From contig CAIQWD010000028.1 of NCBI GenBank assembly GCA_903875445.1, forward strand, positions 1 through 64,000: DNA of 64,000 nucleotides. The letters run 5' to 3'. Shown piece by piece: positions 1-64,000 of the stretch. A program made the position numbers and the translations under genes. Under the pieces are notes generated by a model. It searched no databases. It saw only the letters and a list, made by a program, of their open reading frames with translations, and was not told the DNA's origin. Within the stretch, counting starts at the first letter, position 1; each line of letters starts with the position of its first letter. The stretch is from an uncultured delta proteobacterium. Its GTDB lineage: Bacteria > Desulfobacterota > Desulfobulbia > Desulfobulbales > Desulfocapsaceae.

Positions 1-353
1 AGTTGTCAAGGATCGTTCCAGTCTTTAACTTACGCTAAAAACCGCGCTGCTTTATGCCGCGAAGAGGTGTTAATTTAATCTATCAAAAACACCCTGTCAA
101 TATCTTTCTTCCCTTTCTTTCGTCCCCTTCCAACTCGAATTGAAAAAGCGATAACATCACTCATGCTCGCTCCTCCTCTCCCGCCAGGACCGCGGCAAAC
201 TACTTGAACAGTTGGGTAATGTCAACAAGAAAAATGCCGATTAAAATATTTAACCGGCAAGGGTTGCAAGTTCATCTCACAAGATAGGTGAAATATAACC
301 ATGGCAAATGGTGATTATGGGTTGTTAGATATTCATTCAGGATCTTGAAGGTC
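1..353. other. Intergenic stretch, no gene seen
   Basis: No convincing coding region, RNA gene or repeat was seen in these bases. It may contain the end of a transcription unit lying to the left of the window. Confidence 0.5.
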
Positions 354-1097
354 TTAATTCCTGCGAAGAATGCGAATAAAAATTCTGGTCAGAGATGGAT
401 GATCTTTAATGATTTTATCCAACTCGGGAGGCAGAACTTTGCTTAAATAATCATCTATCTGGCTGTATGTCATCTCCTGCATGAGGGCCTTTTCAACATT
501 TTCTAAAAACAGTGTTTGATATGTATCATTGTCGATATAGGACAGGATGCCGGATGTCGGAGACTGTTTCAAAAATTCTTCGATTCTTGCCTTAAATGAT
601 GAATTTTCGGCTTGTAAATCCTCAATATTTGCTTTCAAGAGAATACCTTCTTCTTGCAACTCCTTTATTTGGCCGTTCAGTTCCGAGTTGTTTGCCTGAA
701 GATGGATAATCTCTTGTTGCATCCGGTTTTGCTCCTCCAAATTAATTAGTGTTTCAGACCCGTATTTTTCACAGCAAGACCAGAAGGTATTCCTACAGGT
801 CAAGACGTCTTGCGATAAGTTTTTTTTTAAGTCTGAATATATTTGTGAGGCTTGTTCCGGTGAAACCATTGCTACTGCGGCGAGAAAGATGCCCACAAGC
901 AAAGTGATACTGAATCCCACTCCAATTATCAGGCCAATGACAAAGAGAATGGAATTGCCAATACCGGCAACAATGGAAAAAAAGCCTCCACCACTACTTC
1001 CACTTCCAGCGGAGGCGGCTATTGTTGCTAAAATAATAACGCCAATCAGCAGACCAGCTGATTGGAGAAGAGGGCCTCGAAATTCATTTTTTTTCAT
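354..1097 (-). CDS. Membrane-anchored coiled-coil protein of unknown function
   Basis: 247 aa. Two strongly hydrophobic segments lie near residues 8-30 and 48-78, separated by a Gly/Ser-rich loop. A charged region from about residue 100 to 180 follows, rich in Leu/Glu/Asn/Gln with heptad-like spacing (LQAENSSFKARIEEF type), which suggests a coiled coil. The C-terminus (about 185-247) is soluble and unrecognised. An AGGAG six bases before the ATG supports this start. The gene stands alone and runs in the same direction as the M48 protease upstream of it. I recognise no family; a scaffold or stress-related envelope role would be a guess. Confidence 0.75.
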   Translation of the reverse strand: MKKNEFRGPLLQSAGLLIGVIILATIAASAGSGSSGGGFFSIVAGIGNSILFVIGLIIGVGFSITLLVGIFLAAVAMVSPEQASQIYSDLKKNLSQDVLTCRNTFWSCCEKYGSETLINLEEQNRMQQEIIHLQANNSELNGQIKELQEEGILLKANIEDLQAENSSFKARIEEFLKQSPTSGILSYIDNDTYQTLFLENVEKALMQEMTYSQIDDYLSKVLPPELDKIIKDHPSLTRIFIRILRRN

Positions 1098-1245
1098 TGT
1101 ATTCTCCTGAATGCTGAAAATGTCTTGGAATTGATTGCAGAGTTATAAGAATAATAACATCTAGTCAGCAAAACGCAACTCAAGCAAACGTCCGAACCGT
1201 TTTGCCGTGCACACAAAAAAAGTAACCATCTAACTAACGATAGTG

Positions 1246-2517
1246 TCAAGATTTATCTTCACATTTGGATATGACGTGGGTTGCTTGAGATAATTTTAAG
1301 CGTTCGATTCGCTCAAGAACAGGAGGATGGCTGTAATGAAGAAAAACCATAAAGGGGTGGGGGGTAAGGTTGGTGAGATTTGTTTCACAGAGTTTTTTCA
1401 GTCCGGAAATGAGTGAGGGAACAGACCTGGTGGTTTCTGCAGCGTATGCATCGGCGGCATATTCATGCCGACGGGAAATAAAATGAAAGAGGATGGAAAC
1501 CATCAAATTTATCGGTGAGTAGAGAAAGCCGAAAAAAACAAGACTGGCATGGACCGAAAGAGTTTCCATGCCAAGGGCACGGGAAATTTCCTGGTTATTG
1601 AGGAAAAATGAAAGAAAAAAGAACATAACACCGATCTGGAGAATCGAGGCAGCCATATTTTTAGGGATATGTTGCAGTTTAAAGTGCCCCATCTCATGGG
1701 CCAAGATGGCAAGTATCTCGTGATCATGCAATTTTTCTACGAGAGTATCAAAAAAGACAATCTTTTTATATTTCCCAAAGCCGGTGAAAAAGGCATTGAC
1801 CTTCGAAGACCTTTTTGAGCCATCCATGGTAAAAATCCCTTGTACTGTGAATCGCTCCTGCAGTGCATAGTGCATGATAGTTGCATATAAAGGCCCCTCT
1901 TCCAGTCGTGAAAATTTATTGAACATCGGCATGATGAGTACAGGGGCAAGAAATTGTATCCCTAGAGAAAAGAGGATGACACCAAGCCAGCAAAATAACC
2001 AGCCGTGAGGTCCGGCATGAGTGAAAAACCACAAAATGGAGGCGAGAAGAGGTCCTCCGAGGAGAAGAACAAGTGCCAGGCCCTTGAGTATATCAAAAAT
2101 GAATGTTTGCACTGTTGTCCGGTTGAAGCCGAAACGTTCTTCGACCCTGAATGTTCTGTAAATAGTGAAGGGTAGGTCGACTAAAAATGAAAGAAACAAC
2201 AGGGAACCGATAAATAGCAGACCGATGATGGCTTCCGTGTCAGTTAGGCTTCTTGCCCAGACATCAAGAACATTGAACCCGCCACCAAGAATAAAGAGAA
2301 CGGTGAGTAGAGTTGAGGAACTGGATTGGATGACGGATAAATAGGTAAGGGTACGAGTGTAATTTTGGGATTTTTGATATGCCGAGGGAGTATAAACATC
2401 GGTAAATTCTTGTGGAATATTTGCAGAGAGAGCACGAATATTGAGTATCGATGCTGTAAGGTCAAGGAGAAAGGAAACTAAGAGTATTAAAAGAACGAAA
2501 ATCAGCCAAGTATTCAT
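1246..2517 (-). CDS. M48 family zinc metalloprotease (Ste24/CAAX protease-like)
   Basis: Integral-membrane zinc peptidase of the Ste24-like M48 family, which in bacteria generally acts in membrane protein quality control. The N-terminal half has several transmembrane segments typical of the M48 N-terminal domain. The zinc motif HEMGH lies near residue 272, and a downstream RRHEYAADAYA stretch supplies the third zinc ligand (Glu) and the conserved Asp. The open frame could begin at 2556, but the hydrophobic start MNTWLIF at 2517 fits the family N-terminus better. About 423 aa from this start, near the usual length. It is not linked functionally to the nuo genes behind it. Confidence 0.9.
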   Translation of the reverse strand: MNTWLIFVLLILLVSFLLDLTASILNIRALSANIPQEFTDVYTPSAYQKSQNYTRTLTYLSVIQSSSSTLLTVLFILGGGFNVLDVWARSLTDTEAIIGLLFIGSLLFLSFLVDLPFTIYRTFRVEERFGFNRTTVQTFIFDILKGLALVLLLGGPLLASILWFFTHAGPHGWLFCWLGVILFSLGIQFLAPVLIMPMFNKFSRLEEGPLYATIMHYALQERFTVQGIFTMDGSKRSSKVNAFFTGFGKYKKIVFFDTLVEKLHDHEILAILAHEMGHFKLQHIPKNMAASILQIGVMFFFLSFFLNNQEISRALGMETLSVHASLVFFGFLYSPINLMVSILFHFISRRHEYAADAYAAETTRSVPSLISGLKKLCETNLTNLTPHPFMVFLHYSHPPVLERIERLKLSQATHVISKCEDKS

Positions 2518-2652
2518 ATGCAAGAAGGGTGAAAATCGGCAAGTGCCACAATGCAAGGCTTATACGGTTCAGTCACGGAATTCGCCGAAGTGGAAACAGG
2601 TCCTGTTGTACTAGAAAAAATTTAGAACCTGTTGGCGGTGAAGGCAAGGGGG

Positions 2653-4065
2653 CTACATGACTGCTTGAACAGCCGTTGTAGTAAGTTCCATAAATTTGGA
2701 CGGCAGCACGCCCATTACGATAATTATCACGATGAGAAGCACAGAAAGGACATTGTTTTTTCTGCTTGAGATGATGGCACCCCGATTTTCAGAATCTGTA
2801 CAAAAAGTGACTCTGACTATGGACAAATAATAGTAAATAGCGATTGCCGTGTTGACCGCTGCCAAGATGACCAAAAGAAGATGGCCCTGCTTGAACGCCT
2901 CAACGAGCAACTGGAATTTTCCGTAAAAACCGACAAAAGGTGGAATACCGGCGAGTGCGAAGAGCCCAACAGTTAAGGTGATAGCGAGAAGGGGAGCCCG
3001 TTTATGGAGCCCGGTAAAGTCCTCAATCGCTACATTACGACCTTTATCGGAAACAGTGCAAATAACCAGAAAGCAAGCGAGATTCATAAAAACATAGCCG
3101 ATAATATAGTACATCGCTGCCGCATAGCCTGTGTTTTCCAAAGTAAGCAATCCGACGAGGACGAAACCGGCATGGGCAATACCGGAAAAACCTAAGAGTC
3201 GCTTAGCGTCTTTTTGGACAAGGGCTGAGAGGTTGCCGTAAAACATCGAGAGCAGGGCGCAAACGACAAGGATATTGACTATAACTTCGGTTTCGGTATT
3301 GATGAGAGCTACGATACGAATCAGTAGGGCAACGGCTGCAAGTTTGGGGACGGCAGCAATAAAGGCAGTGGTTTCATTGGCAGCACCTTCGTATACATCC
3401 GGTACCCAGAAGTGCAGAGGAAAGAGTGCCAGTTTGTAGAAAAATCCTGCCAGCACAAGAACAATCGCTACCACCGCGGCAGGCTGGGTGGAGGATAGAT
3501 TCAGCTTGTCAGCGATGACAAAAAGCTGAGTAGAACCCGTAAGACCAAAGATATAACTCATGCCGAACAGCATGAAGCCAGTGGCCATAACTCCAAACAA
3601 CAGATATTTTATGCCGGCCTCTACCTGTGTGCCTGCACCGCTAGCTTTGTTTCGTAGCGGCACCATGATGTAGACTGCAAAAGAGGACAATTCCAAAGAG
3701 ACAAAAATCGCAAGAAGCTCGACACTTGAAACGAGCATCATCAGACCCAAAACGGCAACAAATAAAAATAGATAGTATTCTGACTGGATTTTTTCTTTGA
3801 CGCCGGGTAGCTGGTCACTAAAGATAAGAACTATCAGTGTTGCCAGGGCAATGAGAAACTTAAAGAGCTGGGAGAAAAAATCGACACGGTATGCTTTGTA
3901 AAAGAGTTCTCCTTCACTTTTCAAACACATCAAGGTGACGAGCACTACAAGGGCGGAAAGGGCAATAGCCACATTTTTTACCTTAGCGCTGCTCGGTTCA
4001 CCTAAACTGAGGAAGAAAAAAACCAGGCCGACACCTAACAGTGTTAATTCGGGGAGGAATAGCAT
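2653..4065 (-). CDS. nuoN: NADH-quinone oxidoreductase subunit N
   Basis: Antiporter-like, proton-translocating membrane subunit of complex I. 470 aa, nearly all hydrophobic, with about 14 predicted helices. Typical motifs include ELSSFAVYIMV, the FPLHFWVPDVYEGA loop and the AGIPPFVGFYGKF motif. It is the last gene of the operon, 36 bases after nuoM, with its own ribosome binding site (AAGGGTAACACA before ATG). It begins directly at the PELTLLG segment, slightly shorter at the N-terminus than some homologues. Assignment as NuoN rather than another paralogue rests on gene order and these motifs. Confidence 0.95.
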   Translation of the reverse strand: MLFLPELTLLGVGLVFFFLSLGEPSSAKVKNVAIALSALVVLVTLMCLKSEGELFYKAYRVDFFSQLFKFLIALATLIVLIFSDQLPGVKEKIQSEYYLFLFVAVLGLMMLVSSVELLAIFVSLELSSFAVYIMVPLRNKASGAGTQVEAGIKYLLFGVMATGFMLFGMSYIFGLTGSTQLFVIADKLNLSSTQPAAVVAIVLVLAGFFYKLALFPLHFWVPDVYEGAANETTAFIAAVPKLAAVALLIRIVALINTETEVIVNILVVCALLSMFYGNLSALVQKDAKRLLGFSGIAHAGFVLVGLLTLENTGYAAAMYYIIGYVFMNLACFLVICTVSDKGRNVAIEDFTGLHKRAPLLAITLTVGLFALAGIPPFVGFYGKFQLLVEAFKQGHLLLVILAAVNTAIAIYYYLSIVRVTFCTDSENRGAIISSRKNNVLSVLLIVIIIVMGVLPSKFMELTTTAVQAVM

Positions 4066-4101
4066 TGTGTTACCCTTACGCGGTCGTTGTTAGTTATATT
4101 C

Positions 4102-5643
4102 TCACTGGAAAAGCGATCCTGCTGCTGCAATCGAATGTGCCTGATGAGCGTCAAACTGTTGAAGAAGCTGGGTTACGCTTGTATGCATCAAGTCAATAAA
4201 GGGCTGTGGGCCTAAGCCGATCCATAAAACAAAGAAGAGGAACGGTGCAAGAACGACAATCTCGCGACTGTTGAGGTCTGTTATCCATGATTGGTCAGGA
4301 TTGTTTGTGCCACCCCAAATAATTTTCTGCAGCATGCGCAACATATACGCTGCGGCGAGTACGGCGCCGGGAATTGAGGCCAGGGCCAGATAGGGAAATT
4401 TGTGGAGCACAGTGTCAAATTGAAAGGCTCCGGCGATAATCATGAATTCCCCGACGAAACTGTTGGTCCCGGGAAATCCGAAAGAAGACAGGGAGAAAAA
4501 GGCAAGAAAGGTAATATAAATCGGCATGTACTTACCCACCCCGGTAGCCGAACGTAATTCTCTGCTATGGGTTCTTTCATAGATCATACCGACGCAAAGA
4601 AATAACGCACCGGTGGTTATTCCATGATTGACCATCTGGAGAATTGCCCCTTCAATGCCTCTAATATTAAGTACGAAGATACCGAGGGTTACGAAACCCA
4701 TGTGGCCGACGGAGGAGTAGGCGATCAGCTTTTTCATATCGCTCTGAGCAAGTGCTGTAAAACCCCCATAAATAATGCCGGCGATGGAGAGCCAGAGGAC
4801 ATAGGGCATGAGGATAACCGTCGCTTCGGGGGTAATGGGTAGAGCAAAACGCAGAAAACCGTAGGTTCCCATCTTTAGCAAGATGCTGGCCAGGATTACC
4901 GAACCCGCCGTCGGCGCCTCAACATGGGCGGCCGGCAACCAGGTGTGGAAGGGAAACATCGGGACTTTGATCGCGAAAGCGAGAAAGAAAGCCAGGAAAA
5001 GATAGATCTGTGAGGTGATGGGATAGTTTTGCCACATCATGCCCGGAATGAAGAAGCTGTAGTTGTTAGTTGCGTAGAGCCAAATGATACCGACCAGCAG
5101 GAGGATTGAACCGGCAAGCGTGTAGAGGAAGAACTTGATGGAAGCATAAATTTTTCTTGGGCCGCCCCAGATCCCTATGAGGAGATACATGGGGATGAGC
5201 ATTGCCTCCCATAATATATAAAAGAGAACTAAATCAAGAGCCACAAAAACACCGATCATCGCGGTTTCCATGATCAGCAGGCAGGCCATAAAGGTTTGCA
5301 CCCTCGTTTTTATGTAGGACCATGATGCGAGAACGCATAAGGGCATGATAAGAGTCGTCAAAAGAATAAGGAGGATGGAGATGCCGTCGACCCCGATTAT
5401 GTAATTGATGTTGAAGGCTTTGATCCAGGTGTGCTGCTCAACGAACTGGAACTTGGCAGTAGTAATATCAAAACCTGCGATCAAGCGAAGGGAGAGCAGG
5501 GCCACAAGACTGGTGACAACCAGAGCGAGGTAGCGGCACAATTGCTCACTTTTTACAAAAATGAGCAGCAGGGCTCCTGCCAGCGGCAGAAATATGAGCA
5601 CACTCAGAATGGGGAAGCCGGAGTTCATCAGTAGTTGATCCAT
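4102..5643 (-). CDS. nuoM: NADH-quinone oxidoreductase subunit M
   Basis: Antiporter-like proton-pumping subunit of complex I, 513 aa, about 14 transmembrane helices. Recognisable motifs are IIGVDGISILL, the FYILWEAMLIPMYLLIG helix with the conserved glutamate, FPFHTWLPAAHVEAPT, and SSVGHMGFVTLGIF. Length matches normal NuoM. It follows the NuoL-like subunit by 28 bases and precedes nuoN, the canonical order. In the membrane arm it should lie between the NuoL-like and NuoN subunits. Confidence 0.96.
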   Translation of the reverse strand: MDQLLMNSGFPILSVLIFLPLAGALLLIFVKSEQLCRYLALVVTSLVALLSLRLIAGFDITTAKFQFVEQHTWIKAFNINYIIGVDGISILLILLTTLIMPLCVLASWSYIKTRVQTFMACLLIMETAMIGVFVALDLVLFYILWEAMLIPMYLLIGIWGGPRKIYASIKFFLYTLAGSILLLVGIIWLYATNNYSFFIPGMMWQNYPITSQIYLFLAFFLAFAIKVPMFPFHTWLPAAHVEAPTAGSVILASILLKMGTYGFLRFALPITPEATVILMPYVLWLSIAGIIYGGFTALAQSDMKKLIAYSSVGHMGFVTLGIFVLNIRGIEGAILQMVNHGITTGALFLCVGMIYERTHSRELRSATGVGKYMPIYITFLAFFSLSSFGFPGTNSFVGEFMIIAGAFQFDTVLHKFPYLALASIPGAVLAAAYMLRMLQKIIWGGTNNPDQSWITDLNSREIVVLAPFLFFVLWIGLGPQPFIDLMHTSVTQLLQQFDAHQAHSIAAAGSLFQ

Positions 5644-5671
5644 TACCAGTGATCCTTGAATTCAATAGGGT

Positions 5672-7462
5672 TTATAGGCAGACATAGGAAATGAGAAGAA
5701 TGGCGGCAAAGGTGACCGAGAAATAAATTGTCTGCTGGATATGCCCCTTCTGTAATACGACGGTAATTCTTCGACCGCAAGCCTGCACACATCTGGCAGT
5801 GCCATCGACAACGCCATCTATCCCATGCCAGTCGAACCACGACCAGAATTTGGCGATGATCATCAGTGAGTAGAGTCCGACTACCCGGTAGGCAGATCCC
5901 CAGGCGGTGTCAACCCATTGGATGGGATTCTGGGCGAGCCAGAGGAAACCACGACCAGCCATCCGGTAAAACCAGTCAAGGTCGAGGCTGATGGAGGCCT
6001 TTGCACCCAGTTTATGTTTAAGGAAAATAAAGGCGAGTGCGGTGAACGCCAGGATTTGCAGAGTCTCGCTCAGGTGATAAGCCCCGTAGGGATGGTAGGC
6101 GACCTCTGGGTTCGGCAACATAGAATAAAGAAATGGAAGATAGCAGCCGACTAGAAGGCATAAAAATGCAGCGGCAGCCATGGCCATATGCATATTCCAT
6201 GGTGGATCTGCGGCTTTCTCGCGAGTCTCAGTACTGCATCGATCCTCACCAAAAAAGATTAGATAGGGAAGTCGCAGTCCTGCAACCAGGAAGGTACCTA
6301 TGGAGACCAGGGTAAGGAGAAAGCCGGCTACCATAAAGTGCGACTCAAAACTTGCCGTTATAATCATTGATTTGGAGACGAAACCGGAAAAGAACGGAAA
6401 GGCTGAAACGGAGATTCCGCCGATCACCATAAAAAATAAGGTGTTGGGCATTTTTCGGTAAAGACCGCCAAGTTCTGTAAATTTGCTTTTTCCGGTACTG
6501 TGGATTACTGCTCCAGCGGCCATAAACAAAAGGCCTTTATAAAGGATGTGGGCGAAGGCGTGGGCACAGGTACCATTGATGGCAAGAGCTGTGCCGATAC
6601 CGACTCCGGCTACCATGTAACCAACCTGGCTGACAATTTCCCAGCCGAGCAATTTACGAATATCGTTTTCCATCATGGCATAAATAATCCCGTAGATTGC
6701 CATGATCACACCCAGCACAATGAGAATATCAAAACCGGCAAATCCCCGAGCCAGGGTATAAACTGCCGTCTTGGTGGTAAAAGCACACATGAAGACAGAC
6801 CCGGTAACCGTTGCTTTGCTGTAGGCATCAGGCAACCAGGAATGCAGCGGCGGGACTGCAGCATTGAGCATCAGGCCGGCCATAATCAACCAGGTAAACA
6901 GTTGGGTGTTTTGTTGATCAAGCTGGACGAAGGAAAGGTCGCCGGTTGCTTGGTAGCGGAGGACGAACCCGAGCAGCAGGAGAACGCCACCGAAGGTGTG
7001 GACAAGGAGATACCGGTATCCGGCGGCAAGGGCACCTTTATCGGTATTGAACCAGATCAGGAAGGTTGAGGCGAAAGCCATAATTTCCCAGAACAGAAAA
7101 AGAACCAGATAATCACCGCTGTAGATTACTCCGAGGCTACCGGCCACATAGAACCAGGCGGCTATATGCTGCCAGTTATCTCGGACATGAAGCCCGTAGA
7201 CAGTGCCGATGATCGCCATAAGGGCCATGATGAACCCGAAGATCATCGAGAGATTATCGACCCGGCCAAAGGTGAGGGTCCATTTGTCCATAAAAAGGAC
7301 GACTCCATGCACACCGGGATGCCAGTTGAGATAGATTACATCTAAAAAGGTCAGGAGAGGCACGCTACAGAGATAGAGTTTTCGAAACGGCTCTTTGATA
7401 CATGGCAGGAGCAGGGCGCCACATATCAATATCAGGGCCGGATGAATGAAACTAGTCGTCAT
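5672..7462 (-). CDS. nuoL: NuoL-like antiporter subunit of complex I
   Basis: 596 aa membrane protein of the NuoL/MrpA family. The core has the antiporter motifs LFLFWEIMAFASTFLIW (conserved glutamate), PPLHSWLPDAYSKATV and EIVSQVGYMVAGV. The C-terminus carries an extra segment with FDWHGIDGVVDG and QKGHIQQTIYF, which resembles the NuoL region leading into the long lateral helix and its anchor. This favours it as the distal NuoL. Its ATG lies inside the end of the small upstream gene (11-base overlap), implying translational coupling. It is the second NuoL/MrpD-type gene in this operon; which of the two is distal is inferred. Confidence 0.85.
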   Translation of the reverse strand: MTTSFIHPALILICGALLLPCIKEPFRKLYLCSVPLLTFLDVIYLNWHPGVHGVVLFMDKWTLTFGRVDNLSMIFGFIMALMAIIGTVYGLHVRDNWQHIAAWFYVAGSLGVIYSGDYLVLFLFWEIMAFASTFLIWFNTDKGALAAGYRYLLVHTFGGVLLLLGFVLRYQATGDLSFVQLDQQNTQLFTWLIMAGLMLNAAVPPLHSWLPDAYSKATVTGSVFMCAFTTKTAVYTLARGFAGFDILIVLGVIMAIYGIIYAMMENDIRKLLGWEIVSQVGYMVAGVGIGTALAINGTCAHAFAHILYKGLLFMAAGAVIHSTGKSKFTELGGLYRKMPNTLFFMVIGGISVSAFPFFSGFVSKSMIITASFESHFMVAGFLLTLVSIGTFLVAGLRLPYLIFFGEDRCSTETREKAADPPWNMHMAMAAAAFLCLLVGCYLPFLYSMLPNPEVAYHPYGAYHLSETLQILAFTALAFIFLKHKLGAKASISLDLDWFYRMAGRGFLWLAQNPIQWVDTAWGSAYRVVGLYSLMIIAKFWSWFDWHGIDGVVDGTARCVQACGRRITVVLQKGHIQQTIYFSVTFAAILLISYVCL

Positions 7463-7706
7463 AGTAATCCTCTCGGGTCATGATTCCACTGTTGCCAAAC
7501 CACTTGGCGAAGAAGATGAGCACAAGGCAGGCGAGAAGGGTGAAAATCGCCCAGAAACCTGGGATGTGTGCTTCCATCCATGTGTGCGCATGGCTGGTGT
7601 CGACACCAACAATGGTCCATACCAGCATGACGGCAACGGCAATGGCGCTGAGCACCTTCACTGTTTGCAGTCGCTCTTGTAGGTAATCGATGAGTTGCGT
7701 AATCAT
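7452..7706 (-). CDS. Small two-helix membrane protein within the nuo operon
   Basis: 84 aa from the ATG at 7706, which overlaps the TGA of the preceding antiporter gene in an ATGA junction; an upstream start at 7775 lies inside that gene and is unlikely. Two hydrophobic segments (about residues 18-37 and 48-69) flank a short His-containing loop, and the tail is acidic (EDYYDD). It overlaps the next gene as well, so it is translated as part of the antiporter block. I do not recognise it as any core complex I subunit. Position suggests an accessory or spacer helix pair associated with the extra antiporter subunit; that is inference. Confidence 0.8.
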   Translation of the reverse strand: MITQLIDYLQERLQTVKVLSAIAVAVMLVWTIVGVDTSHAHTWMEAHIPGFWAIFTLLACLVLIFFAKWFGNSGIMTREDYYDD

Positions 7707-9181
7707 CCTGTCACCACCTTTACAAAATGCATCATAAAACCTGGAAAAATCCCAATTATTATAGATATTAAACAAGCAATAAGTATTGGGATTAACATAG
7801 CGAGAGGAGCCTCTTTAATTCCCACAAAGGGTTCGCCAACTGGGCGTTTACCAAAAAATGCCTTGTAGGTTATAGGGGCAAAGTAAGCAGCGTTGAGCAT
7901 AGTACTGGTAATAAGGATAAGGAGTATGCCCATCTGATGTGCCTGTACCGAGCCGACAAGGAGATTCCATTTGGTGATGAAGCCGGCAACCGGCGGAGCG
8001 CCGATCATGCTCAGCGAAGCAATGGCAAATGCCCCGAAGGTAAAGGGCATGGTTTTGCCGAGGCCCTCCATTTCCGAGATATTTTTCTTATGGGTTGCCA
8101 CATAGATTGCGCCGGCACAGAAGAACAGGGTAATTTTGGAAAAGCCATGGTTGACGATATGGATCAAGCCGCCTTGAATGCCCGGCTCGGTGAGGAGCGC
8201 CACACCCATTATGATGTATGACAGTTGGCTGACGGTGGAATAGGCTAGTCGAGCCTTAAGGTTATCTTTCGAAAGGGCGATTATCGAGGCGGCAATGACT
8301 GTAAAACCAACAAAGTAGGCGGTCGGGATACCAAGATTGAGAGCATGCATGGTATCGGTACCAAAAACGTACAACATGACCCTGGTGGTACAGAAAACAC
8401 CAACCTTGACTACTGCCACGGCATGGAGTAGGGCGGAGACCGGTGTGGGTGCAACCATTGCTCCCGGCAACCAATGGTGGAAAGGCATGATGCCGTTTTT
8501 GGCAAAACCGAAAATGCAAAAGATATAGAGCATGATGACCAGCGTCGAGTTGACCCCCTGGGGAAAAATGCCGGTGGTGATTTGTGGGGCAAAATCCAAG
8601 GTGCCGGTCAGGACGTAAATGAGGATCATCGCCGGCAAGAGAAAGGCCTTAGCGGTAGCGGTCAGGTAAACGAGATACTTTCTTCCGCCATTGTAACCCT
8701 CATCATCCTGATGGTGCGCAACCAAAGGATAAGTGCAGACGGAGACAATCTCGTAGAAGAGATACATGGTAAAGAGATTGTCCGAAAAAGCCACTCCTAT
8801 GGCGCCGAAGATAGCGAGAGCAAAACAGGCATTAAACCGAGTTTGCGCGTGTTCTTTAAGCGTTCGCATGTAACCCATGGAATAGAAAACGGCAATCGTC
8901 CACAGTGATGAGGCGACGAGGGCGAAGATCATCGACATCGAATCGGCACGCAAGGTCACAGAAACCCCGGGCAGGATGGTGAACATGTGAAATATGAGAG
9001 TCTTGCCGTGCCATACCGCCGGAACCATCGAGCCGACAACCAGCAAAAGAAGAATTGAGGAAACGCAAGAAATCCCTTCCCTGATGTTTTCCTTGTCCCC
9101 CTTAATCATCACTCCAAGTGTACCGATAAGTGGGATGAGCAGAGCTAAAAGCAATTTATAATCCATTCCCGATGGCTCCAT
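7703..9181 (-). CDS. Additional MrpD/NuoN-like antiporter subunit in the nuo operon
   Basis: 492 aa, about 14 transmembrane helices, of the proton-conducting antiporter family shared by NuoL/M/N and MrpA/D. Motifs: MYLFYEIVSVCTYPLVA with the conserved glutamate, MPFHHWLPGAMVAPTPVSALLHA, and YSTVSQLSYIIMGVAL. It lacks the long NuoL-type C-terminal extension. It sits directly after nuoK (2-base gap), where nuoL normally is, and is followed by a second NuoL-like gene, so the operon encodes four antiporter subunits rather than three. An internal ATG at 9166 with GGAG before it is an alternative start. Confidence 0.9.
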   Translation of the reverse strand: MEPSGMDYKLLLALLIPLIGTLGVMIKGDKENIREGISCVSSILLLLVVGSMVPAVWHGKTLIFHMFTILPGVSVTLRADSMSMIFALVASSLWTIAVFYSMGYMRTLKEHAQTRFNACFALAIFGAIGVAFSDNLFTMYLFYEIVSVCTYPLVAHHQDDEGYNGGRKYLVYLTATAKAFLLPAMILIYVLTGTLDFAPQITTGIFPQGVNSTLVIMLYIFCIFGFAKNGIMPFHHWLPGAMVAPTPVSALLHAVAVVKVGVFCTTRVMLYVFGTDTMHALNLGIPTAYFVGFTVIAASIIALSKDNLKARLAYSTVSQLSYIIMGVALLTEPGIQGGLIHIVNHGFSKITLFFCAGAIYVATHKKNISEMEGLGKTMPFTFGAFAIASLSMIGAPPVAGFITKWNLLVGSVQAHQMGILLILITSTMLNAAYFAPITYKAFFGKRPVGEPFVGIKEAPLAMLIPILIACLISIIIGIFPGFMMHFVKVVTG

Positions 9182-9183
9182 GA

Positions 9184-9510
9184 CTAACCTTTAAGTTGGG
9201 CGGTATCTTCCGCATCGATCGATTTAAAGTGACCATAGACGGCAATGATGATACTCAGACCGATGGCGGCTTCCGCGGCGGCAATGGCCATAATGAACAG
9301 GGTAAAAACTTGTCCGGTTACCGGGTCCGGTGCGGTGAATCTGTTGAATGCCATGAAATTGACGGATGAACCGGCGAGAATCAGTTCTGCGGCGATAAGC
9401 ATACCGATCAGGGTGCGGCGGGTGACCATGCCGTATATTCCCATGCCGAAAAGCACCGCTCCTATGATGAGGTAGGTGTTCAGCACATTGTAGAGGCCCA
9501 AGAGTGACAT
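9184..9510 (-). CDS. nuoK: NADH-quinone oxidoreductase subunit K
   Basis: 108 aa small membrane subunit (MrpC-like) of complex I with three hydrophobic helices. Seen: the GMYGMVTRR-type start of the first loop (GIYGMVTRRTLIGMLIAAELIL), where the glutamate in AELIL corresponds to the conserved proton-path residue, and a second glutamate in AIAAAEAAIGLSI. Its start overlaps the stop of nuoJ by one base. Length is normal for the family. Confidence 0.96.
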   Translation of the reverse strand: MSLLGLYNVLNTYLIIGAVLFGMGIYGMVTRRTLIGMLIAAELILAGSSVNFMAFNRFTAPDPVTGQVFTLFIMAIAAAEAAIGLSIIIAVYGHFKSIDAEDTAQLKG

Positions 9511-10052
9511 CAGTTTTTCCTCCCTTCCCGAGCAATCACTAAAGCTCCAAGTATTGCAATAAGTAAAACGATGGAGACCAATTCAAAAACCATCGAATAA
9601 TCGGTGAGAAGCTGCAGACCTATGCTCTTCATCGAACCGTCATTGAGCTTGTTGTGGATAGCCCACTCTGTTTTCAGTGCAAGGACCACAAAACCACCGG
9701 TAATGAGGGCTGCGGTGATGAATCCCAGCGGTCCGGCAAGGATACTCGTGGGTCCGATTTTTTTCTTTTCTTCGGGGGCTGCCAGCATGATGGCAAAGGA
9801 AATGGTAACCGCCACCGCACCGACATATATGAGTATCTGCATCATCGCCACAAAGGGGGAGTTGAGGAAAAAATATAATCCGGCAACACCGATAAAGCAT
9901 ACGACCAGTCCGGCTATCGAGCGAACAAGTCTCTCTGAATTGCAGGCGATCAACCCACCGACCACGGTGATCAACACCATTATGAGGAAAACCACTCCAA
10001 CCAGTCCGTCGACAGTCAAAAGGGAGGGGGAAGTAAGGGCAGACGGGTTCAT
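9510..10052 (-). CDS. nuoJ: NADH-quinone oxidoreductase subunit J
   Basis: 180 aa membrane subunit with five hydrophobic segments. The third helix carries the conserved AMMQILIYVGAVAVTISFAIML stretch typical of NuoJ. It overlaps nuoI by four bases (ATGA) and nuoK by one, consistent with coupled translation. No unusual features. Confidence 0.95.
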   Translation of the reverse strand: MNPSALTSPSLLTVDGLVGVVFLIMVLITVVGGLIACNSERLVRSIAGLVVCFIGVAGLYFFLNSPFVAMMQILIYVGAVAVTISFAIMLAAPEEKKKIGPTSILAGPLGFITAALITGGFVVLALKTEWAIHNKLNDGSMKSIGLQLLTDYSMVFELVSIVLLIAILGALVIAREGRKN

Positions 10053-10489
10053 TTTTTCCTCTCCTCAAGACGTTTCAGAAGATCAAAGTAGAAATCTTCT
10101 TTGTTGGTGCTTGCCAGATTGTAATCTTTGGAAAAATTAATGGCGCCGAAGCTGCAGGATTCGACGCAGGAGCCGCAGAGTGAGCATTTGGTAAAGTCGA
10201 GCTTATACTTTGTGAGCACCTTTTTCTTGCCACCTTCCGGTTTTTCACCTGCCAGCGAAATACAGTCGGAAGGGCAGGCTTTTTCGCAGAGGCCACAGAC
10301 TACACACTGCGGATTGCCTTCTTCATCTTCGACGAGTTCAATATGGCCTCTATATCGTGCCGACATCGTCAGGGTTTCATAAGGGTAGGAGACGGTTACC
10401 GTAGGTTTGAAAAATTCCTTAAAGGTAATCCCCATGCCAATGAATAGGCTCATCAACCCGGTGAAAATTTCGGTAAAGTATGCAACCAT
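10049..10489 (-). CDS. nuoI: NADH-quinone oxidoreductase subunit I (two 4Fe-4S clusters)
   Basis: 146 aa ferredoxin-like subunit of the complex I peripheral arm. Two complete cluster motifs are present: Cys62, 65, 68, 72 and Cys102, 105, 108, 112, which hold clusters N6a and N6b and pass electrons toward NuoB. The N-terminal 30 residues form the amphipathic membrane-contact segment. One base separates it from nuoH. With no NuoE/F/G encoded here, NuoI is the probable entry point or docking site for the electron donor (for example ferredoxin); that part is inference. Confidence 0.96.
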   Translation of the reverse strand: MVAYFTEIFTGLMSLFIGMGITFKEFFKPTVTVSYPYETLTMSARYRGHIELVEDEEGNPQCVVCGLCEKACPSDCISLAGEKPEGGKKKVLTKYKLDFTKCSLCGSCVESCSFGAINFSKDYNLASTNKEDFYFDLLKRLEERKK

Positions 10490-10490
10490 C

Positions 10491-11486
10491 TCAAAACACC
10501 TTAAGGAGTCCCGCGGTGAACAGCAGGTTGAAAAGGGAAAGCGGAATGAGAATTTTCCAGCAGAGATTCAGAAGTCCATAAATGGTTGTACGTGGAAAGG
10601 TCCAACGTATCCATATAAAGGTGGCAATCAGCAGATACAGTTTCAGGATAAACCACCAGACGCCGGGGAAAAGGCCAAAAGGGCAGCCCCAGCCGCCGAG
10701 GAAGAGAATTGTGGTCATACAGGAACCTATGACGATATTGGCGTACTCTCCCATAAAAAAAAGCCCGAACCCCATGCTGCCGTATTCTGTATGAAAACCG
10801 GCGACCAGTTCGCTTTCGGCCTCACCGAGATCAAAGGGTGCCCTATTGGTTTCGGCCAGGGTACACATGAAAAAGATAAGAAAGGAGAAGGGCATAAGGA
10901 TGTTATGCGAGTTGCCAAGGAGCGGGAAAATGTTCCAATGCAGGATCGACTTGCTTTGTTGGTGGACGATTTCAGTCAAATCGGCAGAACCGGCGATCAT
11001 GACCACGGTGATGGCCGTAATGAGCATGGGAATCTCATAGGCGACGGCTTGCGACACGGCTCGGACTGAAGACATCATCGAATATTTGTTGCGCGAGCTC
11101 CAGCCGGCAATCAGCAAGGACATGCTGCCCATGGAGGCGAAGGCAAAAATCATCAGAACCCCGACGTTCATGTTCTTGGCGACGATACTATCACTAAACG
11201 GTATTGTCACAAAACTCATAATGGCCGGAAACATGGCCAGCACCGGGGCGATGATGAACATTATCCTATCGGCACCACCGGGGATCGTCAATTGTTTGGC
11301 CATCAGTTTGATGCCGTCGAGTGGCGGTTGGAGCAGGCCGAAAGGTCCGTTGATGTTGGGGCCAGGACGCCTCTGAATGCGTGCCGCACCTCTACGTTCA
11401 GCCCAGACCAGATACGCGGCATTGACTGCGGCGAAAGCGATGGCGAGGACTACCGCAATAATGACATTAAGTAAGGTTAATCGCAT
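10491..11486 (-). CDS. nuoH: NADH-quinone oxidoreductase subunit H
   Basis: 331 aa, eight or so transmembrane helices, the subunit that forms the quinone channel between the peripheral and membrane arms. Typical motifs: AERRGAARIQRRPGPNI near the N-terminus, the ETNRAPFDLGEAESELVAGF loop, and WIRWTFPRTTIYGLL near the C-terminus. Normal length and normal position between nuoD and nuoI. Confidence 0.97.
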   Translation of the reverse strand: MRLTLLNVIIAVVLAIAFAAVNAAYLVWAERRGAARIQRRPGPNINGPFGLLQPPLDGIKLMAKQLTIPGGADRIMFIIAPVLAMFPAIMSFVTIPFSDSIVAKNMNVGVLMIFAFASMGSMSLLIAGWSSRNKYSMMSSVRAVSQAVAYEIPMLITAITVVMIAGSADLTEIVHQQSKSILHWNIFPLLGNSHNILMPFSFLIFFMCTLAETNRAPFDLGEAESELVAGFHTEYGSMGFGLFFMGEYANIVIGSCMTTILFLGGWGCPFGLFPGVWWFILKLYLLIATFIWIRWTFPRTTIYGLLNLCWKILIPLSLFNLLFTAGLLKVF

Positions 11487-11498
11487 ACAATTTTCCTT

Positions 11499-12617
11499 TT
11501 ATCGATCAATCTCGGGAATAACCAGATCAAGACTACCCATGAAGGCAAGTGCATCCATGATCATCATACCTCGACATGCTTCATCAAAAAGGTGCATGTT
11601 TGAGTAGGTAGGTGAACGTAATTTCAATCGATACGGATTCTTTCCACCATCGCTGACCAGACGAATGCCGAAACTGCCTCGTGCGGTTTCCACTGCTTGA
11701 TAATAATCACCGGCAGGAGGCTTGATGAGCTTTGGCTTTTTATCAGGCATGATCGGACCGCCGGGGAGTTTGTCTAGACCCTGCTCGACGATACGCAACG
11801 ACTGTTCGATCTCGTCCATACGCACCATGTATCTCGCTAGGGAATCGCACTCGTGGTAAACGGGGACGTCAAAATCAAATTCCGGATACACTGAATACGG
11901 TTCATTCTTACGCACATCGAAGTTGATACCGGAACCCCTGGCTACAGCACTTGAGGCGCCGTATTTACGGCACATTTCCTTACTGAGTGGGGCAATGCCT
12001 TCGAGTCTTTTTCGAAAAATAATATTCCCAGTCACCAACCTATGGTATTTTTTCATAGATTTTCGCATGCGGGGGATGAACCGTCTGGCTGCTGCGATGA
12101 AATCATCATCGACATCATTATACAGACCTCCGAATCGGAAATAACAATAGGTCAGCCGAGATCCGGTCACCGCCTCAAGCATATCAAGAATGTGTTCCCG
12201 ATCCTGCAGCGCATACATCAACGGGCTGAAGCCTCCAAGATCCATGACAAAGGCCCCGAACCAGAAGAGATGCGAAGCAATGCGGTTCAACTCAACCATT
12301 ATTGCCCGGATATATTCAGCACGTTCGGGGACGACGATTCCCGATGCCTTCTCAACCAGCAGCACATGGCCGTGGCTGTAGCCGAGGGCTCCAAGATAGT
12401 CCATTCGACTGAGGTTCATGAGGAACTGCGGGTAGGTCTTCAGTTCACCCATTTTCTCATGCATGCGGTGAATGTAGCCGATAACAGTTTCGGCATTGAC
12501 GATATATTCCCCGTGCATTTCCATTTTGACCCGCAATACCCCATGGGTTGCAGGGTGCTGGGGACCAACGTTGAGAATAAAGGTCTCGTCCGGTTGGAGC
12601 AATATTGGAGAATTCAT
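11499..12617 (-). CDS. nuoD: NADH-quinone oxidoreductase subunit D
   Basis: 372 aa, the 49-kDa-type quinone-binding subunit related to NiFe-hydrogenase large subunits. Seen: the HPATHGVLRVKMEMHGE motif at the N-terminus, with the conserved His pair near the quinone site, then GYIHRMHEKMGE and SRMDYLGALGYSHG, and a C-terminal CRGMMIMDALAFMGSLDLVIPEIDR. It overlaps nuoC by four bases. NuoC and NuoD are separate proteins here, not fused as in enterobacteria. Confidence 0.97.
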   Translation of the reverse strand: MNSPILLQPDETFILNVGPQHPATHGVLRVKMEMHGEYIVNAETVIGYIHRMHEKMGELKTYPQFLMNLSRMDYLGALGYSHGHVLLVEKASGIVVPERAEYIRAIMVELNRIASHLFWFGAFVMDLGGFSPLMYALQDREHILDMLEAVTGSRLTYCYFRFGGLYNDVDDDFIAAARRFIPRMRKSMKKYHRLVTGNIIFRKRLEGIAPLSKEMCRKYGASSAVARGSGINFDVRKNEPYSVYPEFDFDVPVYHECDSLARYMVRMDEIEQSLRIVEQGLDKLPGGPIMPDKKPKLIKPPAGDYYQAVETARGSFGIRLVSDGGKNPYRLKLRSPTYSNMHLFDEACRGMMIMDALAFMGSLDLVIPEIDR

Positions 12618-13147
12618 GCCTTGAAATCCTTTAAGAGTGGATGAAAATCTGCATCTTCAGGAAGGAGGAGAGGAATGAGGTGGGGATGACCATCGAATTT
12701 GATCCCAAAGAAGTCGTGAGTCTCTCGTTCGTGCCAGTTGGCCCCCGGATAAATCTCAGTTATCGTAGGCACCACCGGAGATTTGCGGTCTACTCGTGTA
12801 CGTATCACCACTCGGCAAAGATCAAAATCATAACGGCTGAAATCGTAAACGACCTCCAGTTGGTTGTCTTTAATCCAGTCAACACCGGTTATGCTTTCTA
12901 TAAAAAAATCGGCATCATCTAGCATGCTTACTGCGACAAGGAGTTGCGCCGGGGCAATTTGAGCGTCGAGATGATAGCCGTGAACAGAGTATTCTCTTTC
13001 AAGCAGGCCATCTGGTCGCGGAGGTGGGGGAGTTATTGTCTTTTTGTCCTGGTCGTCACCTACGCTTTGGGCTTCGAGAGGTGCTGAAGTGGGCTCGGGA
13101 AAGAGAGTCTGAAGAGTCAATTTTAGCTTTTCACAAATCATTTTCAA
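12614..13147 (-). CDS. nuoC: NADH-quinone oxidoreductase subunit C
   Basis: 177 aa, the 30-kDa-type subunit of the peripheral arm. The conserved core ITEIYPGANWHERETHDFFGI and the following PLLLPEDADFHPLLKDF are clear. The first 60 residues are a low-complexity, proline-rich linker (PPPPRP) not found in short NuoC proteins. It lies 68 bases after nuoB, the largest gap in the early part of the operon. Confidence 0.95.
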   Translation of the reverse strand: MKMICEKLKLTLQTLFPEPTSAPLEAQSVGDDQDKKTITPPPPRPDGLLEREYSVHGYHLDAQIAPAQLLVAVSMLDDADFFIESITGVDWIKDNQLEVVYDFSRYDFDLCRVVIRTRVDRKSPVVPTITEIYPGANWHERETHDFFGIKFDGHPHLIPLLLPEDADFHPLLKDFKA

Positions 13148-13215
13148 TGCTCCAAGGGAGACTCCGGAAAGCCTTTGTCAGGCAAAAATCGGCTTGACGG
13201 GGTGCTCTATTAAGA

Positions 13216-13713
13216 TCACGCGGCTTCAGGATTTTTCCATCTTTTCCAGTCCGAAACCAGATGCTCAAGTTCAATTATTCCCTGTAAAAGAGCTTCGGGG
13301 CGGGGAGGGCACCCGGGGATATAGACATCAACAGGCAAAAAGGTATCGGCACCGAGAATAATGCTGTATTGCCCTTCAAAAGCAAAAGGGCCACCGGAAA
13401 TGGCACAATTACCAAGGGCCATAACCCATTTTGGTTCGGGCATCTGATCGTAGAGGGTTTTGATGCCCGGCATCATTTTTTTGGTGATGGTTCCAGCGAC
13501 GATCATAACATCGCTTTGCCGAGCCGAGGGTCGAAATACTTCAGCACCAAATCTCGACATATCGAAACGAGCACAGCCGGTTGCCATCATTTCGATAGCG
13601 CAACAGGCTATACCGAAAGTTAAGGGCCAGAAAGAATTGGCCCTGCCGATGTTAATGAGTTTGTCCGCGAGGGCGAATTGAACTACCGACGAAGGAATGT
13701 TTTGCGTTCCCAC
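13216..13713 (-). CDS. nuoB: NADH-quinone oxidoreductase subunit B (cluster N2)
   Basis: 165 aa subunit that binds the terminal 4Fe-4S cluster N2. The four ligands are visible: Cys37-Cys38, Cys103 in [10 protein letters not shown], and Cys135 in IPGCPPRPE. The start is a GTG preceded by GGGAG seven bases upstream, which lies within the end of nuoA, giving a 31-base overlap. Related hydrogenase small subunits share the fold, but gene order makes the complex I assignment firm. Confidence 0.96.
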
Positions 13714-14108
13714 TTAAATACTCCCTTAATCCATGCATAAACTATTGCGAGTGCTAATATCCCGACAAAAAGGACTATTTCAACAAAATCGCGTACTGAG
13801 GATGCAAATAACGCTGTGTTATAAACAGTAGCTACAGGAAAAAGGAAAAGAACGTCTACATCGAAGGCAAGAAAGATGAGGGCATACAGATAAAAGACGA
13901 CACCGTAGCGAATCCAGCTGTCCCCAATGGGATCCATGCCACACTCGATAAATTGCAGTGCCTTGTTGCTTAATTGCCTGGTTTGAAGAGGCATGAATAG
14001 ATAAACGATGGCGATGGGGCCGAGGGCGAAAGCTAATCCTCCGAGGGTGAAAGCGGCGATCCAGAGGACATGTTCCTGGTACAGAAAAGCACTGAATTGA
14101 TGTTCCAT
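13683..14108 (-). CDS. nuoA: NADH-quinone oxidoreductase subunit A
   Basis: 141 aa with three transmembrane helices. The conserved loop with [33 protein letters not shown] is typical of NuoA and contains the cysteine of the quinone-site loop. The frame extends to 14156, but the ATG at 14108 is preceded by GAGGAA eight bases upstream and matches the family N-terminus. It is the first gene of the operon; a candidate promoter lies about 100 bases upstream. Confidence 0.95.
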
Positions 14109-14410
14109 ACGTGATTCCTCGTTGCGCAAGCATTGAAATACATACAATGCCGCCAAGTTACATCATTGCTGGTTAACATACTATCATTCTGCTTAGTCGG
14201 CAGCTAACTTATAGAATTGTTAACTGTGTGTCAATAAGAAATTCACCTCCCTTACGACAATGTCGACCTTTGCTGCGAAGCTAGTAGTTTGGAATTTATG
14301 ATGAAAAAAGGTGCTTGTTAATATAACCAAAAATGATATAGTGCGGTGATTGTAAAAACCTTTAAAAACGAGAATCATTAATAATACGAATCGGTGCATG
14401 GAGATACCGT
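14109..14410. other. Divergent intergenic region between nuoA and the LysR gene
   Basis: About 300 AT-rich bases between two divergent genes. It must hold the promoters for the nuo operon and for the LysR regulator. A sigma70-like element for nuo is listed separately. No small gene is evident. Confidence 0.7.
14208..14234 (-). promoter_or_regulatory. Candidate sigma70 promoter for the nuo operon
   Basis: Reading the minus strand, TTGACA (14229-14234) is followed after 15 bases by TATAAG (14208-14213). The spacer is shorter than ideal; a shifted -10 (TAAGTT) would give 17. It points toward nuoA, roughly 100 bases away. Confidence 0.4.
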
Positions 14411-15391
14411 ATGTCTATCACCTTAAGACAATTAGAAATATTTATAGCCGTTGCCGAAACCGCGCAGGTTACTAAAGCAAGCAAGAAATTGTTCGTCACT
14501 CAATCTGCGGTGAGTATGGCGCTTGCGGAACTTGAAAATCAACTTGGCGGCTCGCTTTTTGATAGGCACGGGCGCAGTCTCCTGCTCAACGCACGGGGAA
14601 GATTTCTTCTACCGCTTTCCAAAGATATAATTTGCCAAGTCGGCAATATCGAAACGATAATGTCGGAGCGCAATGATAAACTCGATGGTCGCATCGAGGT
14701 GGTTGCCAGCACGACCTTGGGAAATTACATCTTGCCGTATCTTATAGGGGCCTTCAAACGGGTTCATCCGAATGTACATGTCAATATGCTGGTTTACAAT
14801 ACCAGGCATGCCGAACAACTGGTCTTTGATAAGGAAATGGATATCGGTTTTGTTGAAGGGCCTCTCTCCGGCCGCGAAGAAATTCTCTGGCGTCCTTGGT
14901 TTGAAGATGAACTGCTGGTTCTCTGCGGTCCCACAGACCCTCTTGCCCATAACGAGGTGTTCGATATAAACCGTGATCTTAAGGGCAAGAAGTGGATTAT
15001 GCGGGAAAGCGGATCGGGGACCGCCGCAACCATCAGGGAGCGGTTCGGCAAGTATATGGATGAAGTGCATGTAGTCATGGAAATGGGGCATCCGGAAGCG
15101 GTGAAGCGGGCTGTTGAATCCGGTGCCGGCATTACCTGCCTTTCGGCGCTTTGCATCTGTCGAGAAGCTGAAAACGGCTGGCTAAAGGGGCTCAAAATCG
15201 AGGGGCTGGATATGAAAAGGCAGCTGAAAATCATTCAGAGAAAAGATACCGTGATCAGTGAGGCCCTCAACGAATTTCTTACTTTCTGCGATGTTATGTC
15301 GCTCTGCGACGATTCTCGGGTTTGCCTCTCTTCACCTTGGAAGCTGCAATCCCTTTTGGCCAGGCACTCGGCACTTAAAAAAACCAATTAG
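14411..15391 (+). CDS. LysR family transcriptional regulator
   Basis: 326 aa. The N-terminal 60 residues form the LysR winged helix-turn-helix (LRQLEIFIAVAETAQVTKASKKLFVTQSAVSMALAELENQLG). Residues about 90-300 form the periplasmic-binding-like effector domain, beginning DGRIEVVASTTLGNYILP. It is transcribed divergently from nuoA across a 302-base gap, the usual arrangement for a LysR protein regulating its neighbour and itself, so control of the complex I operon is plausible but not shown. The effector cannot be told from the sequence. The C-terminal 35 residues extend beyond the usual domain. Confidence 0.93.
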   Translation: MSITLRQLEIFIAVAETAQVTKASKKLFVTQSAVSMALAELENQLGGSLFDRHGRSLLLNARGRFLLPLSKDIICQVGNIETIMSERNDKLDGRIEVVASTTLGNYILPYLIGAFKRVHPNVHVNMLVYNTRHAEQLVFDKEMDIGFVEGPLSGREEILWRPWFEDELLVLCGPTDPLAHNEVFDINRDLKGKKWIMRESGSGTAATIRERFGKYMDEVHVVMEMGHPEAVKRAVESGAGITCLSALCICREAENGWLKGLKIEGLDMKRQLKIIQRKDTVISEALNEFLTFCDVMSLCDDSRVCLSSPWKLQSLLARHSALKKTN

Positions 15392-15504
15392 TAGCTTAGA
15401 AATTCATTCTTGCTTTTGAAGAAAGAATTTCGTGAAGGTACTTACACCCCTCAAGGGGGTACTGAAAAGAGTCCCGTCAAACGGGGTTAAGTCGTCGTCG
15501 ATTG

Positions 15505-16272
15505 TCAATAAAATACCTTTTTCAACCATAAACCATGTGCTGGTGCAGTAGGACCGGCCATGGTTCGGTCTTTGGCCGCGAGTATCTCGGCAAATCCCTC
15601 GGGCATAATCTTCCCTCTCCCCACATCAAGCAGGGTACCAACCAGATTTCGGATCATATTGCGCAAAAATCCGTCGCCGTGAAACAGCAGAGAAAAAAGT
15701 TCACTGCTGTTTTCCAAAAGCAGTGCCTCGTGAATCGTTCGAACCGCACCGCGCCCCAAGCAAGCGTCCTTATCCCGTGATCCACTGTTTTCAAAGGAAG
15801 AAAAATCGTGGGTCCCTTGTATTATGGCGAGACACTTGTGAATGGCGAAAAAATCAAGAGAACAGGTGACGTGCAAGGTGTGGAGGCGCAGCCTGGGAGG
15901 GTGAATCGTGCCGGTGTAGATTTCATACTGGTACTGTTTGCCGACAGCTGAAAAACGGGCGTGGAAGGAGGTGTCTGCCTCTTCAATGTGGAATATTCGG
16001 ATAGCGCCGGGGAGCATGGCATTCAGACCGCGCAAAAAATCCTCGCAGCTGATCGCTGAAGAGGTATGGAAATGGGCGACCATGCCCTCGGCATGGACGC
16101 CTGCATCGGTACGTCCGGCACCATTCACAAGGATATCCTCTCCAGTCATCCGCTGGAGGAGACGTTCGATTTCGCCCTGAATGGTACAGGCGTTGTTCTG
16201 GCGTTGCCAACCACTGAATTCGGTGCCGTCGTAACCGATTACCAGTTTAATATTGCGCGGTTCCAAAGCCAT
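15505..16272 (-). CDS. truA: tRNA pseudouridine(38-40) synthase
   Basis: Converts uridines 38-40 in the tRNA anticodon arm to pseudouridine. 255 aa from the ATG at 16272 (MALEPRNIKLVIGYDGTEFSGWQRQ). The catalytic aspartate is in NGAGRTDAGVHAEGMV, and the C-terminal FLRNMIRNLVGTLLDVGRGK motif is present. The longer frame from 16335 overlaps argC and is unlikely. It starts 12 bases after argC stops, so the two are probably cotranscribed. Confidence 0.95.
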   Translation of the reverse strand: MALEPRNIKLVIGYDGTEFSGWQRQNNACTIQGEIERLLQRMTGEDILVNGAGRTDAGVHAEGMVAHFHTSSAISCEDFLRGLNAMLPGAIRIFHIEEADTSFHARFSAVGKQYQYEIYTGTIHPPRLRLHTLHVTCSLDFFAIHKCLAIIQGTHDFSSFENSGSRDKDACLGRGAVRTIHEALLLENSSELFSLLFHGDGFLRNMIRNLVGTLLDVGRGKIMPEGFAEILAAKDRTMAGPTAPAHGLWLKKVFY

Positions 16273-16283
16273 GTCGGCAAGAA

Positions 16284-17324
16284 TCAGGGAAACAGCGGGA
16301 CAATGCCAAGACCGGCTGTTTCTGCAAAACCACACATGATATTCATATTCTGGACGGCCTGTCCGGATGCACCTTTAACGATATTATCAATCGCCGACAT
16401 GATGATTATTCGCTCTGTTGCCGGATCGATTTTAAATGAAATATCGCAGAAATTCGATCCTCTAACAAATTGGGTTGCCGGAAATATATCCTCTCCCAAT
16501 AAACGGATGAAGGGTTCGGCACCATACTCCTCACGATAAAGTTCACTGATAGTTTGTCGGTTGAAACCGGGAGTCAGGGTTGCGTAAACGGTGCTCAGGA
16601 TACCTCGGGCAATTGGCAGGAGGTGAGGGGTAAAGGTAATATTGACCGCCTGTCCGGCAAGGGCGCTCACTTCCTGTTCAATTTCCGGGGTATGCCGATG
16701 GGTCCTTCCGACCTTATATGGCCGGAATCCGTCATGGACCTCACAGAACAGGTTTCCGGTCTGCGCCGTCCGCCCGGCACCTGACGTTCCCGACTTGGAG
16801 TCGGCGATGATGGACTGTGGTTGTATCGCCCCCGCTTTCAAGAGCGGGGCGAGGCCGAGAATGATGGAAGTAGGATAGCACCCCGGGTTGGCAACCAGTC
16901 GGCAGCCGGCAATGTCTTTTCGATAGAGCTCAGGAAGTCCATACACAGCTTCTTTCACTAACCGACTCGAAGAATGCGGCTGATACCACTGTTCATAAAC
17001 AGCAACATCGCGGAGGCGAAAGTCGGCGGAGAGATCAACCACTTTTTTGCCGGCGGCAAGGAGAACCGGAACCAGATCCATCGCCGTTTTATGCGGCACG
17101 GCGGTAAAAAAAAGGTCGGCCTTCCGGCAGAGTTCCTCCACAGGAAGGTTCTCGCAGAGGATATCAACCTTGCCTCGCAGATTCTGAAAGATGTCGGACA
17201 GAGGCCGGTCGGCATATTGCCGGGAAGTAGCCACAGTTATCTCGACCTCAGGATGATTGCAGAGTATTCTCGCGAGTTCGGCTCCGGTATATCCCGACGC
17301 CCCGATGATGCCGACTTTGATCAT
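16284..17324 (-). CDS. argC: N-acetyl-gamma-glutamyl-phosphate reductase
   Basis: Third step of arginine biosynthesis: NADPH-dependent reduction of N-acetylglutamyl phosphate. 346 aa from the ATG at 17324, with GAGGAG eight bases upstream. The N-terminal nucleotide-binding motif is VGIIGASGYTGAELARIL; the catalytic cysteine lies in LVANPGCYPTS; the FTPHLLPIARGILSTVY block is typical. The frame continues upstream to 17417 through the rpsI terminator, which is not expected to be coding. Cotranscribed with truA. Confidence 0.97.
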   Translation of the reverse strand: MIKVGIIGASGYTGAELARILCNHPEVEITVATSRQYADRPLSDIFQNLRGKVDILCENLPVEELCRKADLFFTAVPHKTAMDLVPVLLAAGKKVVDLSADFRLRDVAVYEQWYQPHSSSRLVKEAVYGLPELYRKDIAGCRLVANPGCYPTSIILGLAPLLKAGAIQPQSIIADSKSGTSGAGRTAQTGNLFCEVHDGFRPYKVGRTHRHTPEIEQEVSALAGQAVNITFTPHLLPIARGILSTVYATLTPGFNRQTISELYREEYGAEPFIRLLGEDIFPATQFVRGSNFCDISFKIDPATERIIIMSAIDNIVKGASGQAVQNMNIMCGFAETAGLGIVPLFP

Positions 17325-17378
17325 AGTGAATACTCCTCTAGAAGAAAATGGTGGTTCTGATAAAACTGACAAGACAAT

Positions 17379-17413
17379 AAAAAAGGGGAATGACAGTTGG
17401 ACCGTCATTCCCC
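17379..17413 (-). terminator. Rho-independent terminator after rpsI
   Basis: Perfect 10-base stem (17385-17394 with 17404-17413, GGGGAATGAC arms) and a 9-base loop, followed on the minus strand by six T (17379-17384). It lies about 80 bases after the rpsI stop and just before argC, separating the ribosomal and arginine units. Confidence 0.85.
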
Positions 17414-17490
17414 TCAATATTCGAATATTGTAGCGGCAATTTCCTGCAACTACATGGCCAACTCAAAAAGAGCAGCAGTCTTGATAAATC

Positions 17491-17883
17491 CTAGCGTTTC
17501 GAGAATTGGAACTTGGCTCGGGCGCCTTTCTGACCGTATTTTTTCCGTTCTTTCTCGCGAGGATCACGGGTAATCAGTCCGGACTGTTTCAACGGAAGTC
17601 TGACCTCCGGATTCGTCTCAAGCAATGCTTTGGAAATACCATGGCACAAGGCATCGGCCTGGGCGGATTTTCCACCGCCTCGCAAAGTGGCGATCACGTC
17701 ATACTGTTCAGCGGTTTCGGTGACTTTGAACGGCTTATTAATTCTCTGATTTTTGAAGATCTGACCAAAATAGGCGTCGGCTTCCATTTCGTTGACGATC
17801 ATCTTACCGGTTCCAGGTGTGAGCCAAACCCTGGCAACGGCAGTTTTTCTTTTTCCGGTGGCATAAAAACGATCTTGAGCCAT
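17491..17883 (-). CDS. rpsI: Small ribosomal subunit protein S9
   Basis: 130 aa. Typical N-terminus FYATGKRKTAVARVWL and C-terminal RDPREKERKKYGQKGARAKFQFSKR, whose last residues reach the ribosomal P-site tRNA. Pairs with rplM 16 bases upstream, the conserved operon. Confidence 0.98.
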   Translation of the reverse strand: MAQDRFYATGKRKTAVARVWLTPGTGKMIVNEMEADAYFGQIFKNQRINKPFKVTETAEQYDVIATLRGGGKSAQADALCHGISKALLETNPEVRLPLKQSGLITRDPREKERKKYGQKGARAKFQFSKR

Positions 17884-17899
17884 AATTATTTCTCCAAGA

Positions 17900-18328
17900 T
17901 TAAATATCTAATTCAGCAGGCTGCTGTGCTGCATGAGGATGATTCGTTCCGGTGTAGATCTTAAGCTTTTTCAGTTGAGCGCGGCCAAGTTTGTTTTTCG
18001 GCAGCATCCCCCGCACAGCATGCATGATCAGGTCGGTTGGGTGTTTGATGAGAAGGTCTTTGGCAGAGCATTCCTTCAGGCCACCCATATATCCGGTATG
18101 ACGGTAGTATTTCTTGTCGTCGAGCTTATTGCCGGTAAGGGCCACTTTTTCTGCATTGGTAACGATTATGAAATCACCATTATCAATAAAGGAAGAAAAA
18201 GTCGGTTTATGCTTGCCGCGTAACCGATTAGCAATCTCAGACGCCAGACGACCGAGAACCTTGTTCTCGGCGTCGACAACGTACCACTTTTTTTCGATCT
18301 CGTTGACTGGGGCAAGATAGGTTTTCAT
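17900..18328 (-). CDS. rplM: Large ribosomal subunit protein L13
   Basis: 142 aa from the ATG at 18328 ([20 protein letters not shown]); GAGGG lies five bases upstream, and the in-frame TTG at 18340 overlaps that site and is rejected. Conserved [30 protein letters not shown] near the C-terminus. It begins only 30 bases after the T-run of a hairpin that follows tRNA-Gly, leaving no room for a separate promoter in between. Confidence 0.97.
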
Positions 18329-18358
18329 TATATCCCTCAAATGGTCGATCTTTTTAAT

Positions 18359-18389
18359 AAAAAAAGGTCCGAACAGTGTCGAACCTTTT
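18359..18389 (-). terminator. Hairpin plus T-run between tRNA-Gly and rplM
   Basis: On the minus strand an AAAGGTTCGA arm pairs with TTCGGACCTTT through about ten pairs including one or two G-U, followed by seven T. It begins 11 bases after the tRNA 3' end. It has the form of an intrinsic terminator, but it is also the immediate leader of rplM and could act as an attenuator. Confidence 0.7.
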
Positions 18390-18400
18390 ATATTTTATAG

Positions 18401-18475
<75 letters not shown>

Positions 18476-18507
18476 GCGTTTTGTTTTCCTATATCAAAAC
18501 TGGGGTG

Positions 18508-18536
18508 TTTATACAAGGTCTGCAACTGGGTGTCAA
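18508..18536 (-). promoter_or_regulatory. Sigma70 promoter for tRNA-Gly (and possibly rplM-rpsI)
   Basis: On the minus strand, TTGACA (18531-18536) and TATAAA (18508-18513) are separated by exactly 17 bases, a near-consensus promoter. Transcription would start about 25 bases before the mature tRNA. Confidence 0.8.
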
Positions 18537-18730
18537 TTAAAAAATGATTGGGCTAAGCTTTCCAATATAATTGTTTTCTTGTTAACTGTCACGAAAAAAT
18601 AGAGAAGGATTTGTTTGTTTCGGGTATGCTATTTTTGTCAATTGCAATTGTCCTTCAGGCCTGCCATGTTTGTATTGTGTCGTTTTGCTGTTGGAAATTG
18701 CAATCTTTTTTATCTTACCAGCCATAGATT

Positions 18731-19330
18731 ATGAAACACATGACAGCGATAAGAAAGTCCGTGATTTCCCGGAAAACCGGGGAAACAGATATCGAACTGG
18801 GGCTTGATCTCGATGGAACCGGAGTAAACGGCATACAAACCGGGGTTCCCTTTCTCGACCATATGCTGACTCTTTTTACGGTTCATGGTTTTTTTGACCT
18901 GTCCATCCGGGCCGCAGGAGACACGGCAGTAGATGATCACCACTCGGTAGAGGATATAGGTATCTGCCTCGGCAAGGCTATCGCCGAAGCGCTGTCCGAT
19001 AAAGCGGGGATTGCTCGCTACGGCAGTTGTTATTTGCCGATGGATGAAACCCTTGTCCGTGTTGTTGTCGATGTTTCCAATCGTCCCTTTCTGCATTACG
19101 GAGTGGCGGTTGCCGAGCAAAAAATAGGTTTATTCGATACGGTTTTGGCTAAGGAATTTTTTCGTGCAGTTGCGCAACACGCAGGTTTAACCCTGCATAT
19201 TGATCTCTTGCATGGAGAAAATGGCCATCATATAATAGAGGCTATTTTTAAAGGTTTTGGCCGCGCCTTGAAGATGGCGGTGGCCCGGATAGCGATTGGG
19301 GGACCACTCTCATCTAAGGGATGTTTATAG
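18731..19330 (+). CDS. hisB: Imidazoleglycerol-phosphate dehydratase
   Basis: Sixth step of histidine biosynthesis. 199 aa, the monofunctional form. Metal-binding and catalytic His/Glu motifs are visible: FLDHMLTLFTVHG, DDHHSVEDIGICLG, and the repeat-like LHIDLLHGENGHHIIEAIFKGFGRAL at the C-terminus. It stands apart from other his genes in this window and is followed by a lipoprotein gene on the same strand. Confidence 0.97.
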   Translation: MKHMTAIRKSVISRKTGETDIELGLDLDGTGVNGIQTGVPFLDHMLTLFTVHGFFDLSIRAAGDTAVDDHHSVEDIGICLGKAIAEALSDKAGIARYGSCYLPMDETLVRVVVDVSNRPFLHYGVAVAEQKIGLFDTVLAKEFFRAVAQHAGLTLHIDLLHGENGHHIIEAIFKGFGRALKMAVARIAIGGPLSSKGCL

Positions 19331-19387
19331 AAGGTTCATCGACAAGAGTGCATGGAGTGCACCGTTACTCAATCTAAAGGTGATTTA

Positions 19388-20020
19388 GTGAGAAAATTAT
19401 CGAGAATGTTTGCAGTCTGCAGTGTATCAATTGCTTTTCTGACGTCGTGTGCCGCCAATATTGGCGATGGCAATCAAAGTCAGGCACCTCTGAAACCGCT
19501 CTCCTGCATTGCCGTGTTGCCGGCCGGAACTGCAATTGATAAAGATGAAACGGTCAGTTCAGAACAGGCGCGTTCTTTGGAAAGTGGTGCGGTTTATGCA
19601 ACCGGTATTATGGCCCGTGAGTTGAGCGGCAACCCTAGGGTCCGTGTTATCAGCGCGGGTCAGGCGGCAACGCTTTCTCCGGAAGTCTCCGGCGGTGTGT
19701 TCGGAATGGTTTCGGCGATTGGCAAAAAGATTGGCTGTGATGGGGTATTGATGACGACAGTCCGGCGATTCAAACAGCGCGAGGGCAATGAATATGCCTC
19801 CGATGCTCCGGCATCCGCCGACCTGCATATGGCCCTTATTCATGCCGACAGCGGCGCCGTGCTCTGGACCGCCGATTTCCGGGAGACCCAGGAATCCTTT
19901 CTCGAGAATATTTTATCCCTTGAAAAAGTGCAGAATCGTGGTCTTAAATGGGTGAGTGTCGAACAGATGGTGGAACAAGGTATTACCGAACGCCTTGCAA
20001 CGTGCCCCTACCTGAGATAG
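19388..20020 (+). CDS. Predicted lipoprotein of unknown function
   Basis: About 210 aa from a GTG at 19388 with AAGGTG just upstream; the open frame extends to 19352. A basic N-terminus and hydrophobic core end in a lipobox (FLTSC), so it should be lipid-anchored. The rest (IAVLPAG, then a region resembling the GNA1162/CsgG-like 'outer-membrane lipoprotein with a conserved periplasmic ligand-like fold') has the general look of proteins that begin 'I-A-V-L-P' and continue with variable periplasmic domains. That comparison is weak. A strong terminator follows, so hisB and this gene may form one unit. Confidence 0.75.
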   Translation: MRKLSRMFAVCSVSIAFLTSCAANIGDGNQSQAPLKPLSCIAVLPAGTAIDKDETVSSEQARSLESGAVYATGIMARELSGNPRVRVISAGQAATLSPEVSGGVFGMVSAIGKKIGCDGVLMTTVRRFKQREGNEYASDAPASADLHMALIHADSGAVLWTADFRETQESFLENILSLEKVQNRGLKWVSVEQMVEQGITERLATCPYLR

Positions 20021-20043
20021 CAGTTCTGACGTTTGGCTTTTAT

Positions 20044-20077
20044 CAGTCTGCGGTATTGACCGCAGACTGAGTTTTTT
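20044..20077 (+). terminator. Rho-independent terminator after the lipoprotein gene
   Basis: Perfect 11-base stem CAGTCTGCGGT/ACCGCAGACTG (20044-20054 with 20059-20069), 4-base loop, then six T (20072-20077). Confidence 0.9.
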
Positions 20078-20124
20078 CCGGCTCCTTCCCCAACTGCCTT
20101 CTGCATCTTCTGTTTTCTTTCATT

Positions 20125-20862
20125 GTGTCTCGGATGAATACTAGTTACCGGCTACCGGCCAGGCTGAACCGAAAAATCGGCCAGGCGATGCATGATTACT
20201 CAATGTTTTCTGCGGGAGACAACATTCTGGTTGCAGTCTCCGGTGGAGTTGATAGCCTTGTCCTGGCATGGGTGCTGAAGATGTGGCAAAAAAAGGCACC
20301 GATCCGCTTCAACCTCACCGCCTATCATATCGATCATGGATTCTGGCGAAGGGACAGAGAGATGCCGGCTCCTACGACAACCATTGGAGAACAACTTCTG
20401 CCCTATGGGCTCACCTTGGAAATAGTCGCCGAGCGGGAGATAAGCGAAGAGGCAAGAACCTGCTTTTTTTGTGCTCGCAACCGGCGTAGCCAGGTCTTCG
20501 ATATAGCCAGAGAACGTGGGTACAATAAAATTGCTCTGGGTCACCACAAAGACGATCTCATCGAAACATTTTTCCTCAATGCCATTTACAGCGGTAATAT
20601 CTCGACCATGATTCCCCGGCAGGATTTATTCGGCGGCACCCTGGCCCTTGTTCGGCCGATGGCCTATCTTGAAAAAAAAGAGGTACAGCAGATCGCGGGT
20701 GAGTTGCAGCTTAAGCCGGTAAAAAATCTCTGTCCTTTGTCCGAGGACACCAGGCGAGAAAAGGTCCGTGGTCTCTTGCAAAGACTCTATGCAGATGAGC
20801 CTCTAGCAAAAAGCTCGGTCTTTGCCGCACTTTCCAATGTTCGCCGGGAATACCTGTTATGA
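20125..20862 (+). CDS. TtcA-like PP-loop ATPase (tRNA thiolation family)
   Basis: 245 aa. The ATP-pyrophosphatase loop SGGVDS lies near residue 38. A CFFC (CxxC) pair near residue 112 and a later cysteine in NLCPLSED match the iron-sulfur cysteine pattern of the TtcA group, which makes 2-thiocytidine at position 32 of tRNA. LGHHKDDLIETFFLN is also a TtcA-type motif. Length is near but a little below E. coli TtcA. The start may be the GTG at 20125 or the ATG at 20134. It overlaps the DUF89 gene by four bases, so the pair is probably coupled. Assignment to tRNA thiolation rather than another thiolation is not certain. Confidence 0.85.
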   Translation: MSRMNTSYRLPARLNRKIGQAMHDYSMFSAGDNILVAVSGGVDSLVLAWVLKMWQKKAPIRFNLTAYHIDHGFWRRDREMPAPTTTIGEQLLPYGLTLEIVAEREISEEARTCFFCARNRRSQVFDIARERGYNKIALGHHKDDLIETFFLNAIYSGNISTMIPRQDLFGGTLALVRPMAYLEKKEVQQIAGELQLKPVKNLCPLSEDTRREKVRGLLQRLYADEPLAKSSVFAALSNVRREYLL

Positions 20863-21764
20863 GAACCGAGGTCGAATGTCTACCCTGTTTCGTGCGGCAA
20901 TCGCTGCAGGTGGCACGGATTATTGGGTGCTCGCCGGCATTGCAGGTTCGTGTCGTGCAAAAAATAGCGAAAATCGTTGCAAGCCTTGATGTCAGTCTCA
21001 GTCCACCGGCCAACGCCCTGCAAATTTACCGGGCCATTGCCGAACTTACCGGCTGTGAGGACCCTTACCGGCTGCTGAAAACCAGGAGTAATGCAGATGC
21101 GTTAAGGGTCGTACCGGCACTTCGTCGGGAGATTGAGTGCTCAGCGTCGCGATTGACGGCGGCCCTGCGCTTTGCTATTGCCGGCAATAGCATCGATTAC
21201 GGTGCCTTTGCAAGCGTTGATATTATAGGTGCGCTGGACAAGTGTCGGAACAATCCTTTTGCGGTCGATCATTCCGCTCATTTTTGCGATCATATCGCTA
21301 CTTTGAAAAAAGGTGCTTCAGTTCTCTATTTAGCCGATAACAGTGGGGAAATAGTCTACGACAGTTTACTGATAGAATATCTTTTCCGGCATGGCTTTGT
21401 AATTACCATTGCGGTGAAAGACGGGCCGATCATCAACGACGCCCTGATGGAAGATGCCCTGGCCGCAGGCCTTAACACTTTTGGCCGGATCATTTCCAAT
21501 GGTTCGAGGTGCCCAGGGACGGTTCTTGAGCAGTGTTCGGATGAATTTCGCCAAATATTTGCTTCGGCCGACTTAGTTATCTCCAAAGGCCAGGGTAATT
21601 TCGAAAGTTTATCTGAAGTCGATCGGGAGGTCTTTTTCCTCCTCATGCTCAAGTGTGCGGTGGCTGCCAGGCACATGGCGGAACTTGCCGGTGTTAATCC
21701 GGCAAAGCTGCCGGGGACAGGTGAAATGGCGGTGTATTGTTCGGCAATGAATACTACGGAGTGA
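20859..21764 (+). CDS. DUF89/ARMT1-like family protein (metal-dependent damage-control phosphatase family)
   Basis: 301 aa. The N-terminus has CLPCFVRQ (CxxC), as in the prokaryotic DUF89 subgroup. Core motifs are LYLADNSGEIVYDSLLIEYL, VKDGPIINDALMEDALAAGL, and DLVISKGQGNFESLSE, which carry the metal-binding Asp/Asn residues of the family. Known DUF89 enzymes hydrolyse damaged sugar phosphates and phosphometabolites; the substrate here is unknown. Its ATG overlaps the stop of the TtcA-like gene, and asnS begins six bases after it stops. Confidence 0.88.
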   Translation: MRTEVECLPCFVRQSLQVARIIGCSPALQVRVVQKIAKIVASLDVSLSPPANALQIYRAIAELTGCEDPYRLLKTRSNADALRVVPALRREIECSASRLTAALRFAIAGNSIDYGAFASVDIIGALDKCRNNPFAVDHSAHFCDHIATLKKGASVLYLADNSGEIVYDSLLIEYLFRHGFVITIAVKDGPIINDALMEDALAAGLNTFGRIISNGSRCPGTVLEQCSDEFRQIFASADLVISKGQGNFESLSEVDREVFFLLMLKCAVAARHMAELAGVNPAKLPGTGEMAVYCSAMNTTE

Positions 21765-21770
21765 ATGGTT

Positions 21771-23129
21771 ATGAAGACACGTATTAAAAATATCCTACGG
21801 GAAAAACCGCTGGGCGAGACTGTCATCATTTGCGGCTGGGTGCGGACCAGGCGAGATACCGGCGGGTTTTCTTTCATCGAGGTGAGCGACGGCTCATGTC
21901 TTGCCAACCTGCAGATCATAGCCGATGACCGGCTGGACAACTACCAATCGGAGATCAAGCAGTTGTCCACCGGGGCAAGCGTCATAATCGAAGGGGAACT
22001 GAAGGCATCCCCGGCGAAGGGTCAGGAGGTTGAGGTGCACGCCACGAAAATTGCGGTGGTCGGCAAGGCCGATCCGGAAACCTATCCCCTGCAGAAAAAG
22101 CGTCATTCCTTCGAATTTCTTCGCGAGATCAGTCATCTCCGGCCGAGGACCAATGCCCTTGGGGCGGTCGGCCGGGTTCGGTCGCGGCTTTCCTATGCGG
22201 TGCATCAATTCTTTCAAGAGCGCGGCTTTGTCCAGGTGCATACACCGATTATCACCACCAGTGACTGTGAAGGTGCCGGCGAGATGTTCCAAGTCACCAC
22301 CGGCAAAGCGGGAGGCAAGGAAGAGCATTTCTTCGGTCGGCCGGCGGGCCTAACCGTCAGCGGCCAGCTGCAGGCTGAGGTGTACGCCCTGGCTTTGGGT
22401 GACGTCTATACCTTCGGGCCAACCTTTCGCGCCGAGAAATCGAATACCTCGCGGCATCTGGCGGAATTCTGGATGATTGAGCCGGAGATGGCATTTTGCG
22501 ATCTGCAGGGCAACATGCAGATCGCCGAAGAGATGCTCAAGTATCTTCTCGCCGACGCCATGACCCATTGCCCCGAAGATATGGAGCTTTTCGACAAATT
22601 TATCGAAAAGGGCCTCTTGCAGAAACTGCAGGGTGTCACCGAGCAGGAGTTCGCCCATATCACCTATACCGAAGCGGTTGACCGTTTGAAAAAGGCCAAG
22701 AAACAGTTTGAATTTCCCGTCGAATGGGGCCTTGATCTGCAATCGGAACACGAACGCTACCTGACCGAGGAGGTGTTCAAGCGGCCGCTGACGGTTACCG
22801 ATTACCCGGCGACCATCAAGCCGTTTTACATGCGGGTGAGCGATGACGGCAAGACCGTGGCTGCCATGGATATCCTCGTCCCGGGGATCGGTGAGATTGT
22901 CGGCGGCAGCCAGCGTGAGGAACGTTACGATGTCCTCGCCGCACGGATGAGCGGGGCTGGGATTACCCTCGCCGACTATCAGTGGTATCTCGACCTTCGC
23001 CTTTACGGTTCAGTGCCCCATGCAGGTTTTGGCCTTGGTTTTGAGCGGCTGATTCAGTTCGTCACCGGCATGACCAATATCCGTGAGGCTATTGCCTTTC
23101 CCAGAACGCCGGGTTTTGCGCCGTGTTGA
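21771..23129 (+). CDS. asnS: Asparagine-tRNA ligase
   Basis: Class II aminoacyl-tRNA synthetase, about 452 aa. An OB-fold anticodon-binding domain fills the first 100 residues ([25 protein letters not shown]). The catalytic domain follows with motif 2 around [23 protein letters not shown] and motif 3 [26 protein letters not shown]. The ATG at 21771 has GGAG nine bases upstream; the ATG at 21765 is too close to that site. SRHLAEF and the length favour AsnRS over AspRS. Confidence 0.96.
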
Positions 23130-23144
23130 TGGAAGGAGAGAGTT

Positions 23145-23831
23145 TTGAGTAAAGGACCGGGCGTACAGAAGATGTTCGATGCCATCGCCGGCCGCTATGA
23201 TCTGATGAACCGGGTCATGACTCTGGGACAGGATCAGCGGTGGCGCAAATTTGTGGTCAGGATCGCAGGCGACCCAGGCAAGGGCCGGACCCTCGATCTG
23301 GCAACAGGAACCGGGGATATTGCGGCTCTGATGTCGGCAACCTATCAGGGCGCCAGGATCGTCGGCGGCGATTTTTCCTTGAACATGCTGCAGGAGGCAA
23401 AGAAACGCTTCGCCGATAAAGATATCTTCTGGCATGCCTGTGATGCCAACTGTCTGCCCTTTGCCGACGGCACCTTTGCCTCGGTGACCTTCGGCTATCT
23501 GCTGCGCAATGTCGATGATGCAGGCTTAGTTCTTCGGGAAGTCCATCGGGTGCTGAAGCCGGGCGGCAAAGTTGTCTGCCTCGATACCACGCCGCCTAAG
23601 AGAAATCTTCTCTATCCACTGGTACGATGCTATTTTCGCTTTGGTATCCCTCTCATGGGCAAGTTGCTGGCCGATGATGCCGCTGCCTATGTCTACCTGA
23701 CCGGATCGACAATGGATTTTTATAACGCTAAGAATCTTGCCGGATTGTTTCTGGACGCCGGGTTCACGAATGTCGGTTATAAAAAATTCATGCTTGGAAC
23801 TATCGGAGTGCACTGGGGGCAAAAGCCATGA
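23145..23831 (+). CDS. ubiE: Demethylmenaquinone / ubiquinone C-methyltransferase
   Basis: 228 aa SAM-dependent methyltransferase for the last step of menaquinone biosynthesis. Seen: MFDAIAGRYDLMNRVMTLGQDQRWR near the N-terminus, the SAM loop LDLATGTGDIAALM, and the FGYLLRNVDDAGLVLREVHRVLKPGG block, close to the UbiE signature. The start is a TTG with AAGGAGAGAG upstream. It lies 15 bases after asnS and likely shares its transcript. Menaquinone would serve the complex I of this genome. Confidence 0.93.
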   Translation: MSKGPGVQKMFDAIAGRYDLMNRVMTLGQDQRWRKFVVRIAGDPGKGRTLDLATGTGDIAALMSATYQGARIVGGDFSLNMLQEAKKRFADKDIFWHACDANCLPFADGTFASVTFGYLLRNVDDAGLVLREVHRVLKPGGKVVCLDTTPPKRNLLYPLVRCYFRFGIPLMGKLLADDAAAYVYLTGSTMDFYNAKNLAGLFLDAGFTNVGYKKFMLGTIGVHWGQKP

Positions 23832-23888
23832 GCAGGAGAACCTCATGCCTCGAACACCAGGCCATTGGCTAACGGCTTTCCGGAAAAC

Positions 23889-24647
23889 TTACAACCCTTC
23901 CAACTCGGCCAGCGTTCGGCAGTAGAAGATAGCGGAACCCTCACGTTGATAGCAGTTTGGTCGATTCTCCTTGCGGGCGTAGCCGGTGAGAGCCAGGCCG
24001 AGGTTTCCGGAAGGATCGAAGACCACGATCTCGGAGGTTTTCTGGGTGCAGGTCAGATCGTCGAGGATGGCGGTCAGACTTCCTCCTTCCTTGGTAGTGA
24101 TCGCATCAAAACGGATGAAGGCCGGCTTGAATTTCTCCCGAACGATCCTTTGCAATGCATCGCCAAGGCCTGCCTCCGTCTCTTTGCTGCCGATTATTGC
24201 TGCCGATCTGGAGATTTTTTCTTCTATTTTGATAACATCGCCGACCTTGATAGTCCCGCCTCGCAGGATGACGGCAAAAATGCCTTCTCTCGGCATGACG
24301 CAGTCCCCGGCCTGATGGTAGATGGCGCAGCGGGTATGGCAGATTTTTCCGAGCTGCGATATCACCAGTTCCGTCGGGCCGATGCTGATGTGCCTGCCGA
24401 CCTCGAGGGCCGTGAGGTCCAGGCCTTCGGTGGTGATATTCTCGGCAAAATTGCCGGCAACGACATCAAGCCCTTTGGCCCGCATGCTGTTGATGCTCTC
24501 CTCGGCAAGAAAGCTTACCTGACGGTGCCATCTGCCGCCATGGGCATCATTTTCCAGGCCGAAATCGGCAATCAGATTGGTTGCATCCACATTATTTTTG
24601 CGCGTTCCCTTCCGGTCGCTGATGGAAATTGCCTTGATTTTGTTCAC
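23889..24647 (-). CDS. MOSC domain protein with an unrecognised C-terminal extension
   Basis: 252 aa. Residues about 1-150 form a MOSC domain (molybdenum cofactor sulfurase C-terminal fold) with HRQVSFLAEESI, AGNFAENITTEGLDL, GPTELVISQLGKICHTRCAIYHQAGDCVMPREGIFA; the Cys in CHTRC and the later DC-MP motif correspond to the conserved MOSC cysteine region. Residues about 155-252 form a second, unrecognised domain with TKEGGSLTAILDDLT. MOSC proteins usually act in molybdenum or sulfur-cofactor handling. Start is a GTG with GAGG seven bases upstream. It is convergent with ubiE. Confidence 0.85.
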   Translation of the reverse strand: MNKIKAISISDRKGTRKNNVDATNLIADFGLENDAHGGRWHRQVSFLAEESINSMRAKGLDVVAGNFAENITTEGLDLTALEVGRHISIGPTELVISQLGKICHTRCAIYHQAGDCVMPREGIFAVILRGGTIKVGDVIKIEEKISRSAAIIGSKETEAGLGDALQRIVREKFKPAFIRFDAITTKEGGSLTAILDDLTCTQKTSEIVVFDPSGNLGLALTGYARKENRPNCYQREGSAIFYCRTLAELEGL

Positions 24648-24967
24648 TGGAGAGCCTCTTTTTTGGCCACGGGCCGTTCAGCCCATGGAACAATCTTTTA
24701 TAAGTGCCTGTCTATGAAAATATCGTCAAATTCAGTTTTGTCAAACCAATTTACCGGCTGTTGAAGAATGGCAACATGAATGAAGGGCAAGGTAATCCTT
24801 GCATCGGCAGGAATGATATGAGAAAATTCTAAGAGAAAAAGAAGTGGGTTAGCACTACTCAAAGAAAATCTTTGTCTTAGGGGTGTATTGCCCACATAGA
24901 AAAAATTGGCGAAAAATCAAGGTTGTTTCGCCGCGAATCCAAAACCAATACGAGAGGGGGAGACGGT
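24648..24967. other. Divergent intergenic region between MOSC and UspA genes
   Basis: 320 bases between two divergent genes. A minus-strand open frame of 65 codons (24698-24895) has no ribosome binding site and is not accepted. No clear promoter consensus was found. Confidence 0.5.
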
Positions 24968-25447
24968 ATGAGTATCATGCATGAGATCAAAAAAGTGGTC
25001 ACACCGGTAGATTTTTCCGATAATTCCAAGCTGATAGCCGAATCAGCAGCGTATATTGCCGGGAAATTCGGGGCCTCAATGTATCTGGTATTCGTCGTGC
25101 AGAATTTTGACGACTATTCCGGCTTTTTTGTGCCGCAGATGTCGCTGCCTTCACTGGAAGGAGAACTCATTGAGAGCGCGGAGGTGAAAATGGCCTCGTT
25201 CTGCGGGGAAATGGTTGAATACTGTGAAGCGGCCGGGGTCAAGGAGCTGAGTTACAAGGTCTTCATGGGTGACGTTCCGGAAAAGATCGTCGAGTACGGG
25301 GCCGAAATCAAAGCCGATCTTATCATCATGGGTACACATGGGTATAAGGGCCTGGAGAAGATCATGTTCGGCAGCGTCGCCGACAAGGTGGTGCGATCGG
25401 CCTCCTGTCCGGTTTTAACGATTAATCCTTATACCTGTTGTCAATAG
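24968..25447 (+). CDS. Universal stress protein (UspA family)
   Basis: 159 aa from the ATG at 24968, preceded by GAGGGGGAGACGGT. N-terminus KKVVTPVDFSDNSKLIAESAAYIA and C-terminus ADLIIMGTHGYKGLEKIMFGSVADKVVRSASCPVLTI, which contains the G-x2-G-x9-G(S) ATP-binding pattern, are classic. Upstream codons back to 24923 are not expected to be translated. It is alone on its strand. Role under stress is family knowledge only. Confidence 0.95.
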   Translation: MSIMHEIKKVVTPVDFSDNSKLIAESAAYIAGKFGASMYLVFVVQNFDDYSGFFVPQMSLPSLEGELIESAEVKMASFCGEMVEYCEAAGVKELSYKVFMGDVPEKIVEYGAEIKADLIIMGTHGYKGLEKIMFGSVADKVVRSASCPVLTINPYTCCQ

Positions 25448-25458
25448 CCGGAGGCCGG

Positions 25459-25477
25459 GGCAAGGGCTTCCCTTGCC
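25459..25477. terminator. Short hairpin between convergent genes
   Basis: GGCAAGGG (25459-25466) pairs perfectly with CCCTTGCC (25470-25477) around a 3-base loop. No T-run follows in either direction, so this is a weak terminator call. Confidence 0.45.
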
Positions 25478-25479
25478 GC

Positions 25480-26580
25480 TTATCCGATTACCGCCAGCAG
25501 ACCGTTGGTTACCGGGCTTTGGCTGTGTGAGGTTTTGCCGACCAGAGTTGCACAGGGAAGGCCCGGGAGAAGGTGGAAGCTGACCGAAATTCTGCCAAAC
25601 TGCTCTACCGGGAAATCGGCAACGAGCAGTTTCTCCCAGGCATCGGCGAGTGCGAGTTGTGGGTCGGTGAGTTCGAGACGCTGTCCGGGAGTTGCAGCCT
25701 GGCCGCTAAGATCCTTAAATAATTCCTCAATGGCAGCAAGGGAGGTACCGTTTTTTGATATAAATTTACGTACAATAGTACTTGCCTCACTACTGTTCCA
25801 GCCGATAAAGCCCGGGAGTTGCAGGCCGGCAATGAGCGGCGCCTGATGGCCCGTTTTTTGTTGATACATTTCCAGTAAAATGTCGCCACTCTCCTTGTCG
25901 CCGGCAAGGAACATCTCGCATTCCTCAATTTCCCCGGCAAGAAAAAAGGTTCTCCAGGCTTTAAACCTGTTCTTGATACTTGCCGCATTGCCATGCATGC
26001 TTTCCCGCCGGGCGGCAAGTTCGGCAAAGGGATTTTCCTCGTCCTCTATTTCGTCTTCTCCCTGCAGTTCTTTGAACAGCACCTTTTCTTCATCCTCAAG
26101 CACGGCCATATTGAGGGCAATTTCTTCTTCTTCTTGATCGAGCAGTTCGGCGATAGCCAAGACCAGCCGCGCCTGCCATATTTTTTCCGCCACCTGCTGC
26201 CGTCGTGTCTCGGCCGGAAGTTCCTCGGTACCGCTAAGAGAGCGGACGATTGATCGTTCCGACTCTTGCTCCCGGGCAGGAGCTGTGGTCATGCCGGCCA
26301 AAGTCAGGGAACTCAACTGGGCCGCATAATCATCCTTGCCGGTCTTGATGTCGGCCACCAGGCGGAGGAAGCGATTTCGATCCTCGCCCAGTGGGCAGGG
26401 AGTATGTACTTGACAGAACCCCGATTTAATGAAACTATCGGGAGATTCTTTGCCGTCCTCGACCGGGTCGCTTTCTACCGGCGAAAGGAGGTGCATATTT
26501 TGAAATAACAGAAAAATCGGATACTGGCGCAGGGACTGGATGGCCGTTCCCGGAAAATAAAGGGTATTAAGTGAGTTCAT
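25480..26580 (-). CDS. Acidic protein of unknown function
   Basis: About 366 aa from the ATG at 26580 (AAGG eight bases upstream); the frame extends to 26595. No signal peptide or membrane helix. Residues about 140-190 are strongly acidic and probably helical (QEEEEIALNMAVLEDEEKVLF). I recognise no domain. CGRC-type metal motifs are absent. Its start codon directly abuts the ATG of a divergent small membrane protein, so the two may share a regulatory region. Soluble cytoplasmic location is likely; function not assignable. Confidence 0.7.
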   Translation of the reverse strand: MNSLNTLYFPGTAIQSLRQYPIFLLFQNMHLLSPVESDPVEDGKESPDSFIKSGFCQVHTPCPLGEDRNRFLRLVADIKTGKDDYAAQLSSLTLAGMTTAPAREQESERSIVRSLSGTEELPAETRRQQVAEKIWQARLVLAIAELLDQEEEEIALNMAVLEDEEKVLFKELQGEDEIEDEENPFAELAARRESMHGNAASIKNRFKAWRTFFLAGEIEECEMFLAGDKESGDILLEMYQQKTGHQAPLIAGLQLPGFIGWNSSEASTIVRKFISKNGTSLAAIEELFKDLSGQAATPGQRLELTDPQLALADAWEKLLVADFPVEQFGRISVSFHLLPGLPCATLVGKTSHSQSPVTNGLLAVIG

Positions 26581-26880
26581 ATGAGGAACCTTCAAGGAAA
26601 AGTTTCATTATATCTTTCAGCGGCGCTCTATCTGCTCTTCAATTTGCGCCTGGGAGCCGATGTCCTGGCAACCTGTACCGCAACGCTGTGGCAGCTTGTT
26701 CAATATGCACCCTATATTGCCGGGATCGCCTACGTGATCATCGCTCTTCTCCAATATATGGCAGAGGGTGAGAAGATCCCCTGGGACCGGCGACTGCGGC
26801 TGTTTTTTGCCATCGGTATTCTGGCCGGGCTCTTCCTCGGCATTTACGAATATGCTGGTACTGGAGTAGGAAATCAATAA
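26581..26880 (+). CDS. Small membrane protein of unknown function
   Basis: 99 aa with three hydrophobic segments (about residues 9-35, 44-61 and 76-92) and a short acidic loop between the second and third. The ATG abuts the start codon of the divergent acidic protein, and its only nearby Shine-Dalgarno-like AAAGGG is about 16 bases away, so the start is uncertain. The hydrophobic pattern suggests a real protein. Not recognised. Confidence 0.6.
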   Translation: MRNLQGKVSLYLSAALYLLFNLRLGADVLATCTATLWQLVQYAPYIAGIAYVIIALLQYMAEGEKIPWDRRLRLFFAIGILAGLFLGIYEYAGTGVGNQ

Positions 26881-26998
26881 TAACGGGAGTTACGTGCCCT
26901 GTAAACGATAGAAACGGATCCGTGAGGATTTTGGTGTTGTTACGAAATTACTTGAGTATTTTTTATATGACACCCTGGGATAATAGTAAAATTTTCTC

Positions 26999-27607
26999 CT
27001 ATCTGAGGTTTAATGCCAAGGTTATCATGGATTTTAGTCCCTTATAATTTCTCGTCACCGGTACCTGGGGATACTCAGTGGTCAATGAATCAGGCGGATT
27101 GAAGAAAAACCCCTGATGTGCTGCCTGAATCATCCCAATGTCGTTATAAGAATCGCCAAATGCAACCACATGATAATTCAGACCTCTTAATGCGTTGACA
27201 GCCATTGTTTTCTGATTTTTGACTCTAATGTTGTACCCGGTAATATTGCCTTGGCCATCAATGGTTAAATTGTGACAAAACAATGTCGGATAATTTAGTT
27301 TTGCCATCATCGGCTTGGCAAATTCCTCAAATGTATCCGACAGAATGATAATCTGTGACTCTGCCCTGATCCAAGTTAAGATCTCCAACGCACCTTCAAG
27401 AGGCTCCAGCGTCGCGATCACTTTGTTAATGTCTTGAATCTTCAAGTTGTTCTCCCGTACAATGGACAACCGTTTGGTCATGAGCACGTCATAGTCACTG
27501 ATGTCCCTAGTGGTAAGCTTCAGGCCCTCGATTCCTGTTTTTTCTGCAACACTAACCCAAATCTCCGGCAGAAAAACGCCTTCCAAGTCAGCTACCAATA
27601 TATTCAT
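26999..27607 (-). CDS. thrH: ThrH-type phosphoserine phosphatase / homoserine phosphotransferase
   Basis: 202 aa HAD-superfamily enzyme. ThrH of Pseudomonas dephosphorylates phosphoserine and can pass the phosphate to homoserine. The N-terminal VADLEGVFLPEIWVSVAEKTGI is very close to the ThrH start, with the catalytic Asp pair in D-L-E-G (second acid replaced by Glu as in ThrH). Motif II is IILSDTFEEF; the C-terminal VAFGDSYNDIGMI supplies the metal-binding acids. Role in serine/threonine metabolism is inferred from the family. Confidence 0.9.
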   Translation of the reverse strand: MNILVADLEGVFLPEIWVSVAEKTGIEGLKLTTRDISDYDVLMTKRLSIVRENNLKIQDINKVIATLEPLEGALEILTWIRAESQIIILSDTFEEFAKPMMAKLNYPTLFCHNLTIDGQGNITGYNIRVKNQKTMAVNALRGLNYHVVAFGDSYNDIGMIQAAHQGFFFNPPDSLTTEYPQVPVTRNYKGLKSMITLALNLR

Positions 27608-27737
27608 TTTTTGCTCAATTCCTGGTGAAAGTGGATAGGGGAAATTTGGGCTTCGATATTATTCGACCGCTCGTAAGCAGGTACTCATGAGATGAGTCAA
27701 GAATGTCCCTCTATGTGTTTTATTTGGAATGGAAGAT

Positions 27738-28232
27738 TCAAGGTGTTTTAACGATATTGGTGAAAAGATAATCATTATTTGCAACTGGCATATGGCACTG
27801 GAAACACTCGCTGACAAAACCGGCATCTTTTCCATAGGGTTTGAGCTCGTTCCCCACAAATCGAGCAAAGCCCCAACCGCCTGTATCTTTATACTTTTTT
27901 GCGTCTTTCACCATAAACTCAACCTGTACGAACGCTCCCGGTACGGTGGCTTCAGGGAAGGAAGGATGTTTTTCTGCTTTCCAGGCTGCTTTGGCCAGTA
28001 CGCTCCCATCCGGGAGTGGGTTCTTACCAGCATGCAATGCCACGATAGCGGTTTCGTTGCCGGTGATAATGCGGATATGGCTTTTATCCTCCCGGTAGGA
28101 AGGCGCTATGACTTTCCAGGCCATATATTCGGGATAATAGGCGATTCCGTTAGGAGCAACCGGCGTATTAGCAGCTGACATCAATGCCGGAGCGATTAGA
28201 CTGATTGCAAGAAGCAGCATAATTCTTTTCAT
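27738..28232 (-). CDS. Cytochrome P460 family protein
   Basis: 164 aa with an N-terminal signal peptide (MKRIMLLLAISLIAPALMSAA). The heme motif CFQCH lies near the C-terminus. The WKVIAPSY and KDAKKYKDTGGWGFARF stretches are typical of the P460 fold, where a lysine can cross-link the heme. The protein should be periplasmic. Characterised P460 proteins oxidise hydroxylamine; related family members do other things. The ATG at 28232 has AGGAG six bases upstream. It is divergent from the ECF sigma gene across 410 bases. Confidence 0.9.
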   Translation of the reverse strand: MKRIMLLLAISLIAPALMSAANTPVAPNGIAYYPEYMAWKVIAPSYREDKSHIRIITGNETAIVALHAGKNPLPDGSVLAKAAWKAEKHPSFPEATVPGAFVQVEFMVKDAKKYKDTGGWGFARFVGNELKPYGKDAGFVSECFQCHMPVANNDYLFTNIVKTP

Positions 28233-28642
28233 GTTCATCTCCTTTTGAAATAATAGGCTTAGAATAACTTCTTAGCGACAATACGATTTTACATCAAAAA
28301 AGCACATTTAATTTGTACGGATAACACTCAAGATCGAAATCAACCTGAGAGGAGGATAGCGCTCACCGGAAGATATTTGACAAAGAACTCCTCAGCAGAA
28401 GACTTCCCACTTTTCAGTTTATTTTTTCGGAGCCGCTTCTCTTTGCCTGGTAGACTATTATAAATTGTATACTCTCAGAGAGTCCAGCACAACCATGTTG
28501 CGCGAAGCATTTGATAATAAGGTGGAATATCAAGAAACAAATAAGAAACATCCTTTTTTGTAACCCTATGTGAAAAAACCTGGAACCTTTTCAATCTTCT
28601 TTGCATCTATATATCAAGACCAAAAAAACGGGAGACAAGGAT
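28233..28642. other. Divergent intergenic region between cytochrome P460 and ECF sigma genes
   Basis: About 410 AT-rich bases with no gene. It should contain both promoters; an ECF-type candidate next to the sigma gene is listed separately. No ECF-like element was found for the P460 gene. Confidence 0.6.
28582..28607 (+). promoter_or_regulatory. Candidate ECF-type autoregulatory promoter
   Basis: GGAACC (28582-28587), a typical ECF -35 core, followed after 16 bases by CATC (28604-28607). It lies about 35 bases before the sigma gene start, where an autoregulated promoter is expected. Confidence 0.45.
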
Positions 28643-29344
28643 ATGGAGTATGCGGGTGACTACAATTTGGCAGAAGGCATGACATCGGATCAGGATGTGA
28701 TACGGCGGGTCCTTGAAGGAGATACCGCAAGCTTTGAACTGATCATGCGCCGATATAACCAGCGGCTATATCGGATTGCCAGAGGGGTCCTTCGCAACGA
28801 GGCGGATGCCGAAGACGCAGTCCAGGATGCCTATATCCAGGCTTATCAAAACCTGGAGCGATTTCGGGGCAAGGGGGCATTGTCGGCCTGGTTGGCAAAA
28901 ATAACCGTCAACGAGGCACTGGGGCGTCTGCGCCGGTCTCGGCCTGCGAAAGAAGGTATTTCTTTGGATGATTTGCAGGAGACAGAGGAGGCGAATTTTA
29001 TGGCCAGTACTATTTCAAACTTGCCCAATCCGGAACAAAGTGCCGCACGGGGGGAGTTGCGCCGATTGCTCGAATCAGTCATTGATTCCCTCCCTGAGGT
29101 TTATCGACTGGCTTTTATTCTGTGTGGAGTTGAAGAGATGTCCGTGGCAGAGGCTGCCGATTGCCTTGAGATCGAACCCGCCACAGTAAAAACCCGATAT
29201 CATCGAGCGAAAAAAATTCTCCAGCAGAATTTATCGAGCGTGGTGGATTCCGCGACTGGCGAGGTATTCTCTTTCGCCGGAGAACGCTGTGACCGCATCG
29301 TCGCCGGAGTGTTCCGGCGACTGGAACTCCATGGTCGAAATTAG
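28643..29344 (+). CDS. ECF RNA polymerase sigma factor
   Basis: 233 aa from the ATG at 28643 (GGGAGACAAGGAT upstream). Region 2 spans about residues 30-98 (YRIARGVLRNEADAEDAVQDAYIQAYQNL) and region 4 about 135-195 (LPEVYRLAFIL, AADCLEIEPATVKTRYHRAK). A C-terminal extension ends in GERCDRIVAGVFRRL, containing a cysteine motif found in some ECF groups. No anti-sigma gene is next to it. The downstream genes (TTHB210-like and cupredoxin) are probably its targets. Confidence 0.95.
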   Translation: MEYAGDYNLAEGMTSDQDVIRRVLEGDTASFELIMRRYNQRLYRIARGVLRNEADAEDAVQDAYIQAYQNLERFRGKGALSAWLAKITVNEALGRLRRSRPAKEGISLDDLQETEEANFMASTISNLPNPEQSAARGELRRLLESVIDSLPEVYRLAFILCGVEEMSVAEAADCLEIEPATVKTRYHRAKKILQQNLSSVVDSATGEVFSFAGERCDRIVAGVFRRLELHGRN

Positions 29345-29421
29345 CTGGCACAAGAGCATCAAGCCGGTTGCGAGCTAACAATTATATGGCTATGGACAAA
29401 AAACCAAGAAGGAGTCATACC

Positions 29422-29823
29422 ATGAAAAAAATAATTGCCATATGTGCCACACTGCTTGTTTTAACCCTTCCTGCATTTGCTGCAGGCCCAAAAAAGATGC
29501 CTGATGCATCTTACAAAAAAGTCAGCGAACTGGTTGCTCTTCCGGATTTTCTTCCGGGAATGGGAACTCTGTACGTGAATCCTTCTACTCTTCCGGTCGG
29601 TCCGTTTCTGGCTTATGACAGGAAAGGGACACTGGTTTCAACTATCTACATGGTGCCGCTCAGCGACATGGAAAAACATACGGCTTTTACCGGATTGGCC
29701 ACAGGTAGCAACCAGGTGAAAAAGGTCGATATCACTTTTAATGCCGGCCACCCGGGGGTGGAAAGTCCTCACTACCATGTTACCCTATGGCACGTAAATC
29801 CTGAGTCGGCAATGGTGAAATAA
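29422..29823 (+). CDS. Exported TTHB210-like (DUF5602-type) protein
   Basis: 133 aa from the ATG at 29422, with AAGGAG ten bases upstream; the frame reaches back to 29368. Signal peptide of about 20 residues ends at AFA. The mature part has YVNPSTLPVGPFLAYDRKGTLVSTIYMVPL and a His-rich C-terminus (NAGHPGVESPHYHVTLWHV). It resembles the TTHB210 family of Thermus, which from memory is controlled by an ECF sigma/anti-sigma pair; the match is by recollection, not search. His residues suggest metal binding. Confidence 0.75.
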   Translation: MKKIIAICATLLVLTLPAFAAGPKKMPDASYKKVSELVALPDFLPGMGTLYVNPSTLPVGPFLAYDRKGTLVSTIYMVPLSDMEKHTAFTGLATGSNQVKKVDITFNAGHPGVESPHYHVTLWHVNPESAMVK

Positions 29824-29825
29824 CT

Positions 29826-30383
29826 ATGCTCAGCCGACGGAAAATCCTGATGGCTGGCGGCCTGTGGCTAGCCAGCCTCACTCTTGGTCGCTTCTGCCTG
29901 AGTGCTGAAGATGAAGATGTTGTTGAAATCTCCATGCGCAGCACTGAAGACGGATCAATCGTCACTTTCGATCCCATAGGTCTTCTGGTCCGACCTGGTC
30001 AGCGAATCCGCTGGGTAAATGATGGCAACAATGTTCATACGGCAACCGCATACCATCCGAAGAACGACAACCATGCCTTGCGTATTCCTGCTGCTGCCGT
30101 GCCATGGGATTCCGGATACCTGGTGAACCCCGGCGACAGTTTTGAAGTTAGGTTGACGGTGGAAGGGATTTACGATTATTATTGTATTCCGCATGAGATG
30201 TCTGGAATGGTCGGCCGGATTATCGTCTCTACCTCAAGGGACTATAATCAGGCTTCACTAAAGCCATATCCCGACAGTCCCGGGGTAGAAGAGTGGAGCC
30301 CTCTCCCCGATGCTGCTTTGCGGAATTTTCCCCCGATCCCCGCAATCCTTGAAAGAGGACGAATCGGCGGATCTAATCGATAA
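29826..30383 (+). CDS. Tat-exported cupredoxin (plastocyanin/azurin-like)
   Basis: 185 aa. The N-terminal SRRKIL plus hydrophobic stretch is a twin-arginine signal. The domain spans about residues 35-135 and shows the type 1 copper ligands His71, Cys120, His123 and Met128 (YYCIPHEMSGM). It starts 2 bases after the preceding stop, so it is coupled to the TTHB210-like gene. A terminator follows. Periplasmic electron carrier or copper-binding role is likely. The 50-residue tail (EEWSPLPDAALRNFPPIPAIL) is proline-rich and unusual. Confidence 0.92.
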   Translation: MLSRRKILMAGGLWLASLTLGRFCLSAEDEDVVEISMRSTEDGSIVTFDPIGLLVRPGQRIRWVNDGNNVHTATAYHPKNDNHALRIPAAAVPWDSGYLVNPGDSFEVRLTVEGIYDYYCIPHEMSGMVGRIIVSTSRDYNQASLKPYPDSPGVEEWSPLPDAALRNFPPIPAILERGRIGGSNR

Positions 30384-30386
30384 AAG

Positions 30387-30411
30387 CGGGGGCTTACCTT
30401 GTAAGCCCCCG
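30387..30411 (+). terminator. Terminator-like hairpin after the cupredoxin gene
   Basis: Perfect 11-base stem CGGGGGCTTAC/GTAAGCCCCCG around a 3-base loop, four bases after the cupredoxin stop. The downstream T content is modest (ATAATTTGTGT). Confidence 0.75.
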
Positions 30412-30507
30412 ATAATTTGTGTCTAATATGAATTATCACCAGGATCTTGGGTGGTTTCATGTCAGATGCAAGCCTAACCTAGCCCTTTAACTACAAGGAG
30501 AAAAAAC

Positions 30508-30573
30508 ATGTCAATGTTCTGCCACCAGTGCCAGGAAACAGCTGATTCATCTACTTTTAGTAGTGACTGTTGA
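30508..30573 (+). pseudogene. hcp: Stub of a hybrid cluster protein gene (hcp)
   Basis: A good ribosome binding site (ACAAGGAGAAAAAAC) precedes an ATG that opens MSMFCHQCQETAD. This matches the start of hybrid cluster protein (hydroxylamine reductase), whose first CxxC binds the proximal Fe-S cluster. After about 13 codons the match stops, and the frame ends after 21 codons in a TGA. The remaining ~500 codons are not found downstream, where a restriction-modification pair lies instead. So this is a truncated remnant rather than a functional small protein. Identification rests on a short match and is moderately secure. Confidence 0.7.
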
Positions 30574-30807
30574 CTCGCAGAATTTCACGGGAAAGTTGGG
30601 CTTCGCAATCTTAAAATGACGCTATGCAAAACGCCGAATAGGACCACTTGTCATTTTCGCGAGGTAAAGGGTGGCGAGATGCCGGATCTCGACCGCCCCT
30701 GGTATAGAAGTGGTCCCGAAGGTGCAAAATCCGGAGAGATATTACACAGTCGGTCCTCCTGTTGGTATTTTCAGAAAAATTTGATAATCGCCGTTCGTTT
30801 AGCGTGC
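30574..30807. other. Junction sequence between hcp stub and restriction gene
   Basis: 234 bases with no gene. It includes GTTGACTCGCAGAATTTCACG and a stretch that looks like an insertion-sequence end, but no matching transposase or terminal repeat was found here. Confidence 0.4.
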
Positions 30808-31545
30808 TTACCTACATCTGGCAGCCTCTGCAGCAACGTGACCGGCCAAAGCCGCAACAAATGTTCTCAGTCCTGTCATTGCAGACATCTGTGAAAATTC
30901 CCCATTCTTGGAAGCACTACGCGGCGATGTTATGAGTGCGGCAGTGGTGTAAAGCTGTTCCTTTACCAATTTCTGACAGAGCAAGTCATAGCGGACGAGG
31001 TACGAGGCCCCCTTAAACTCCTTGAGAACGGGAAAATGCGGCGACACATCCCTTACAGGGCATCTGGATTTCGGGACATCCTCAACCATCATCAACCAGC
31101 CAACGAAAGGGCGCGGTTGTTTGCCGAAGGCCTCTTCACGGTAGGCTGTCCAGAAATCATGCGCGGTGCCGATGGCTTCTTCGGTTCGGTTATTGAAATT
31201 GTTTCCGAACGAACCCACTTGACTTTTCAGCTCGATGGCAACGATTAACTCGCCCTTGTACATGACCAGAAGATCCCAGAGTTTTGTCGGCCTGAAGTAG
31301 CCGGGCAGGGTCAGCAGTGCTCGGTTCTGATGCAGCTCGGCATCGGCGAGTCCATTAGCCCGCACGATGTCGAGCATCAAAGCCAAGAATCCATCCATGT
31401 TCTTGCCCGCTGTAACGCCGGCACGCTCGCCTTGGTCAGCCTTGCCGGATTCAACCTGTTTTTGTCTCGCTGCCGCACGGTTTCCCCAGAAGGCCTTTAC
31501 CGCCTCATGGGCTTTTTGTTGGTAATCGACAAGATCAAGGGCCAT
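30808..31545 (-). CDS. Type II restriction endonuclease, PaeR7I/XhoI family
   Basis: 245 aa, the same length as PaeR7I. The nuclease core is D91 with E105-L-K107 (PD-(D/E)xK type), followed by [18 protein letters not shown], a stretch characteristic of the family. PaeR7I-type enzymes cut CTCGAG. The gene starts immediately after the methyltransferase stop codon (TAA then ATG), so the pair is translationally linked. No controller gene is seen. CTCGAG sites exist in the window (for example 19901 and 47348), which the cognate methylase would protect. Specificity is inferred from the family. Confidence 0.93.
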
Positions 31546-33279
31546 TTAATCTCCATTGCCTCCAAGGGAGGATTTTTCTTCATTGGAAAGCGCAAACAGT
31601 TTAAATACTGCTTGATTGCAGGCGTGGATGTCCCGCTGTATTGCAGCTTCCACCAGCTCTGCCCGCAACCCTAGCGGGACATCAGCCCATTGCGGAATGC
31701 GGATGCGACGCAGGTACTGTGCCTGAAAGCGGAGGAATCCACCGCGCATTTTGGTCGAGTAGGTCGCAATGAAGAGACGTGTGACGGCCGAAAGCATTAC
31801 CGCTTGCAATGCCCGCAAGTCCCAATCGTCGGACGTGACATAGTAAAGGTTGTGATGGGGGTACAACTTTCCGGCCTCAAAAACAATATGGGCTTCTCCC
31901 TTGATGTCGGGAATCAGGAGCTTCGGCCTTGATGCCAGTTCCGGGGTGATACGGTCGATCGTGCGATACCAGTTGGCAGGGGTCTTTTGGGCGCAGTGAC
32001 GAGCAGAGATACTCTCCCGTCGCGCTTCCAAATAACGGCAGAGGCGTGGATAATTCCGCAGGTCGACAAGACCACCAGCCTCGGCAAACGGATTGATGAC
32101 GCCTTGACCGCGCCATTGCACCTCGCCGGATACTATGTCTTTTGTTGTAACCAGCGGCAGTTTGCGATCAGTCTCAACGTCGAGTGCATCAAAATCGCCT
32201 ATATAGGCCTTGTCCAAGCCGGTTGCTACGCCGATTCCCACTTTGCAACCCACCTTTTCCAAGCTTGGGAATTGTTTCTCAAGGCGACGAATCAGTGCCA
32301 TCTGATCCGAAGTTTCGAGCAACCACGGTTCCGACCCATGAGTGACTCGGGCGAGTTCTCGCACCGGCCCCACCTCTTTCGGAAGATTCCGAGCCCTTAG
32401 CGCGGCGGACAAAAGCGCAAGCGTGGCTCGATCAATGGCAGGGCGATGGGCAATGCGTGTGGCACCAGGAGTTTCCCGGCTAATTATAGTGATGGCGGGG
32501 TAGGCGCTCACATCGGAGTGAAACGCCGGGGTATCCACCATGTCGACATAGATTTTCATGTTAAACCGATCGGCCACCAGGCTGCGAAGCGGCCCTCCAT
32601 ATCGGTTTTTCATCCAGCGATCCGCACAGATAAAGCCAAGACAACCCCCCTTCGCCAACGCTAAAAGCGACCGCTCGATGAAGGGGATGTAGATATCGGC
32701 CCGGTCATACATAGTCTGGTAGCGGCGACGGTATGCCGCCAGTAAAGGTGCGGGAATCTGCTCTTGGCGAACATAGGGAGGGTTGCCGACAACAAAATCG
32801 AATTCCCCCTCAAGGGGTGATAGAAGGAAATCTCCCAGTATAAGCCACCGGTCAGCAAGTGCTACTGCGAATTGCTCCTCTATGTTTTCTTGTTTCAGTC
32901 GCTCGATCACGGCTAATCGAGTGGAAGAAAAAGTATTACGATGCAGCTCAACGGCGCGAATTGCGCCGCCTAACTCTTCCACAACAGCTTTTGTGTGTTG
33001 CGATGATTTCCATGCCGTCAGCAATCGACTGATCACAGGTAATAGAAAGTCACCGCCGCCGAAGGAAGGTTCCAAAATCCGCTTTTCATGGAGCGGTTGA
33101 TCCTCAGTGTAGCCCGCTAGATCAAGGATAAAATCGACTACCTCGATGCGTGTAAAGATTGCCCCGCGAGATTCGGCTCCTGCTGTTGCCGACAATTTCT
33201 CAATTGCCGCAGCGACAATAGGCGAATGAGTATAAACCGACTCGCTAAACAAATTAAGCTGCCTGGATGTCAAGTTCAT
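31546..33279 (-). CDS. Adenine-specific DNA methyltransferase of the PaeR7I-like system
   Basis: 577 aa N6-adenine methyltransferase of the Eco57I/TaqI-like (gamma) class. SAM motif [11 protein letters not shown] near residues 69-79, catalytic NPPYVRQE near 166-173. The C-terminal half is the target-recognition region. It precedes the endonuclease without a gap; methylase first is a common order that protects the host. It is slightly longer than M.PaeR7I as I recall it. Confidence 0.93.
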
Positions 33280-33421
33280 ATTCCTTATCTAATCTGCGGT
33301 TATTGCACGAATAGTTGCTGGCAAGTTGCTGTACTGCTTTTGAATACCAAACACTTAGGGATGGTTTGCATAAAGAAAGTTTCATTGCAAATGCGCAGGA
33401 CTGATGTGCTTCGATGGTCAA

Positions 33422-33503
33422 CATATTTCAAAAAAACATCATAAACTAGCGGACAGATAACAGGTAGAAAATATTTCCTGAATCTCGGAGATGCTCAGTG
33501 AAT
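33422..33503. repeat. Direct repeat flanking the TPR gene, left copy
   Basis: About 82 bases; the core CGGACAGATAACAGGTAGAA at 33450 and the end CGGAGATGCTCAGT are shared with the copy at 35993-36073, same orientation, with scattered mismatches and short indels. Confidence 0.85.
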
Positions 33504-33533
33504 CATCGTGGTGAGTGGTGGTGAGAGGTGTCA

Positions 33534-33586
33534 GGCATGACTTATGGGCGTTATATGAAGATGAGTTGATACCCATAAGTCAAGCC
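33534..33586. repeat. Inverted repeat with 15-base arms
   Basis: GGCATGACTTATGGG (33534-33548) pairs with CCCATAAGTCAAGCC (33572-33586), one mismatch, 23-base loop. May be the end of a mobile element or a strong hairpin. Confidence 0.75.
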
Positions 33587-33695
33587 TAAGCTCATATTTT
33601 GCATTTTCTTCTATCTTGGCTGCCCACCAAAATGTTATATTTCAAGACCTGACCCTTAGTCGCTTGCTGCTATTTGCTAAGACCCATGTTTGAAT

Positions 33696-35486
33696 TTATT
33701 TTTTTAATGAACTTTGACATGTTTTATTTTTTTCCTGACTTAGTGCAAGGGCTTTATATTTAATGGCTTCTGAAAAATCAGGATTAAGGGTTAACGATCT
33801 ATCAAATGCCTTAACAGCGCTTTTGTATTTACCGATACTCATCAAACAAAATCCTTTACAGTTCCATAAATCAGCAAAACTAGCCCTTACTCGCAAAACA
33901 TCGTTAAATATTCTTAAAGCTTCTTTATACCTTCCAAGATAAATTAATCCATAACCTTTAAAGATCAAAGCATCAGTAAAATCAGGCTTTATTTTAAGTG
34001 CATAATCAAGAGCTTCTATAGCCTCTTGGTTTCTCCCCAGAAAGATCAATGTACTGCCTTTACATTTATGAGCTTCAGCAAGGCTCGGATTTGCTTTTAA
34101 AGCTTTATTGGCACTATCCAAGGCGCCTTCATGCCTTCCCAGCTTTATTAAGGCGTTGGCTCTAGCAATCCAACCGAGAGCATATTCAGGACATGCTTGA
34201 TTGACTTTACCCAAAGCGTCTAAAGCTTCTTCATGTTGATCAAGTTTGGCAAGGATAATGCCTTTGCTGTACCATGTATCTATCAACATAGGGTTGATTT
34301 CGAGTGTCGTGTTGAAGGCTTCTAATGCCTCACTGTATCGACCAACTTTTGTCAGAGAATCACCTTTGGCGTTCCATGCTTGAGCGTCATTTTTATTTTT
34401 CTCCAGATATTTCTCAAACGCCTCAATAGCATCTTGATGCTCTTCAAACCTAGCCAAAGCAACCCCTTTTACCTTCCAAGCAAGACCAAGGTGCGGTTTG
34501 ATTTCAATAGCTTTGATTGCAGCTTTATACGCCTCCTCATATCTGCCCAAATTAAGCAGTGAAACACCTTTTTCAGATAAAACTTCAGCAAAATCAGACT
34601 GTATTTTAAGTGCACTGTCCGAGGCTTCGATTGCTTCATTATGCCTGCCAAGGCGCTCTAAGCAGATGCATTTAAAATACCAAGTTGTTGCATTAGAAGA
34701 TGACAATGATAGAGCTGTATCTATTGCCTGTAATGCCTCTTTAGGCTGATCTAAACAGTTGCTTTTGAATTGCCAGGTTTTTGCTACGTTGGGATTGATT
34801 GCTATCGATTTGTTGAAATATTCTAATGCTTCCTTTTTCTCTCCAAACATGAAATGATCAAATCCTCTATTAAAAAGGATAGCCGCATTATCAGGCATAA
34901 AGACAGTATAGTTATTGGCCAATTTAAGCAAGTCTGAAGAATGAAGCAACTCGTACGCGAACTGACGAAGAAGTATAAAAGGTTCCATATTGGCTCGTTC
35001 TTTCAACTCACCTGTATACCTGTCCGGACCGAAATGGCTTAATGACTTCATTGATCTGGAATAATCTTCAGGCAACTCTTTATCAACATGGGCACCTCCA
35101 TCTTTATTGGTAATCCACAGTACAATATCTCTTCGATAAATCCATTTATTATTAACAGCTGTTGTTGGATACTTGCTCCACCAATTTTTTACAGATAAAT
35201 ACTCTTCATCTGACTTATCCATAAAATGATAAGTGCCAAAGTCAATCAATATCAGTGGAATAGGCAAATCTCTCAATTCATTTGAGGTAACAGTTCTCAA
35301 CATTATATCCCAGGCTCCGAGATGTTCTAGTAATGCTGTTGAGTTATGGGTTTGGTGAAAGATAACTCGGAGAGAGTTCCCAATTCTTAGCGCTTCGCGA
35401 ATATCACCTCGGTCAAATTCACTTGCTGACTTATCAATGAATCTTAGATGATCGGACAGAAGCTGCTTATAGCGTCTAATACTCAT
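33696..35486 (-). CDS. Large TPR-repeat protein with an uncharacterised N-terminal domain
   Basis: 596 aa. Residues from about 200 to 590 are some eleven tandem 34-residue TPR units (patterns such as GRYEEAYKAAIKAIEIKP, AWNAKGDSLTKVGRYSEAL), which normally bind partner proteins. Residues about 1-170 form another domain with FHQTHNSTALLEHLG and ITNKDGGAHVDKELPEDY; I associate this pattern with standalone uncharacterised proteins of about 200 aa, from memory. No signal peptide. The gene is AT-rich and low in GC relative to neighbours and lies between ~80-bp direct repeats beside a restriction-modification system. Function unknown. Confidence 0.85.
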   Translation of the reverse strand: MSIRRYKQLLSDHLRFIDKSASEFDRGDIREALRIGNSLRVIFHQTHNSTALLEHLGAWDIMLRTVTSNELRDLPIPLILIDFGTYHFMDKSDEEYLSVKNWWSKYPTTAVNNKWIYRRDIVLWITNKDGGAHVDKELPEDYSRSMKSLSHFGPDRYTGELKERANMEPFILLRQFAYELLHSSDLLKLANNYTVFMPDNAAILFNRGFDHFMFGEKKEALEYFNKSIAINPNVAKTWQFKSNCLDQPKEALQAIDTALSLSSSNATTWYFKCICLERLGRHNEAIEASDSALKIQSDFAEVLSEKGVSLLNLGRYEEAYKAAIKAIEIKPHLGLAWKVKGVALARFEEHQDAIEAFEKYLEKNKNDAQAWNAKGDSLTKVGRYSEALEAFNTTLEINPMLIDTWYSKGIILAKLDQHEEALDALGKVNQACPEYALGWIARANALIKLGRHEGALDSANKALKANPSLAEAHKCKGSTLIFLGRNQEAIEALDYALKIKPDFTDALIFKGYGLIYLGRYKEALRIFNDVLRVRASFADLWNCKGFCLMSIGKYKSAVKAFDRSLTLNPDFSEAIKYKALALSQEKNKTCQSSLKK

Positions 35487-36202
35487 TTGATTACCTTGTA
35501 GAGAAGTAAGGTGTTATTCCAATGAATTATTTGCCAATTATATGATTCTAAGATTGTAAATCTTACACTATTGAATTATATTTTGGTAATCCAAAATGAC
35601 AATCTGCTTGCGTTACTGTATCGGGATGATCTTGTCATCATAAATATTCTCTCCTATCGATATTTTCATTGCGAGAATTTCTTGGATATTTTGCCAGTTG
35701 TAGCAACTACTTTCTTGTCAAGTATTGAGGTTTGAAGGACGAACCTCTTGGTCATTATCCTATACTTGATATTTGCACAACTATTGTATTTTGTAACAAT
35801 GAGTTGCATCAATAACCTAGCAAGATAAAAGGTAAATTTATTTTTGAGAGGCAAACATTCCTGACATAAAAAGTAAAGACTCAAACCTAAGATTGTTTCT
35901 GACAATCCCGGAGATGCGCAAGCGGTATACGTAGCAAAACTAAGGCTTGAACCCTTCCGTATAGAAGCAGAAACGATACCACAAAAAGGCAATATATTTC
36001 CAAAACATCCTAACCCAACGGACAGATAACAGGTAGAATATATTTCCAAAAATATCGGAGATGCTCAGTAAATGTGACATAAGCAATAGAGGAACCCCAT
36101 TTATCGCGGAAGCGAGTAAGCTTCACTCTGTCCATACTATTTTAAAGAGGCATAGATGAAACAAGTTGCTTCTACACGAAAAAGCACATAAGCCACCGCC
36201 TT
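35487..36202. other. Gene-free AT-rich stretch with right-hand repeat
   Basis: 716 bases. A minus-strand frame of 127 codons (35666-36049) has no clear ribosome binding site and runs into the repeat, so it is not called; it might be debris of an older gene. The right copy of the direct repeat lies at 35993-36073. Confidence 0.55.
35993..36073. repeat. Direct repeat flanking the TPR gene, right copy
   Basis: Shares CGGACAGATAACAGGTAGAA (from 36019) and CGGAGATGCTCAGT with the left copy at 33422-33503, same orientation, 2.5 kb apart. Confidence 0.85.
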
Positions 36203-37438
36203 TCAAACTCGCCCGCCAAAAAACAGATAAGCAGACAACACCGCCGCAATCATCCCAGCCAAATCGGCGACAAGTCCCCCAGCCAGGGCGTAGCGCATGC
36301 GTTTGATGCCGATGGCGCCAAAATACACGGCCAGGATATAGAAGGTGGTCTCGGTGCAGCCCTGGACAATCGCCGACAGACGACCGGCGAAGCTGTCAGG
36401 GCCAAAGGTTTTCATGGTTTCCACCATCATCGCCCGGGCGCCGCTGCCGGAAAGCGGCTTCATCAGCATGGTGGGCAGACCGTTTACCCAGGCCGGATCG
36501 CAGCCGATGGACGTTACCAAGCCCCGCATCCCATTCATAAACACATCCAGGGCGCCGCTGGCCCGCAGCATGCCGATGGCCACCAACATCGCCACCAGAT
36601 AGGGAATAATGGTTACCGCGGTGTGAAATCCGTCTTTGGCTCCTTCGATGAAGGCCTCATAGGCATTGATTCGCTTCACCAGGGCGCCGATGAGAAAGGT
36701 AGCGATTAGCACGAGCAGAAGCAGGTTGCTGACCAAGGAGGACCGCGCGGCCAGCTCCTCTGCCGGCAGACGCAGAAACCAGGCGGCAAGGCCTCCCACC
36801 ACAAGGGTTAAGCCGCCAAGCCAGGCAAGCACCACCCTATCCAGTCGGATACGTTGCACCGCCGCCACAAAAAGAAAACCGGCCAGGGTCGAACAATAGG
36901 TGGCCATGAGGATCGGCACGAACACATCGGTCGGATCGACGGCACCCATCTGCGCCCGGTAGGTGAAGATGGTCACCGGCAGAAGGGTCACCGAGGAGGC
37001 GTTGATCACCAAGAACATGATCTGGGCGTTACTGGCCGTGTCCTTGTCCGGATTCAGCTCCTGCAATTCCTGCATGGCCCTGATGCCTATCGGCGTGGCC
37101 GCATTATCGAGCCCCAGCATGTTGGCCGCCATGTTCATCGTTATCGAACCAAGGGCCGGATGCCCATGCGGCACCTCGGGAAAAATCCTGGCAAAGAGGG
37201 GCGAAAGCCACCGGGCCAAGGCGTCGAGAAAGCCTGCCTTTTCACCGATACGCATAACCCCGAGCCAGAGACACATGACCCCCGTCAAGCCGAGAGCAAT
37301 CTCGAAGGCGGTTTTGGCACTGTCAAATCCGGCTTTGATGAGAGCGGCAAAGATATCCTGCTGACCGTTTATCAGAAACTGAAACAGGGCAGCGGCAAAG
37401 GCCGTCAGGAAAAAACCGACCCAAATGGCGTTAAGCAT
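36203..37438 (-). CDS. SpmA-SpmB-like fusion (nucleoside-recognition domain membrane protein)
   Basis: 411 aa with about ten transmembrane segments. The first half resembles spore maturation protein A (GSITMNMAANMLGLDNAATPIGIRAMQELQ) and the second half SpmB (PLSGSGARAMMVETMKTFGPDSFAGRLSAIVQGCTETTFYILAVYFG). Both halves have a nucleoside-recognition (Gate) domain. In Bacillus the two are separate genes needed for spore core dehydration; single-chain fusions occur in many non-sporing bacteria with unknown role. It is divergent from recC. Confidence 0.9.
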   Translation of the reverse strand: MLNAIWVGFFLTAFAAALFQFLINGQQDIFAALIKAGFDSAKTAFEIALGLTGVMCLWLGVMRIGEKAGFLDALARWLSPLFARIFPEVPHGHPALGSITMNMAANMLGLDNAATPIGIRAMQELQELNPDKDTASNAQIMFLVINASSVTLLPVTIFTYRAQMGAVDPTDVFVPILMATYCSTLAGFLFVAAVQRIRLDRVVLAWLGGLTLVVGGLAAWFLRLPAEELAARSSLVSNLLLLVLIATFLIGALVKRINAYEAFIEGAKDGFHTAVTIIPYLVAMLVAIGMLRASGALDVFMNGMRGLVTSIGCDPAWVNGLPTMLMKPLSGSGARAMMVETMKTFGPDSFAGRLSAIVQGCTETTFYILAVYFGAIGIKRMRYALAGGLVADLAGMIAAVLSAYLFFGGRV

Positions 37439-37546
37439 GATTTATTTCCTGTTTTTGCAGTCCATTTTCAAAATGAAATCGAAAAGGAAATACAAGTCCC
37501 GGCCACAAAGATTGTAGCCGGTTTGTCTGGGCAAGGGAACCGATAA

Positions 37547-40500
37547 ATGGTATTCTCCTTGGTCATGTTCTCACTCCACGTCGCCAACCGCACGGAAAAT
37601 TTGCTACAACACCTGGCCCTTATTCTGGGGGAAGGGAAACGCCCGGATATTTTTGCCCCCGAGCTGTTTCTTATCCAGAGCCAGGGCATGGAACGGATGG
37701 TGGCCCAGAGTCTCGCCGACCACTTCGGCAGTTTTTGTAATTTTCAGTTTTTTCTGCCCCTTGATTTTCTCGGCTATATCGCTAAAAGACTTGATCTCGG
37801 CATCAGCCCCGACGGCTTTGGGCGGCAGCTTATGACCTGGCGCCTGGATGAGTTACTGCGCGATCTTGGGCCGGAGGAGTATCAGCCGCTCAGGTACTAT
37901 TTGTCGGGGGAAAATGGTGAACTGAAGCGCTTTCAGCTGGCCCGGCGGCTGGCCAATATCTTCGATCAGTACCAGGTGTTGCGGCCGGAATTCCTCGACC
38001 ATTGGGAAAACGGCAAGCGGGCCACCGACCATCCGGCGGAGGTCTGGCAGATGGCCCTGTGGCGCCGGCTGCTTGAAGGTCCCGGCGGCAAGATGCACCG
38101 GGGAGTGCAGTTCCGCCGGGTGATCGAACGGCTGAGCGGGGCGGATGACCTTGCGCATCTCCTGCCGAAGCGTATCTCGGTGATTGGTCTCCATACCATG
38201 CCGCCGATTTTTCTCGAATATTTGAACCGACTTGCCGGCCATATGGATGTCCATCTCCTGCTGCTGTCACCATGCCGCCATTACTGGGGCGACGTGGAGA
38301 GTCGGCGGGCGCAGCTGAAGAGGCTGGCGCGGCAGTCTCCGCAAGACCAGGCGGGGGCGATGGAGCATCATCCACTTCTTGCCGCCCTTGGTCGGCAGGG
38401 GCGGGATTTCCAGAATATGCTTCTCGAAAGCGTCGAGTTTTTTGACGAATTGGATAGCTATGATGCAACCCTCGAAGATGCCGACTACGCAACCGCTCCG
38501 CTTTTGCAACGCATCCAGGCGGATCTTCTTGAGGACAGGATTGCCGAACAGGAACCGACCCGGCTCTCCGGCGGCGACGATTCGCTGCGGGTGGTTTCCT
38601 GTCATTCCCGGCTGCGGGAACTGCAGGTGCTAAAGGATCATCTCCTTCTCCTCCTGCACCGCGACCCTAGCCTTGAACTGCGGCGGATCATCGTCATGGC
38701 CCCGGATATCCAGGAGTACGCCGCCCTCATTCCCGCGGTTTTTGCCGATATCCAGCATTCCATTGCCGACCGCAGTATGCGCCGGCGTAACAGCACCTTT
38801 GCCGCTTTTCTCGCCTTCTTTGACCTTTTTACCGGCCGCTTCGGCTGGAGCGAGGTGTTCGATCTCCTGCGGCAGCCGACCGTCCATCCCCAGTTCCAGC
38901 TGGCCGCAGCCGATCTCGACAGCCTGCAGCAGTGGATAATCGGCTCGGGTATCCGCTGGGGCTTGTCAGGCGAGCAACGGCGGGAGGAGGGGTTGGCGGA
39001 ATTTGCCGAGAGCAGCTGGCGGGCAGGACTTGAACGCTTGCTCATGGGTTATGCCATAGACGGCGAGGAACTCATCGACGGAATTCTCCCCTATCCGGAC
39101 ATCGAGGGCCGGGGGGCGCAGCCTCTGGGGGGGCTGTGCCGCTTCATCGAGATGATCGAACAGGCCCGTCGGGATTTTCAGCAGCCGCGGACACTCGAAC
39201 TCTGGTCGGTGTTTCTCCTCCACTACGGGCAACAGCTGTTCGGCGACTCGGATGACCGGGAGCTGATGGAATTGCGCGCCATCCTCGCCGAACCGGCTGA
39301 AGCGATAAGCACCTTTCATGGCAGCCCGGTCGGTTTTCCGGTGATGCATGAATGGCTCAAGCTGTCGGCGCGGGAAAGCCGTACCAGCGCCGGTTTTCTC
39401 CGTGGCCAGCTGACCTTTTGTTCGATGCTGCCGATGCGATCGATACCCTTCCGGGTGGTGTGTCTTTTAGGTCTCAACGACGGGGTTTTCCCGAAAAACG
39501 ACAACCATGATACCTTCGACCTGATGGCCGGGGATTTCCGGCCCGGCGACCGTTCGCCGCGCGCCGATGACCGCTATCAGTTTCTCGAAGCCTTGCTGGC
39601 CGCCAGGTCGCATCTGTATCTCAGCTATGTCGGCCAGTCGATCAGGAGCGGGGAGGCGATTCCGCCGTCGGTGGTGGTGAGTGAATTCCTCGAACTGCTG
39701 GAAACCTCCTATGGCGCATGCGATATGGTGGTCAGCCATCCGCTGCACCCTTTCAGCAGCAAATATTTTGCGGGCGGCGGCAGCGACAAACTGTTCAGTT
39801 ATAACGATTATTTTTGTCGAACCGCGGCGGCCCTGCAGCGGGGAATAAGACCCAAGGAAAAATGGTGGCAAGGGCGGATTGCGACAGAGACGGCGACGGT
39901 ACATCTCGCCGACCTCCTGCGTTTTGCCGCCGGCCCGCAAAAGTTTTTTGTCGCCGATATTCTTGGCATTCGCCTGGACCTGGGAGTGGAGTTGCCTGAC
40001 GACCGGGAGCCCTTCGAGTCGATCGGCCTTGACCGCTATCTGGTTGACCAGGAACTGCTGCAACTTGCTCGCGCGGACAGGCTCGCCAGCGGTTTTGCGG
40101 CAGTCTTGGCCGAGGGGCGTTGGCCGCTTGGTTCTCCCGGCGAATTGGCTTTTAGCGAAAAGTCCAGGGCGATTGAGGGCTATCTTAAGAGAGTTGACGC
40201 CCTGCAAATGGGGCAAGGGCAACCCGGTCTTCCGGTTGATCTCACCCTTGGCAGCTATCGTTTGGTCGGTACCTTGACCAATGTCCATGAGCAAGGAATT
40301 CTCCTGCTCCGCTTCGGCAAGCTTCGCGGCCGGGATCTGCTGAGCGGCTGGATACATCATCAGGTGGCCCAGCAGTTGCGCCCCGGGGCGGTGACGCGCA
40401 TCGTCGCCCTGGATAAAACCATCGGCTTTGAGGCAGAGAGCGAGGGGCCGGATCTTTTGCGACTGCTTGCCCTCTTTGCCGAGGGCTGTAGTCGACCCCT

Positions 40501-40738
40501 GCCGCTTTTTCTTGAACCGGCCCTGGCTTATGCCATGCAGGAGGCCAACCCGAAATCCCGCGCTACCCCTATCGACCGAGCGCTGGCAGTCTATCGTACC
40601 AGAATGGAGAAAGGTTACGAGCCCGAGTGGGCGCTCCTCTACGGCGACAGACCTGCCGAGGAAGTGCTTGACGAGGAGTTTCTCGACCTTTGCCTGGAAA
40701 TAATCTGTTCGATCTGGAGGAACACAGGTGTCTGCTGA
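37547..40738 (+). CDS. recC: Exodeoxyribonuclease V, RecC subunit
   Basis: 1063 aa, the gamma subunit that recognises Chi and guides the strands in RecBCD. The N-terminal MFSLHVANRTENLLQHLALIL and the downstream DLFTGRFGWSEVFDLLRQPTVHPQF, LLPMRSIPFRVVCLLGLNDGVFPKND and GDRSPRADDRYQFLEALLAARSHLYLSYVG are typical. The ATG at 37547 has AAGGGA eight bases upstream; an internal ATG at 37565 is possible. Order recC-recB-recD. Confidence 0.95.
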   Translation: MVFSLVMFSLHVANRTENLLQHLALILGEGKRPDIFAPELFLIQSQGMERMVAQSLADHFGSFCNFQFFLPLDFLGYIAKRLDLGISPDGFGRQLMTWRLDELLRDLGPEEYQPLRYYLSGENGELKRFQLARRLANIFDQYQVLRPEFLDHWENGKRATDHPAEVWQMALWRRLLEGPGGKMHRGVQFRRVIERLSGADDLAHLLPKRISVIGLHTMPPIFLEYLNRLAGHMDVHLLLLSPCRHYWGDVESRRAQLKRLARQSPQDQAGAMEHHPLLAALGRQGRDFQNMLLESVEFFDELDSYDATLEDADYATAPLLQRIQADLLEDRIAEQEPTRLSGGDDSLRVVSCHSRLRELQVLKDHLLLLLHRDPSLELRRIIVMAPDIQEYAALIPAVFADIQHSIADRSMRRRNSTFAAFLAFFDLFTGRFGWSEVFDLLRQPTVHPQFQLAAADLDSLQQWIIGSGIRWGLSGEQRREEGLAEFAESSWRAGLERLLMGYAIDGEELIDGILPYPDIEGRGAQPLGGLCRFIEMIEQARRDFQQPRTLELWSVFLLHYGQQLFGDSDDRELMELRAILAEPAEAISTFHGSPVGFPVMHEWLKLSARESRTSAGFLRGQLTFCSMLPMRSIPFRVVCLLGLNDGVFPKNDNHDTFDLMAGDFRPGDRSPRADDRYQFLEALLAARSHLYLSYVGQSIRSGEAIPPSVVVSEFLELLETSYGACDMVVSHPLHPFSSKYFAGGGSDKLFSYNDYFCRTAAALQRGIRPKEKWWQGRIATETATVHLADLLRFAAGPQKFFVADILGIRLDLGVELPDDREPFESIGLDRYLVDQELLQLARADRLASGFAAVLAEGRWPLGSPGELAFSEKSRAIEGYLKRVDALQMGQGQPGLPVDLTLGSYRLVGTLTNVHEQGILLLRFGKLRGRDLLSGWIHHQVAQQLRPGAVTRIVALDKTIGFEAESEGPDLLRLLALFAEGCSRPLPLFLEPALAYAMQEANPKSRATPIDRALAVYRTRMEKGYEPEWALLYGDRPAEEVLDEEFLDLCLEIICSIWRNTGVC

Positions 40739-43700
40739 ATTCCGGATCTTTGACTCCGCCCGTTCGCAACTGGCAAAGGGTATCACTCTGGTTGAGGCGA
40801 GCGCCGGTACCGGCAAGACCTTTGCCATTACCATGCTGGTGTTGCGGGCCGTGGTCGAGTTGCAGGTGGGGATCGATAGAATCCTTATCGTCACCTTCAC
40901 CAAGGCTGCCACTGAGGAACTGCGCCTGCGTATCAGGACCAGGCTGGTTGAGGCGAGAAACCTCTTGGCGGGCAAGTCGGTCGCGGCGACGGACCCGACC
41001 CTTTCTGCCTGGGCCGCGACCATAAGTGACCGACATCAGGCACTCACCTTGCTGCAGCTGGCACTCGCCGATATCGACCAGGCCGGGGTCTTTACCATCC
41101 ATGGTTTTTGTCAGCGCATGCTGGTTGAGCAGGCTCTGGAGAGCGGCCAGTTGTTCGATGTCGAACTCTTGACCGATATTGAACATATCAGAATGCAGGT
41201 TGCCGAAGACTTCTGGCGAAGCCGGATCTACAGCCTCGCTCCTTTGCCCTGCGGCCTTGTGATCAAGGACTTTCCGACCCCGGAGCAGTTGCTCGCCAGT
41301 GTCACCGAGGCCAAGAGAGAGAACTGCCATATCGAACCCCGGGTCGGCCCCTTAGAAGAGATCCTCACCCGCCTGGATACGGCCATGGCACGGCTCACCG
41401 CCTGGTGGCGGGCAAGCGGCGGCGAACTGAAAGAACTGTTTTGTAATAGCCTTGGCCACTTTAAAAAACCCTTCAGTGAAGGATTTGACCTGTGGTTCGA
41501 GGGCTTGGAAGATTTCTTTTCCGGGGCTACCGCGATTCTGCCGACGCAGATCGGGCTCCTTACCCGGCAACACTTGGCCTGCGAACTGAACGGCCATAAG
41601 ATCAAAGGCGAAGAAAAAAAGCTCTCTTATCTTGCCGCCTGGCCCTTGCCGGAAGGGGAGGTGGAAGAATTGCTGGCGGCGGCGACCGAATTGCTCCTGA
41701 CGCTCAGGGTAGAACTTGCCGAAAAACTGCGTGCCGAGGTGACGAGGCGACTGGAACGGCACGGCAATATCGGCTTTGACGACCTCATTACCCGCCTGTC
41801 GCGGGCGCTGCAGGGTGATCGGGGACTGGCCCTGAAAAGACTGGTGGGGGCCAGGTATGCGGTTGCCCTGATCGATGAATTTCAGGATACCGACGGGCTG
41901 CAGTGGCATATCTTCTCCAGCATCTTCGGCGGCGGGGCGCATGCCCTGTATCTGATCGGCGATCCCAAACAGGCGATTTATAAATTCCGTGGGGCGGATA
42001 TCCACTCATATTTTCTGGCAAGAAAATCGGCGACGCAGCTTTTGACGCTTAAAGAAAATTACCGCTCCCATCCCTTCCTGGTCGACGAGGTCAACCGGCT
42101 CTTTACCTCCCGGCCGCGGCCTTTTTATTTTCCTCCGGAAATTCTTGACTATCGGCCCGTGCTTGCGGCAAAAAATGCAAATGATGCCGACCTTCTCCGG
42201 GAGGGGAAATCGCTTGCCGGCATGGTCTACTGCACCCTGGACGAAAATGAATATGACTCGAACGGCCGCTGGTTCTCCGGCAAGGCAATAGACCGTTTCC
42301 TAAGCTATGCCGTGGCCGAGATCAGCCGACTGCTTGATCCTCTCCTGCCGGTCAGGGTGCGGACCGACGAGGAGCGTCCGCTTGCCCCGCACGATATCGC
42401 CGTCTTGGTGCGCAGCCACCGACAGGCGGAGGCATACCGCCAGGCCTTGGCCGAGGCGGGCATCCCGGCGGTGGTTGCCAGCCGCGAGTCGGTCTTTCAT
42501 ACCGGCGAATGCCGTCAGCTGCTTTTGCTGCTACAGGCCATCGCCACTCCGGGTGACATGGTGAAGTTGCGAACTGCCCTCACCATTCCCTGGTTCGGCT
42601 TGACCGGCAACGATCTCTACGACCTGCAGTGCGACGAGGAACGGCTCAACCTGTTGCACAGCCGGTTTCAGGGTTACCACCAGCTCTGGCGGGAGCTGGG
42701 CCTGCTTTCGATGATGAGCCGTTTGCTGGTGGCCGAGGAGGTGCTGGTTACCCTCGCGGGCAGCAGGCTTGCCGAACGAACCATTGCCAACATCAACCAT
42801 CTTCTTGAACTGGTCCAGGAAGAGGAGAGCAGCGAAAATCTCGGGATGAGTCAAGTTGTCCAATGGTTGTTGAAAATGACCATGGATGATTCCGGTACCG
42901 AGAACACCGAACTCCTTCTCGAAAGCGATGAGGAGGCGGTGCGCATTGTCACCATGCATGGCGCCAAGGGCCTGGAATACCCGGTGGTGTTCTGCCCCTT
43001 TCTCTGGTACCGGAGCGACCGGCTGAGCGGCGAAAAGTATCAGATATCCGGTCATGACGACGACCACCGGCTGGTGGTCGATCTGGGTTCGGAACGGTTT
43101 TCCCAGCGGCGGGATAAAGCGATCGGCGAACAAATGGCCGAGGAACTTCGTCTGCTCTATGTCGCCATTACCCGTGCAAAAATGCGCTGTTATATCATGT
43201 GGGCCGATGTCAAAGCGCATAACCCTGTCGCCGATTCCTTCCAGTCCGCCCTCGGCTACCTGCTTTTTCCGGATGGCGCGATATCATGTCAGGCGCAGCA
43301 GGAACACTTGCAGGCACTTTTGTCGCACAACCGTGGGCATCTGGTGACCATTAGAGAAGATGATTCTCCACCGGTCTCAACCGCCAGGGTGTCGCCTCGG
43401 GAACTCCACCCGCTCATTCCCTCGGGTCGGTCGCTGTACACCGACTGGCAGATGTCGAGTTACTCGGCCATGGCTATGCTCAGTGAATACGAGCAGGAGG
43501 TGGAGGCCGCCGCCAGCGGTACCGGTAGCCTTATACCGGTTCCAGGCCTGCTGGCGGGGGCAAGTTTTGGCAACGTCATTCACGAACTGCTGGACGAACT
43601 GTCGTTTGCCGGAATTGCCCGAGACGAACAGGATAATAGCCTGCTGCTACGGCAGAAATGTTTGCGAAACGGGGTAGTGGCCGATCCGACCGAGATCGGC

Positions 43701-44261
43701 AGACTGCTGCAGCAAGTGGTGACGACACCGCTCTTGCCCGCGACCAGCACCGACAATTTCAGTCTCGCCATGGTCGATGACCGTCGGTGCCTCAAGGAAA
43801 TGGGATTTTACTTCCATCTCGGACTGCTGGAAACCGAGCGGATCAATACCATTCTTGCCGGGGAACCGACCCTTGTGCCGCTGAGTCACAAGACCATGCG
43901 CGGCTACCTCACCGGCTTTATCGATCTGGTCTGCGAATTTGCCGGCAAATATTATATCCTTGATTATAAAACCAATTTTCTCGGCGGCGCCCTGGCCGAT
44001 TACCAGAGCGATAAGTTGACCGCGGCCATGCAGTCTCATAACTACGGCCTGCAGTACTGGATCTATACCCTGGTTTTGCATCGTCATTTGCAGAATCTTT
44101 TGAACGATTATCGCTACCAGGACCATTTTGGCGGCGTCATGTACCTCTTTGTCCGCGGCATGACCCCGGAGATCCCCGGCAGCGGCGTCTTTGCCGCTCT
44201 TCCCGACTACGAAAAAGTGCTGGCACTCGACCGGGCAGTGGGAGGGGATGCCGATGAGTGA
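40728..44261 (+). CDS. recB: Exodeoxyribonuclease V, RecB subunit
   Basis: 1177 aa, the beta subunit: 3'-5' helicase plus nuclease. The UvrD-type helicase starts with Walker A EASAGTGKTFAIT near residue 25; ALIDEFQDTDGLQW is the Walker B; LRLLYVAITRAK is motif VI. The C-terminal nuclease domain shows LTGFIDLVCEFAGKYYILDYKTNFLGG, with the catalytic D-x-K. Start is a GTG with GGAGG seven bases upstream, inside the end of recC (11-base overlap). Confidence 0.96.
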   Translation: MSAEFRIFDSARSQLAKGITLVEASAGTGKTFAITMLVLRAVVELQVGIDRILIVTFTKAATEELRLRIRTRLVEARNLLAGKSVAATDPTLSAWAATISDRHQALTLLQLALADIDQAGVFTIHGFCQRMLVEQALESGQLFDVELLTDIEHIRMQVAEDFWRSRIYSLAPLPCGLVIKDFPTPEQLLASVTEAKRENCHIEPRVGPLEEILTRLDTAMARLTAWWRASGGELKELFCNSLGHFKKPFSEGFDLWFEGLEDFFSGATAILPTQIGLLTRQHLACELNGHKIKGEEKKLSYLAAWPLPEGEVEELLAAATELLLTLRVELAEKLRAEVTRRLERHGNIGFDDLITRLSRALQGDRGLALKRLVGARYAVALIDEFQDTDGLQWHIFSSIFGGGAHALYLIGDPKQAIYKFRGADIHSYFLARKSATQLLTLKENYRSHPFLVDEVNRLFTSRPRPFYFPPEILDYRPVLAAKNANDADLLREGKSLAGMVYCTLDENEYDSNGRWFSGKAIDRFLSYAVAEISRLLDPLLPVRVRTDEERPLAPHDIAVLVRSHRQAEAYRQALAEAGIPAVVASRESVFHTGECRQLLLLLQAIATPGDMVKLRTALTIPWFGLTGNDLYDLQCDEERLNLLHSRFQGYHQLWRELGLLSMMSRLLVAEEVLVTLAGSRLAERTIANINHLLELVQEEESSENLGMSQVVQWLLKMTMDDSGTENTELLLESDEEAVRIVTMHGAKGLEYPVVFCPFLWYRSDRLSGEKYQISGHDDDHRLVVDLGSERFSQRRDKAIGEQMAEELRLLYVAITRAKMRCYIMWADVKAHNPVADSFQSALGYLLFPDGAISCQAQQEHLQALLSHNRGHLVTIREDDSPPVSTARVSPRELHPLIPSGRSLYTDWQMSSYSAMAMLSEYEQEVEAAASGTGSLIPVPGLLAGASFGNVIHELLDELSFAGIARDEQDNSLLLRQKCLRNGVVADPTEIGRLLQQVVTTPLLPATSTDNFSLAMVDDRRCLKEMGFYFHLGLLETERINTILAGEPTLVPLSHKTMRGYLTGFIDLVCEFAGKYYILDYKTNFLGGALADYQSDKLTAAMQSHNYGLQYWIYTLVLHRHLQNLLNDYRYQDHFGGVMYLFVRGMTPEIPGSGVFAALPDYEKVLALDRAVGGDADE

Positions 44262-45885
44262 GCTCAGCTTTTCCCCTCTTGACCGCTATTTTGCCGAGTT
44301 TCTTGCCGGTCGCTCGGGCTTGGCGGGGGCGGCGAAGGAGCGGTTTCAGGAACTGGTCGCCCGGGTTTCGGGGGCCCTGGCGGATGGTCACAGCTGTTTG
44401 CCGGTAAGCGAAGCGGAGGAACGCTTTCTTTCTGCCAATCCTTTAGTTTCGGATGCCGGCCGGACCCCTTTAATCCTCAACAACCACCGGCTGTATTTGC
44501 ATCGTTACTTCCACTATGAGACCCGTCTGGCCGGACAGATAAGGCAGATGGCGGCGATAACCTTGGCACTAAAGATGGATGAGGCCTTGGTAAACGCATA
44601 TTTCAACGACGCCGGGCCGAGCATCGATTGGCAGAAGGAGGCGGCGAAGGTCGCGCTTCATCGAGCACTGACAATCATCTGCGGCGGGCCGGGCACCGGC
44701 AAGACGACGACGGTGGTGAAAATCCTTGCTCTCTTGCTCCAGGCGGGAGAAGGGCAGCGGCAGCCGGCGATGGCCCTTGCCGCACCCACCGGCAAGGCGG
44801 CGATGCGCTTGAGCGAGGCTATCAGCAAGAATCTTAATCATCTTCAGCTTCCCGACAAGGTGCGAAACGCCTTACCGACCAGTGCCGGCACCCTGCATCG
44901 GCTACTCGGAGTCCGGCGCGGCTCGCCGCAATTCCGGCATAACCGGGACAATCCCCTGGGCTGGGACGTGGTTGTGGTTGACGAGGCCTCGATGGTCGAT
45001 CTGGCGATGATGAGTAAACTGGTCGATGCCATCAAGCCCGGAGCGCGTCTCATTCTCCTTGGTGATAAAGACCAATTGGCCTCGGTCGAGTCCGGGGCGG
45101 TGCTCGGTGATTTTATCAGGAGTCTGCCGGAAAATACGGTCGAACTACAAAAAACCTATCGGTTCGAAGCCGGTATCAAGCGACTAGCCGAGGCGATTAA
45201 CGGCGCCGACAGCGCCACCGCCTGGGGGCTGCTCAAGGATTCACAGACGACTAACATATCTCTTGTAAATGAGGGGTTGATAGGCTTTATAAGCGAGCAT
45301 TACGCCCGCTTTATGGCGGCGGCAAATCGACCGAGGCCAGTCAATTTTCAGGAAATCTTCGCCCTGTTCAACAGTTTTCGCGTGCTTTGCGCCCTGCACT
45401 ACGGCAGCCGGGGCGTAGAGCCGATCAACCGGCAGGTGGAGCTGGCCCTCAGTCGCCGCGGTTTCCCCTGCCGCCCGGATACCTGGTATCCCGGCCGGCC
45501 GGTATTGATTACCAGAAACGATTACGGCCTCGATCTCTACAACGGCGATATTGGCATCTGCCTGCCGGACCGGGAGAAAGGCGAACTGCTGGTCTTCTTC
45601 GAGGGGGCAGGCGGCAGGATGCGCAGCTATCCCCCCTCCCGCCTGCCAGGTTGCGAGACCGTCTTTGCCATGACCATCCACAAGAGCCAGGGTTCGGAGT
45701 TTGACGAGGTGGTGGTTGTTCTGCCCGAGGAGGATAACCGCATCCTCAGCCGCGAACTGGTCTATACCGCCGTCACCCGGGCGAAAAAAGCGGTGCGGCT
45801 TGTTGCCGAAAAAGAAATATTGCGGTTAGCGTTATCGAGAAATATCGAACGCGCCAGTGGGCTTGCCGATTTGTTGTTGGAATAG
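44254..45885 (+). CDS. recD: Exodeoxyribonuclease V, RecD subunit
   Basis: 543 aa, the alpha subunit: 5'-3' helicase of superfamily 1. Walker A GGPGTGKTTTVVKIL; VVVDEASMVDLAMMSKLVDAI; C-terminal FAMTIHKSQGSEFDEVVVVLP and LVYTAVTRAKKAVRLV. It begins at the ATG at 44254, overlapping the recB stop by eight bases with GGAGG upstream; the longer frame from 44191 is rejected. Full length for RecD. Confidence 0.95.
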   Translation: MSELSFSPLDRYFAEFLAGRSGLAGAAKERFQELVARVSGALADGHSCLPVSEAEERFLSANPLVSDAGRTPLILNNHRLYLHRYFHYETRLAGQIRQMAAITLALKMDEALVNAYFNDAGPSIDWQKEAAKVALHRALTIICGGPGTGKTTTVVKILALLLQAGEGQRQPAMALAAPTGKAAMRLSEAISKNLNHLQLPDKVRNALPTSAGTLHRLLGVRRGSPQFRHNRDNPLGWDVVVVDEASMVDLAMMSKLVDAIKPGARLILLGDKDQLASVESGAVLGDFIRSLPENTVELQKTYRFEAGIKRLAEAINGADSATAWGLLKDSQTTNISLVNEGLIGFISEHYARFMAAANRPRPVNFQEIFALFNSFRVLCALHYGSRGVEPINRQVELALSRRGFPCRPDTWYPGRPVLITRNDYGLDLYNGDIGICLPDREKGELLVFFEGAGGRMRSYPPSRLPGCETVFAMTIHKSQGSEFDEVVVVLPEEDNRILSRELVYTAVTRAKKAVRLVAEKEILRLALSRNIERASGLADLLLE

Positions 45886-45911
45886 CAGGAAAAGGTGGGA
45901 AAGGGGAAACG

Positions 45912-46802
45912 GTGCGCAAACAACCGGAACATTTTCGGGCAGACTTTGGGAAAAGGCTGTTCATTGCCGACCTGGACGGCACCTTACTGAATGACCATAG
46001 GCAAATTGCACCTGTGGATCTATCGGCCCTCACTCGTATGCGGCAGGCGGGGATTGTGGTCGCCCTTGCCACAGGCAGATCCAACTATTCCTTGGCAATG
46101 CTTATGAAAAAGCTTGGCTATGCCGAGCCTGTGAGTGGCCTGCCGGTTGATTACATCATCTTTTCCACCGGGGCTGGAATAATGGAATACCCCGGCGGCC
46201 GAATTCTTCGAAGTGTTTCCCTTGCCCCGAAAGATGTACTCGCCATTTCATCCGTACTCGATCAGTTGGGCTTTGATTATATGATTCACAAGCCGGTGCC
46301 TGATACGGTCCATTTTCTCTATACTCAGCATAACCGGGAAAATCCGGACTTCCTGCGTCGATTGGAAATCTACAAGGCCTTCGCCACTCCCTTGTTGCCG
46401 GCAACACTCGCCGGTTTCGGCGGGGCCACCGAGGTGCTCTGCATTGCGCAGCAAGAGTGTGGTCATGAAATAGCCGCTCGTCACGGGCAAATCTTCAAAC
46501 AGTTCAGCGTGATCAAAGCGACTTCACCCCTCGACGGCAAATCCTTGTGGATCGAAATTTTTGCTCCGGCTGTTTCCAAAAGTCAGGCTGCAGGCTGGCT
46601 GGCAGAGAAATTGGCGATTGGGAGAGAACGGGTATGCGCCGTCGGCAACGACTATAATGACGAGGACCTCCTCCATTGGGCGGGGCAAAGCTTTGTCGTC
46701 GCCAACAGCCCACCTGCTCTGCGAGCCCGGTTTCAGACGGTTGCCTCAAACAATTGCGGCGGTGTTGGTGAGGCGGCAGCTCGGTGGCTGGCCTGGTTAT
46801 AA
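45912..46802 (+). CDS. HAD-superfamily Cof-like hydrolase
   Basis: 296 aa. HAD motif I FIADLDGTLLNDHR, motif II LATGRSNYSLAM (threonine in ATGRS), motif IV VCAVGNDYNDEDLLHWAGQSFVVANSPPALR, and a large cap (IIB type) between them. The family dephosphorylates diverse sugar phosphates and cofactors; substrate unknown. GTG start with AAGGGGAAACG upstream, 26 bases after recD. Confidence 0.88.
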   Translation: MRKQPEHFRADFGKRLFIADLDGTLLNDHRQIAPVDLSALTRMRQAGIVVALATGRSNYSLAMLMKKLGYAEPVSGLPVDYIIFSTGAGIMEYPGGRILRSVSLAPKDVLAISSVLDQLGFDYMIHKPVPDTVHFLYTQHNRENPDFLRRLEIYKAFATPLLPATLAGFGGATEVLCIAQQECGHEIAARHGQIFKQFSVIKATSPLDGKSLWIEIFAPAVSKSQAAGWLAEKLAIGRERVCAVGNDYNDEDLLHWAGQSFVVANSPPALRARFQTVASNNCGGVGEAAARWLAWL

Positions 46803-46943
46803 TTCCGCTTCTGTTTATCTGTGTATTATTCTGATATTTCAAGATATTGTTTGTATATTTCAATTCCTCGCCGCCAACTTTCGTTGAAAAAATCCCGGAA
46901 AACCTTGAAAAAGAAGCAGCACCCGGAAATTGCCTGAAAAAGG

Positions 46944-46952
46944 TGCTATAAT
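46944..46952 (+). promoter_or_regulatory. Extended -10 promoter before the FapA gene
   Basis: TG-C-TATAAT at 46944-46952 is a perfect extended -10. A good -35 at 17 bases is not present (CGGAAA at 46924). It lies about 75 bases before the likely start. Confidence 0.5.
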
Positions 46953-47029
46953 AGAAGCATGTTACAGTCGGTGGTTGTGATCCACCATTGGTGCAACACT
47001 CTTTTTATAGTGGCAACGGGAGGAATGTG

Positions 47030-48745
47030 GTGGCAGCGAGGGTGAAAACATTTTTTCTTACGGAAACCTTTTCCTTCGGAGAGAAAGAGGACCGCCAGAC
47101 CTTTACCGTCAGTCAGCTGATGCACGCTGGGGCAATGCTTGTCGCCCTTGAAGGCGATGGTGGGGGCTCGCCTGGAAAAGGGAGAGCTGCAGGCAAGCTT
47201 GATATCGAGCTGGTTGCCGATATCAAGCTGGTTGCCGGCGATGGTGTGGAATTTTCCGCCGACAAGAGGGCGCTCTTGGCAATCACGCCAGGGTTTCCGC
47301 AAATGCTGCGAATGAAAGAAGGTTCGGGCGAAAAAATCATCGTCGATCTCGAGCCGCTTTTTTTAATCAGTAAGGATGGTTGGACGGCAAAAATGACCCT
47401 TTACCCGCCACTCGTCGGCGACACTTTGCCCAGCGTAGCGGAACTTATGGGGATGCTTGAAAAAGCCGGCGTTCGCTGGGGTGTGCGGGAAAAAAACATA
47501 GCCCTCTGTCTTGCGGCGGTGAAAGCAGAGCAGCGGCCGCAGAAAAATCAGATTATCGCTCGCGGTCGCTTACCGGTGAATGGCGAAAACGCCCGGCTGC
47601 GTATCGATATCGAGGCCGGAGCCCAGGCGGGTGAGGAACGTGGTGACGGTCGCATGGATTTTCGCGAACGGCATTTGTTTACCGGAGTTGAAAAGGGCCA
47701 GCTTCTGGCGACCAAGATTTCGGCTACCATGGGTCTGCCCGGGGTGAATGTGTATGGCCATGAAGTGCCGCAGATACCGGGCAAAGACCTGGCTATCAAA
47801 ACGACAGAGGATGTCCTTTATGATGAGGATACGGGAGAAATTCGGGCAGCCATTGCCGGAGTGCTGTCGGCGGTCACCGGCACCAGTGTCCGGGTGACCG
47901 CGAAGCTGGTCATTACCGGGGATATCGATTTTCAGACCGGCAATGTCGAATCACAAGATGCAATTGAAATCGGTGGTTCCGTCAAACCCGGTTTCAAGGT
48001 GACAGCCGGCGGCGATGTGGTGATCAGAGGCAGTGTCGAAGGGGCGCATGTAAGTAGTCGCGGCAATGTTGTTATTCGCGGCGGGATCAGGGGAGCTGAG
48101 GCTATGGTGGAGGCCGATGGCGATGTCGATATTCCGCTTATCGACAATGGATCGATTTCCTGCAAAGGTTCGGTGCGTGTCGGCCCGGAGGCATATTATG
48201 CCGAGATCAGTTGCCTGCAGGATATCATTTTCACCGGCCAGGCCAAGGTAGTGAGTTCCGATCTGTTTGCCGGCGGCAGCATAACGGTGGGCGAGGTCGA
48301 CACCGATACCTGTCCCAATTCCCTGCTTGCCGCCGCCACCATGCCTGAGAGGTATGTTCGCTATTATAAATTGCTGAAAGCTTTTCACCAGGCGCAGGCT
48401 GCGGTCGATGCCTGGCAGCGGCGCTTTGGTGCGGGGGAAACGCATGACGAGTTGGACGAACTTAAAGAAGAACTCGCCGATGCCAAATCCTCGGTGGCTT
48501 CGTATAACCTCATTCCCGGAGTGGGTGAGCATGACAGGTCGGGTGGCCTGCGCTATGCCTGTCATCAGAAAATCACGGTTAAAGGGACAATTCATAGTGG
48601 AGCTGTCATTCGCATCGGTAACACCGAGACAACGCTCAAAAAAACCTATAGAGAGGGGTACTTTGCTCTCAACAGCGATAGCGGGAAACTCGAATTTCAC
48701 TCGGACAGCAAAGGCATGACTGCGGGAGTGGTAGAGCAGGTATAA
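47030..48745 (+). CDS. FapA (DUF342) family protein
   Basis: 571 aa from a GTG at 47030, six bases after GGGAGG; an open frame continues to 46988. The middle and C-terminal parts contain the DUF342/FapA beta-helix (GGSVKPGFKVTAGGDVVIRGSVEGAHVSSRGNVVIRGGI, then YAEISCLQDIIFTGQAKVVSS), with a coiled-coil stretch (about residues 440-490) and a final beta region. FapA proteins have been tied to polar protein placement and cell-envelope assembly in some bacteria. Role here unknown. Confidence 0.9.
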   Translation: MAARVKTFFLTETFSFGEKEDRQTFTVSQLMHAGAMLVALEGDGGGSPGKGRAAGKLDIELVADIKLVAGDGVEFSADKRALLAITPGFPQMLRMKEGSGEKIIVDLEPLFLISKDGWTAKMTLYPPLVGDTLPSVAELMGMLEKAGVRWGVREKNIALCLAAVKAEQRPQKNQIIARGRLPVNGENARLRIDIEAGAQAGEERGDGRMDFRERHLFTGVEKGQLLATKISATMGLPGVNVYGHEVPQIPGKDLAIKTTEDVLYDEDTGEIRAAIAGVLSAVTGTSVRVTAKLVITGDIDFQTGNVESQDAIEIGGSVKPGFKVTAGGDVVIRGSVEGAHVSSRGNVVIRGGIRGAEAMVEADGDVDIPLIDNGSISCKGSVRVGPEAYYAEISCLQDIIFTGQAKVVSSDLFAGGSITVGEVDTDTCPNSLLAAATMPERYVRYYKLLKAFHQAQAAVDAWQRRFGAGETHDELDELKEELADAKSSVASYNLIPGVGEHDRSGGLRYACHQKITVKGTIHSGAVIRIGNTETTLKKTYREGYFALNSDSGKLEFHSDSKGMTAGVVEQV

Positions 48746-48769
48746 CAACAGAAGGAAAGGAGCACAGCA

Positions 48770-49414
48770 ATGTTTGTGAAACAGTGGATGGTGACCGAAG
48801 TTGTAAGCGTCGCGCCGCAGGAGACCATCGCCGTAGCCGGAAAAATGCTCAAGGGCCACAAGATCAGGCGCTTGCCAGTGGTTGAGGAAGGGCTGGTGGT
48901 TGGTATCATAAGCCCCCGCGACCTGGAAAAGGTGATGCCGTCAATGCTCGATGCTGAAGGCGCTTCCGAGGAGGAGTTTATCGCCGCCAACACGGAGATA
49001 CGCGCGGTTATGACCTCGTCGCCGATCACCGTCGAGCCGGACGATACCCTGGTTGAGGCGATCAGGAAGATGCGGCGTAACAAGATTGACGGTCTTCCCG
49101 TGGTCGAAGACGGAAAACTCGTCGGCATCCTCAGTATTACCGATATCCTTGATGCCTTCCTGGAGATCATGACCGGCGGGCAGGCGGGAACTCGGTTTGA
49201 CCTGAAGATTGATCGAAACCCTGAGGCATTTTACAAAATGATCAAGGTCTTTCAAAAACAGAACAAAGAGATTCTCGCCATTTCCCAGCACTACGGTTAT
49301 AGCACGGAACACCATCTGGTCACGGTCCATATCAAGGAAAACGATAACGAGGAACTCATCGACATGTTGTGGAAGGGTGAGGTGACCGTTGAAAGGATTA
49401 CTCCGGTGTCGTGA
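48770..49414 (+). CDS. CBS-pair protein with a C-terminal ACT-like domain
   Basis: 214 aa. Two CBS motifs: residues about 3-60 (VKQWMVTEVVSVAPQETIAVAGKMLKGHKIRRLPVVEEGLVVGIIS) and 75-130 (RAVMTSSPITVEPDDTLVEAIRKMRRNKIDGLPVVEDGKLVGILS). Residues about 145-214 look like an ACT domain (RFDLKIDRNPEAFYKMIKVF). CBS pairs bind adenosyl nucleotides and sense energy status. It follows FapA by 24 bases with its own AAGGAG site. Confidence 0.9.
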   Translation: MFVKQWMVTEVVSVAPQETIAVAGKMLKGHKIRRLPVVEEGLVVGIISPRDLEKVMPSMLDAEGASEEEFIAANTEIRAVMTSSPITVEPDDTLVEAIRKMRRNKIDGLPVVEDGKLVGILSITDILDAFLEIMTGGQAGTRFDLKIDRNPEAFYKMIKVFQKQNKEILAISQHYGYSTEHHLVTVHIKENDNEELIDMLWKGEVTVERITPVS

Positions 49415-49522
49415 ACTCCTTTCGTGAACTCATTTATTGTTCGAGAGTTTTTTACACTTCGGGTAAGATGAAGCGCTTTTCCGGAAGATGAACCTGTCAG
49501 ATCAAATATCAATGTGGGTCAT

Positions 49523-50872
49523 ATGATGAATGAAAAAGAACTGCAAAAGCAATTACAGGCCAAGGTGAAAAAAAAGCTCGAATCGTTGTTCACCCGCTAT
49601 AAAATGGACTTTGGCGGTATCGACGCCTCCTTGAAATGGAAGCCGATTGTCCTCATCATCGGCAACTATTCCTCGGGCAAGTCGACCCTCATCAACGAGC
49701 TGGTCGGTCAGAATATTCAGCGAACAGGACAGGCTCCAACCGATGATTCCTTTACCATCATTACCTGCGATCCGGGAATCTCCGGTGCGGAAACGCCCGG
49801 TTCGACCCTCGTGAACGATGAAAAACTGCCTTTCAATCTCTTCAAACAGTACGGTGAAAAACTCATCTCCCATATCTGCATGAAGCAGATTGTCAGCCCG
49901 ATCGTCGAGAATATGGCGATCATTGACAGTCCGGGGATGCTCGACGCTACCAGCGAAAACGATCGCGGCTATGATTACATGAAGGTCCTCGGCGAATTTG
50001 CCAAGATGGCCGACCTCATTGTCCTCATGTTTGATCCGCACAAGGCCGGAACCATCAAGGAATCCTACGACGCCATTCGTAATACCCTGCCGGAGAAGTC
50101 GGGGGAACATCGTATTATTTTTGTGATGAGCCGGATCGACGAATGCGATAATCTCAGCGATTTCACTCGCTCCTACGGCACCCTTTGCTGGAATATGTCG
50201 CAGATGACCGGACGTAAGGATATTCCGCATATTTATCTTACCTATTCGCCCGTTGTCGCCAACCTCAATACCGTGGCTGAAGACTGGCCCCAGGAGCGGG
50301 AGCAGCTTATCGACAAGATTAAAAAAGCCCCGAGTTTTCGCATCAACCATATCCTCGAAGATATCGATCGGCAGGTGAACGAGGTACAGATCGTTGCCCA
50401 GGCGGTTGGAGAATTCCTCAGGCGCGCCGGCACCTTGTTTTGGAAATTCGCCAATGTCACCCTTGGCCTGGCGATTGTCCTGTTTCTTTTTGGGGATATC
50501 TTTCTCTCTACCTTTTTTTCCTTTCCGCAAGCAACGTTCATTGCCTCGCTGAAAAGTGGAGACATAGCCCTGACCACCCTGGTTGTTCCTGGGGTTCTGG
50601 CCTTGGTGACGCTCCTCCTCGGTTCCTTGAGTTACAGCAAGATCGCCTTTCGCCGGCTGTTAAAGAAGTCTCTTGCCAACGCCGCCGGTCTTGTTGTCCT
50701 CGACAATGATTATCGCCGAAATCTGTGGCGCAAGATGGAATTCAAGGTGAGACAAAATCTTATCGGCCTGACGGCCAACGATTTATGGAGTGGCTACGGC
50801 AGGAGTCTCACGAAAATCGATCATTTTCTCAGTTACGATCTGAAAATGTATTACGATAAAATTGGTAGTTAA
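49523..50872 (+). CDS. Dynamin-like GTPase with C-terminal membrane segments
   Basis: About 449 aa (alternatives: GTG at 49514, ATG at 49526). Walker A GNYSSGKSTLINELVG near residue 50, switch MAIIDSPGMLD, and a specificity motif FVMSRIDECD. Two transmembrane segments follow near residues 315-335 and 345-375 (ALTTLVVPGVLALVTLLLG). The Eps15-homology/dynamin-like architecture suggests a membrane-remodelling GTPase; no partner dynamin is adjacent. A terminator follows. Confidence 0.87.
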   Translation: MMNEKELQKQLQAKVKKKLESLFTRYKMDFGGIDASLKWKPIVLIIGNYSSGKSTLINELVGQNIQRTGQAPTDDSFTIITCDPGISGAETPGSTLVNDEKLPFNLFKQYGEKLISHICMKQIVSPIVENMAIIDSPGMLDATSENDRGYDYMKVLGEFAKMADLIVLMFDPHKAGTIKESYDAIRNTLPEKSGEHRIIFVMSRIDECDNLSDFTRSYGTLCWNMSQMTGRKDIPHIYLTYSPVVANLNTVAEDWPQEREQLIDKIKKAPSFRINHILEDIDRQVNEVQIVAQAVGEFLRRAGTLFWKFANVTLGLAIVLFLFGDIFLSTFFSFPQATFIASLKSGDIALTTLVVPGVLALVTLLLGSLSYSKIAFRRLLKKSLANAAGLVVLDNDYRRNLWRKMEFKVRQNLIGLTANDLWSGYGRSLTKIDHFLSYDLKMYYDKIGS

Positions 50873-50897
50873 ATCTGTGGTAGGTTGAGCGCGTCGT

Positions 50898-50938
50898 GGG
50901 CCGAAGGGTGGTTCTCCCATTCTTCGGCCCTTGTTCTT
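50898..50938 (+). terminator. Rho-independent terminator after the dynamin-like gene
   Basis: GGGCCGAAG pairs with CTTCGGCCC (outer 9 bases of a longer hairpin), followed by TTGTTCTTT. Confidence 0.8.
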
Positions 50939-50982
50939 TGCCTCACAACCCAGCGGTGTGTTGAATTACCTGCGACCTTGTC

Positions 50983-51333
50983 CTATTCATAAATGGCCAT
51001 CGGCTGGCCGGCCTTAATGGTCAGGACAAGGGTCGAGACCTCGGCGAGTTTCACCCCTGGCCATTTAAAGGCAACCCCCTGCTCATCATTAACGAGAATA
51101 TCCCAGGCATCGGCCTTTTCCTTGCGCGACACATGGATTTGCATCTTCTCCTTGTTGGGAATGGTGTCGACCGTCAGCACCTCATCTCCCCAGTCACTCC
51201 GGGAAGCGGGGCTGAAGAACAGGTCGATGATCTCGAAACCGGTTTTATTGATCAGGGTGAAATTATACTCGCTCGCCATGGCAAAACCGGTCAGATGAAG
51301 AAAGAGAAGAAGGGAAAAAGATATTGTTTTCAT
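50983..51333 (-). CDS. Small exported protein of unknown function
   Basis: 116 aa from the ATG at 51333, with AAGGAG nine bases upstream; codons back to 51510 are not expected to be translated. A signal peptide of about 20 residues (MKTISFSLLLFLHLTGFAMA) is cut before SEYNFTLINKTGFEIIDLFF, so the mature protein should be periplasmic. The NKTGFEI and WDILVNDEQG segments suggest a small beta protein. Not recognised. Confidence 0.75.
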   Translation of the reverse strand: MKTISFSLLLFLHLTGFAMASEYNFTLINKTGFEIIDLFFSPASRSDWGDEVLTVDTIPNKEKMQIHVSRKEKADAWDILVNDEQGVAFKWPGVKLAEVSTLVLTIKAGQPMAIYE

Positions 51334-51372
51334 TGGAAGATCTCCTTGAGTATGAAGTGTAAGGAATGGTCG

Positions 51373-51410
51373 GTTAAAAGACGACCCACCCGAACTCGAA
51401 CTGCGGGTGG
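51373..51410 (-). terminator. Possible terminator after lhr
   Basis: On the minus strand, CCACCCG (51404-51410) pairs with CGGGTGG (51386-51392), followed by GTCGTCTTTTAACC. Short stem and modest T-run. Confidence 0.45.
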
Positions 51411-51517
51411 AGCACCTATGCCTTTTCGGCTGCTTTTCATTCCATAGATTTTCGCCCATTATTAATCGATTTTTTGTCAATTGTCGAACAGGACCTTGTC
51501 TGTCTGCCATTTATGTA

Positions 51518-54500
51518 CTACCGACTTCTACGCAGCATGAGCCCCTTATGCGAGGCGGTAAATCCAAAGGTTTTGAGGTCGGCGAGGTATTCGGAATGGG
51601 CCGGGGAAACGCCGTTGATGCTGTCGACCGTGATCACATTCAGCGGATTGAAATCGCGGGTCAGCAACACCGTGCAGACCTCCAAATAGCGGGGAATCCG
51701 GGAATGGCCAGGGGGAACGGAAAACTCCAGTTCCCGGCCGTTTTTTTTGAGGATCAGGACGATTTTCGTCCCATGATAAACCAGGGAAGTGGTGGCAAGT
51801 CTTGTCGGCAGGTTGCGACGCAGCCCTTCCGGTCCGAGGCCGCAGAAGGACGCCGGGTCGCAGGCGTTGAGCCAGAAGATGGCGTCGTGGTCGAGGCCTT
51901 TTTGCAGCTGCCGGAAGGTCTCCGGAGCGAGAAACTGCGGCCCCGCCAGCCCCTCGAAAAAATAGCCGGAGAGGAGTTCTCCTGACAGCTCCATCAACCG
52001 CAGGGTCTTGTAGATGCTGCGCCATTGCAGGCCGATCGGCTCTTTTGCCAAGACTTCACGACATACTATGCCATAGCGAACGAGGAGCTGGCGGGCGCGG
52101 TCCTTGTTCAGTTCCTGGGCTCGGATCGGATCCTTGTTTTCGTCATCTTCGGGTTGGGTCAAAAGGGAATAGCTTCCGGCCAGCGGCCTCGACGACTCCC
52201 AGCGGGAAAGTCCTGTCCGGCGGCCGCGACCGATCCGGCCGTCGTTAACCTCAATGGGGGTGAAATCGTTTTCGATGCCCTTGCGCAACAGGTTATAGTT
52301 GTCGCCCGCCACCCGGCCCTGCCAGATCAGTTGCCAGAGGTGTTTGCTGAGCGTTGTGCTGTCAAAGCCGGAGCGATTCTGCAGGTCGAAAAAACTATAG
52401 CGGCTCCTTTTTTCGCTAAAGAGTCGGGCTATCTCTTGTTCCTCGCCCTCCTTTTTCTCATCCTCGGCAAATAATTCGAGATCCTCGGCAAAGGCGAACG
52501 CCGTTTTTTTAGGGCCGCAACCATACCAGATAAGATCACTAGCCTGCAGCAGGCTGTCCAGATGGCTTTTCCGGTAGGCGGCAACCCGCGCCGGCAGGAG
52601 ATATTCCTCCCAGGCGGCGCAGGGGGCGGGATAGCCGAAGAGAGTGTCGAGGCTCTGCTGCAGGGCCTGGGGGCTGTCGTCGGCCGCCGTCAGGCCTTGG
52701 TGGCCGGCGAGAAAGAGCGGCAGGGCATCAAGGCTCAACGGTTCGAACACCGGTTGCCTGGCCCGCCGTTGCAGGCGCAAAAGGATTTCCAGGTTGGAGG
52801 CGTCGCAGACCTCCTCAGCCTTTCCGGCGGTAAAGGTATCGACTACGATCTGCCGGGACTCCGTCAGCTCGGCGAGGGCGGTTCCGAGCAGACCTTCGGT
52901 CAGTCCAAGGATCGGTCCAAGGCTGGCCAAGCCAACGGGGCCGCGACCGGCCAGCCAGGCGGCAAGAAAGGATGCCGGTCCCGGCGGCTCGTCGCTCTGT
53001 TTGTCCTTTTGGAGGGCAAAGGCCAAGTCGAGGGCGTGGCCTAGCTCTGATGCCACGCCGGCGCAAATCGGCGTGCAGGCCAGAGCCTCCCTGGTTATGC
53101 CCAAGGCCTCGGCGATAAAGGGAAGTCTGACGACGGCAGAGTAGCAGGTCGTCGCGGCGCCCGGCAGACGCAGGGCCACCAACCGGTCGGCGCAACCACG
53201 CAGAAGCGCCTCTTCGGCAAGACCGCTGTCGCGGGCACTTGCCGCCAGCAGTTCCCGCCATTCCTCTTCGGTCAGGAGCAAGCGTTCCTCAACCGTTTCG
53301 ATAAGATCCGCCGCCTGCAAGGGGGCGTAGCCGGGGGCGGTTCTGGCAATCTTGCCCTGGAAAAGGGTGATTATCTCCGGCTGTATCAGCGGTCTGAGGT
53401 GGGCGGAAAAGACCAACTGGCGGATCAGGGAGTCGGCAAGCGACGACTGTTTGCCGCCTTTTGGCGCATCGTCCTCGTACATAAGTGTATTGGTCTGGCG
53501 CCAGACCAACCCGTCGGCAAAGGGAGTGGGGTGATGGCTGACAATTTCGCTTACGGCAATTTGTCCCGTTTCCAGTTCGTCGAGCAGCATCTTGAGAGTC
53601 GGCAGATCGAAGCGGTCGTGCAGGCATTCCCGCCAGGTTTCGAGGAGGATCGGGAAGTCCCGGTAGCCGAGGGTTGCCTCCAGCAACTTTTTTGCCCGCA
53701 GGCGATTGAGCCAGAGCGGCATCCGCCTTTTCAGCGAGGTCTTCGGCAGGAGCAGAGCTCGGCCGCAGTTCTCGCGGAAGAGGGCGCCAAAAAAACCCGA
53801 GACCTCAAGGTGCAGGCGGAGCAGCCGTTCGACACTTGCGGAATTGACCAGGGTGAGCAGCTCGGCGGCGGCATGGGCATGCGGCAACATGAGGAGGATG
53901 CAGTCGTTGTCGGCAAAGGTCGTCAGAGGGTAAGAATGCTTTTCCTGCCAGGCAGCGGCCAGGGCGAGGGCGAAGGGGTGGTTGATCCGTCCGCCCCAGA
54001 GGGTATGGAGGATGATCTGCCGGCTGTCGTTCTGATTGCCGGGGTCCTCGTAGTGTTCGACCAGCAGATGGTGCCGGTGCGGCAGGTCGGCACCGGCCGA
54101 TTGCCGCTGCAATCGCAGGTAGGAATGGAGGTAGGCGGTAGCGACCTCGTCCATGGCAAAATCGGCCATGAACCGCTCGGACAGACATTCGGCAGAGGCC
54201 GGGTCGGCCAGGGCCTTGTTGCAGTCTTCAAGAAACCGGCCGATCAGCTCCGCCAGATGCCAGTCGCGGTTCCTGCCCTCACCCTTCCAGAAGGGGATAA
54301 TATTATGGGCGGCGGCAACGGGAACCACCTCGACATCGTTATGGGTGATGGCTTGAATGCGCCACACCTGGGCACCAAGGGCAAAGGTCTCGCCGAGCCG
54401 TCGCTCCCAGACGAATTCCTCGTCCAGTTCGCCCAAGGGGGCCTTGTTTTCCTGATGGCGCATGACAAAGGCGCCGCGGTCGGGGATGGTGCCGCCCGAG

Positions 54501-55987
54501 GTGTAGAGGAGATAGGCCGCGCCGCCTTTCGCCTCGATTGTCCCGGCCAAACGGTCGAGGCGGACCCGGCTGCGCAGTTCACGGATTTTCGAGTCGGCAT
54601 AGCGACCGGCAAGCATTTCCAGTACCGCATCGAAGGTGCTGCGAGGCAGGTTACGGTAGGGATAGGAGGCCCGCAAGTGGTCGAACAGCTCGTCGATTTG
54701 CCACCTCTCGGCGCAGGTCATGGCAAGGACTACCTGGGCAAGGATATCGAGCGGACAATCCACCGGCCGGATTGCCTCGATATCCTTTTGCCGTACTGCT
54801 CTCGCCAGCACCGCCGCATGGATGAAATCCCTGCCGTGCAGAGGAAAAAGCAGGCCACGACTGGCCTCCCCGACCCGGTGACCGGCGCGGCCGACCCTCT
54901 GGATGGTCTGGGCGACCGACGGTGGCGACTGGACCAGCACCACCCGGTCAAGGTCGCCGATATCGATGCCAAGCTCCAGGGAGTTGGTGGCGACGATGGC
55001 CCGCAGTTCGCCGTTTTTCAGTTTTTGTTCGACCGCCAGGCGAAGTTCCCTGGCGAGTGAGCCGTGGTGCGGATAGGCCAACTCCTCCGTTTCGTCCTCG
55101 TTTAACAGTCGGGTGATTTTTTCCGCATGGCGGCGGGAGTTGGTGAAAAACAGGGTCGAGCGGCCCTCGGCGATAATCTTCTTGAAGGCCCCGACCATCG
55201 CCGGCCACCAGCTGCCGTCTTGGAGGCTCGTTTCCGCATCGGGCGGCAGGGTGACCTGCACTGCCATCTCTTTCTCGATCTTTGAGCGGATAATCGTCAC
55301 CGGCCGCTTGTCATAGCCGCCGCCCGGCCTAAGGACCAAACCGCCGACAAAATCGGCGACGGTTGCCAGCGGCCTGACCGTGGCCGACAGGGCAATGCGT
55401 TGGAATTCGCCGGACAGTCGAACCAGCCGGTCGACGGCGGTGATGAGATGGGTGCCGCGCTTCTCCGGCAGGACGGCGTGGATCTCGTCGAGGATGACCG
55501 CCGCAACGCCGCCGAGCATGGCCCGACCGGCCTTCGAGGTGACGAGGATGTTCAGGCTCTCCGGGGTGGTGACGAGAATCTCCGGCGGCTTGCGGTACAT
55601 CCGCTGTCGTTCCGACCCCGGCGTGTCGCCGCTGCGGCTCTGCACCCGAATGCTTGGCAAGGGAACTCCCGCCGCCCGGAAGCGTTCGCCGATCTCGGCC
55701 AGCGGTCCTTCGAGGTTGCGGCGCACGTCGTTATTGAGAGCCTTCATCGGCGAGACGTAGAGCACCCGGACCGTGCCGCCCGGTAAGGCCCCGGTTGCCA
55801 GCTGGTTGATCGCCCATAAAAAGGCGGCAAGGGTCTTGCCGCTGCCGGTAGGGGCGGTGAGCAGGACATGGCGGCCCTCGCCGATCGCCCGCCAGCTCCC
55901 TTCCTGCACGTCGGTGGGCGTGCCGAACCGCTCGTGGAACCAGGCGCGGATGAGAGGGTGAAAGAGGTCGAGGGCGGCGGCTTGCAT
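51518..55987 (-). CDS. lhr: Lhr-type ATP-dependent DNA/RNA helicase
   Basis: 1489 aa, of the long Lhr (large helicase-related) type. Helicase motif I LLTAPTGSGKTLAAFLWAI near residue 42, Ia YVSPMKALNNDVRR, II ILDEIHAVLPEKRG, VI QRVGRAGHRVGEASRG. The Lhr core and wide C-terminal half with several winged-helix-like segments are present. Lhr helicases act in DNA repair. Full length. It is convergent with the exported protein gene and follows gltA on the same strand after about 33 bases. Confidence 0.95.
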   Translation of the reverse strand: MQAAALDLFHPLIRAWFHERFGTPTDVQEGSWRAIGEGRHVLLTAPTGSGKTLAAFLWAINQLATGALPGGTVRVLYVSPMKALNNDVRRNLEGPLAEIGERFRAAGVPLPSIRVQSRSGDTPGSERQRMYRKPPEILVTTPESLNILVTSKAGRAMLGGVAAVILDEIHAVLPEKRGTHLITAVDRLVRLSGEFQRIALSATVRPLATVADFVGGLVLRPGGGYDKRPVTIIRSKIEKEMAVQVTLPPDAETSLQDGSWWPAMVGAFKKIIAEGRSTLFFTNSRRHAEKITRLLNEDETEELAYPHHGSLARELRLAVEQKLKNGELRAIVATNSLELGIDIGDLDRVVLVQSPPSVAQTIQRVGRAGHRVGEASRGLLFPLHGRDFIHAAVLARAVRQKDIEAIRPVDCPLDILAQVVLAMTCAERWQIDELFDHLRASYPYRNLPRSTFDAVLEMLAGRYADSKIRELRSRVRLDRLAGTIEAKGGAAYLLYTSGGTIPDRGAFVMRHQENKAPLGELDEEFVWERRLGETFALGAQVWRIQAITHNDVEVVPVAAAHNIIPFWKGEGRNRDWHLAELIGRFLEDCNKALADPASAECLSERFMADFAMDEVATAYLHSYLRLQRQSAGADLPHRHHLLVEHYEDPGNQNDSRQIILHTLWGGRINHPFALALAAAWQEKHSYPLTTFADNDCILLMLPHAHAAAELLTLVNSASVERLLRLHLEVSGFFGALFRENCGRALLLPKTSLKRRMPLWLNRLRAKKLLEATLGYRDFPILLETWRECLHDRFDLPTLKMLLDELETGQIAVSEIVSHHPTPFADGLVWRQTNTLMYEDDAPKGGKQSSLADSLIRQLVFSAHLRPLIQPEIITLFQGKIARTAPGYAPLQAADLIETVEERLLLTEEEWRELLAASARDSGLAEEALLRGCADRLVALRLPGAATTCYSAVVRLPFIAEALGITREALACTPICAGVASELGHALDLAFALQKDKQSDEPPGPASFLAAWLAGRGPVGLASLGPILGLTEGLLGTALAELTESRQIVVDTFTAGKAEEVCDASNLEILLRLQRRARQPVFEPLSLDALPLFLAGHQGLTAADDSPQALQQSLDTLFGYPAPCAAWEEYLLPARVAAYRKSHLDSLLQASDLIWYGCGPKKTAFAFAEDLELFAEDEKKEGEEQEIARLFSEKRSRYSFFDLQNRSGFDSTTLSKHLWQLIWQGRVAGDNYNLLRKGIENDFTPIEVNDGRIGRGRRTGLSRWESSRPLAGSYSLLTQPEDDENKDPIRAQELNKDRARQLLVRYGIVCREVLAKEPIGLQWRSIYKTLRLMELSGELLSGYFFEGLAGPQFLAPETFRQLQKGLDHDAIFWLNACDPASFCGLGPEGLRRNLPTRLATTSLVYHGTKIVLILKKNGRELEFSVPPGHSRIPRYLEVCTVLLTRDFNPLNVITVDSINGVSPAHSEYLADLKTFGFTASHKGLMLRRSR

Positions 55988-56020
55988 GGGATGGACCTTC
56001 TGGCTATCTACAAAGAGTCC

Positions 56021-57319
56021 CTATCCCCGATCTTCTATTTTCAAAAACGGGCGACTGGGAATCCCTTTATACACCTGTCGCGGTCGACCGATCCGGCTGC
56101 TGTCCTTGTCCGAATTCATCTCCTGCCAATGGGCAATCCAGCCCGGGAGCCTGCCCAAGGCAAACATGACGGTAAACATGTTGGTGGGTATGCCCATGGC
56201 CCGATAGATGATGCCGGAATAGAAATCGACATTCGGGTAGAGGTTGCGCGAGACAAAATAATCGTCCCGGCTGACTCGATATTCCAGCTCCTGAGCAATA
56301 TTTAATAAGGGGTCGGCGACATGAAGTTTTTCCAGGACTGCCTGGCAAACTTCCTTGATGAGCTTTGCTCGTGGGTCATAGGTTTTATACACACGATGAC
56401 CAAAGCCGGTAAGCCGGTAAGGGTCGTCGGAATTCTTCGCCATGGCGATATATTTGTCGTAATCTTCGCCATCCCGGTAAATACCCTCAAGCATGCGAAT
56501 AACGGCGACATTGGCCCCGCCGTGCAATGGGCCCCACAGGGCGTTGATGCCGGCCGAGATGGAGGGATAGAGGCCGACACCGGCACTGCCCACCAGGCGT
56601 ACCGTCGAGGTCGAGCAGTTCTGTTCGTGATCGGCATGGAGGATCAATAGCTTATTGAGGGCGATGACCGAGATCGGTTCAACCGTATACGGCATGTTGG
56701 GACGGTCGAACATCATGTTGAGAAAGTTGGCGCAGTAACTTAAATCGGCTCGGGGGTAAACTAAGGGATGGCCGATGTTCTTTTTATAGGAAAAAGCGGC
56801 AATGGTCCGAAGTTTCGACAAGAGACGGGCAGTGGTGGTGGTGAGGCCGCCGTAGGGGTCTTCCTCCTTATCCATTTCCGGATAGAAGTCGTGCAGGGTG
56901 CCGACCATTGTCGAGAGGATCGACATGGGTGAGGAATTTGGCGGAAAATGATCAAAAAAATGAATCATATCCTCATGAATCAGGGCATATCTGGTCATGT
57001 CGTACTTGAAGCGCTCAAGTTCCTTGGCGGTCGGCAGTTCCCCGGTCAAAAGAAGATAGGCCACCTCGATAAAAACGCAATTTGCCGCTAAATCGGCGAT
57101 ATCATATCCGCGATACCTGAGAATGCCTTTATCGCCATCGAGATAGGTGATCTTCGACTCGCAGGAGCCGGTATTCATATAGCCGCTGTCGAGGGTGATG
57201 TACCCGGTTTGCCGCAGCAGCGATCTAACATCCAGAGCCTTTTCACCGGTGCTGCTTTCAACTATCGGCAGGGTATAGGCAGTGCCGTCGATGATTACTT
57301 GGGCAGTTTCTTTACTCAT
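56021..57319 (-). CDS. gltA: Citrate synthase
   Basis: Condenses oxaloacetate with acetyl-CoA at the entry of the TCA cycle. 432 aa from the ATG at 57319 (GAGAGGAATATCA upstream), rather than 57334. Catalytic motifs: LHADHEQNCSTSTVRLVGSAG (His), LWGPLHGGANVAVIRML (His), and RLTGFGHRVYKTYDPRA; the catalytic aspartate is in YPNVDFYSGIIYRAMG. The N-terminal beta domain (KETAQVIIDGTAYTLPIVESSTGEKALDV) places it with the type II hexameric enzymes of Gram-negative bacteria. Confidence 0.97.
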   Translation of the reverse strand: MSKETAQVIIDGTAYTLPIVESSTGEKALDVRSLLRQTGYITLDSGYMNTGSCESKITYLDGDKGILRYRGYDIADLAANCVFIEVAYLLLTGELPTAKELERFKYDMTRYALIHEDMIHFFDHFPPNSSPMSILSTMVGTLHDFYPEMDKEEDPYGGLTTTTARLLSKLRTIAAFSYKKNIGHPLVYPRADLSYCANFLNMMFDRPNMPYTVEPISVIALNKLLILHADHEQNCSTSTVRLVGSAGVGLYPSISAGINALWGPLHGGANVAVIRMLEGIYRDGEDYDKYIAMAKNSDDPYRLTGFGHRVYKTYDPRAKLIKEVCQAVLEKLHVADPLLNIAQELEYRVSRDDYFVSRNLYPNVDFYSGIIYRAMGIPTNMFTVMFALGRLPGWIAHWQEMNSDKDSSRIGRPRQVYKGIPSRPFLKIEDRG

Positions 57320-57561
57320 TGATATTCCTCTCATATGGTAATAATAGGGGTGGCTGGATCACTCGCTTGCGGCACATTCAAATGCACCATAGAGTTGTCG
57401 TCTTTGTTGTCGGCAGTATAACCGATTCCAACCATCAAGCATAGGTTACCGGAAAGGTTTCTTGAATAACCACTCCTCCCTCGGTATAGTTGCAGGGAGA
57501 GCAACAGATTCTGATTTCTTTTCCGCCCGTTATCTGCTTGAAATACAGGAGTTATTCCGGA

Positions 57562-58206
57562 ATGTTGACGCTTATTGTCGCCAACGGCGAGCTGACCGGC
57601 ACCACAGGTCTTTCGAACCTGGTAGCCAGGGCCGACCTTATTCTTGCCGTTGACGGCGGGGCAAACCATTGCCGGCGGTTGGGAATTGTCCCCGATGCTC
57701 TTATCGGCGATCTGGACTCCATTACCCCGACCGTTCTCGAAGAGTTCCGGGAAAAGGCGGTTGCCATTCATCGTCATCCACCGCGCAAGGACGCCACCGA
57801 CCTGGAACTGGCCCTCGATCTGGCCATGGCCAGGGGGGCGCAGGAGGTTTTTTTGCTCGCCGGACTCGGTGGCAGATGGGACATGAGCCTTGCCAATCTC
57901 CTGCTCGCTGCCGGAGAGAAATACAAGACTCTCAACTTCACCGTATTGGGACCGGACTGCGTCATGCATATACTCCATCCCGGCGAGCCCTATTCTCTGG
58001 GCGGCGTCACCGGCCAAACGGTTTCGCTCCTGCCGCTGCAGGGTGATGTGCATGGCCTTACCCTCCGCGGCTTCGAATACCCGCTTAAGGACGCCACCCT
58101 TTGTTTCGGTTCGACACGAGGGGTCAGTAATGTCCTGCTGGATCCGGCGGCAACAATACAACTACGCAGTGGTGTGCTGCTCTGCATTCGTCTTGACCCT
58201 CTTTGA
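57562..58206 (+). CDS. Thiamine pyrophosphokinase
   Basis: Transfers pyrophosphate from ATP to thiamine to make TPP. 214 aa from the ATG at 57562, with AGGAG about nine bases upstream. Motifs: LILAVDGGANHCRRLGIVPDALIGDLDSI, then HPPRKDATDLELALDLAM, and LLAGLGGRWDMSLANLLLA, with the substrate- and Mg-binding Asp residues. Symbol thiN/tnr not applied. It overlaps the frame leading into the LysE gene. The minus-strand frame of 276 codons on top of it is a shadow. Confidence 0.93.
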   Translation: MLTLIVANGELTGTTGLSNLVARADLILAVDGGANHCRRLGIVPDALIGDLDSITPTVLEEFREKAVAIHRHPPRKDATDLELALDLAMARGAQEVFLLAGLGGRWDMSLANLLLAAGEKYKTLNFTVLGPDCVMHILHPGEPYSLGGVTGQTVSLLPLQGDVHGLTLRGFEYPLKDATLCFGSTRGVSNVLLDPAATIQLRSGVLLCIRLDPL

Positions 58207-58268
58207 TAACGGCGGACGGTGAACATGCATATCACAATTGTTTTACTGCAGAAAAAAGGAGCAAAATT

Positions 58269-58916
58269 ATGCTGGATACCGTCAATCTCGGCGTTTTTAT
58301 AGCCGCAGGTTTGCTGCTGAACATTACCCCGGGAGCCGATATCCTCTACATCGGCAGCCGGAGTGCAGCCCAGGGGACGAAGGCCGGGGTTGTCGCCGCC
58401 CTGGGAATCGGGACGGGATGTTTGGTTCATATCTTCCTGACGGCCTTGGGTTTGTCGGTTGTGCTGGCCACCTCGGCAGTGGCATTTACTCTTGTCAAAC
58501 TCGGCGGCGCGGCGTATCTGGTCTACCTCGGACTGGGTATGCTGTTGTCTCTGCGACCTGCAGCAGGTGCGAGACTTGAGGCGGTCGGCAGGCCCGTTGC
58601 CCCCTTGTCATACGACCGAATATTTCGTCAGGCAATTCTCGTCAACACCCTCAATCCGAAAGTGGCACTGTTCTTTATGGCATTCCTGCCGCAATTCGTG
58701 GCCCCGGATGCAGTGCATCCCGCCATTTCCTTTCTCTTTCTCGGCTGTCTTTTTAATTGTAACGGTACCCTTATCAATATCGTCTTCGCGGTGTTTTCCG
58801 CGAAAATAGCCGACAAATTGAAACGGCATGGCCTCTTCGGCAACCTCATCAAAACTGCCGTCGGCAGCCTCTTTCTCGGGCTGGGGGTGCGCCTCGCCCT
58901 GACTTCGCAGGAGTAA
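58269..58916 (+). CDS. LysE-family amino acid exporter
   Basis: 215 aa from the ATG at 58269 (AAAGGAGCAAAATT upstream). Six hydrophobic segments; the family hallmark NITPGADILYIGSRSAAQGTKAGVVAALGIGTG opens the protein, and the conserved NTLNPKVALFFMAFLPQFV follows. Likely an amino acid or metabolite exporter in the inner membrane (RhtB subfamily); substrate unknown. Confidence 0.92.
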   Translation: MLDTVNLGVFIAAGLLLNITPGADILYIGSRSAAQGTKAGVVAALGIGTGCLVHIFLTALGLSVVLATSAVAFTLVKLGGAAYLVYLGLGMLLSLRPAAGARLEAVGRPVAPLSYDRIFRQAILVNTLNPKVALFFMAFLPQFVAPDAVHPAISFLFLGCLFNCNGTLINIVFAVFSAKIADKLKRHGLFGNLIKTAVGSLFLGLGVRLALTSQE

Positions 58917-58991
58917 GCCGTCGTTCAACAATAAGCAATCCGTTTTTTACAACGGTTTATCACCCACATTTTTCCAAAGGAGCAATGCCAT

Positions 58992-60332
58992 ATGTTCGGA
59001 TCCATGAAATTGCAGTTCAAATTAGTTGTTATCGGATGTTTGATGGTTGTTTTGCCACAGATTATTGTCGGCGCCATCACTTTTTTTCAAAACAAGTCCA
59101 CTCTCGACTTTACCGTCGATGTGGCTAAAAACCAAGCCTTTGCCAATCTCGATCAACTGGCAAAATCAGTATATGGGTTGGTTGAATCGCATCAGGAAGT
59201 CAATGAAAGGAACATCAAAAGCGCCTTGAATGTCGCCCGTGAAATCGTTTCCCAAGGCGGCGGCTTCGCGCTGGATGAAAAGACCGTGAGTTGGCAAGCG
59301 ACGAATCAATTGTCCCAAGCTGCTTCAATGCAGGAACTGCCCCGGATGAAAATCGGCAACTCCTGGCTCGGCCAGGTGAATGACCCGAAGATCCCTGTTC
59401 CCGTGGTTGATAAGGTTCGGGAAACCGTGTCGGTGACATGCACGATCTTTCAGCGGATGAATGTTGCCGGAGACATGCTGCGAGTTGCGACAAACGTATT
59501 AAAGGATGATGGGACCCGGGCAATCGGAACCTTCATTCCCGGAGTCAATCCAGACGGCAAACTTAATCCGGTAACCGCCGCGATAATGAAAGGAGACTCC
59601 TTTACCGGAAGAGCCTACGTAGTGAACAATTGGTATATTGCCTCCTATGAACCAATACGAGACGCTTCAAGCAAGATCATCGGTATGTTGTATGTGGGGA
59701 TTCCGGTTGAAAGCGTCAAGAGTCTCCGCGAAACGATTATGCGGATTGTCGTCGGTAAAACCGGTTATGCGTGGGTCTTGGACAGCAAGGGTAAATATGT
59801 CATATCAAACAAGGGCAAGCGTGACGGGGAAGATATCTCTGCCATGAAAGATGAACAGGGAAACCTGTTTATCCAAGATATGGTAAAAAAAGCCCTTGCT
59901 TTAAAACCAGGCGAGATCGGTGAGCACTACTATCCTTGGAAAAATCCGGGTGAAGCGGCGGCGAGAATTAAGGTAGCAAGATTCATGTATTTTGCACCAT
60001 GGGACTGGGTTATCGGCGTGGGAACCGCCCAGGATGAATTCTTGGATTCGGCCGCAAAGATAGAAGCCTCTTCCAAACAGAGCAGCATCATTTTGTTCTC
60101 GGTTCTCATTGCATCCTTGGCGGCAGCCGTGCTGATTTGGATTGTCGTTGCCAGACGGATCACGCAGCCGATCATAATGCTCACAGACGCTGCCGAGAAG
60201 ATGAGCCTGGGCGATCTCTCCATCAATATCGAAATCGACTCAAAGGATGAGATCGGCGCCCTCGCCAAAGCCATCGGACGCATGCAAACCAGCCTGAAAC
60301 TGGCGATGGACAGGTTGCTCAAGCAACGGTAG
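58992..60332 (+). CDS. Cache-HAMP transmembrane sensor lacking an output domain
   Basis: 446 aa. First transmembrane segment near residues 9-30, a large periplasmic region (about 31-365) of the double Cache (Cache 3/Cache 2) type, with SYEPIRDASSKIIGMLYVGIPVESV, GYAWVLDSKGKYVISNKGKRDGE and FAPWDWVIGVGTAQDEF. A second transmembrane segment lies near 370-393, then a HAMP domain (about 394-440: RRITQPIIMLTDAAEKMSLGDLSI). The protein stops just after HAMP, without a methyl-accepting, kinase or cyclase domain. Any signal must be passed by interaction or by an unlinked partner. No frameshifted output domain was found behind it. Confidence 0.9.
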   Translation: MFGSMKLQFKLVVIGCLMVVLPQIIVGAITFFQNKSTLDFTVDVAKNQAFANLDQLAKSVYGLVESHQEVNERNIKSALNVAREIVSQGGGFALDEKTVSWQATNQLSQAASMQELPRMKIGNSWLGQVNDPKIPVPVVDKVRETVSVTCTIFQRMNVAGDMLRVATNVLKDDGTRAIGTFIPGVNPDGKLNPVTAAIMKGDSFTGRAYVVNNWYIASYEPIRDASSKIIGMLYVGIPVESVKSLRETIMRIVVGKTGYAWVLDSKGKYVISNKGKRDGEDISAMKDEQGNLFIQDMVKKALALKPGEIGEHYYPWKNPGEAAARIKVARFMYFAPWDWVIGVGTAQDEFLDSAAKIEASSKQSSIILFSVLIASLAAAVLIWIVVARRITQPIIMLTDAAEKMSLGDLSINIEIDSKDEIGALAKAIGRMQTSLKLAMDRLLKQR

Positions 60333-60365
60333 CGCGACACCTTTTCCTGAGATCAGGAACGGCAT

Positions 60366-60405
60366 GCATCAAGACTCGGTGGGAATCCCCGCCGGGTCTT
60401 GATGC
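60366..60405. terminator. Strong hairpin between Cache-HAMP and cupin genes
   Basis: 18-base stem (60366-60383 with 60388-60405, two G-T pairs) around a 4-base loop. No T-run on either side, so it may act as a bidirectional terminator or mRNA stabiliser. Confidence 0.55.
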
Positions 60406-60451
60406 GTGGCAAAGACAAGAGGCAAAACAAGTAATTCTTTAAAATCCGCGC

Positions 60452-60781
60452 TCAGTCGACGATAAAGAGTTTCGCACCGCACTCGGTCGAGGAGCGATGC
60501 GGTTCGGCCTTGTCGGCTACCTGATAACTCATCCCGGGACGCAGGATAAATTTCCGGCCATCGGCAAGTTCCGTATGCAGTTCGCCTTCCAGGCACAACA
60601 AAATATGGCCCTTGACACACCAATGATCGGCGAGATAGCCGGGTGAATATTCGACCATACGCACTCGAATGGAGCCGAAGGTTTGGGTCTGCCAGTAGGC
60701 GACACCGCTATCACCTTGGTGTTCGGTTTTTTCAATCTCCGACCAGACGGTGGTTCCGAAAGGAATGTCAGATAGTTGCAT
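60452..60781 (-). CDS. DHCW-motif cupin
   Basis: 109 aa small cupin. DHWCVKGHILLCLEGELHTEL in the centre contains the DHxC pattern that names the DHCW group. RPGMSYQVADKAEPHRSSTECGAKLFIVD supplies a second His. Metal-binding, soluble; function unknown. ATG with AGAACC upstream. Third gene in the minus-strand group headed by the MocR protein. Confidence 0.88.
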   Translation of the reverse strand: MQLSDIPFGTTVWSEIEKTEHQGDSGVAYWQTQTFGSIRVRMVEYSPGYLADHWCVKGHILLCLEGELHTELADGRKFILRPGMSYQVADKAEPHRSSTECGAKLFIVD

Positions 60782-60805
60782 CGTTGGTTCTCCAGTATGC
60801 GTGGG

Positions 60806-61063
60806 TTATTCCCGGCAGAGATCGTTGGTGAGCACCGCCGGGTGCGAATGGCGGCGCCTGATTTTTTCGCCGAGGGCGATAAGCAGATCAGCCAGGGCCA
60901 GGAAGAGTTTATCGGTTCTGCTTGGATACCGGGCGTTGAAGAGCTTGACAAGGTGCCGGCGATTCGCCTCCAGAAGCATTTCCCGGCGCCGTTCTTTGAT
61001 CTCAAATTCCAGTAGATACGGATTCATGTCCTTGCACCATCCATAGTGAGATTGCAGCATCAT
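60806..61063 (-). CDS. Small basic protein of unknown function
   Basis: 85 aa if it begins at 61063, 73 aa from the ATG at 61027 (MNPYLLEFEIKERRREMLLEANRRHLVKLFN). The sequence is helical and rich in Arg/Lys/Glu. No domain recognised. It lies between the MocR gene and the cupin on the same strand, 24 bases from the cupin. Its start region overlaps no other gene. Real or not is not certain. Confidence 0.6.
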   Translation of the reverse strand: MMLQSHYGWCKDMNPYLLEFEIKERRREMLLEANRRHLVKLFNARYPSRTDKLFLALADLLIALGEKIRRRHSHPAVLTNDLCRE

Positions 61064-61069
61064 GGGCCG

Positions 61070-62623
61070 CTATTGGTAACTGCCGAGACCGCTCAGCCCC
61101 GAATCTCCGGGCGGGCGGCTGATGAATTCTTCGACTGCGCTGGCCAGCAGCTCGATCCCTTCCTTGATCTCCGCCTCATCCGACCAGGCATAGCTTATCC
61201 GGCAGCAGTTGACAAAGCGTTGGTCGATATCGAAAAGCGGGCCGGGCAAAAACGATACCCCCTTATCAATGGCAGAGAGAAACAGGGCAACACTGGAATA
61301 GCCGCGCGGCAGCTCAAGGAGCAGGGAAAAGCCGCCGTCCGGCCTGGTCCAAGTGACCTCGCGCGGCATAGAGCGATCGAGGGCTTTGAGTATCGCCTCC
61401 CGCCGCTGTTGGTACATTGCCGCCATTTTCCGGGTATGCGCATCGAACCTTCCCGACTGGAAAATGGTGAGTGCCAGCCCTTGGATGAGGGCGGGGCAGG
61501 AATGATCGTTGAGCCGTTTCAGCTGCGCCAGCTGCTGAATGCGCTGCGTCGAACTGATTATCCAGCCGAGGCGCAGCCCGGTCATGATCGATTTGGACAG
61601 CGAGCTGACCACTACGGTCTGCTCCGCCCCCAAACCCTGCATGAGGCTCGGTGGATTGTTGTCGGTCCAGGAAAGGTCCTTGAACAGTTCGTCGGCCACG
61701 ATCGTGCTGCCGGTTCTCTTCGCCCAATCGACCAGGAGCCCATAGCGCTCCGGACTGAGATGCGTCCCCATGGGATTATGGGCATAGGGACAGAGGTAGA
61801 GGAGATACGGGCTGCCGTTCGGCAGCTGGTTCAAGAGACCCGGCAGCGGCCCTTCGTTGTCGCGGGTGATGGTCTCAACCCAATGGCCCATTGCCGCAAA
61901 GGTGTCGGTGATTCCCTTGAAACACGGGGTTTCACAGATCACCCGCCGGCCGATCTCGCGATTTTCCTGGGCTACGAGGGTTACGCCCTGGATCGAGCCG
62001 TTGGTGATCAGCACCTGTTCCGGGCTGACCGTAGTGCCCTCGGCGGAGAAGCGCCGGGCGATTTCCGCCCGCAGTTCGTACCTGCCAAGGGGATCGGTGG
62101 CTTCGAGAAAATTGGCCCTTTTGTCCGCCAGGGTCTCGCGGCAAATCTCCTCAAGGAAATTTTCCGGCAGAAAGGCCGGATCGGGGACGCCCTTGGTGAG
62201 ATGGATGATCCCCGGCTTGTCGGCCAGCGACATGATATCCCGCAGAGCCTTGCCGACGCCCATGCGCAGACGCCGCGCCGCATATTCGAGGGGGTTATGG
62301 GCGGCAGACGGGTTGTTCGTGCCGAGAGTTGCAAGGGGTTTGTGACTGTCGCGAAATTCTCCCGGGCTTGCCTCGGCGGTATTTGGGTTCTGGATAAAGG
62401 TGCCGCGTCCGACATGGCAGCAGGCCTGGCCGGCGTCGCTCAAATCCTGCAGCGCCCGGCGAACGGTCGCCTGGGTAACCCCGATCTCCTTGGCCAGGCC
62501 GGCAACCGACGGCAGCCTGTCGCCGGGATGCAACTCGCCCAGACGAATGGCCTCCTGGATGACGTCGCGAATCTGTATATAGAGGGGGGTGTCGGACTCT
62601 TTATCTATTGTGTAATTGACCAT
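61070..62623 (-). CDS. MocR-type regulator / PLP-dependent aminotransferase fusion
   Basis: 517 aa. Residues about 1-75 are a GntR winged helix-turn-helix (PLYIQIRDVIQEAIRLGELHPGDRLPSVAGLAKEIGVTQATVRRAL). Residues about 110-510 form a type I aminotransferase fold, with the PLP lysine in VVSSLSKSIMTGLRLGWI and TIVADELFKDLSW just before it. MocR proteins use the aminotransferase domain as an effector sensor. GAGAGTGCA sits before the ATG. A consensus promoter and tandem direct repeats lie immediately upstream. Confidence 0.95.
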   Translation of the reverse strand: MVNYTIDKESDTPLYIQIRDVIQEAIRLGELHPGDRLPSVAGLAKEIGVTQATVRRALQDLSDAGQACCHVGRGTFIQNPNTAEASPGEFRDSHKPLATLGTNNPSAAHNPLEYAARRLRMGVGKALRDIMSLADKPGIIHLTKGVPDPAFLPENFLEEICRETLADKRANFLEATDPLGRYELRAEIARRFSAEGTTVSPEQVLITNGSIQGVTLVAQENREIGRRVICETPCFKGITDTFAAMGHWVETITRDNEGPLPGLLNQLPNGSPYLLYLCPYAHNPMGTHLSPERYGLLVDWAKRTGSTIVADELFKDLSWTDNNPPSLMQGLGAEQTVVVSSLSKSIMTGLRLGWIISSTQRIQQLAQLKRLNDHSCPALIQGLALTIFQSGRFDAHTRKMAAMYQQRREAILKALDRSMPREVTWTRPDGGFSLLLELPRGYSSVALFLSAIDKGVSFLPGPLFDIDQRFVNCCRISYAWSDEAEIKEGIELLASAVEEFISRPPGDSGLSGLGSYQ

Positions 62624-62640
62624 TGCACTCTCCTTGCTGT

Positions 62641-62661
62641 GTATTGATACCGTATTGATAC
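62641..62661 (-). promoter_or_regulatory. Tandem direct repeat, candidate MocR operator
   Basis: GTATTGATAC occurs at 62641-62650 and again at 62652-62661, offset by 11 bases (about one helical turn), overlapping the -10 and start region of the MocR gene. Direct repeats of this kind are common binding sites for GntR/MocR regulators. Confidence 0.6.
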
Positions 62662-62683
62662 AGTAATGATTTTATTTGGTCAA
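62655..62683 (-). promoter_or_regulatory. Sigma70-type promoter of the MocR gene
   Basis: On the minus strand TTGACC (62678-62683) and TATCAA (62655-62660) are 17 bases apart, about 30 bases before the start codon. Confidence 0.65.
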
Positions 62684-62757
62684 GGAGAAAAATTGTCAGG
62701 AGGTGACGGTTCGGCAAAAAAAAGCCACGAAGGTGTGCTCCAACGAAGAATAGCCGG

Positions 62758-64000
62758 TTATTTTTCGAGAAGGACTACAGTTTCAATATGATGGGTCTGG
62801 GGAAACATATCGATCGGCTGGATTTTTCGAATGGAAAAGCCGTGCTCGATCAGGTCGGCAAGGTCCCGGCACAGGGTCGCCGGGTCGCAGGAGATATAAA
62901 CCAGCCGTTCGCCGGTAAGTGCTGCTAATTGACCGGCAAGATCGGGGGCACCTTGGCGGGGCGGATCGATGACCACGCAGTCGAAGCGGGCGCCCCTTGC
63001 CAGCAATTCGGAGCAGGCGGTGTGGATCGGGCTTTGCTGAAAACGAGCATGGGCAAGACCGGCCCTGGCGGCGTTGTTTTTGGCCATGCGAATTGCCGAG
63101 CCCTGGCCCTCAATGCCCAGCACCTCAGCTCCAAGGAGGGCTAAGGGAATGGCAAAATTGCCCATGCCGCAATACAGGTCAAGGACACTCCGACCTTTTT
63201 CAACCTGACAAAAATCCAAGACCGTTTCGATGAGGGCGCGATTTTGCCCCAGATTAACCTGGCAAAAACCACCAGCCTCCCAGTGCAATTCGAGATCCTC
63301 CGGAAGCCCGGCAACGGCGGGATAATGGATGCCAAGCACATTGCCCGCCACCGTACCTTCCGCATCGCCATAGGGTCCCATAAGAGAGTATTGTTCCCCG
63401 GCAAAGAAAACCCGCTCCACCGTGTCGCTCTCCCGCGCGAAGCGTTCGGCCGCCAGGATTTCGGCTGGGCGGGGTTTGCGCGGCAATCGGAAGATGACGA
63501 CGGTTTTGCCGGTGCGAGGATTCTCCTGCAGTTCCACCTCGGACGCCAGAGACGTCAGTTTCCGACCGTCGGGCGCAGCTCTCAGAGCGACGAGGGTACT
63601 GTTCAGGGTCGCTCCGGCCAGCAGACATGCTTTGATGGGGATGAGGGTATGGGACCGAAAGCGATGAAAACCAAGTACGCCCCCCCCTTCAACCTGGAGG
63701 CGGAGGCGCTGCCGGTAAGCGAACTCCGCGGGTGCGGGGATCGGTTCCGCCAGTAATGATAAGGAATTCCGCAATTCTTCACGGTTGCTGCGACTGAGGA
63801 GGTCGACGACTACATCTTTTTTGATTTGCAGCTGGCCGACATACTCGCCATGTTGCAGGTCGCAGCCGCCACACTCGCCGAAATAGGGACAGGGTGGGGT
63901 ACGCCTGGCGGGATGGCGAGTGACGATTTGCCGAACTTGACCGAAAAGATAGTTTTTTTTCTTTTCTTCAATGCTTACAATGACAGTCTCGCCGGGAAGT
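62758..64000 (-). CDS. RlmD/RumA-like 23S rRNA (uracil-C5)-methyltransferase, 5' end outside window
   Basis: The reading frame is open from the right window edge (in frame at 63999) to the stop at 62758, giving at least 413 residues. The first part translates to a TRAM-type segment, then CPYFGECGGC (cluster Cys pattern C-x5-C-x2-C); a fourth Cys is in PIKAC. The C-terminal methyltransferase has the SAM motif VLDLYCGMGNFAIPL, the catalytic CVVIDPPRQGAP with Asp, and LVYISCDPATLCRDL with the catalytic Cys. The Fe-S pattern favours RlmD/RumA over TrmA, but exact target base is inferred. Confidence 0.95.
   Translation of the reverse strand, partial: LPGETVIVSIEEKKKNYLFGQVRQIVTRHPARRTPPCPYFGECGGCDLQHGEYVGQLQIKKDVVVDLLSRSNREELRNSLSLLAEPIPAPAEFAYRQRLRLQVEGGGVLGFHRFRSHTLIPIKACLLAGATLNSTLVALRAAPDGRKLTSLASEVELQENPRTGKTVVIFRLPRKPRPAEILAAERFARESDTVERVFFAGEQYSLMGPYGDAEGTVAGNVLGIHYPAVAGLPEDLELHWEAGGFCQVNLGQNRALIETVLDFCQVEKGRSVLDLYCGMGNFAIPLALLGAEVLGIEGQGSAIRMAKNNAARAGLAHARFQQSPIHTACSELLARGARFDCVVIDPPRQGAPDLAGQLAALTGERLVYISCDPATLCRDLADLIEHGFSIRKIQPIDMFPQTHHIETVVLLEK

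Follow-up and report, generated by a model that had tools for sequence, protein, structure and literature searches.

A predicted ECF29 sigma factor operon for exported proteins, with a conserved C-terminal cysteine, in an uncultured Desulfocapsaceae bacterium

We analysed a 64,000-nucleotide stretch of DNA (the window) from an uncultured bacterium of the Desulfocapsaceae. A sequence-only reading of the window had placed genes for a cytochrome P460, an ECF sigma factor, a TTHB210-like protein and a cupredoxin side by side, and profile searches found all four where it had put them. The P460 gene lies on the minus strand (27738–28238; PF16694, E = 9.5e-36) and diverges from the other three, which are on the plus strand. 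The sigma factor gene (28643–29344, including the stop; 233 residues) likely starts at ATG 28643 rather than at TTG 28601. It is followed by the genes for the exported TTHB210-like protein (29422–29823, ATG to stop) and, 2 bases past that stop, for the cupredoxin (29826–30383). Promoter, three genes and a strong terminator-like hairpin at the presumed 3′ end of the operon (30387–30411, plus strand; −21.4 kcal/mol, z = −4.67) form a compact unit at 28582–30411. Read on the minus strand, the hairpin has a better T-run than on the plus strand, and terminator-like sites in the region number 3, against 3.2 expected from shuffles. Housekeeping-like genes flank the unit on the left and an XhoI-type restriction-modification pair on the right, many of them named by eye.

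Pfam profiles matched both region 2 and region 4 of the sigma factor, and in a fold search with its structural model the 50 best of 359 matches were sigma factors or their complexes. The protein passes the cut-off of family NF008888 (E = 3.5e-84; 282 bits, cut-off 204). We located RpoE8 of Sinorhizobium meliloti by its published promoter sequence (our locus L165); it is assigned to group ECF29 (PMC6180224) and also passes NF008888, at 323 bits. Because both proteins clear this cut-off, we assign the window sigma factor by sequence to the ECF29 group, a label taken via RpoE8; the two sit in one alignment and one tree. All 7 further ECF29 proteins that we scanned pass as well, that of L092 barely (205 bits). 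Family NF010500 was absent among the 25 best of the 95 families listed for the window protein.

The TTHB210-like protein scores 22 bits against PF18197, below the cut-off of 26.6, but a profile built from three such sequences finds TTHB210 (3vg8) at E = 2.3e-30; on this profile evidence it is a homologue of TTHB210. The earlier description of an exported His-rich protein stands as to the protein but overstates its histidines, which number 5 in 133 residues, four of them within a HPGVExPHxHVxLxH block. The cupredoxin is plastocyanin-like (PF00127, E = 1.6e-12); it was said to be Tat-exported, and a Tat-like signal, SRRKIL, is seen by eye. Four residues, H71, C120, H123 and M128, were likewise picked out by eye as type-1 copper ligands in an alignment with plastocyanin. 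The exported pair plausibly forms a periplasmic redox-protection couple.

We compared this arrangement across other loci of the group. Our table comprises 63 loci: the window, 51 loci from a genome collection, for which the best 80 of 256 confirmed relatives were taken, and 11 from plasmid records, for which 9 of 222 records with a sigma match were sampled. Three loci (L154, L156 and L158) were added because TTHB210 is present there, two (L001 and L004) were dropped as the window itself, and L035 was left out because its sigma factor looked identical to that of L046. The RpoE8 locus joined after the table was complete. The short L082 was omitted from row sets A3 and A4 and from the tree, and L068 and all plasmid loci from A4. 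We also set aside L155, in which a sigma-less TTHB210 copy and a cupredoxin fragment lie between two IS6 elements. As neighbour clustering yielded many antisense shadows, only named profiles were counted. The sigma factor was accompanied by a TTHB210-like protein and a cupredoxin in 10 of the 63 loci, by DUF4142 and a cupredoxin in 28, by Ferritin_2 and a cytochrome c in 11, by Ferritin_2 alone in 3, and by none of these partners in 11; no locus of the 63 combined two partner sets. In L034, L039, L049 and L158 a distance of 2 to 3.5 kb separates the pair from the sigma gene, and in L034 the pair is on the opposite strand. Pfam confirmed representative partners, including S. meliloti SMb20593 as DUF4142 (PF13628, E = 2.5e-37), and gave no match for the TTHB210-like protein of L034.

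A partner lay within 4 kb of the sigma gene in 40 of 51 ECF29 loci and in 0 of 29 other ECF loci from the same scan (plasmid loci excluded), and a partner with a carrier in 37 of 51 and 0 of 29, counts that are favoured on the ECF29 side by profiles built from ECF29 loci themselves; a cupredoxin alone was found near 3 of the 29 other sigma genes. On a sigma tree of 67 rows, the seven partner labels, including 'none' and 'outgroup', need 19 changes, against a minimum of 6 and a shuffled mean of 35.9, which argues that the pairs are largely inherited and yet have been swapped. By gene content, the sigma factor, TTHB210-like protein and cupredoxin are a recurrent cassette; of the proposed four-gene module these three genes are not scattered, whereas the P460 gene was linked in 1 of the 63 loci only. 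The sequence-only reading had further suggested a module responding to copper, nitrogen oxide or related stress, of which a copper or nitrogen-oxide signal is at most a possibility; since a cytochrome c takes the place of the cupredoxin in 11 loci, copper is not the constant, and we discarded it as the common signal.

The same reading had marked an ECF-style promoter candidate ahead of the sigma gene, written there GGAACC-16-CATC and here GGAAC-N17-CATC (28582–28607, plus strand). The published ECF29 promoter has GGGAAC at −35 and GCATCCAA at −10 (PMC6180224). Positions 28581–28610 of the window offer TGGAAC (5 of 6 bases at −35) and GCATCTAT (6 of 8 at −10), with a spacer one base longer than that of RpoE8, and the candidate reads as a slightly diverged ECF29 promoter. 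We searched for a loose pattern, GGAAC-N15-17-CATC, in the regions preceding 64 sigma and 52 partner genes. It was found in 61 of these 116 regions, against 0 of 116 for the reversed pattern and about 0.3 expected from base shuffles: before 32 of 64 sigma genes, 23 of 28 DUF4142 genes, 5 of 10 TTHB210 genes and 1 of 14 ferritin genes. At least one such promoter, before a sigma or partner gene, was present in 49 of 64 sampled loci. The idea that exported proteins are encoded in a conserved cassette with an ECF promoter of its own is supported. Within the window genome (4.9 Mb, 117 contigs) the strict pattern GGAACNTT-N11-13-GCATC occurred once, at this operon, and its backwards control likewise once; by this pattern the predicted regulon is one operon. 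Three sigma-less TTHB210–cupredoxin operons of rhizobia (L152, L153 and L157) lack the pattern, their best sites within 300 bases upstream matching 6 to 7 of 9 bases; ECF29 control of the pair is therefore not universal.

The P460 is closest among solved proteins to 6hiu (1.8e-44), the P460 of Methylococcus capsulatus (McP460; PMC11928373). In the alignment its K83, E107 and R56 correspond to the cross-linking lysine K78, the distal carboxylate D102 and the arginine cap R50 of McP460, with Glu in place of Asp102, and its CFQCH (145–149) to the CxxCH haem site. It is a predicted hydroxylamine oxidase. The part of PMC11928373 consulted links no sigma factor to McP460, whereas the window P460 adjoins an ECF29 sigma gene, the only such linkage among the sampled loci, in a count whose single-sequence profile, built from the window P460, could miss distant P460s. 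Beyond the cupredoxin gene, at a distance of about 125 bp, there is an hcp-type start; the hcp gene is now a fragment. The sigma factor, P460 and former hcp gene might then be one hydroxylamine/NO response unit. In favour of this, the P460 retains those residues that are listed for active enzymes; two matches to the NrfA family occur in the genome, which also has, elsewhere, two Hcp-type gene starts among its five Prismane-family matches; and genes for NnrS, truncated haemoglobin or hemerythrin lie near some ECF29 sigma genes. Against such a unit stand the single linkage of P460 and the absence of an ECF29 pattern before both the P460 gene and the hcp fragment; the Prismane family, which holds Hcp, occurs in 17 of the 18 genomes searched, so its presence is uninformative. 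That family presumably also takes in CO dehydrogenases. We consider a joint nitrosative-stress island quite improbable and treat the P460, by sequence, as a neighbour of the module rather than a member of its regulon. We rejected the idea that the hcp fragment is a copy of the Prismane-family gene of its own contig, to which it has no DNA match; among the starts compared from its own genome it most resembles that on contig C38. Contig C53 carries another P460, which is truncated.

The cassette is rare among relatives of its host. NF008888 was matched above cut-off in 1 of 57 relatives and, in a sample of the phylum, in 1 of 297 genomes, in both cases the window genome itself, and a TTHB210-like protein was likewise found in 1 of the 297. 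A further 36 of the 297 genomes match NF008888 at 1e-45 or better but below cut-off (best 184 bits), and most of these matches stop around position 200 of the model, short of the tail. From this isolation the cassette looks laterally acquired, and the regulator of the operon should either travel with it or be built in. On the tree the window sigma factor is placed next to an Ectothiorhodospiraceae protein (support 95/87), and both are long branches. The host carries dsrA and is probably a sulfate reducer. ThrH failed as a synteny anchor for dating the insertion: it was matched in 5 of 15 genomes of the genus, and in the two relatives whose ThrH match is close and full-length, one of them on a contig of only 3.7 kb, there was no other convincing common flank.

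The sequence-only reading had noted that no anti-sigma gene is adjacent, and had allowed for one just outside the annotated genes. Among open reading frames of at least 70 residues at 25–33.5 kb, and of at least 140 residues at 17–25 and 33.3–42 kb, we recognised none; judged mostly by eye, these frames resemble genes of the housekeeping, restriction-modification, TPR and recBC-like kinds. The family zf-HC2 had no match in the whole window genome, and no anti-sigma-like family stood out by eye among the neighbour clusters common to many of the 63 loci. Anti-sigma factors are not all zf-HC2 proteins, and the sigma factor could be inhibited by an unlinked anti-sigma or by a neighbour of unrecognised type. 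Two nearby frames without a Pfam match (25480–26595, minus; 26581–26880, plus) leave room for this, as do small membrane-like proteins, so judged by eye, near the sigma gene in 6 and 4 of the 63 loci (clusters 16 and 33). Set against the two negative searches and the isolation of the operon in the phylum sample, we rate such an inhibitor as improbable. The suggested parallel with Thermus thermophilus is weaker than it seemed: there too a TTHB210 gene lies beside an ECF sigma gene, but that sigma factor belongs to NF010500, with NF008888 not reported for it, and an anti-sigma gene is annotated next to it. The Thermus locus also has a ferritin-like gene close by, and its annotation shows no cupredoxin within about 5 kb.

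Control might instead reside in the sigma factor, as the sequence-only reading proposed when it pointed to a C-terminal Cys motif. Alignment and model show an extension beyond region 4 (29267–29341, plus strand), made up of an FSFAGERC turn and a helix, with Cys216 encoded at 29288–29290; ECF29 is listed under regulatory extensions, class 'Others', in PMC8999054. Cys216 is kept in 64 of 64 aligned ECF29 proteins, and F209, F211, G213 and R215 in 61, 61, 63 and 61 of them. A relaxed tail motif was found in 51 of 51 ECF29 proteins, against 0 of 29 among the remaining ECF sigma factors, a comparison that is partly circular because L093 was moved to the controls for lacking the motif. This protein matches the sigma profile at 3e-48, has neither motif nor Cys, and falls inside the ECF29 rows of the tree with poor support (91/20). 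In an AlphaFold model built from 50 alignment rows (pLDDT 86.9, pTM 0.64), the region-4 helix extends to residue 208 and, after a turn, a final helix spans 214–232 with Cys216 near its start; the tail is thus modelled as a helix-turn-helix, its packing left unfixed by this pTM. The conserved cysteine favours the motif as the likely control point, L093 apart. Sensing through a Cys-containing C-terminal extension, with no anti-sigma factor, is described for two ECF sigma factors of Myxococcus xanthus, CorE and CorE2 (ECF238, formerly ECF44; PMC8999054). CorE, however, has a cysteine-rich domain and a CXC motif in the linker. The window protein has neither, its only cysteines being C161, C174 and C216, and a single conserved tail Cys, far less than such a domain, counts against sensing by the tail.

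We propose a laterally acquired, self-transcribing ECF29 operon with no recognised linked anti-sigma gene, its activity gated by the C-terminal hairpin of the sigma factor, and put the chances of this being right at about even. What the computation shows is the sigma family, the layout of the operon, the pattern of its promoter, the swapping of partners, the conserved Cys and the sporadic presence. The sigma factor would transcribe its own operon from the GGAAC/GCATC promoter, giving positive feedback. Its hairpin of about 25 residues would most likely hold it in check and then release it, with Cys216 as the probable sensing or ligand residue, through thiol oxidation, nitrosation, persulfide formation, or metal or haem binding; the conserved Cys may in this way replace the missing regulator. 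The output would be an exported pair, in which a His-cluster protein (TTHB210-like here, DUF4142 or Ferritin_2 in other loci) is joined by a small electron carrier, a cupredoxin in the window and a cytochrome c in other loci.

The closest known system is RpoE8–SMb20593–AmcY of S. meliloti, which shares the sigma family, the type of promoter and the tail (FPFAGKRC in RpoE8), and likewise has an exported protein and a cupredoxin downstream and no anti-sigma identified (PMC6180224); its middle gene is DUF4142 rather than TTHB210-like. When rpoE8 was overexpressed 126-fold no target was activated, and its regulation was called a mystery (PMC6180224), as expected if the sigma factor is made inactive and needs a signal. 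The same result speaks against a simpler scheme in which the amount of sigma factor made is decisive, an upstream regulator acting on its transcription and the tail merely stabilising region 4. A self-activating promoter with a second promoter would suffice for that, and a PhaR/AniA motif site marked 'Efficient' is listed ahead of S. meliloti rpoE8 (PMC12542648), but stability alone hardly accounts for a Cys kept in 64 of 64 proteins, and we think control by amount unlikely. Other observations count against gating by the tail. In nodules amcY rose 2.6-fold in a deletion of all ECF genes and 3.2-fold in an rpoE8–SMb20593 deletion (PMC6180224), opposite to simple activation; the partnerless loci, the tailless L093 and the promoterless rhizobial pairs also fit the proposal poorly.

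More tentatively, and with some doubt, ECF29 sigma factors in general could be one-protein sensors whose Cys hairpin detects an oxidant, NO, sulfide or a metal and gates the sigma factor, which would drive a modular periplasmic couple with repeatedly exchanged halves. If so, they would represent minimal sigma factor sensing, with neither an anti-sigma factor nor an added domain. Our literature search on ECF29, RpoE8–AmcY, TTHB210 and DUF4142, which did not extend to the main ECF classification paper, where the Cys or the contexts may be mentioned, turned up no publication describing the versions with a TTHB210-like protein or a ferritin. The alignment points to Cys216 and the 25-residue tail as targets for mutagenesis of RpoE8-type switching. 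Judging from the partner table, TTHB210-like, DUF4142 and Ferritin_2 proteins seem to be interchangeable under one regulator, as do cupredoxin and cytochrome c, which would give three poorly understood exported families a common, testable role. Compact and equipped with a regulator of its own, the operon also lends itself to transfer into a laboratory strain.

Three rhizobial loci (L152, L153 and L157) carry a TTHB210–cupredoxin operon that is not accompanied by a sigma gene, and the ECF29 promoter motif (GGAAC-N15-17-CATC) was absent upstream of these operons. By eye, the three have a different upstream sequence in common, around TGCAYTGAAAYGCCA. The operon is followed by a histidine kinase gene in L152 and by an annotated ATP-binding protein in L153.

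We also examined the surroundings of the ECF29 sigma gene in 63 loci (the window, 51 from the genome collection and 11 from plasmid records). A gene cluster containing the annotated GTP cyclohydrolase I of L040 lay no more than about 6 kb from the sigma gene in nine of them (L034, L040, L049, L058, L072, L075, L079, L083 and L088). L034 likewise has an annotated GTP cyclohydrolase I; the members of the cluster were checked in part. Four of the 63 loci (L052, L084, L034 and L061) had a small protein, membrane-like by eye, of a single family close to the sigma gene; the usual partner pairs (TTHB210-like or DUF4142 with cupredoxin, and Ferritin_2 with or without cytochrome c) were looked for in L052 and L084, and none was found.

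The genome of the window holds a second cytochrome P460 gene on contig C53 (locus L163, C53:16500-21500, at about 2232-2525 of the locus), which lacks the N-terminal part and is probably a pseudogene.

Downstream of the window's operon lies the 5′ end only of a hybrid-cluster protein (hcp) gene (30508-30573, forward strand), which has a good ribosome site and reads MSMFCHQCQETAD before a stop; Hcp-type starts also occur on contigs C38 and C56 of this genome. The fragment breaks off next to a pair of genes on the reverse strand (30808-33279): one codes for a restriction endonuclease of the XhoI type, which matches PF04555 at E = 4e-100, and the other for an Eco57I/TaqI-like methylase. This restriction-modification pair adjoins the ECF29 operon, near the broken hcp start.
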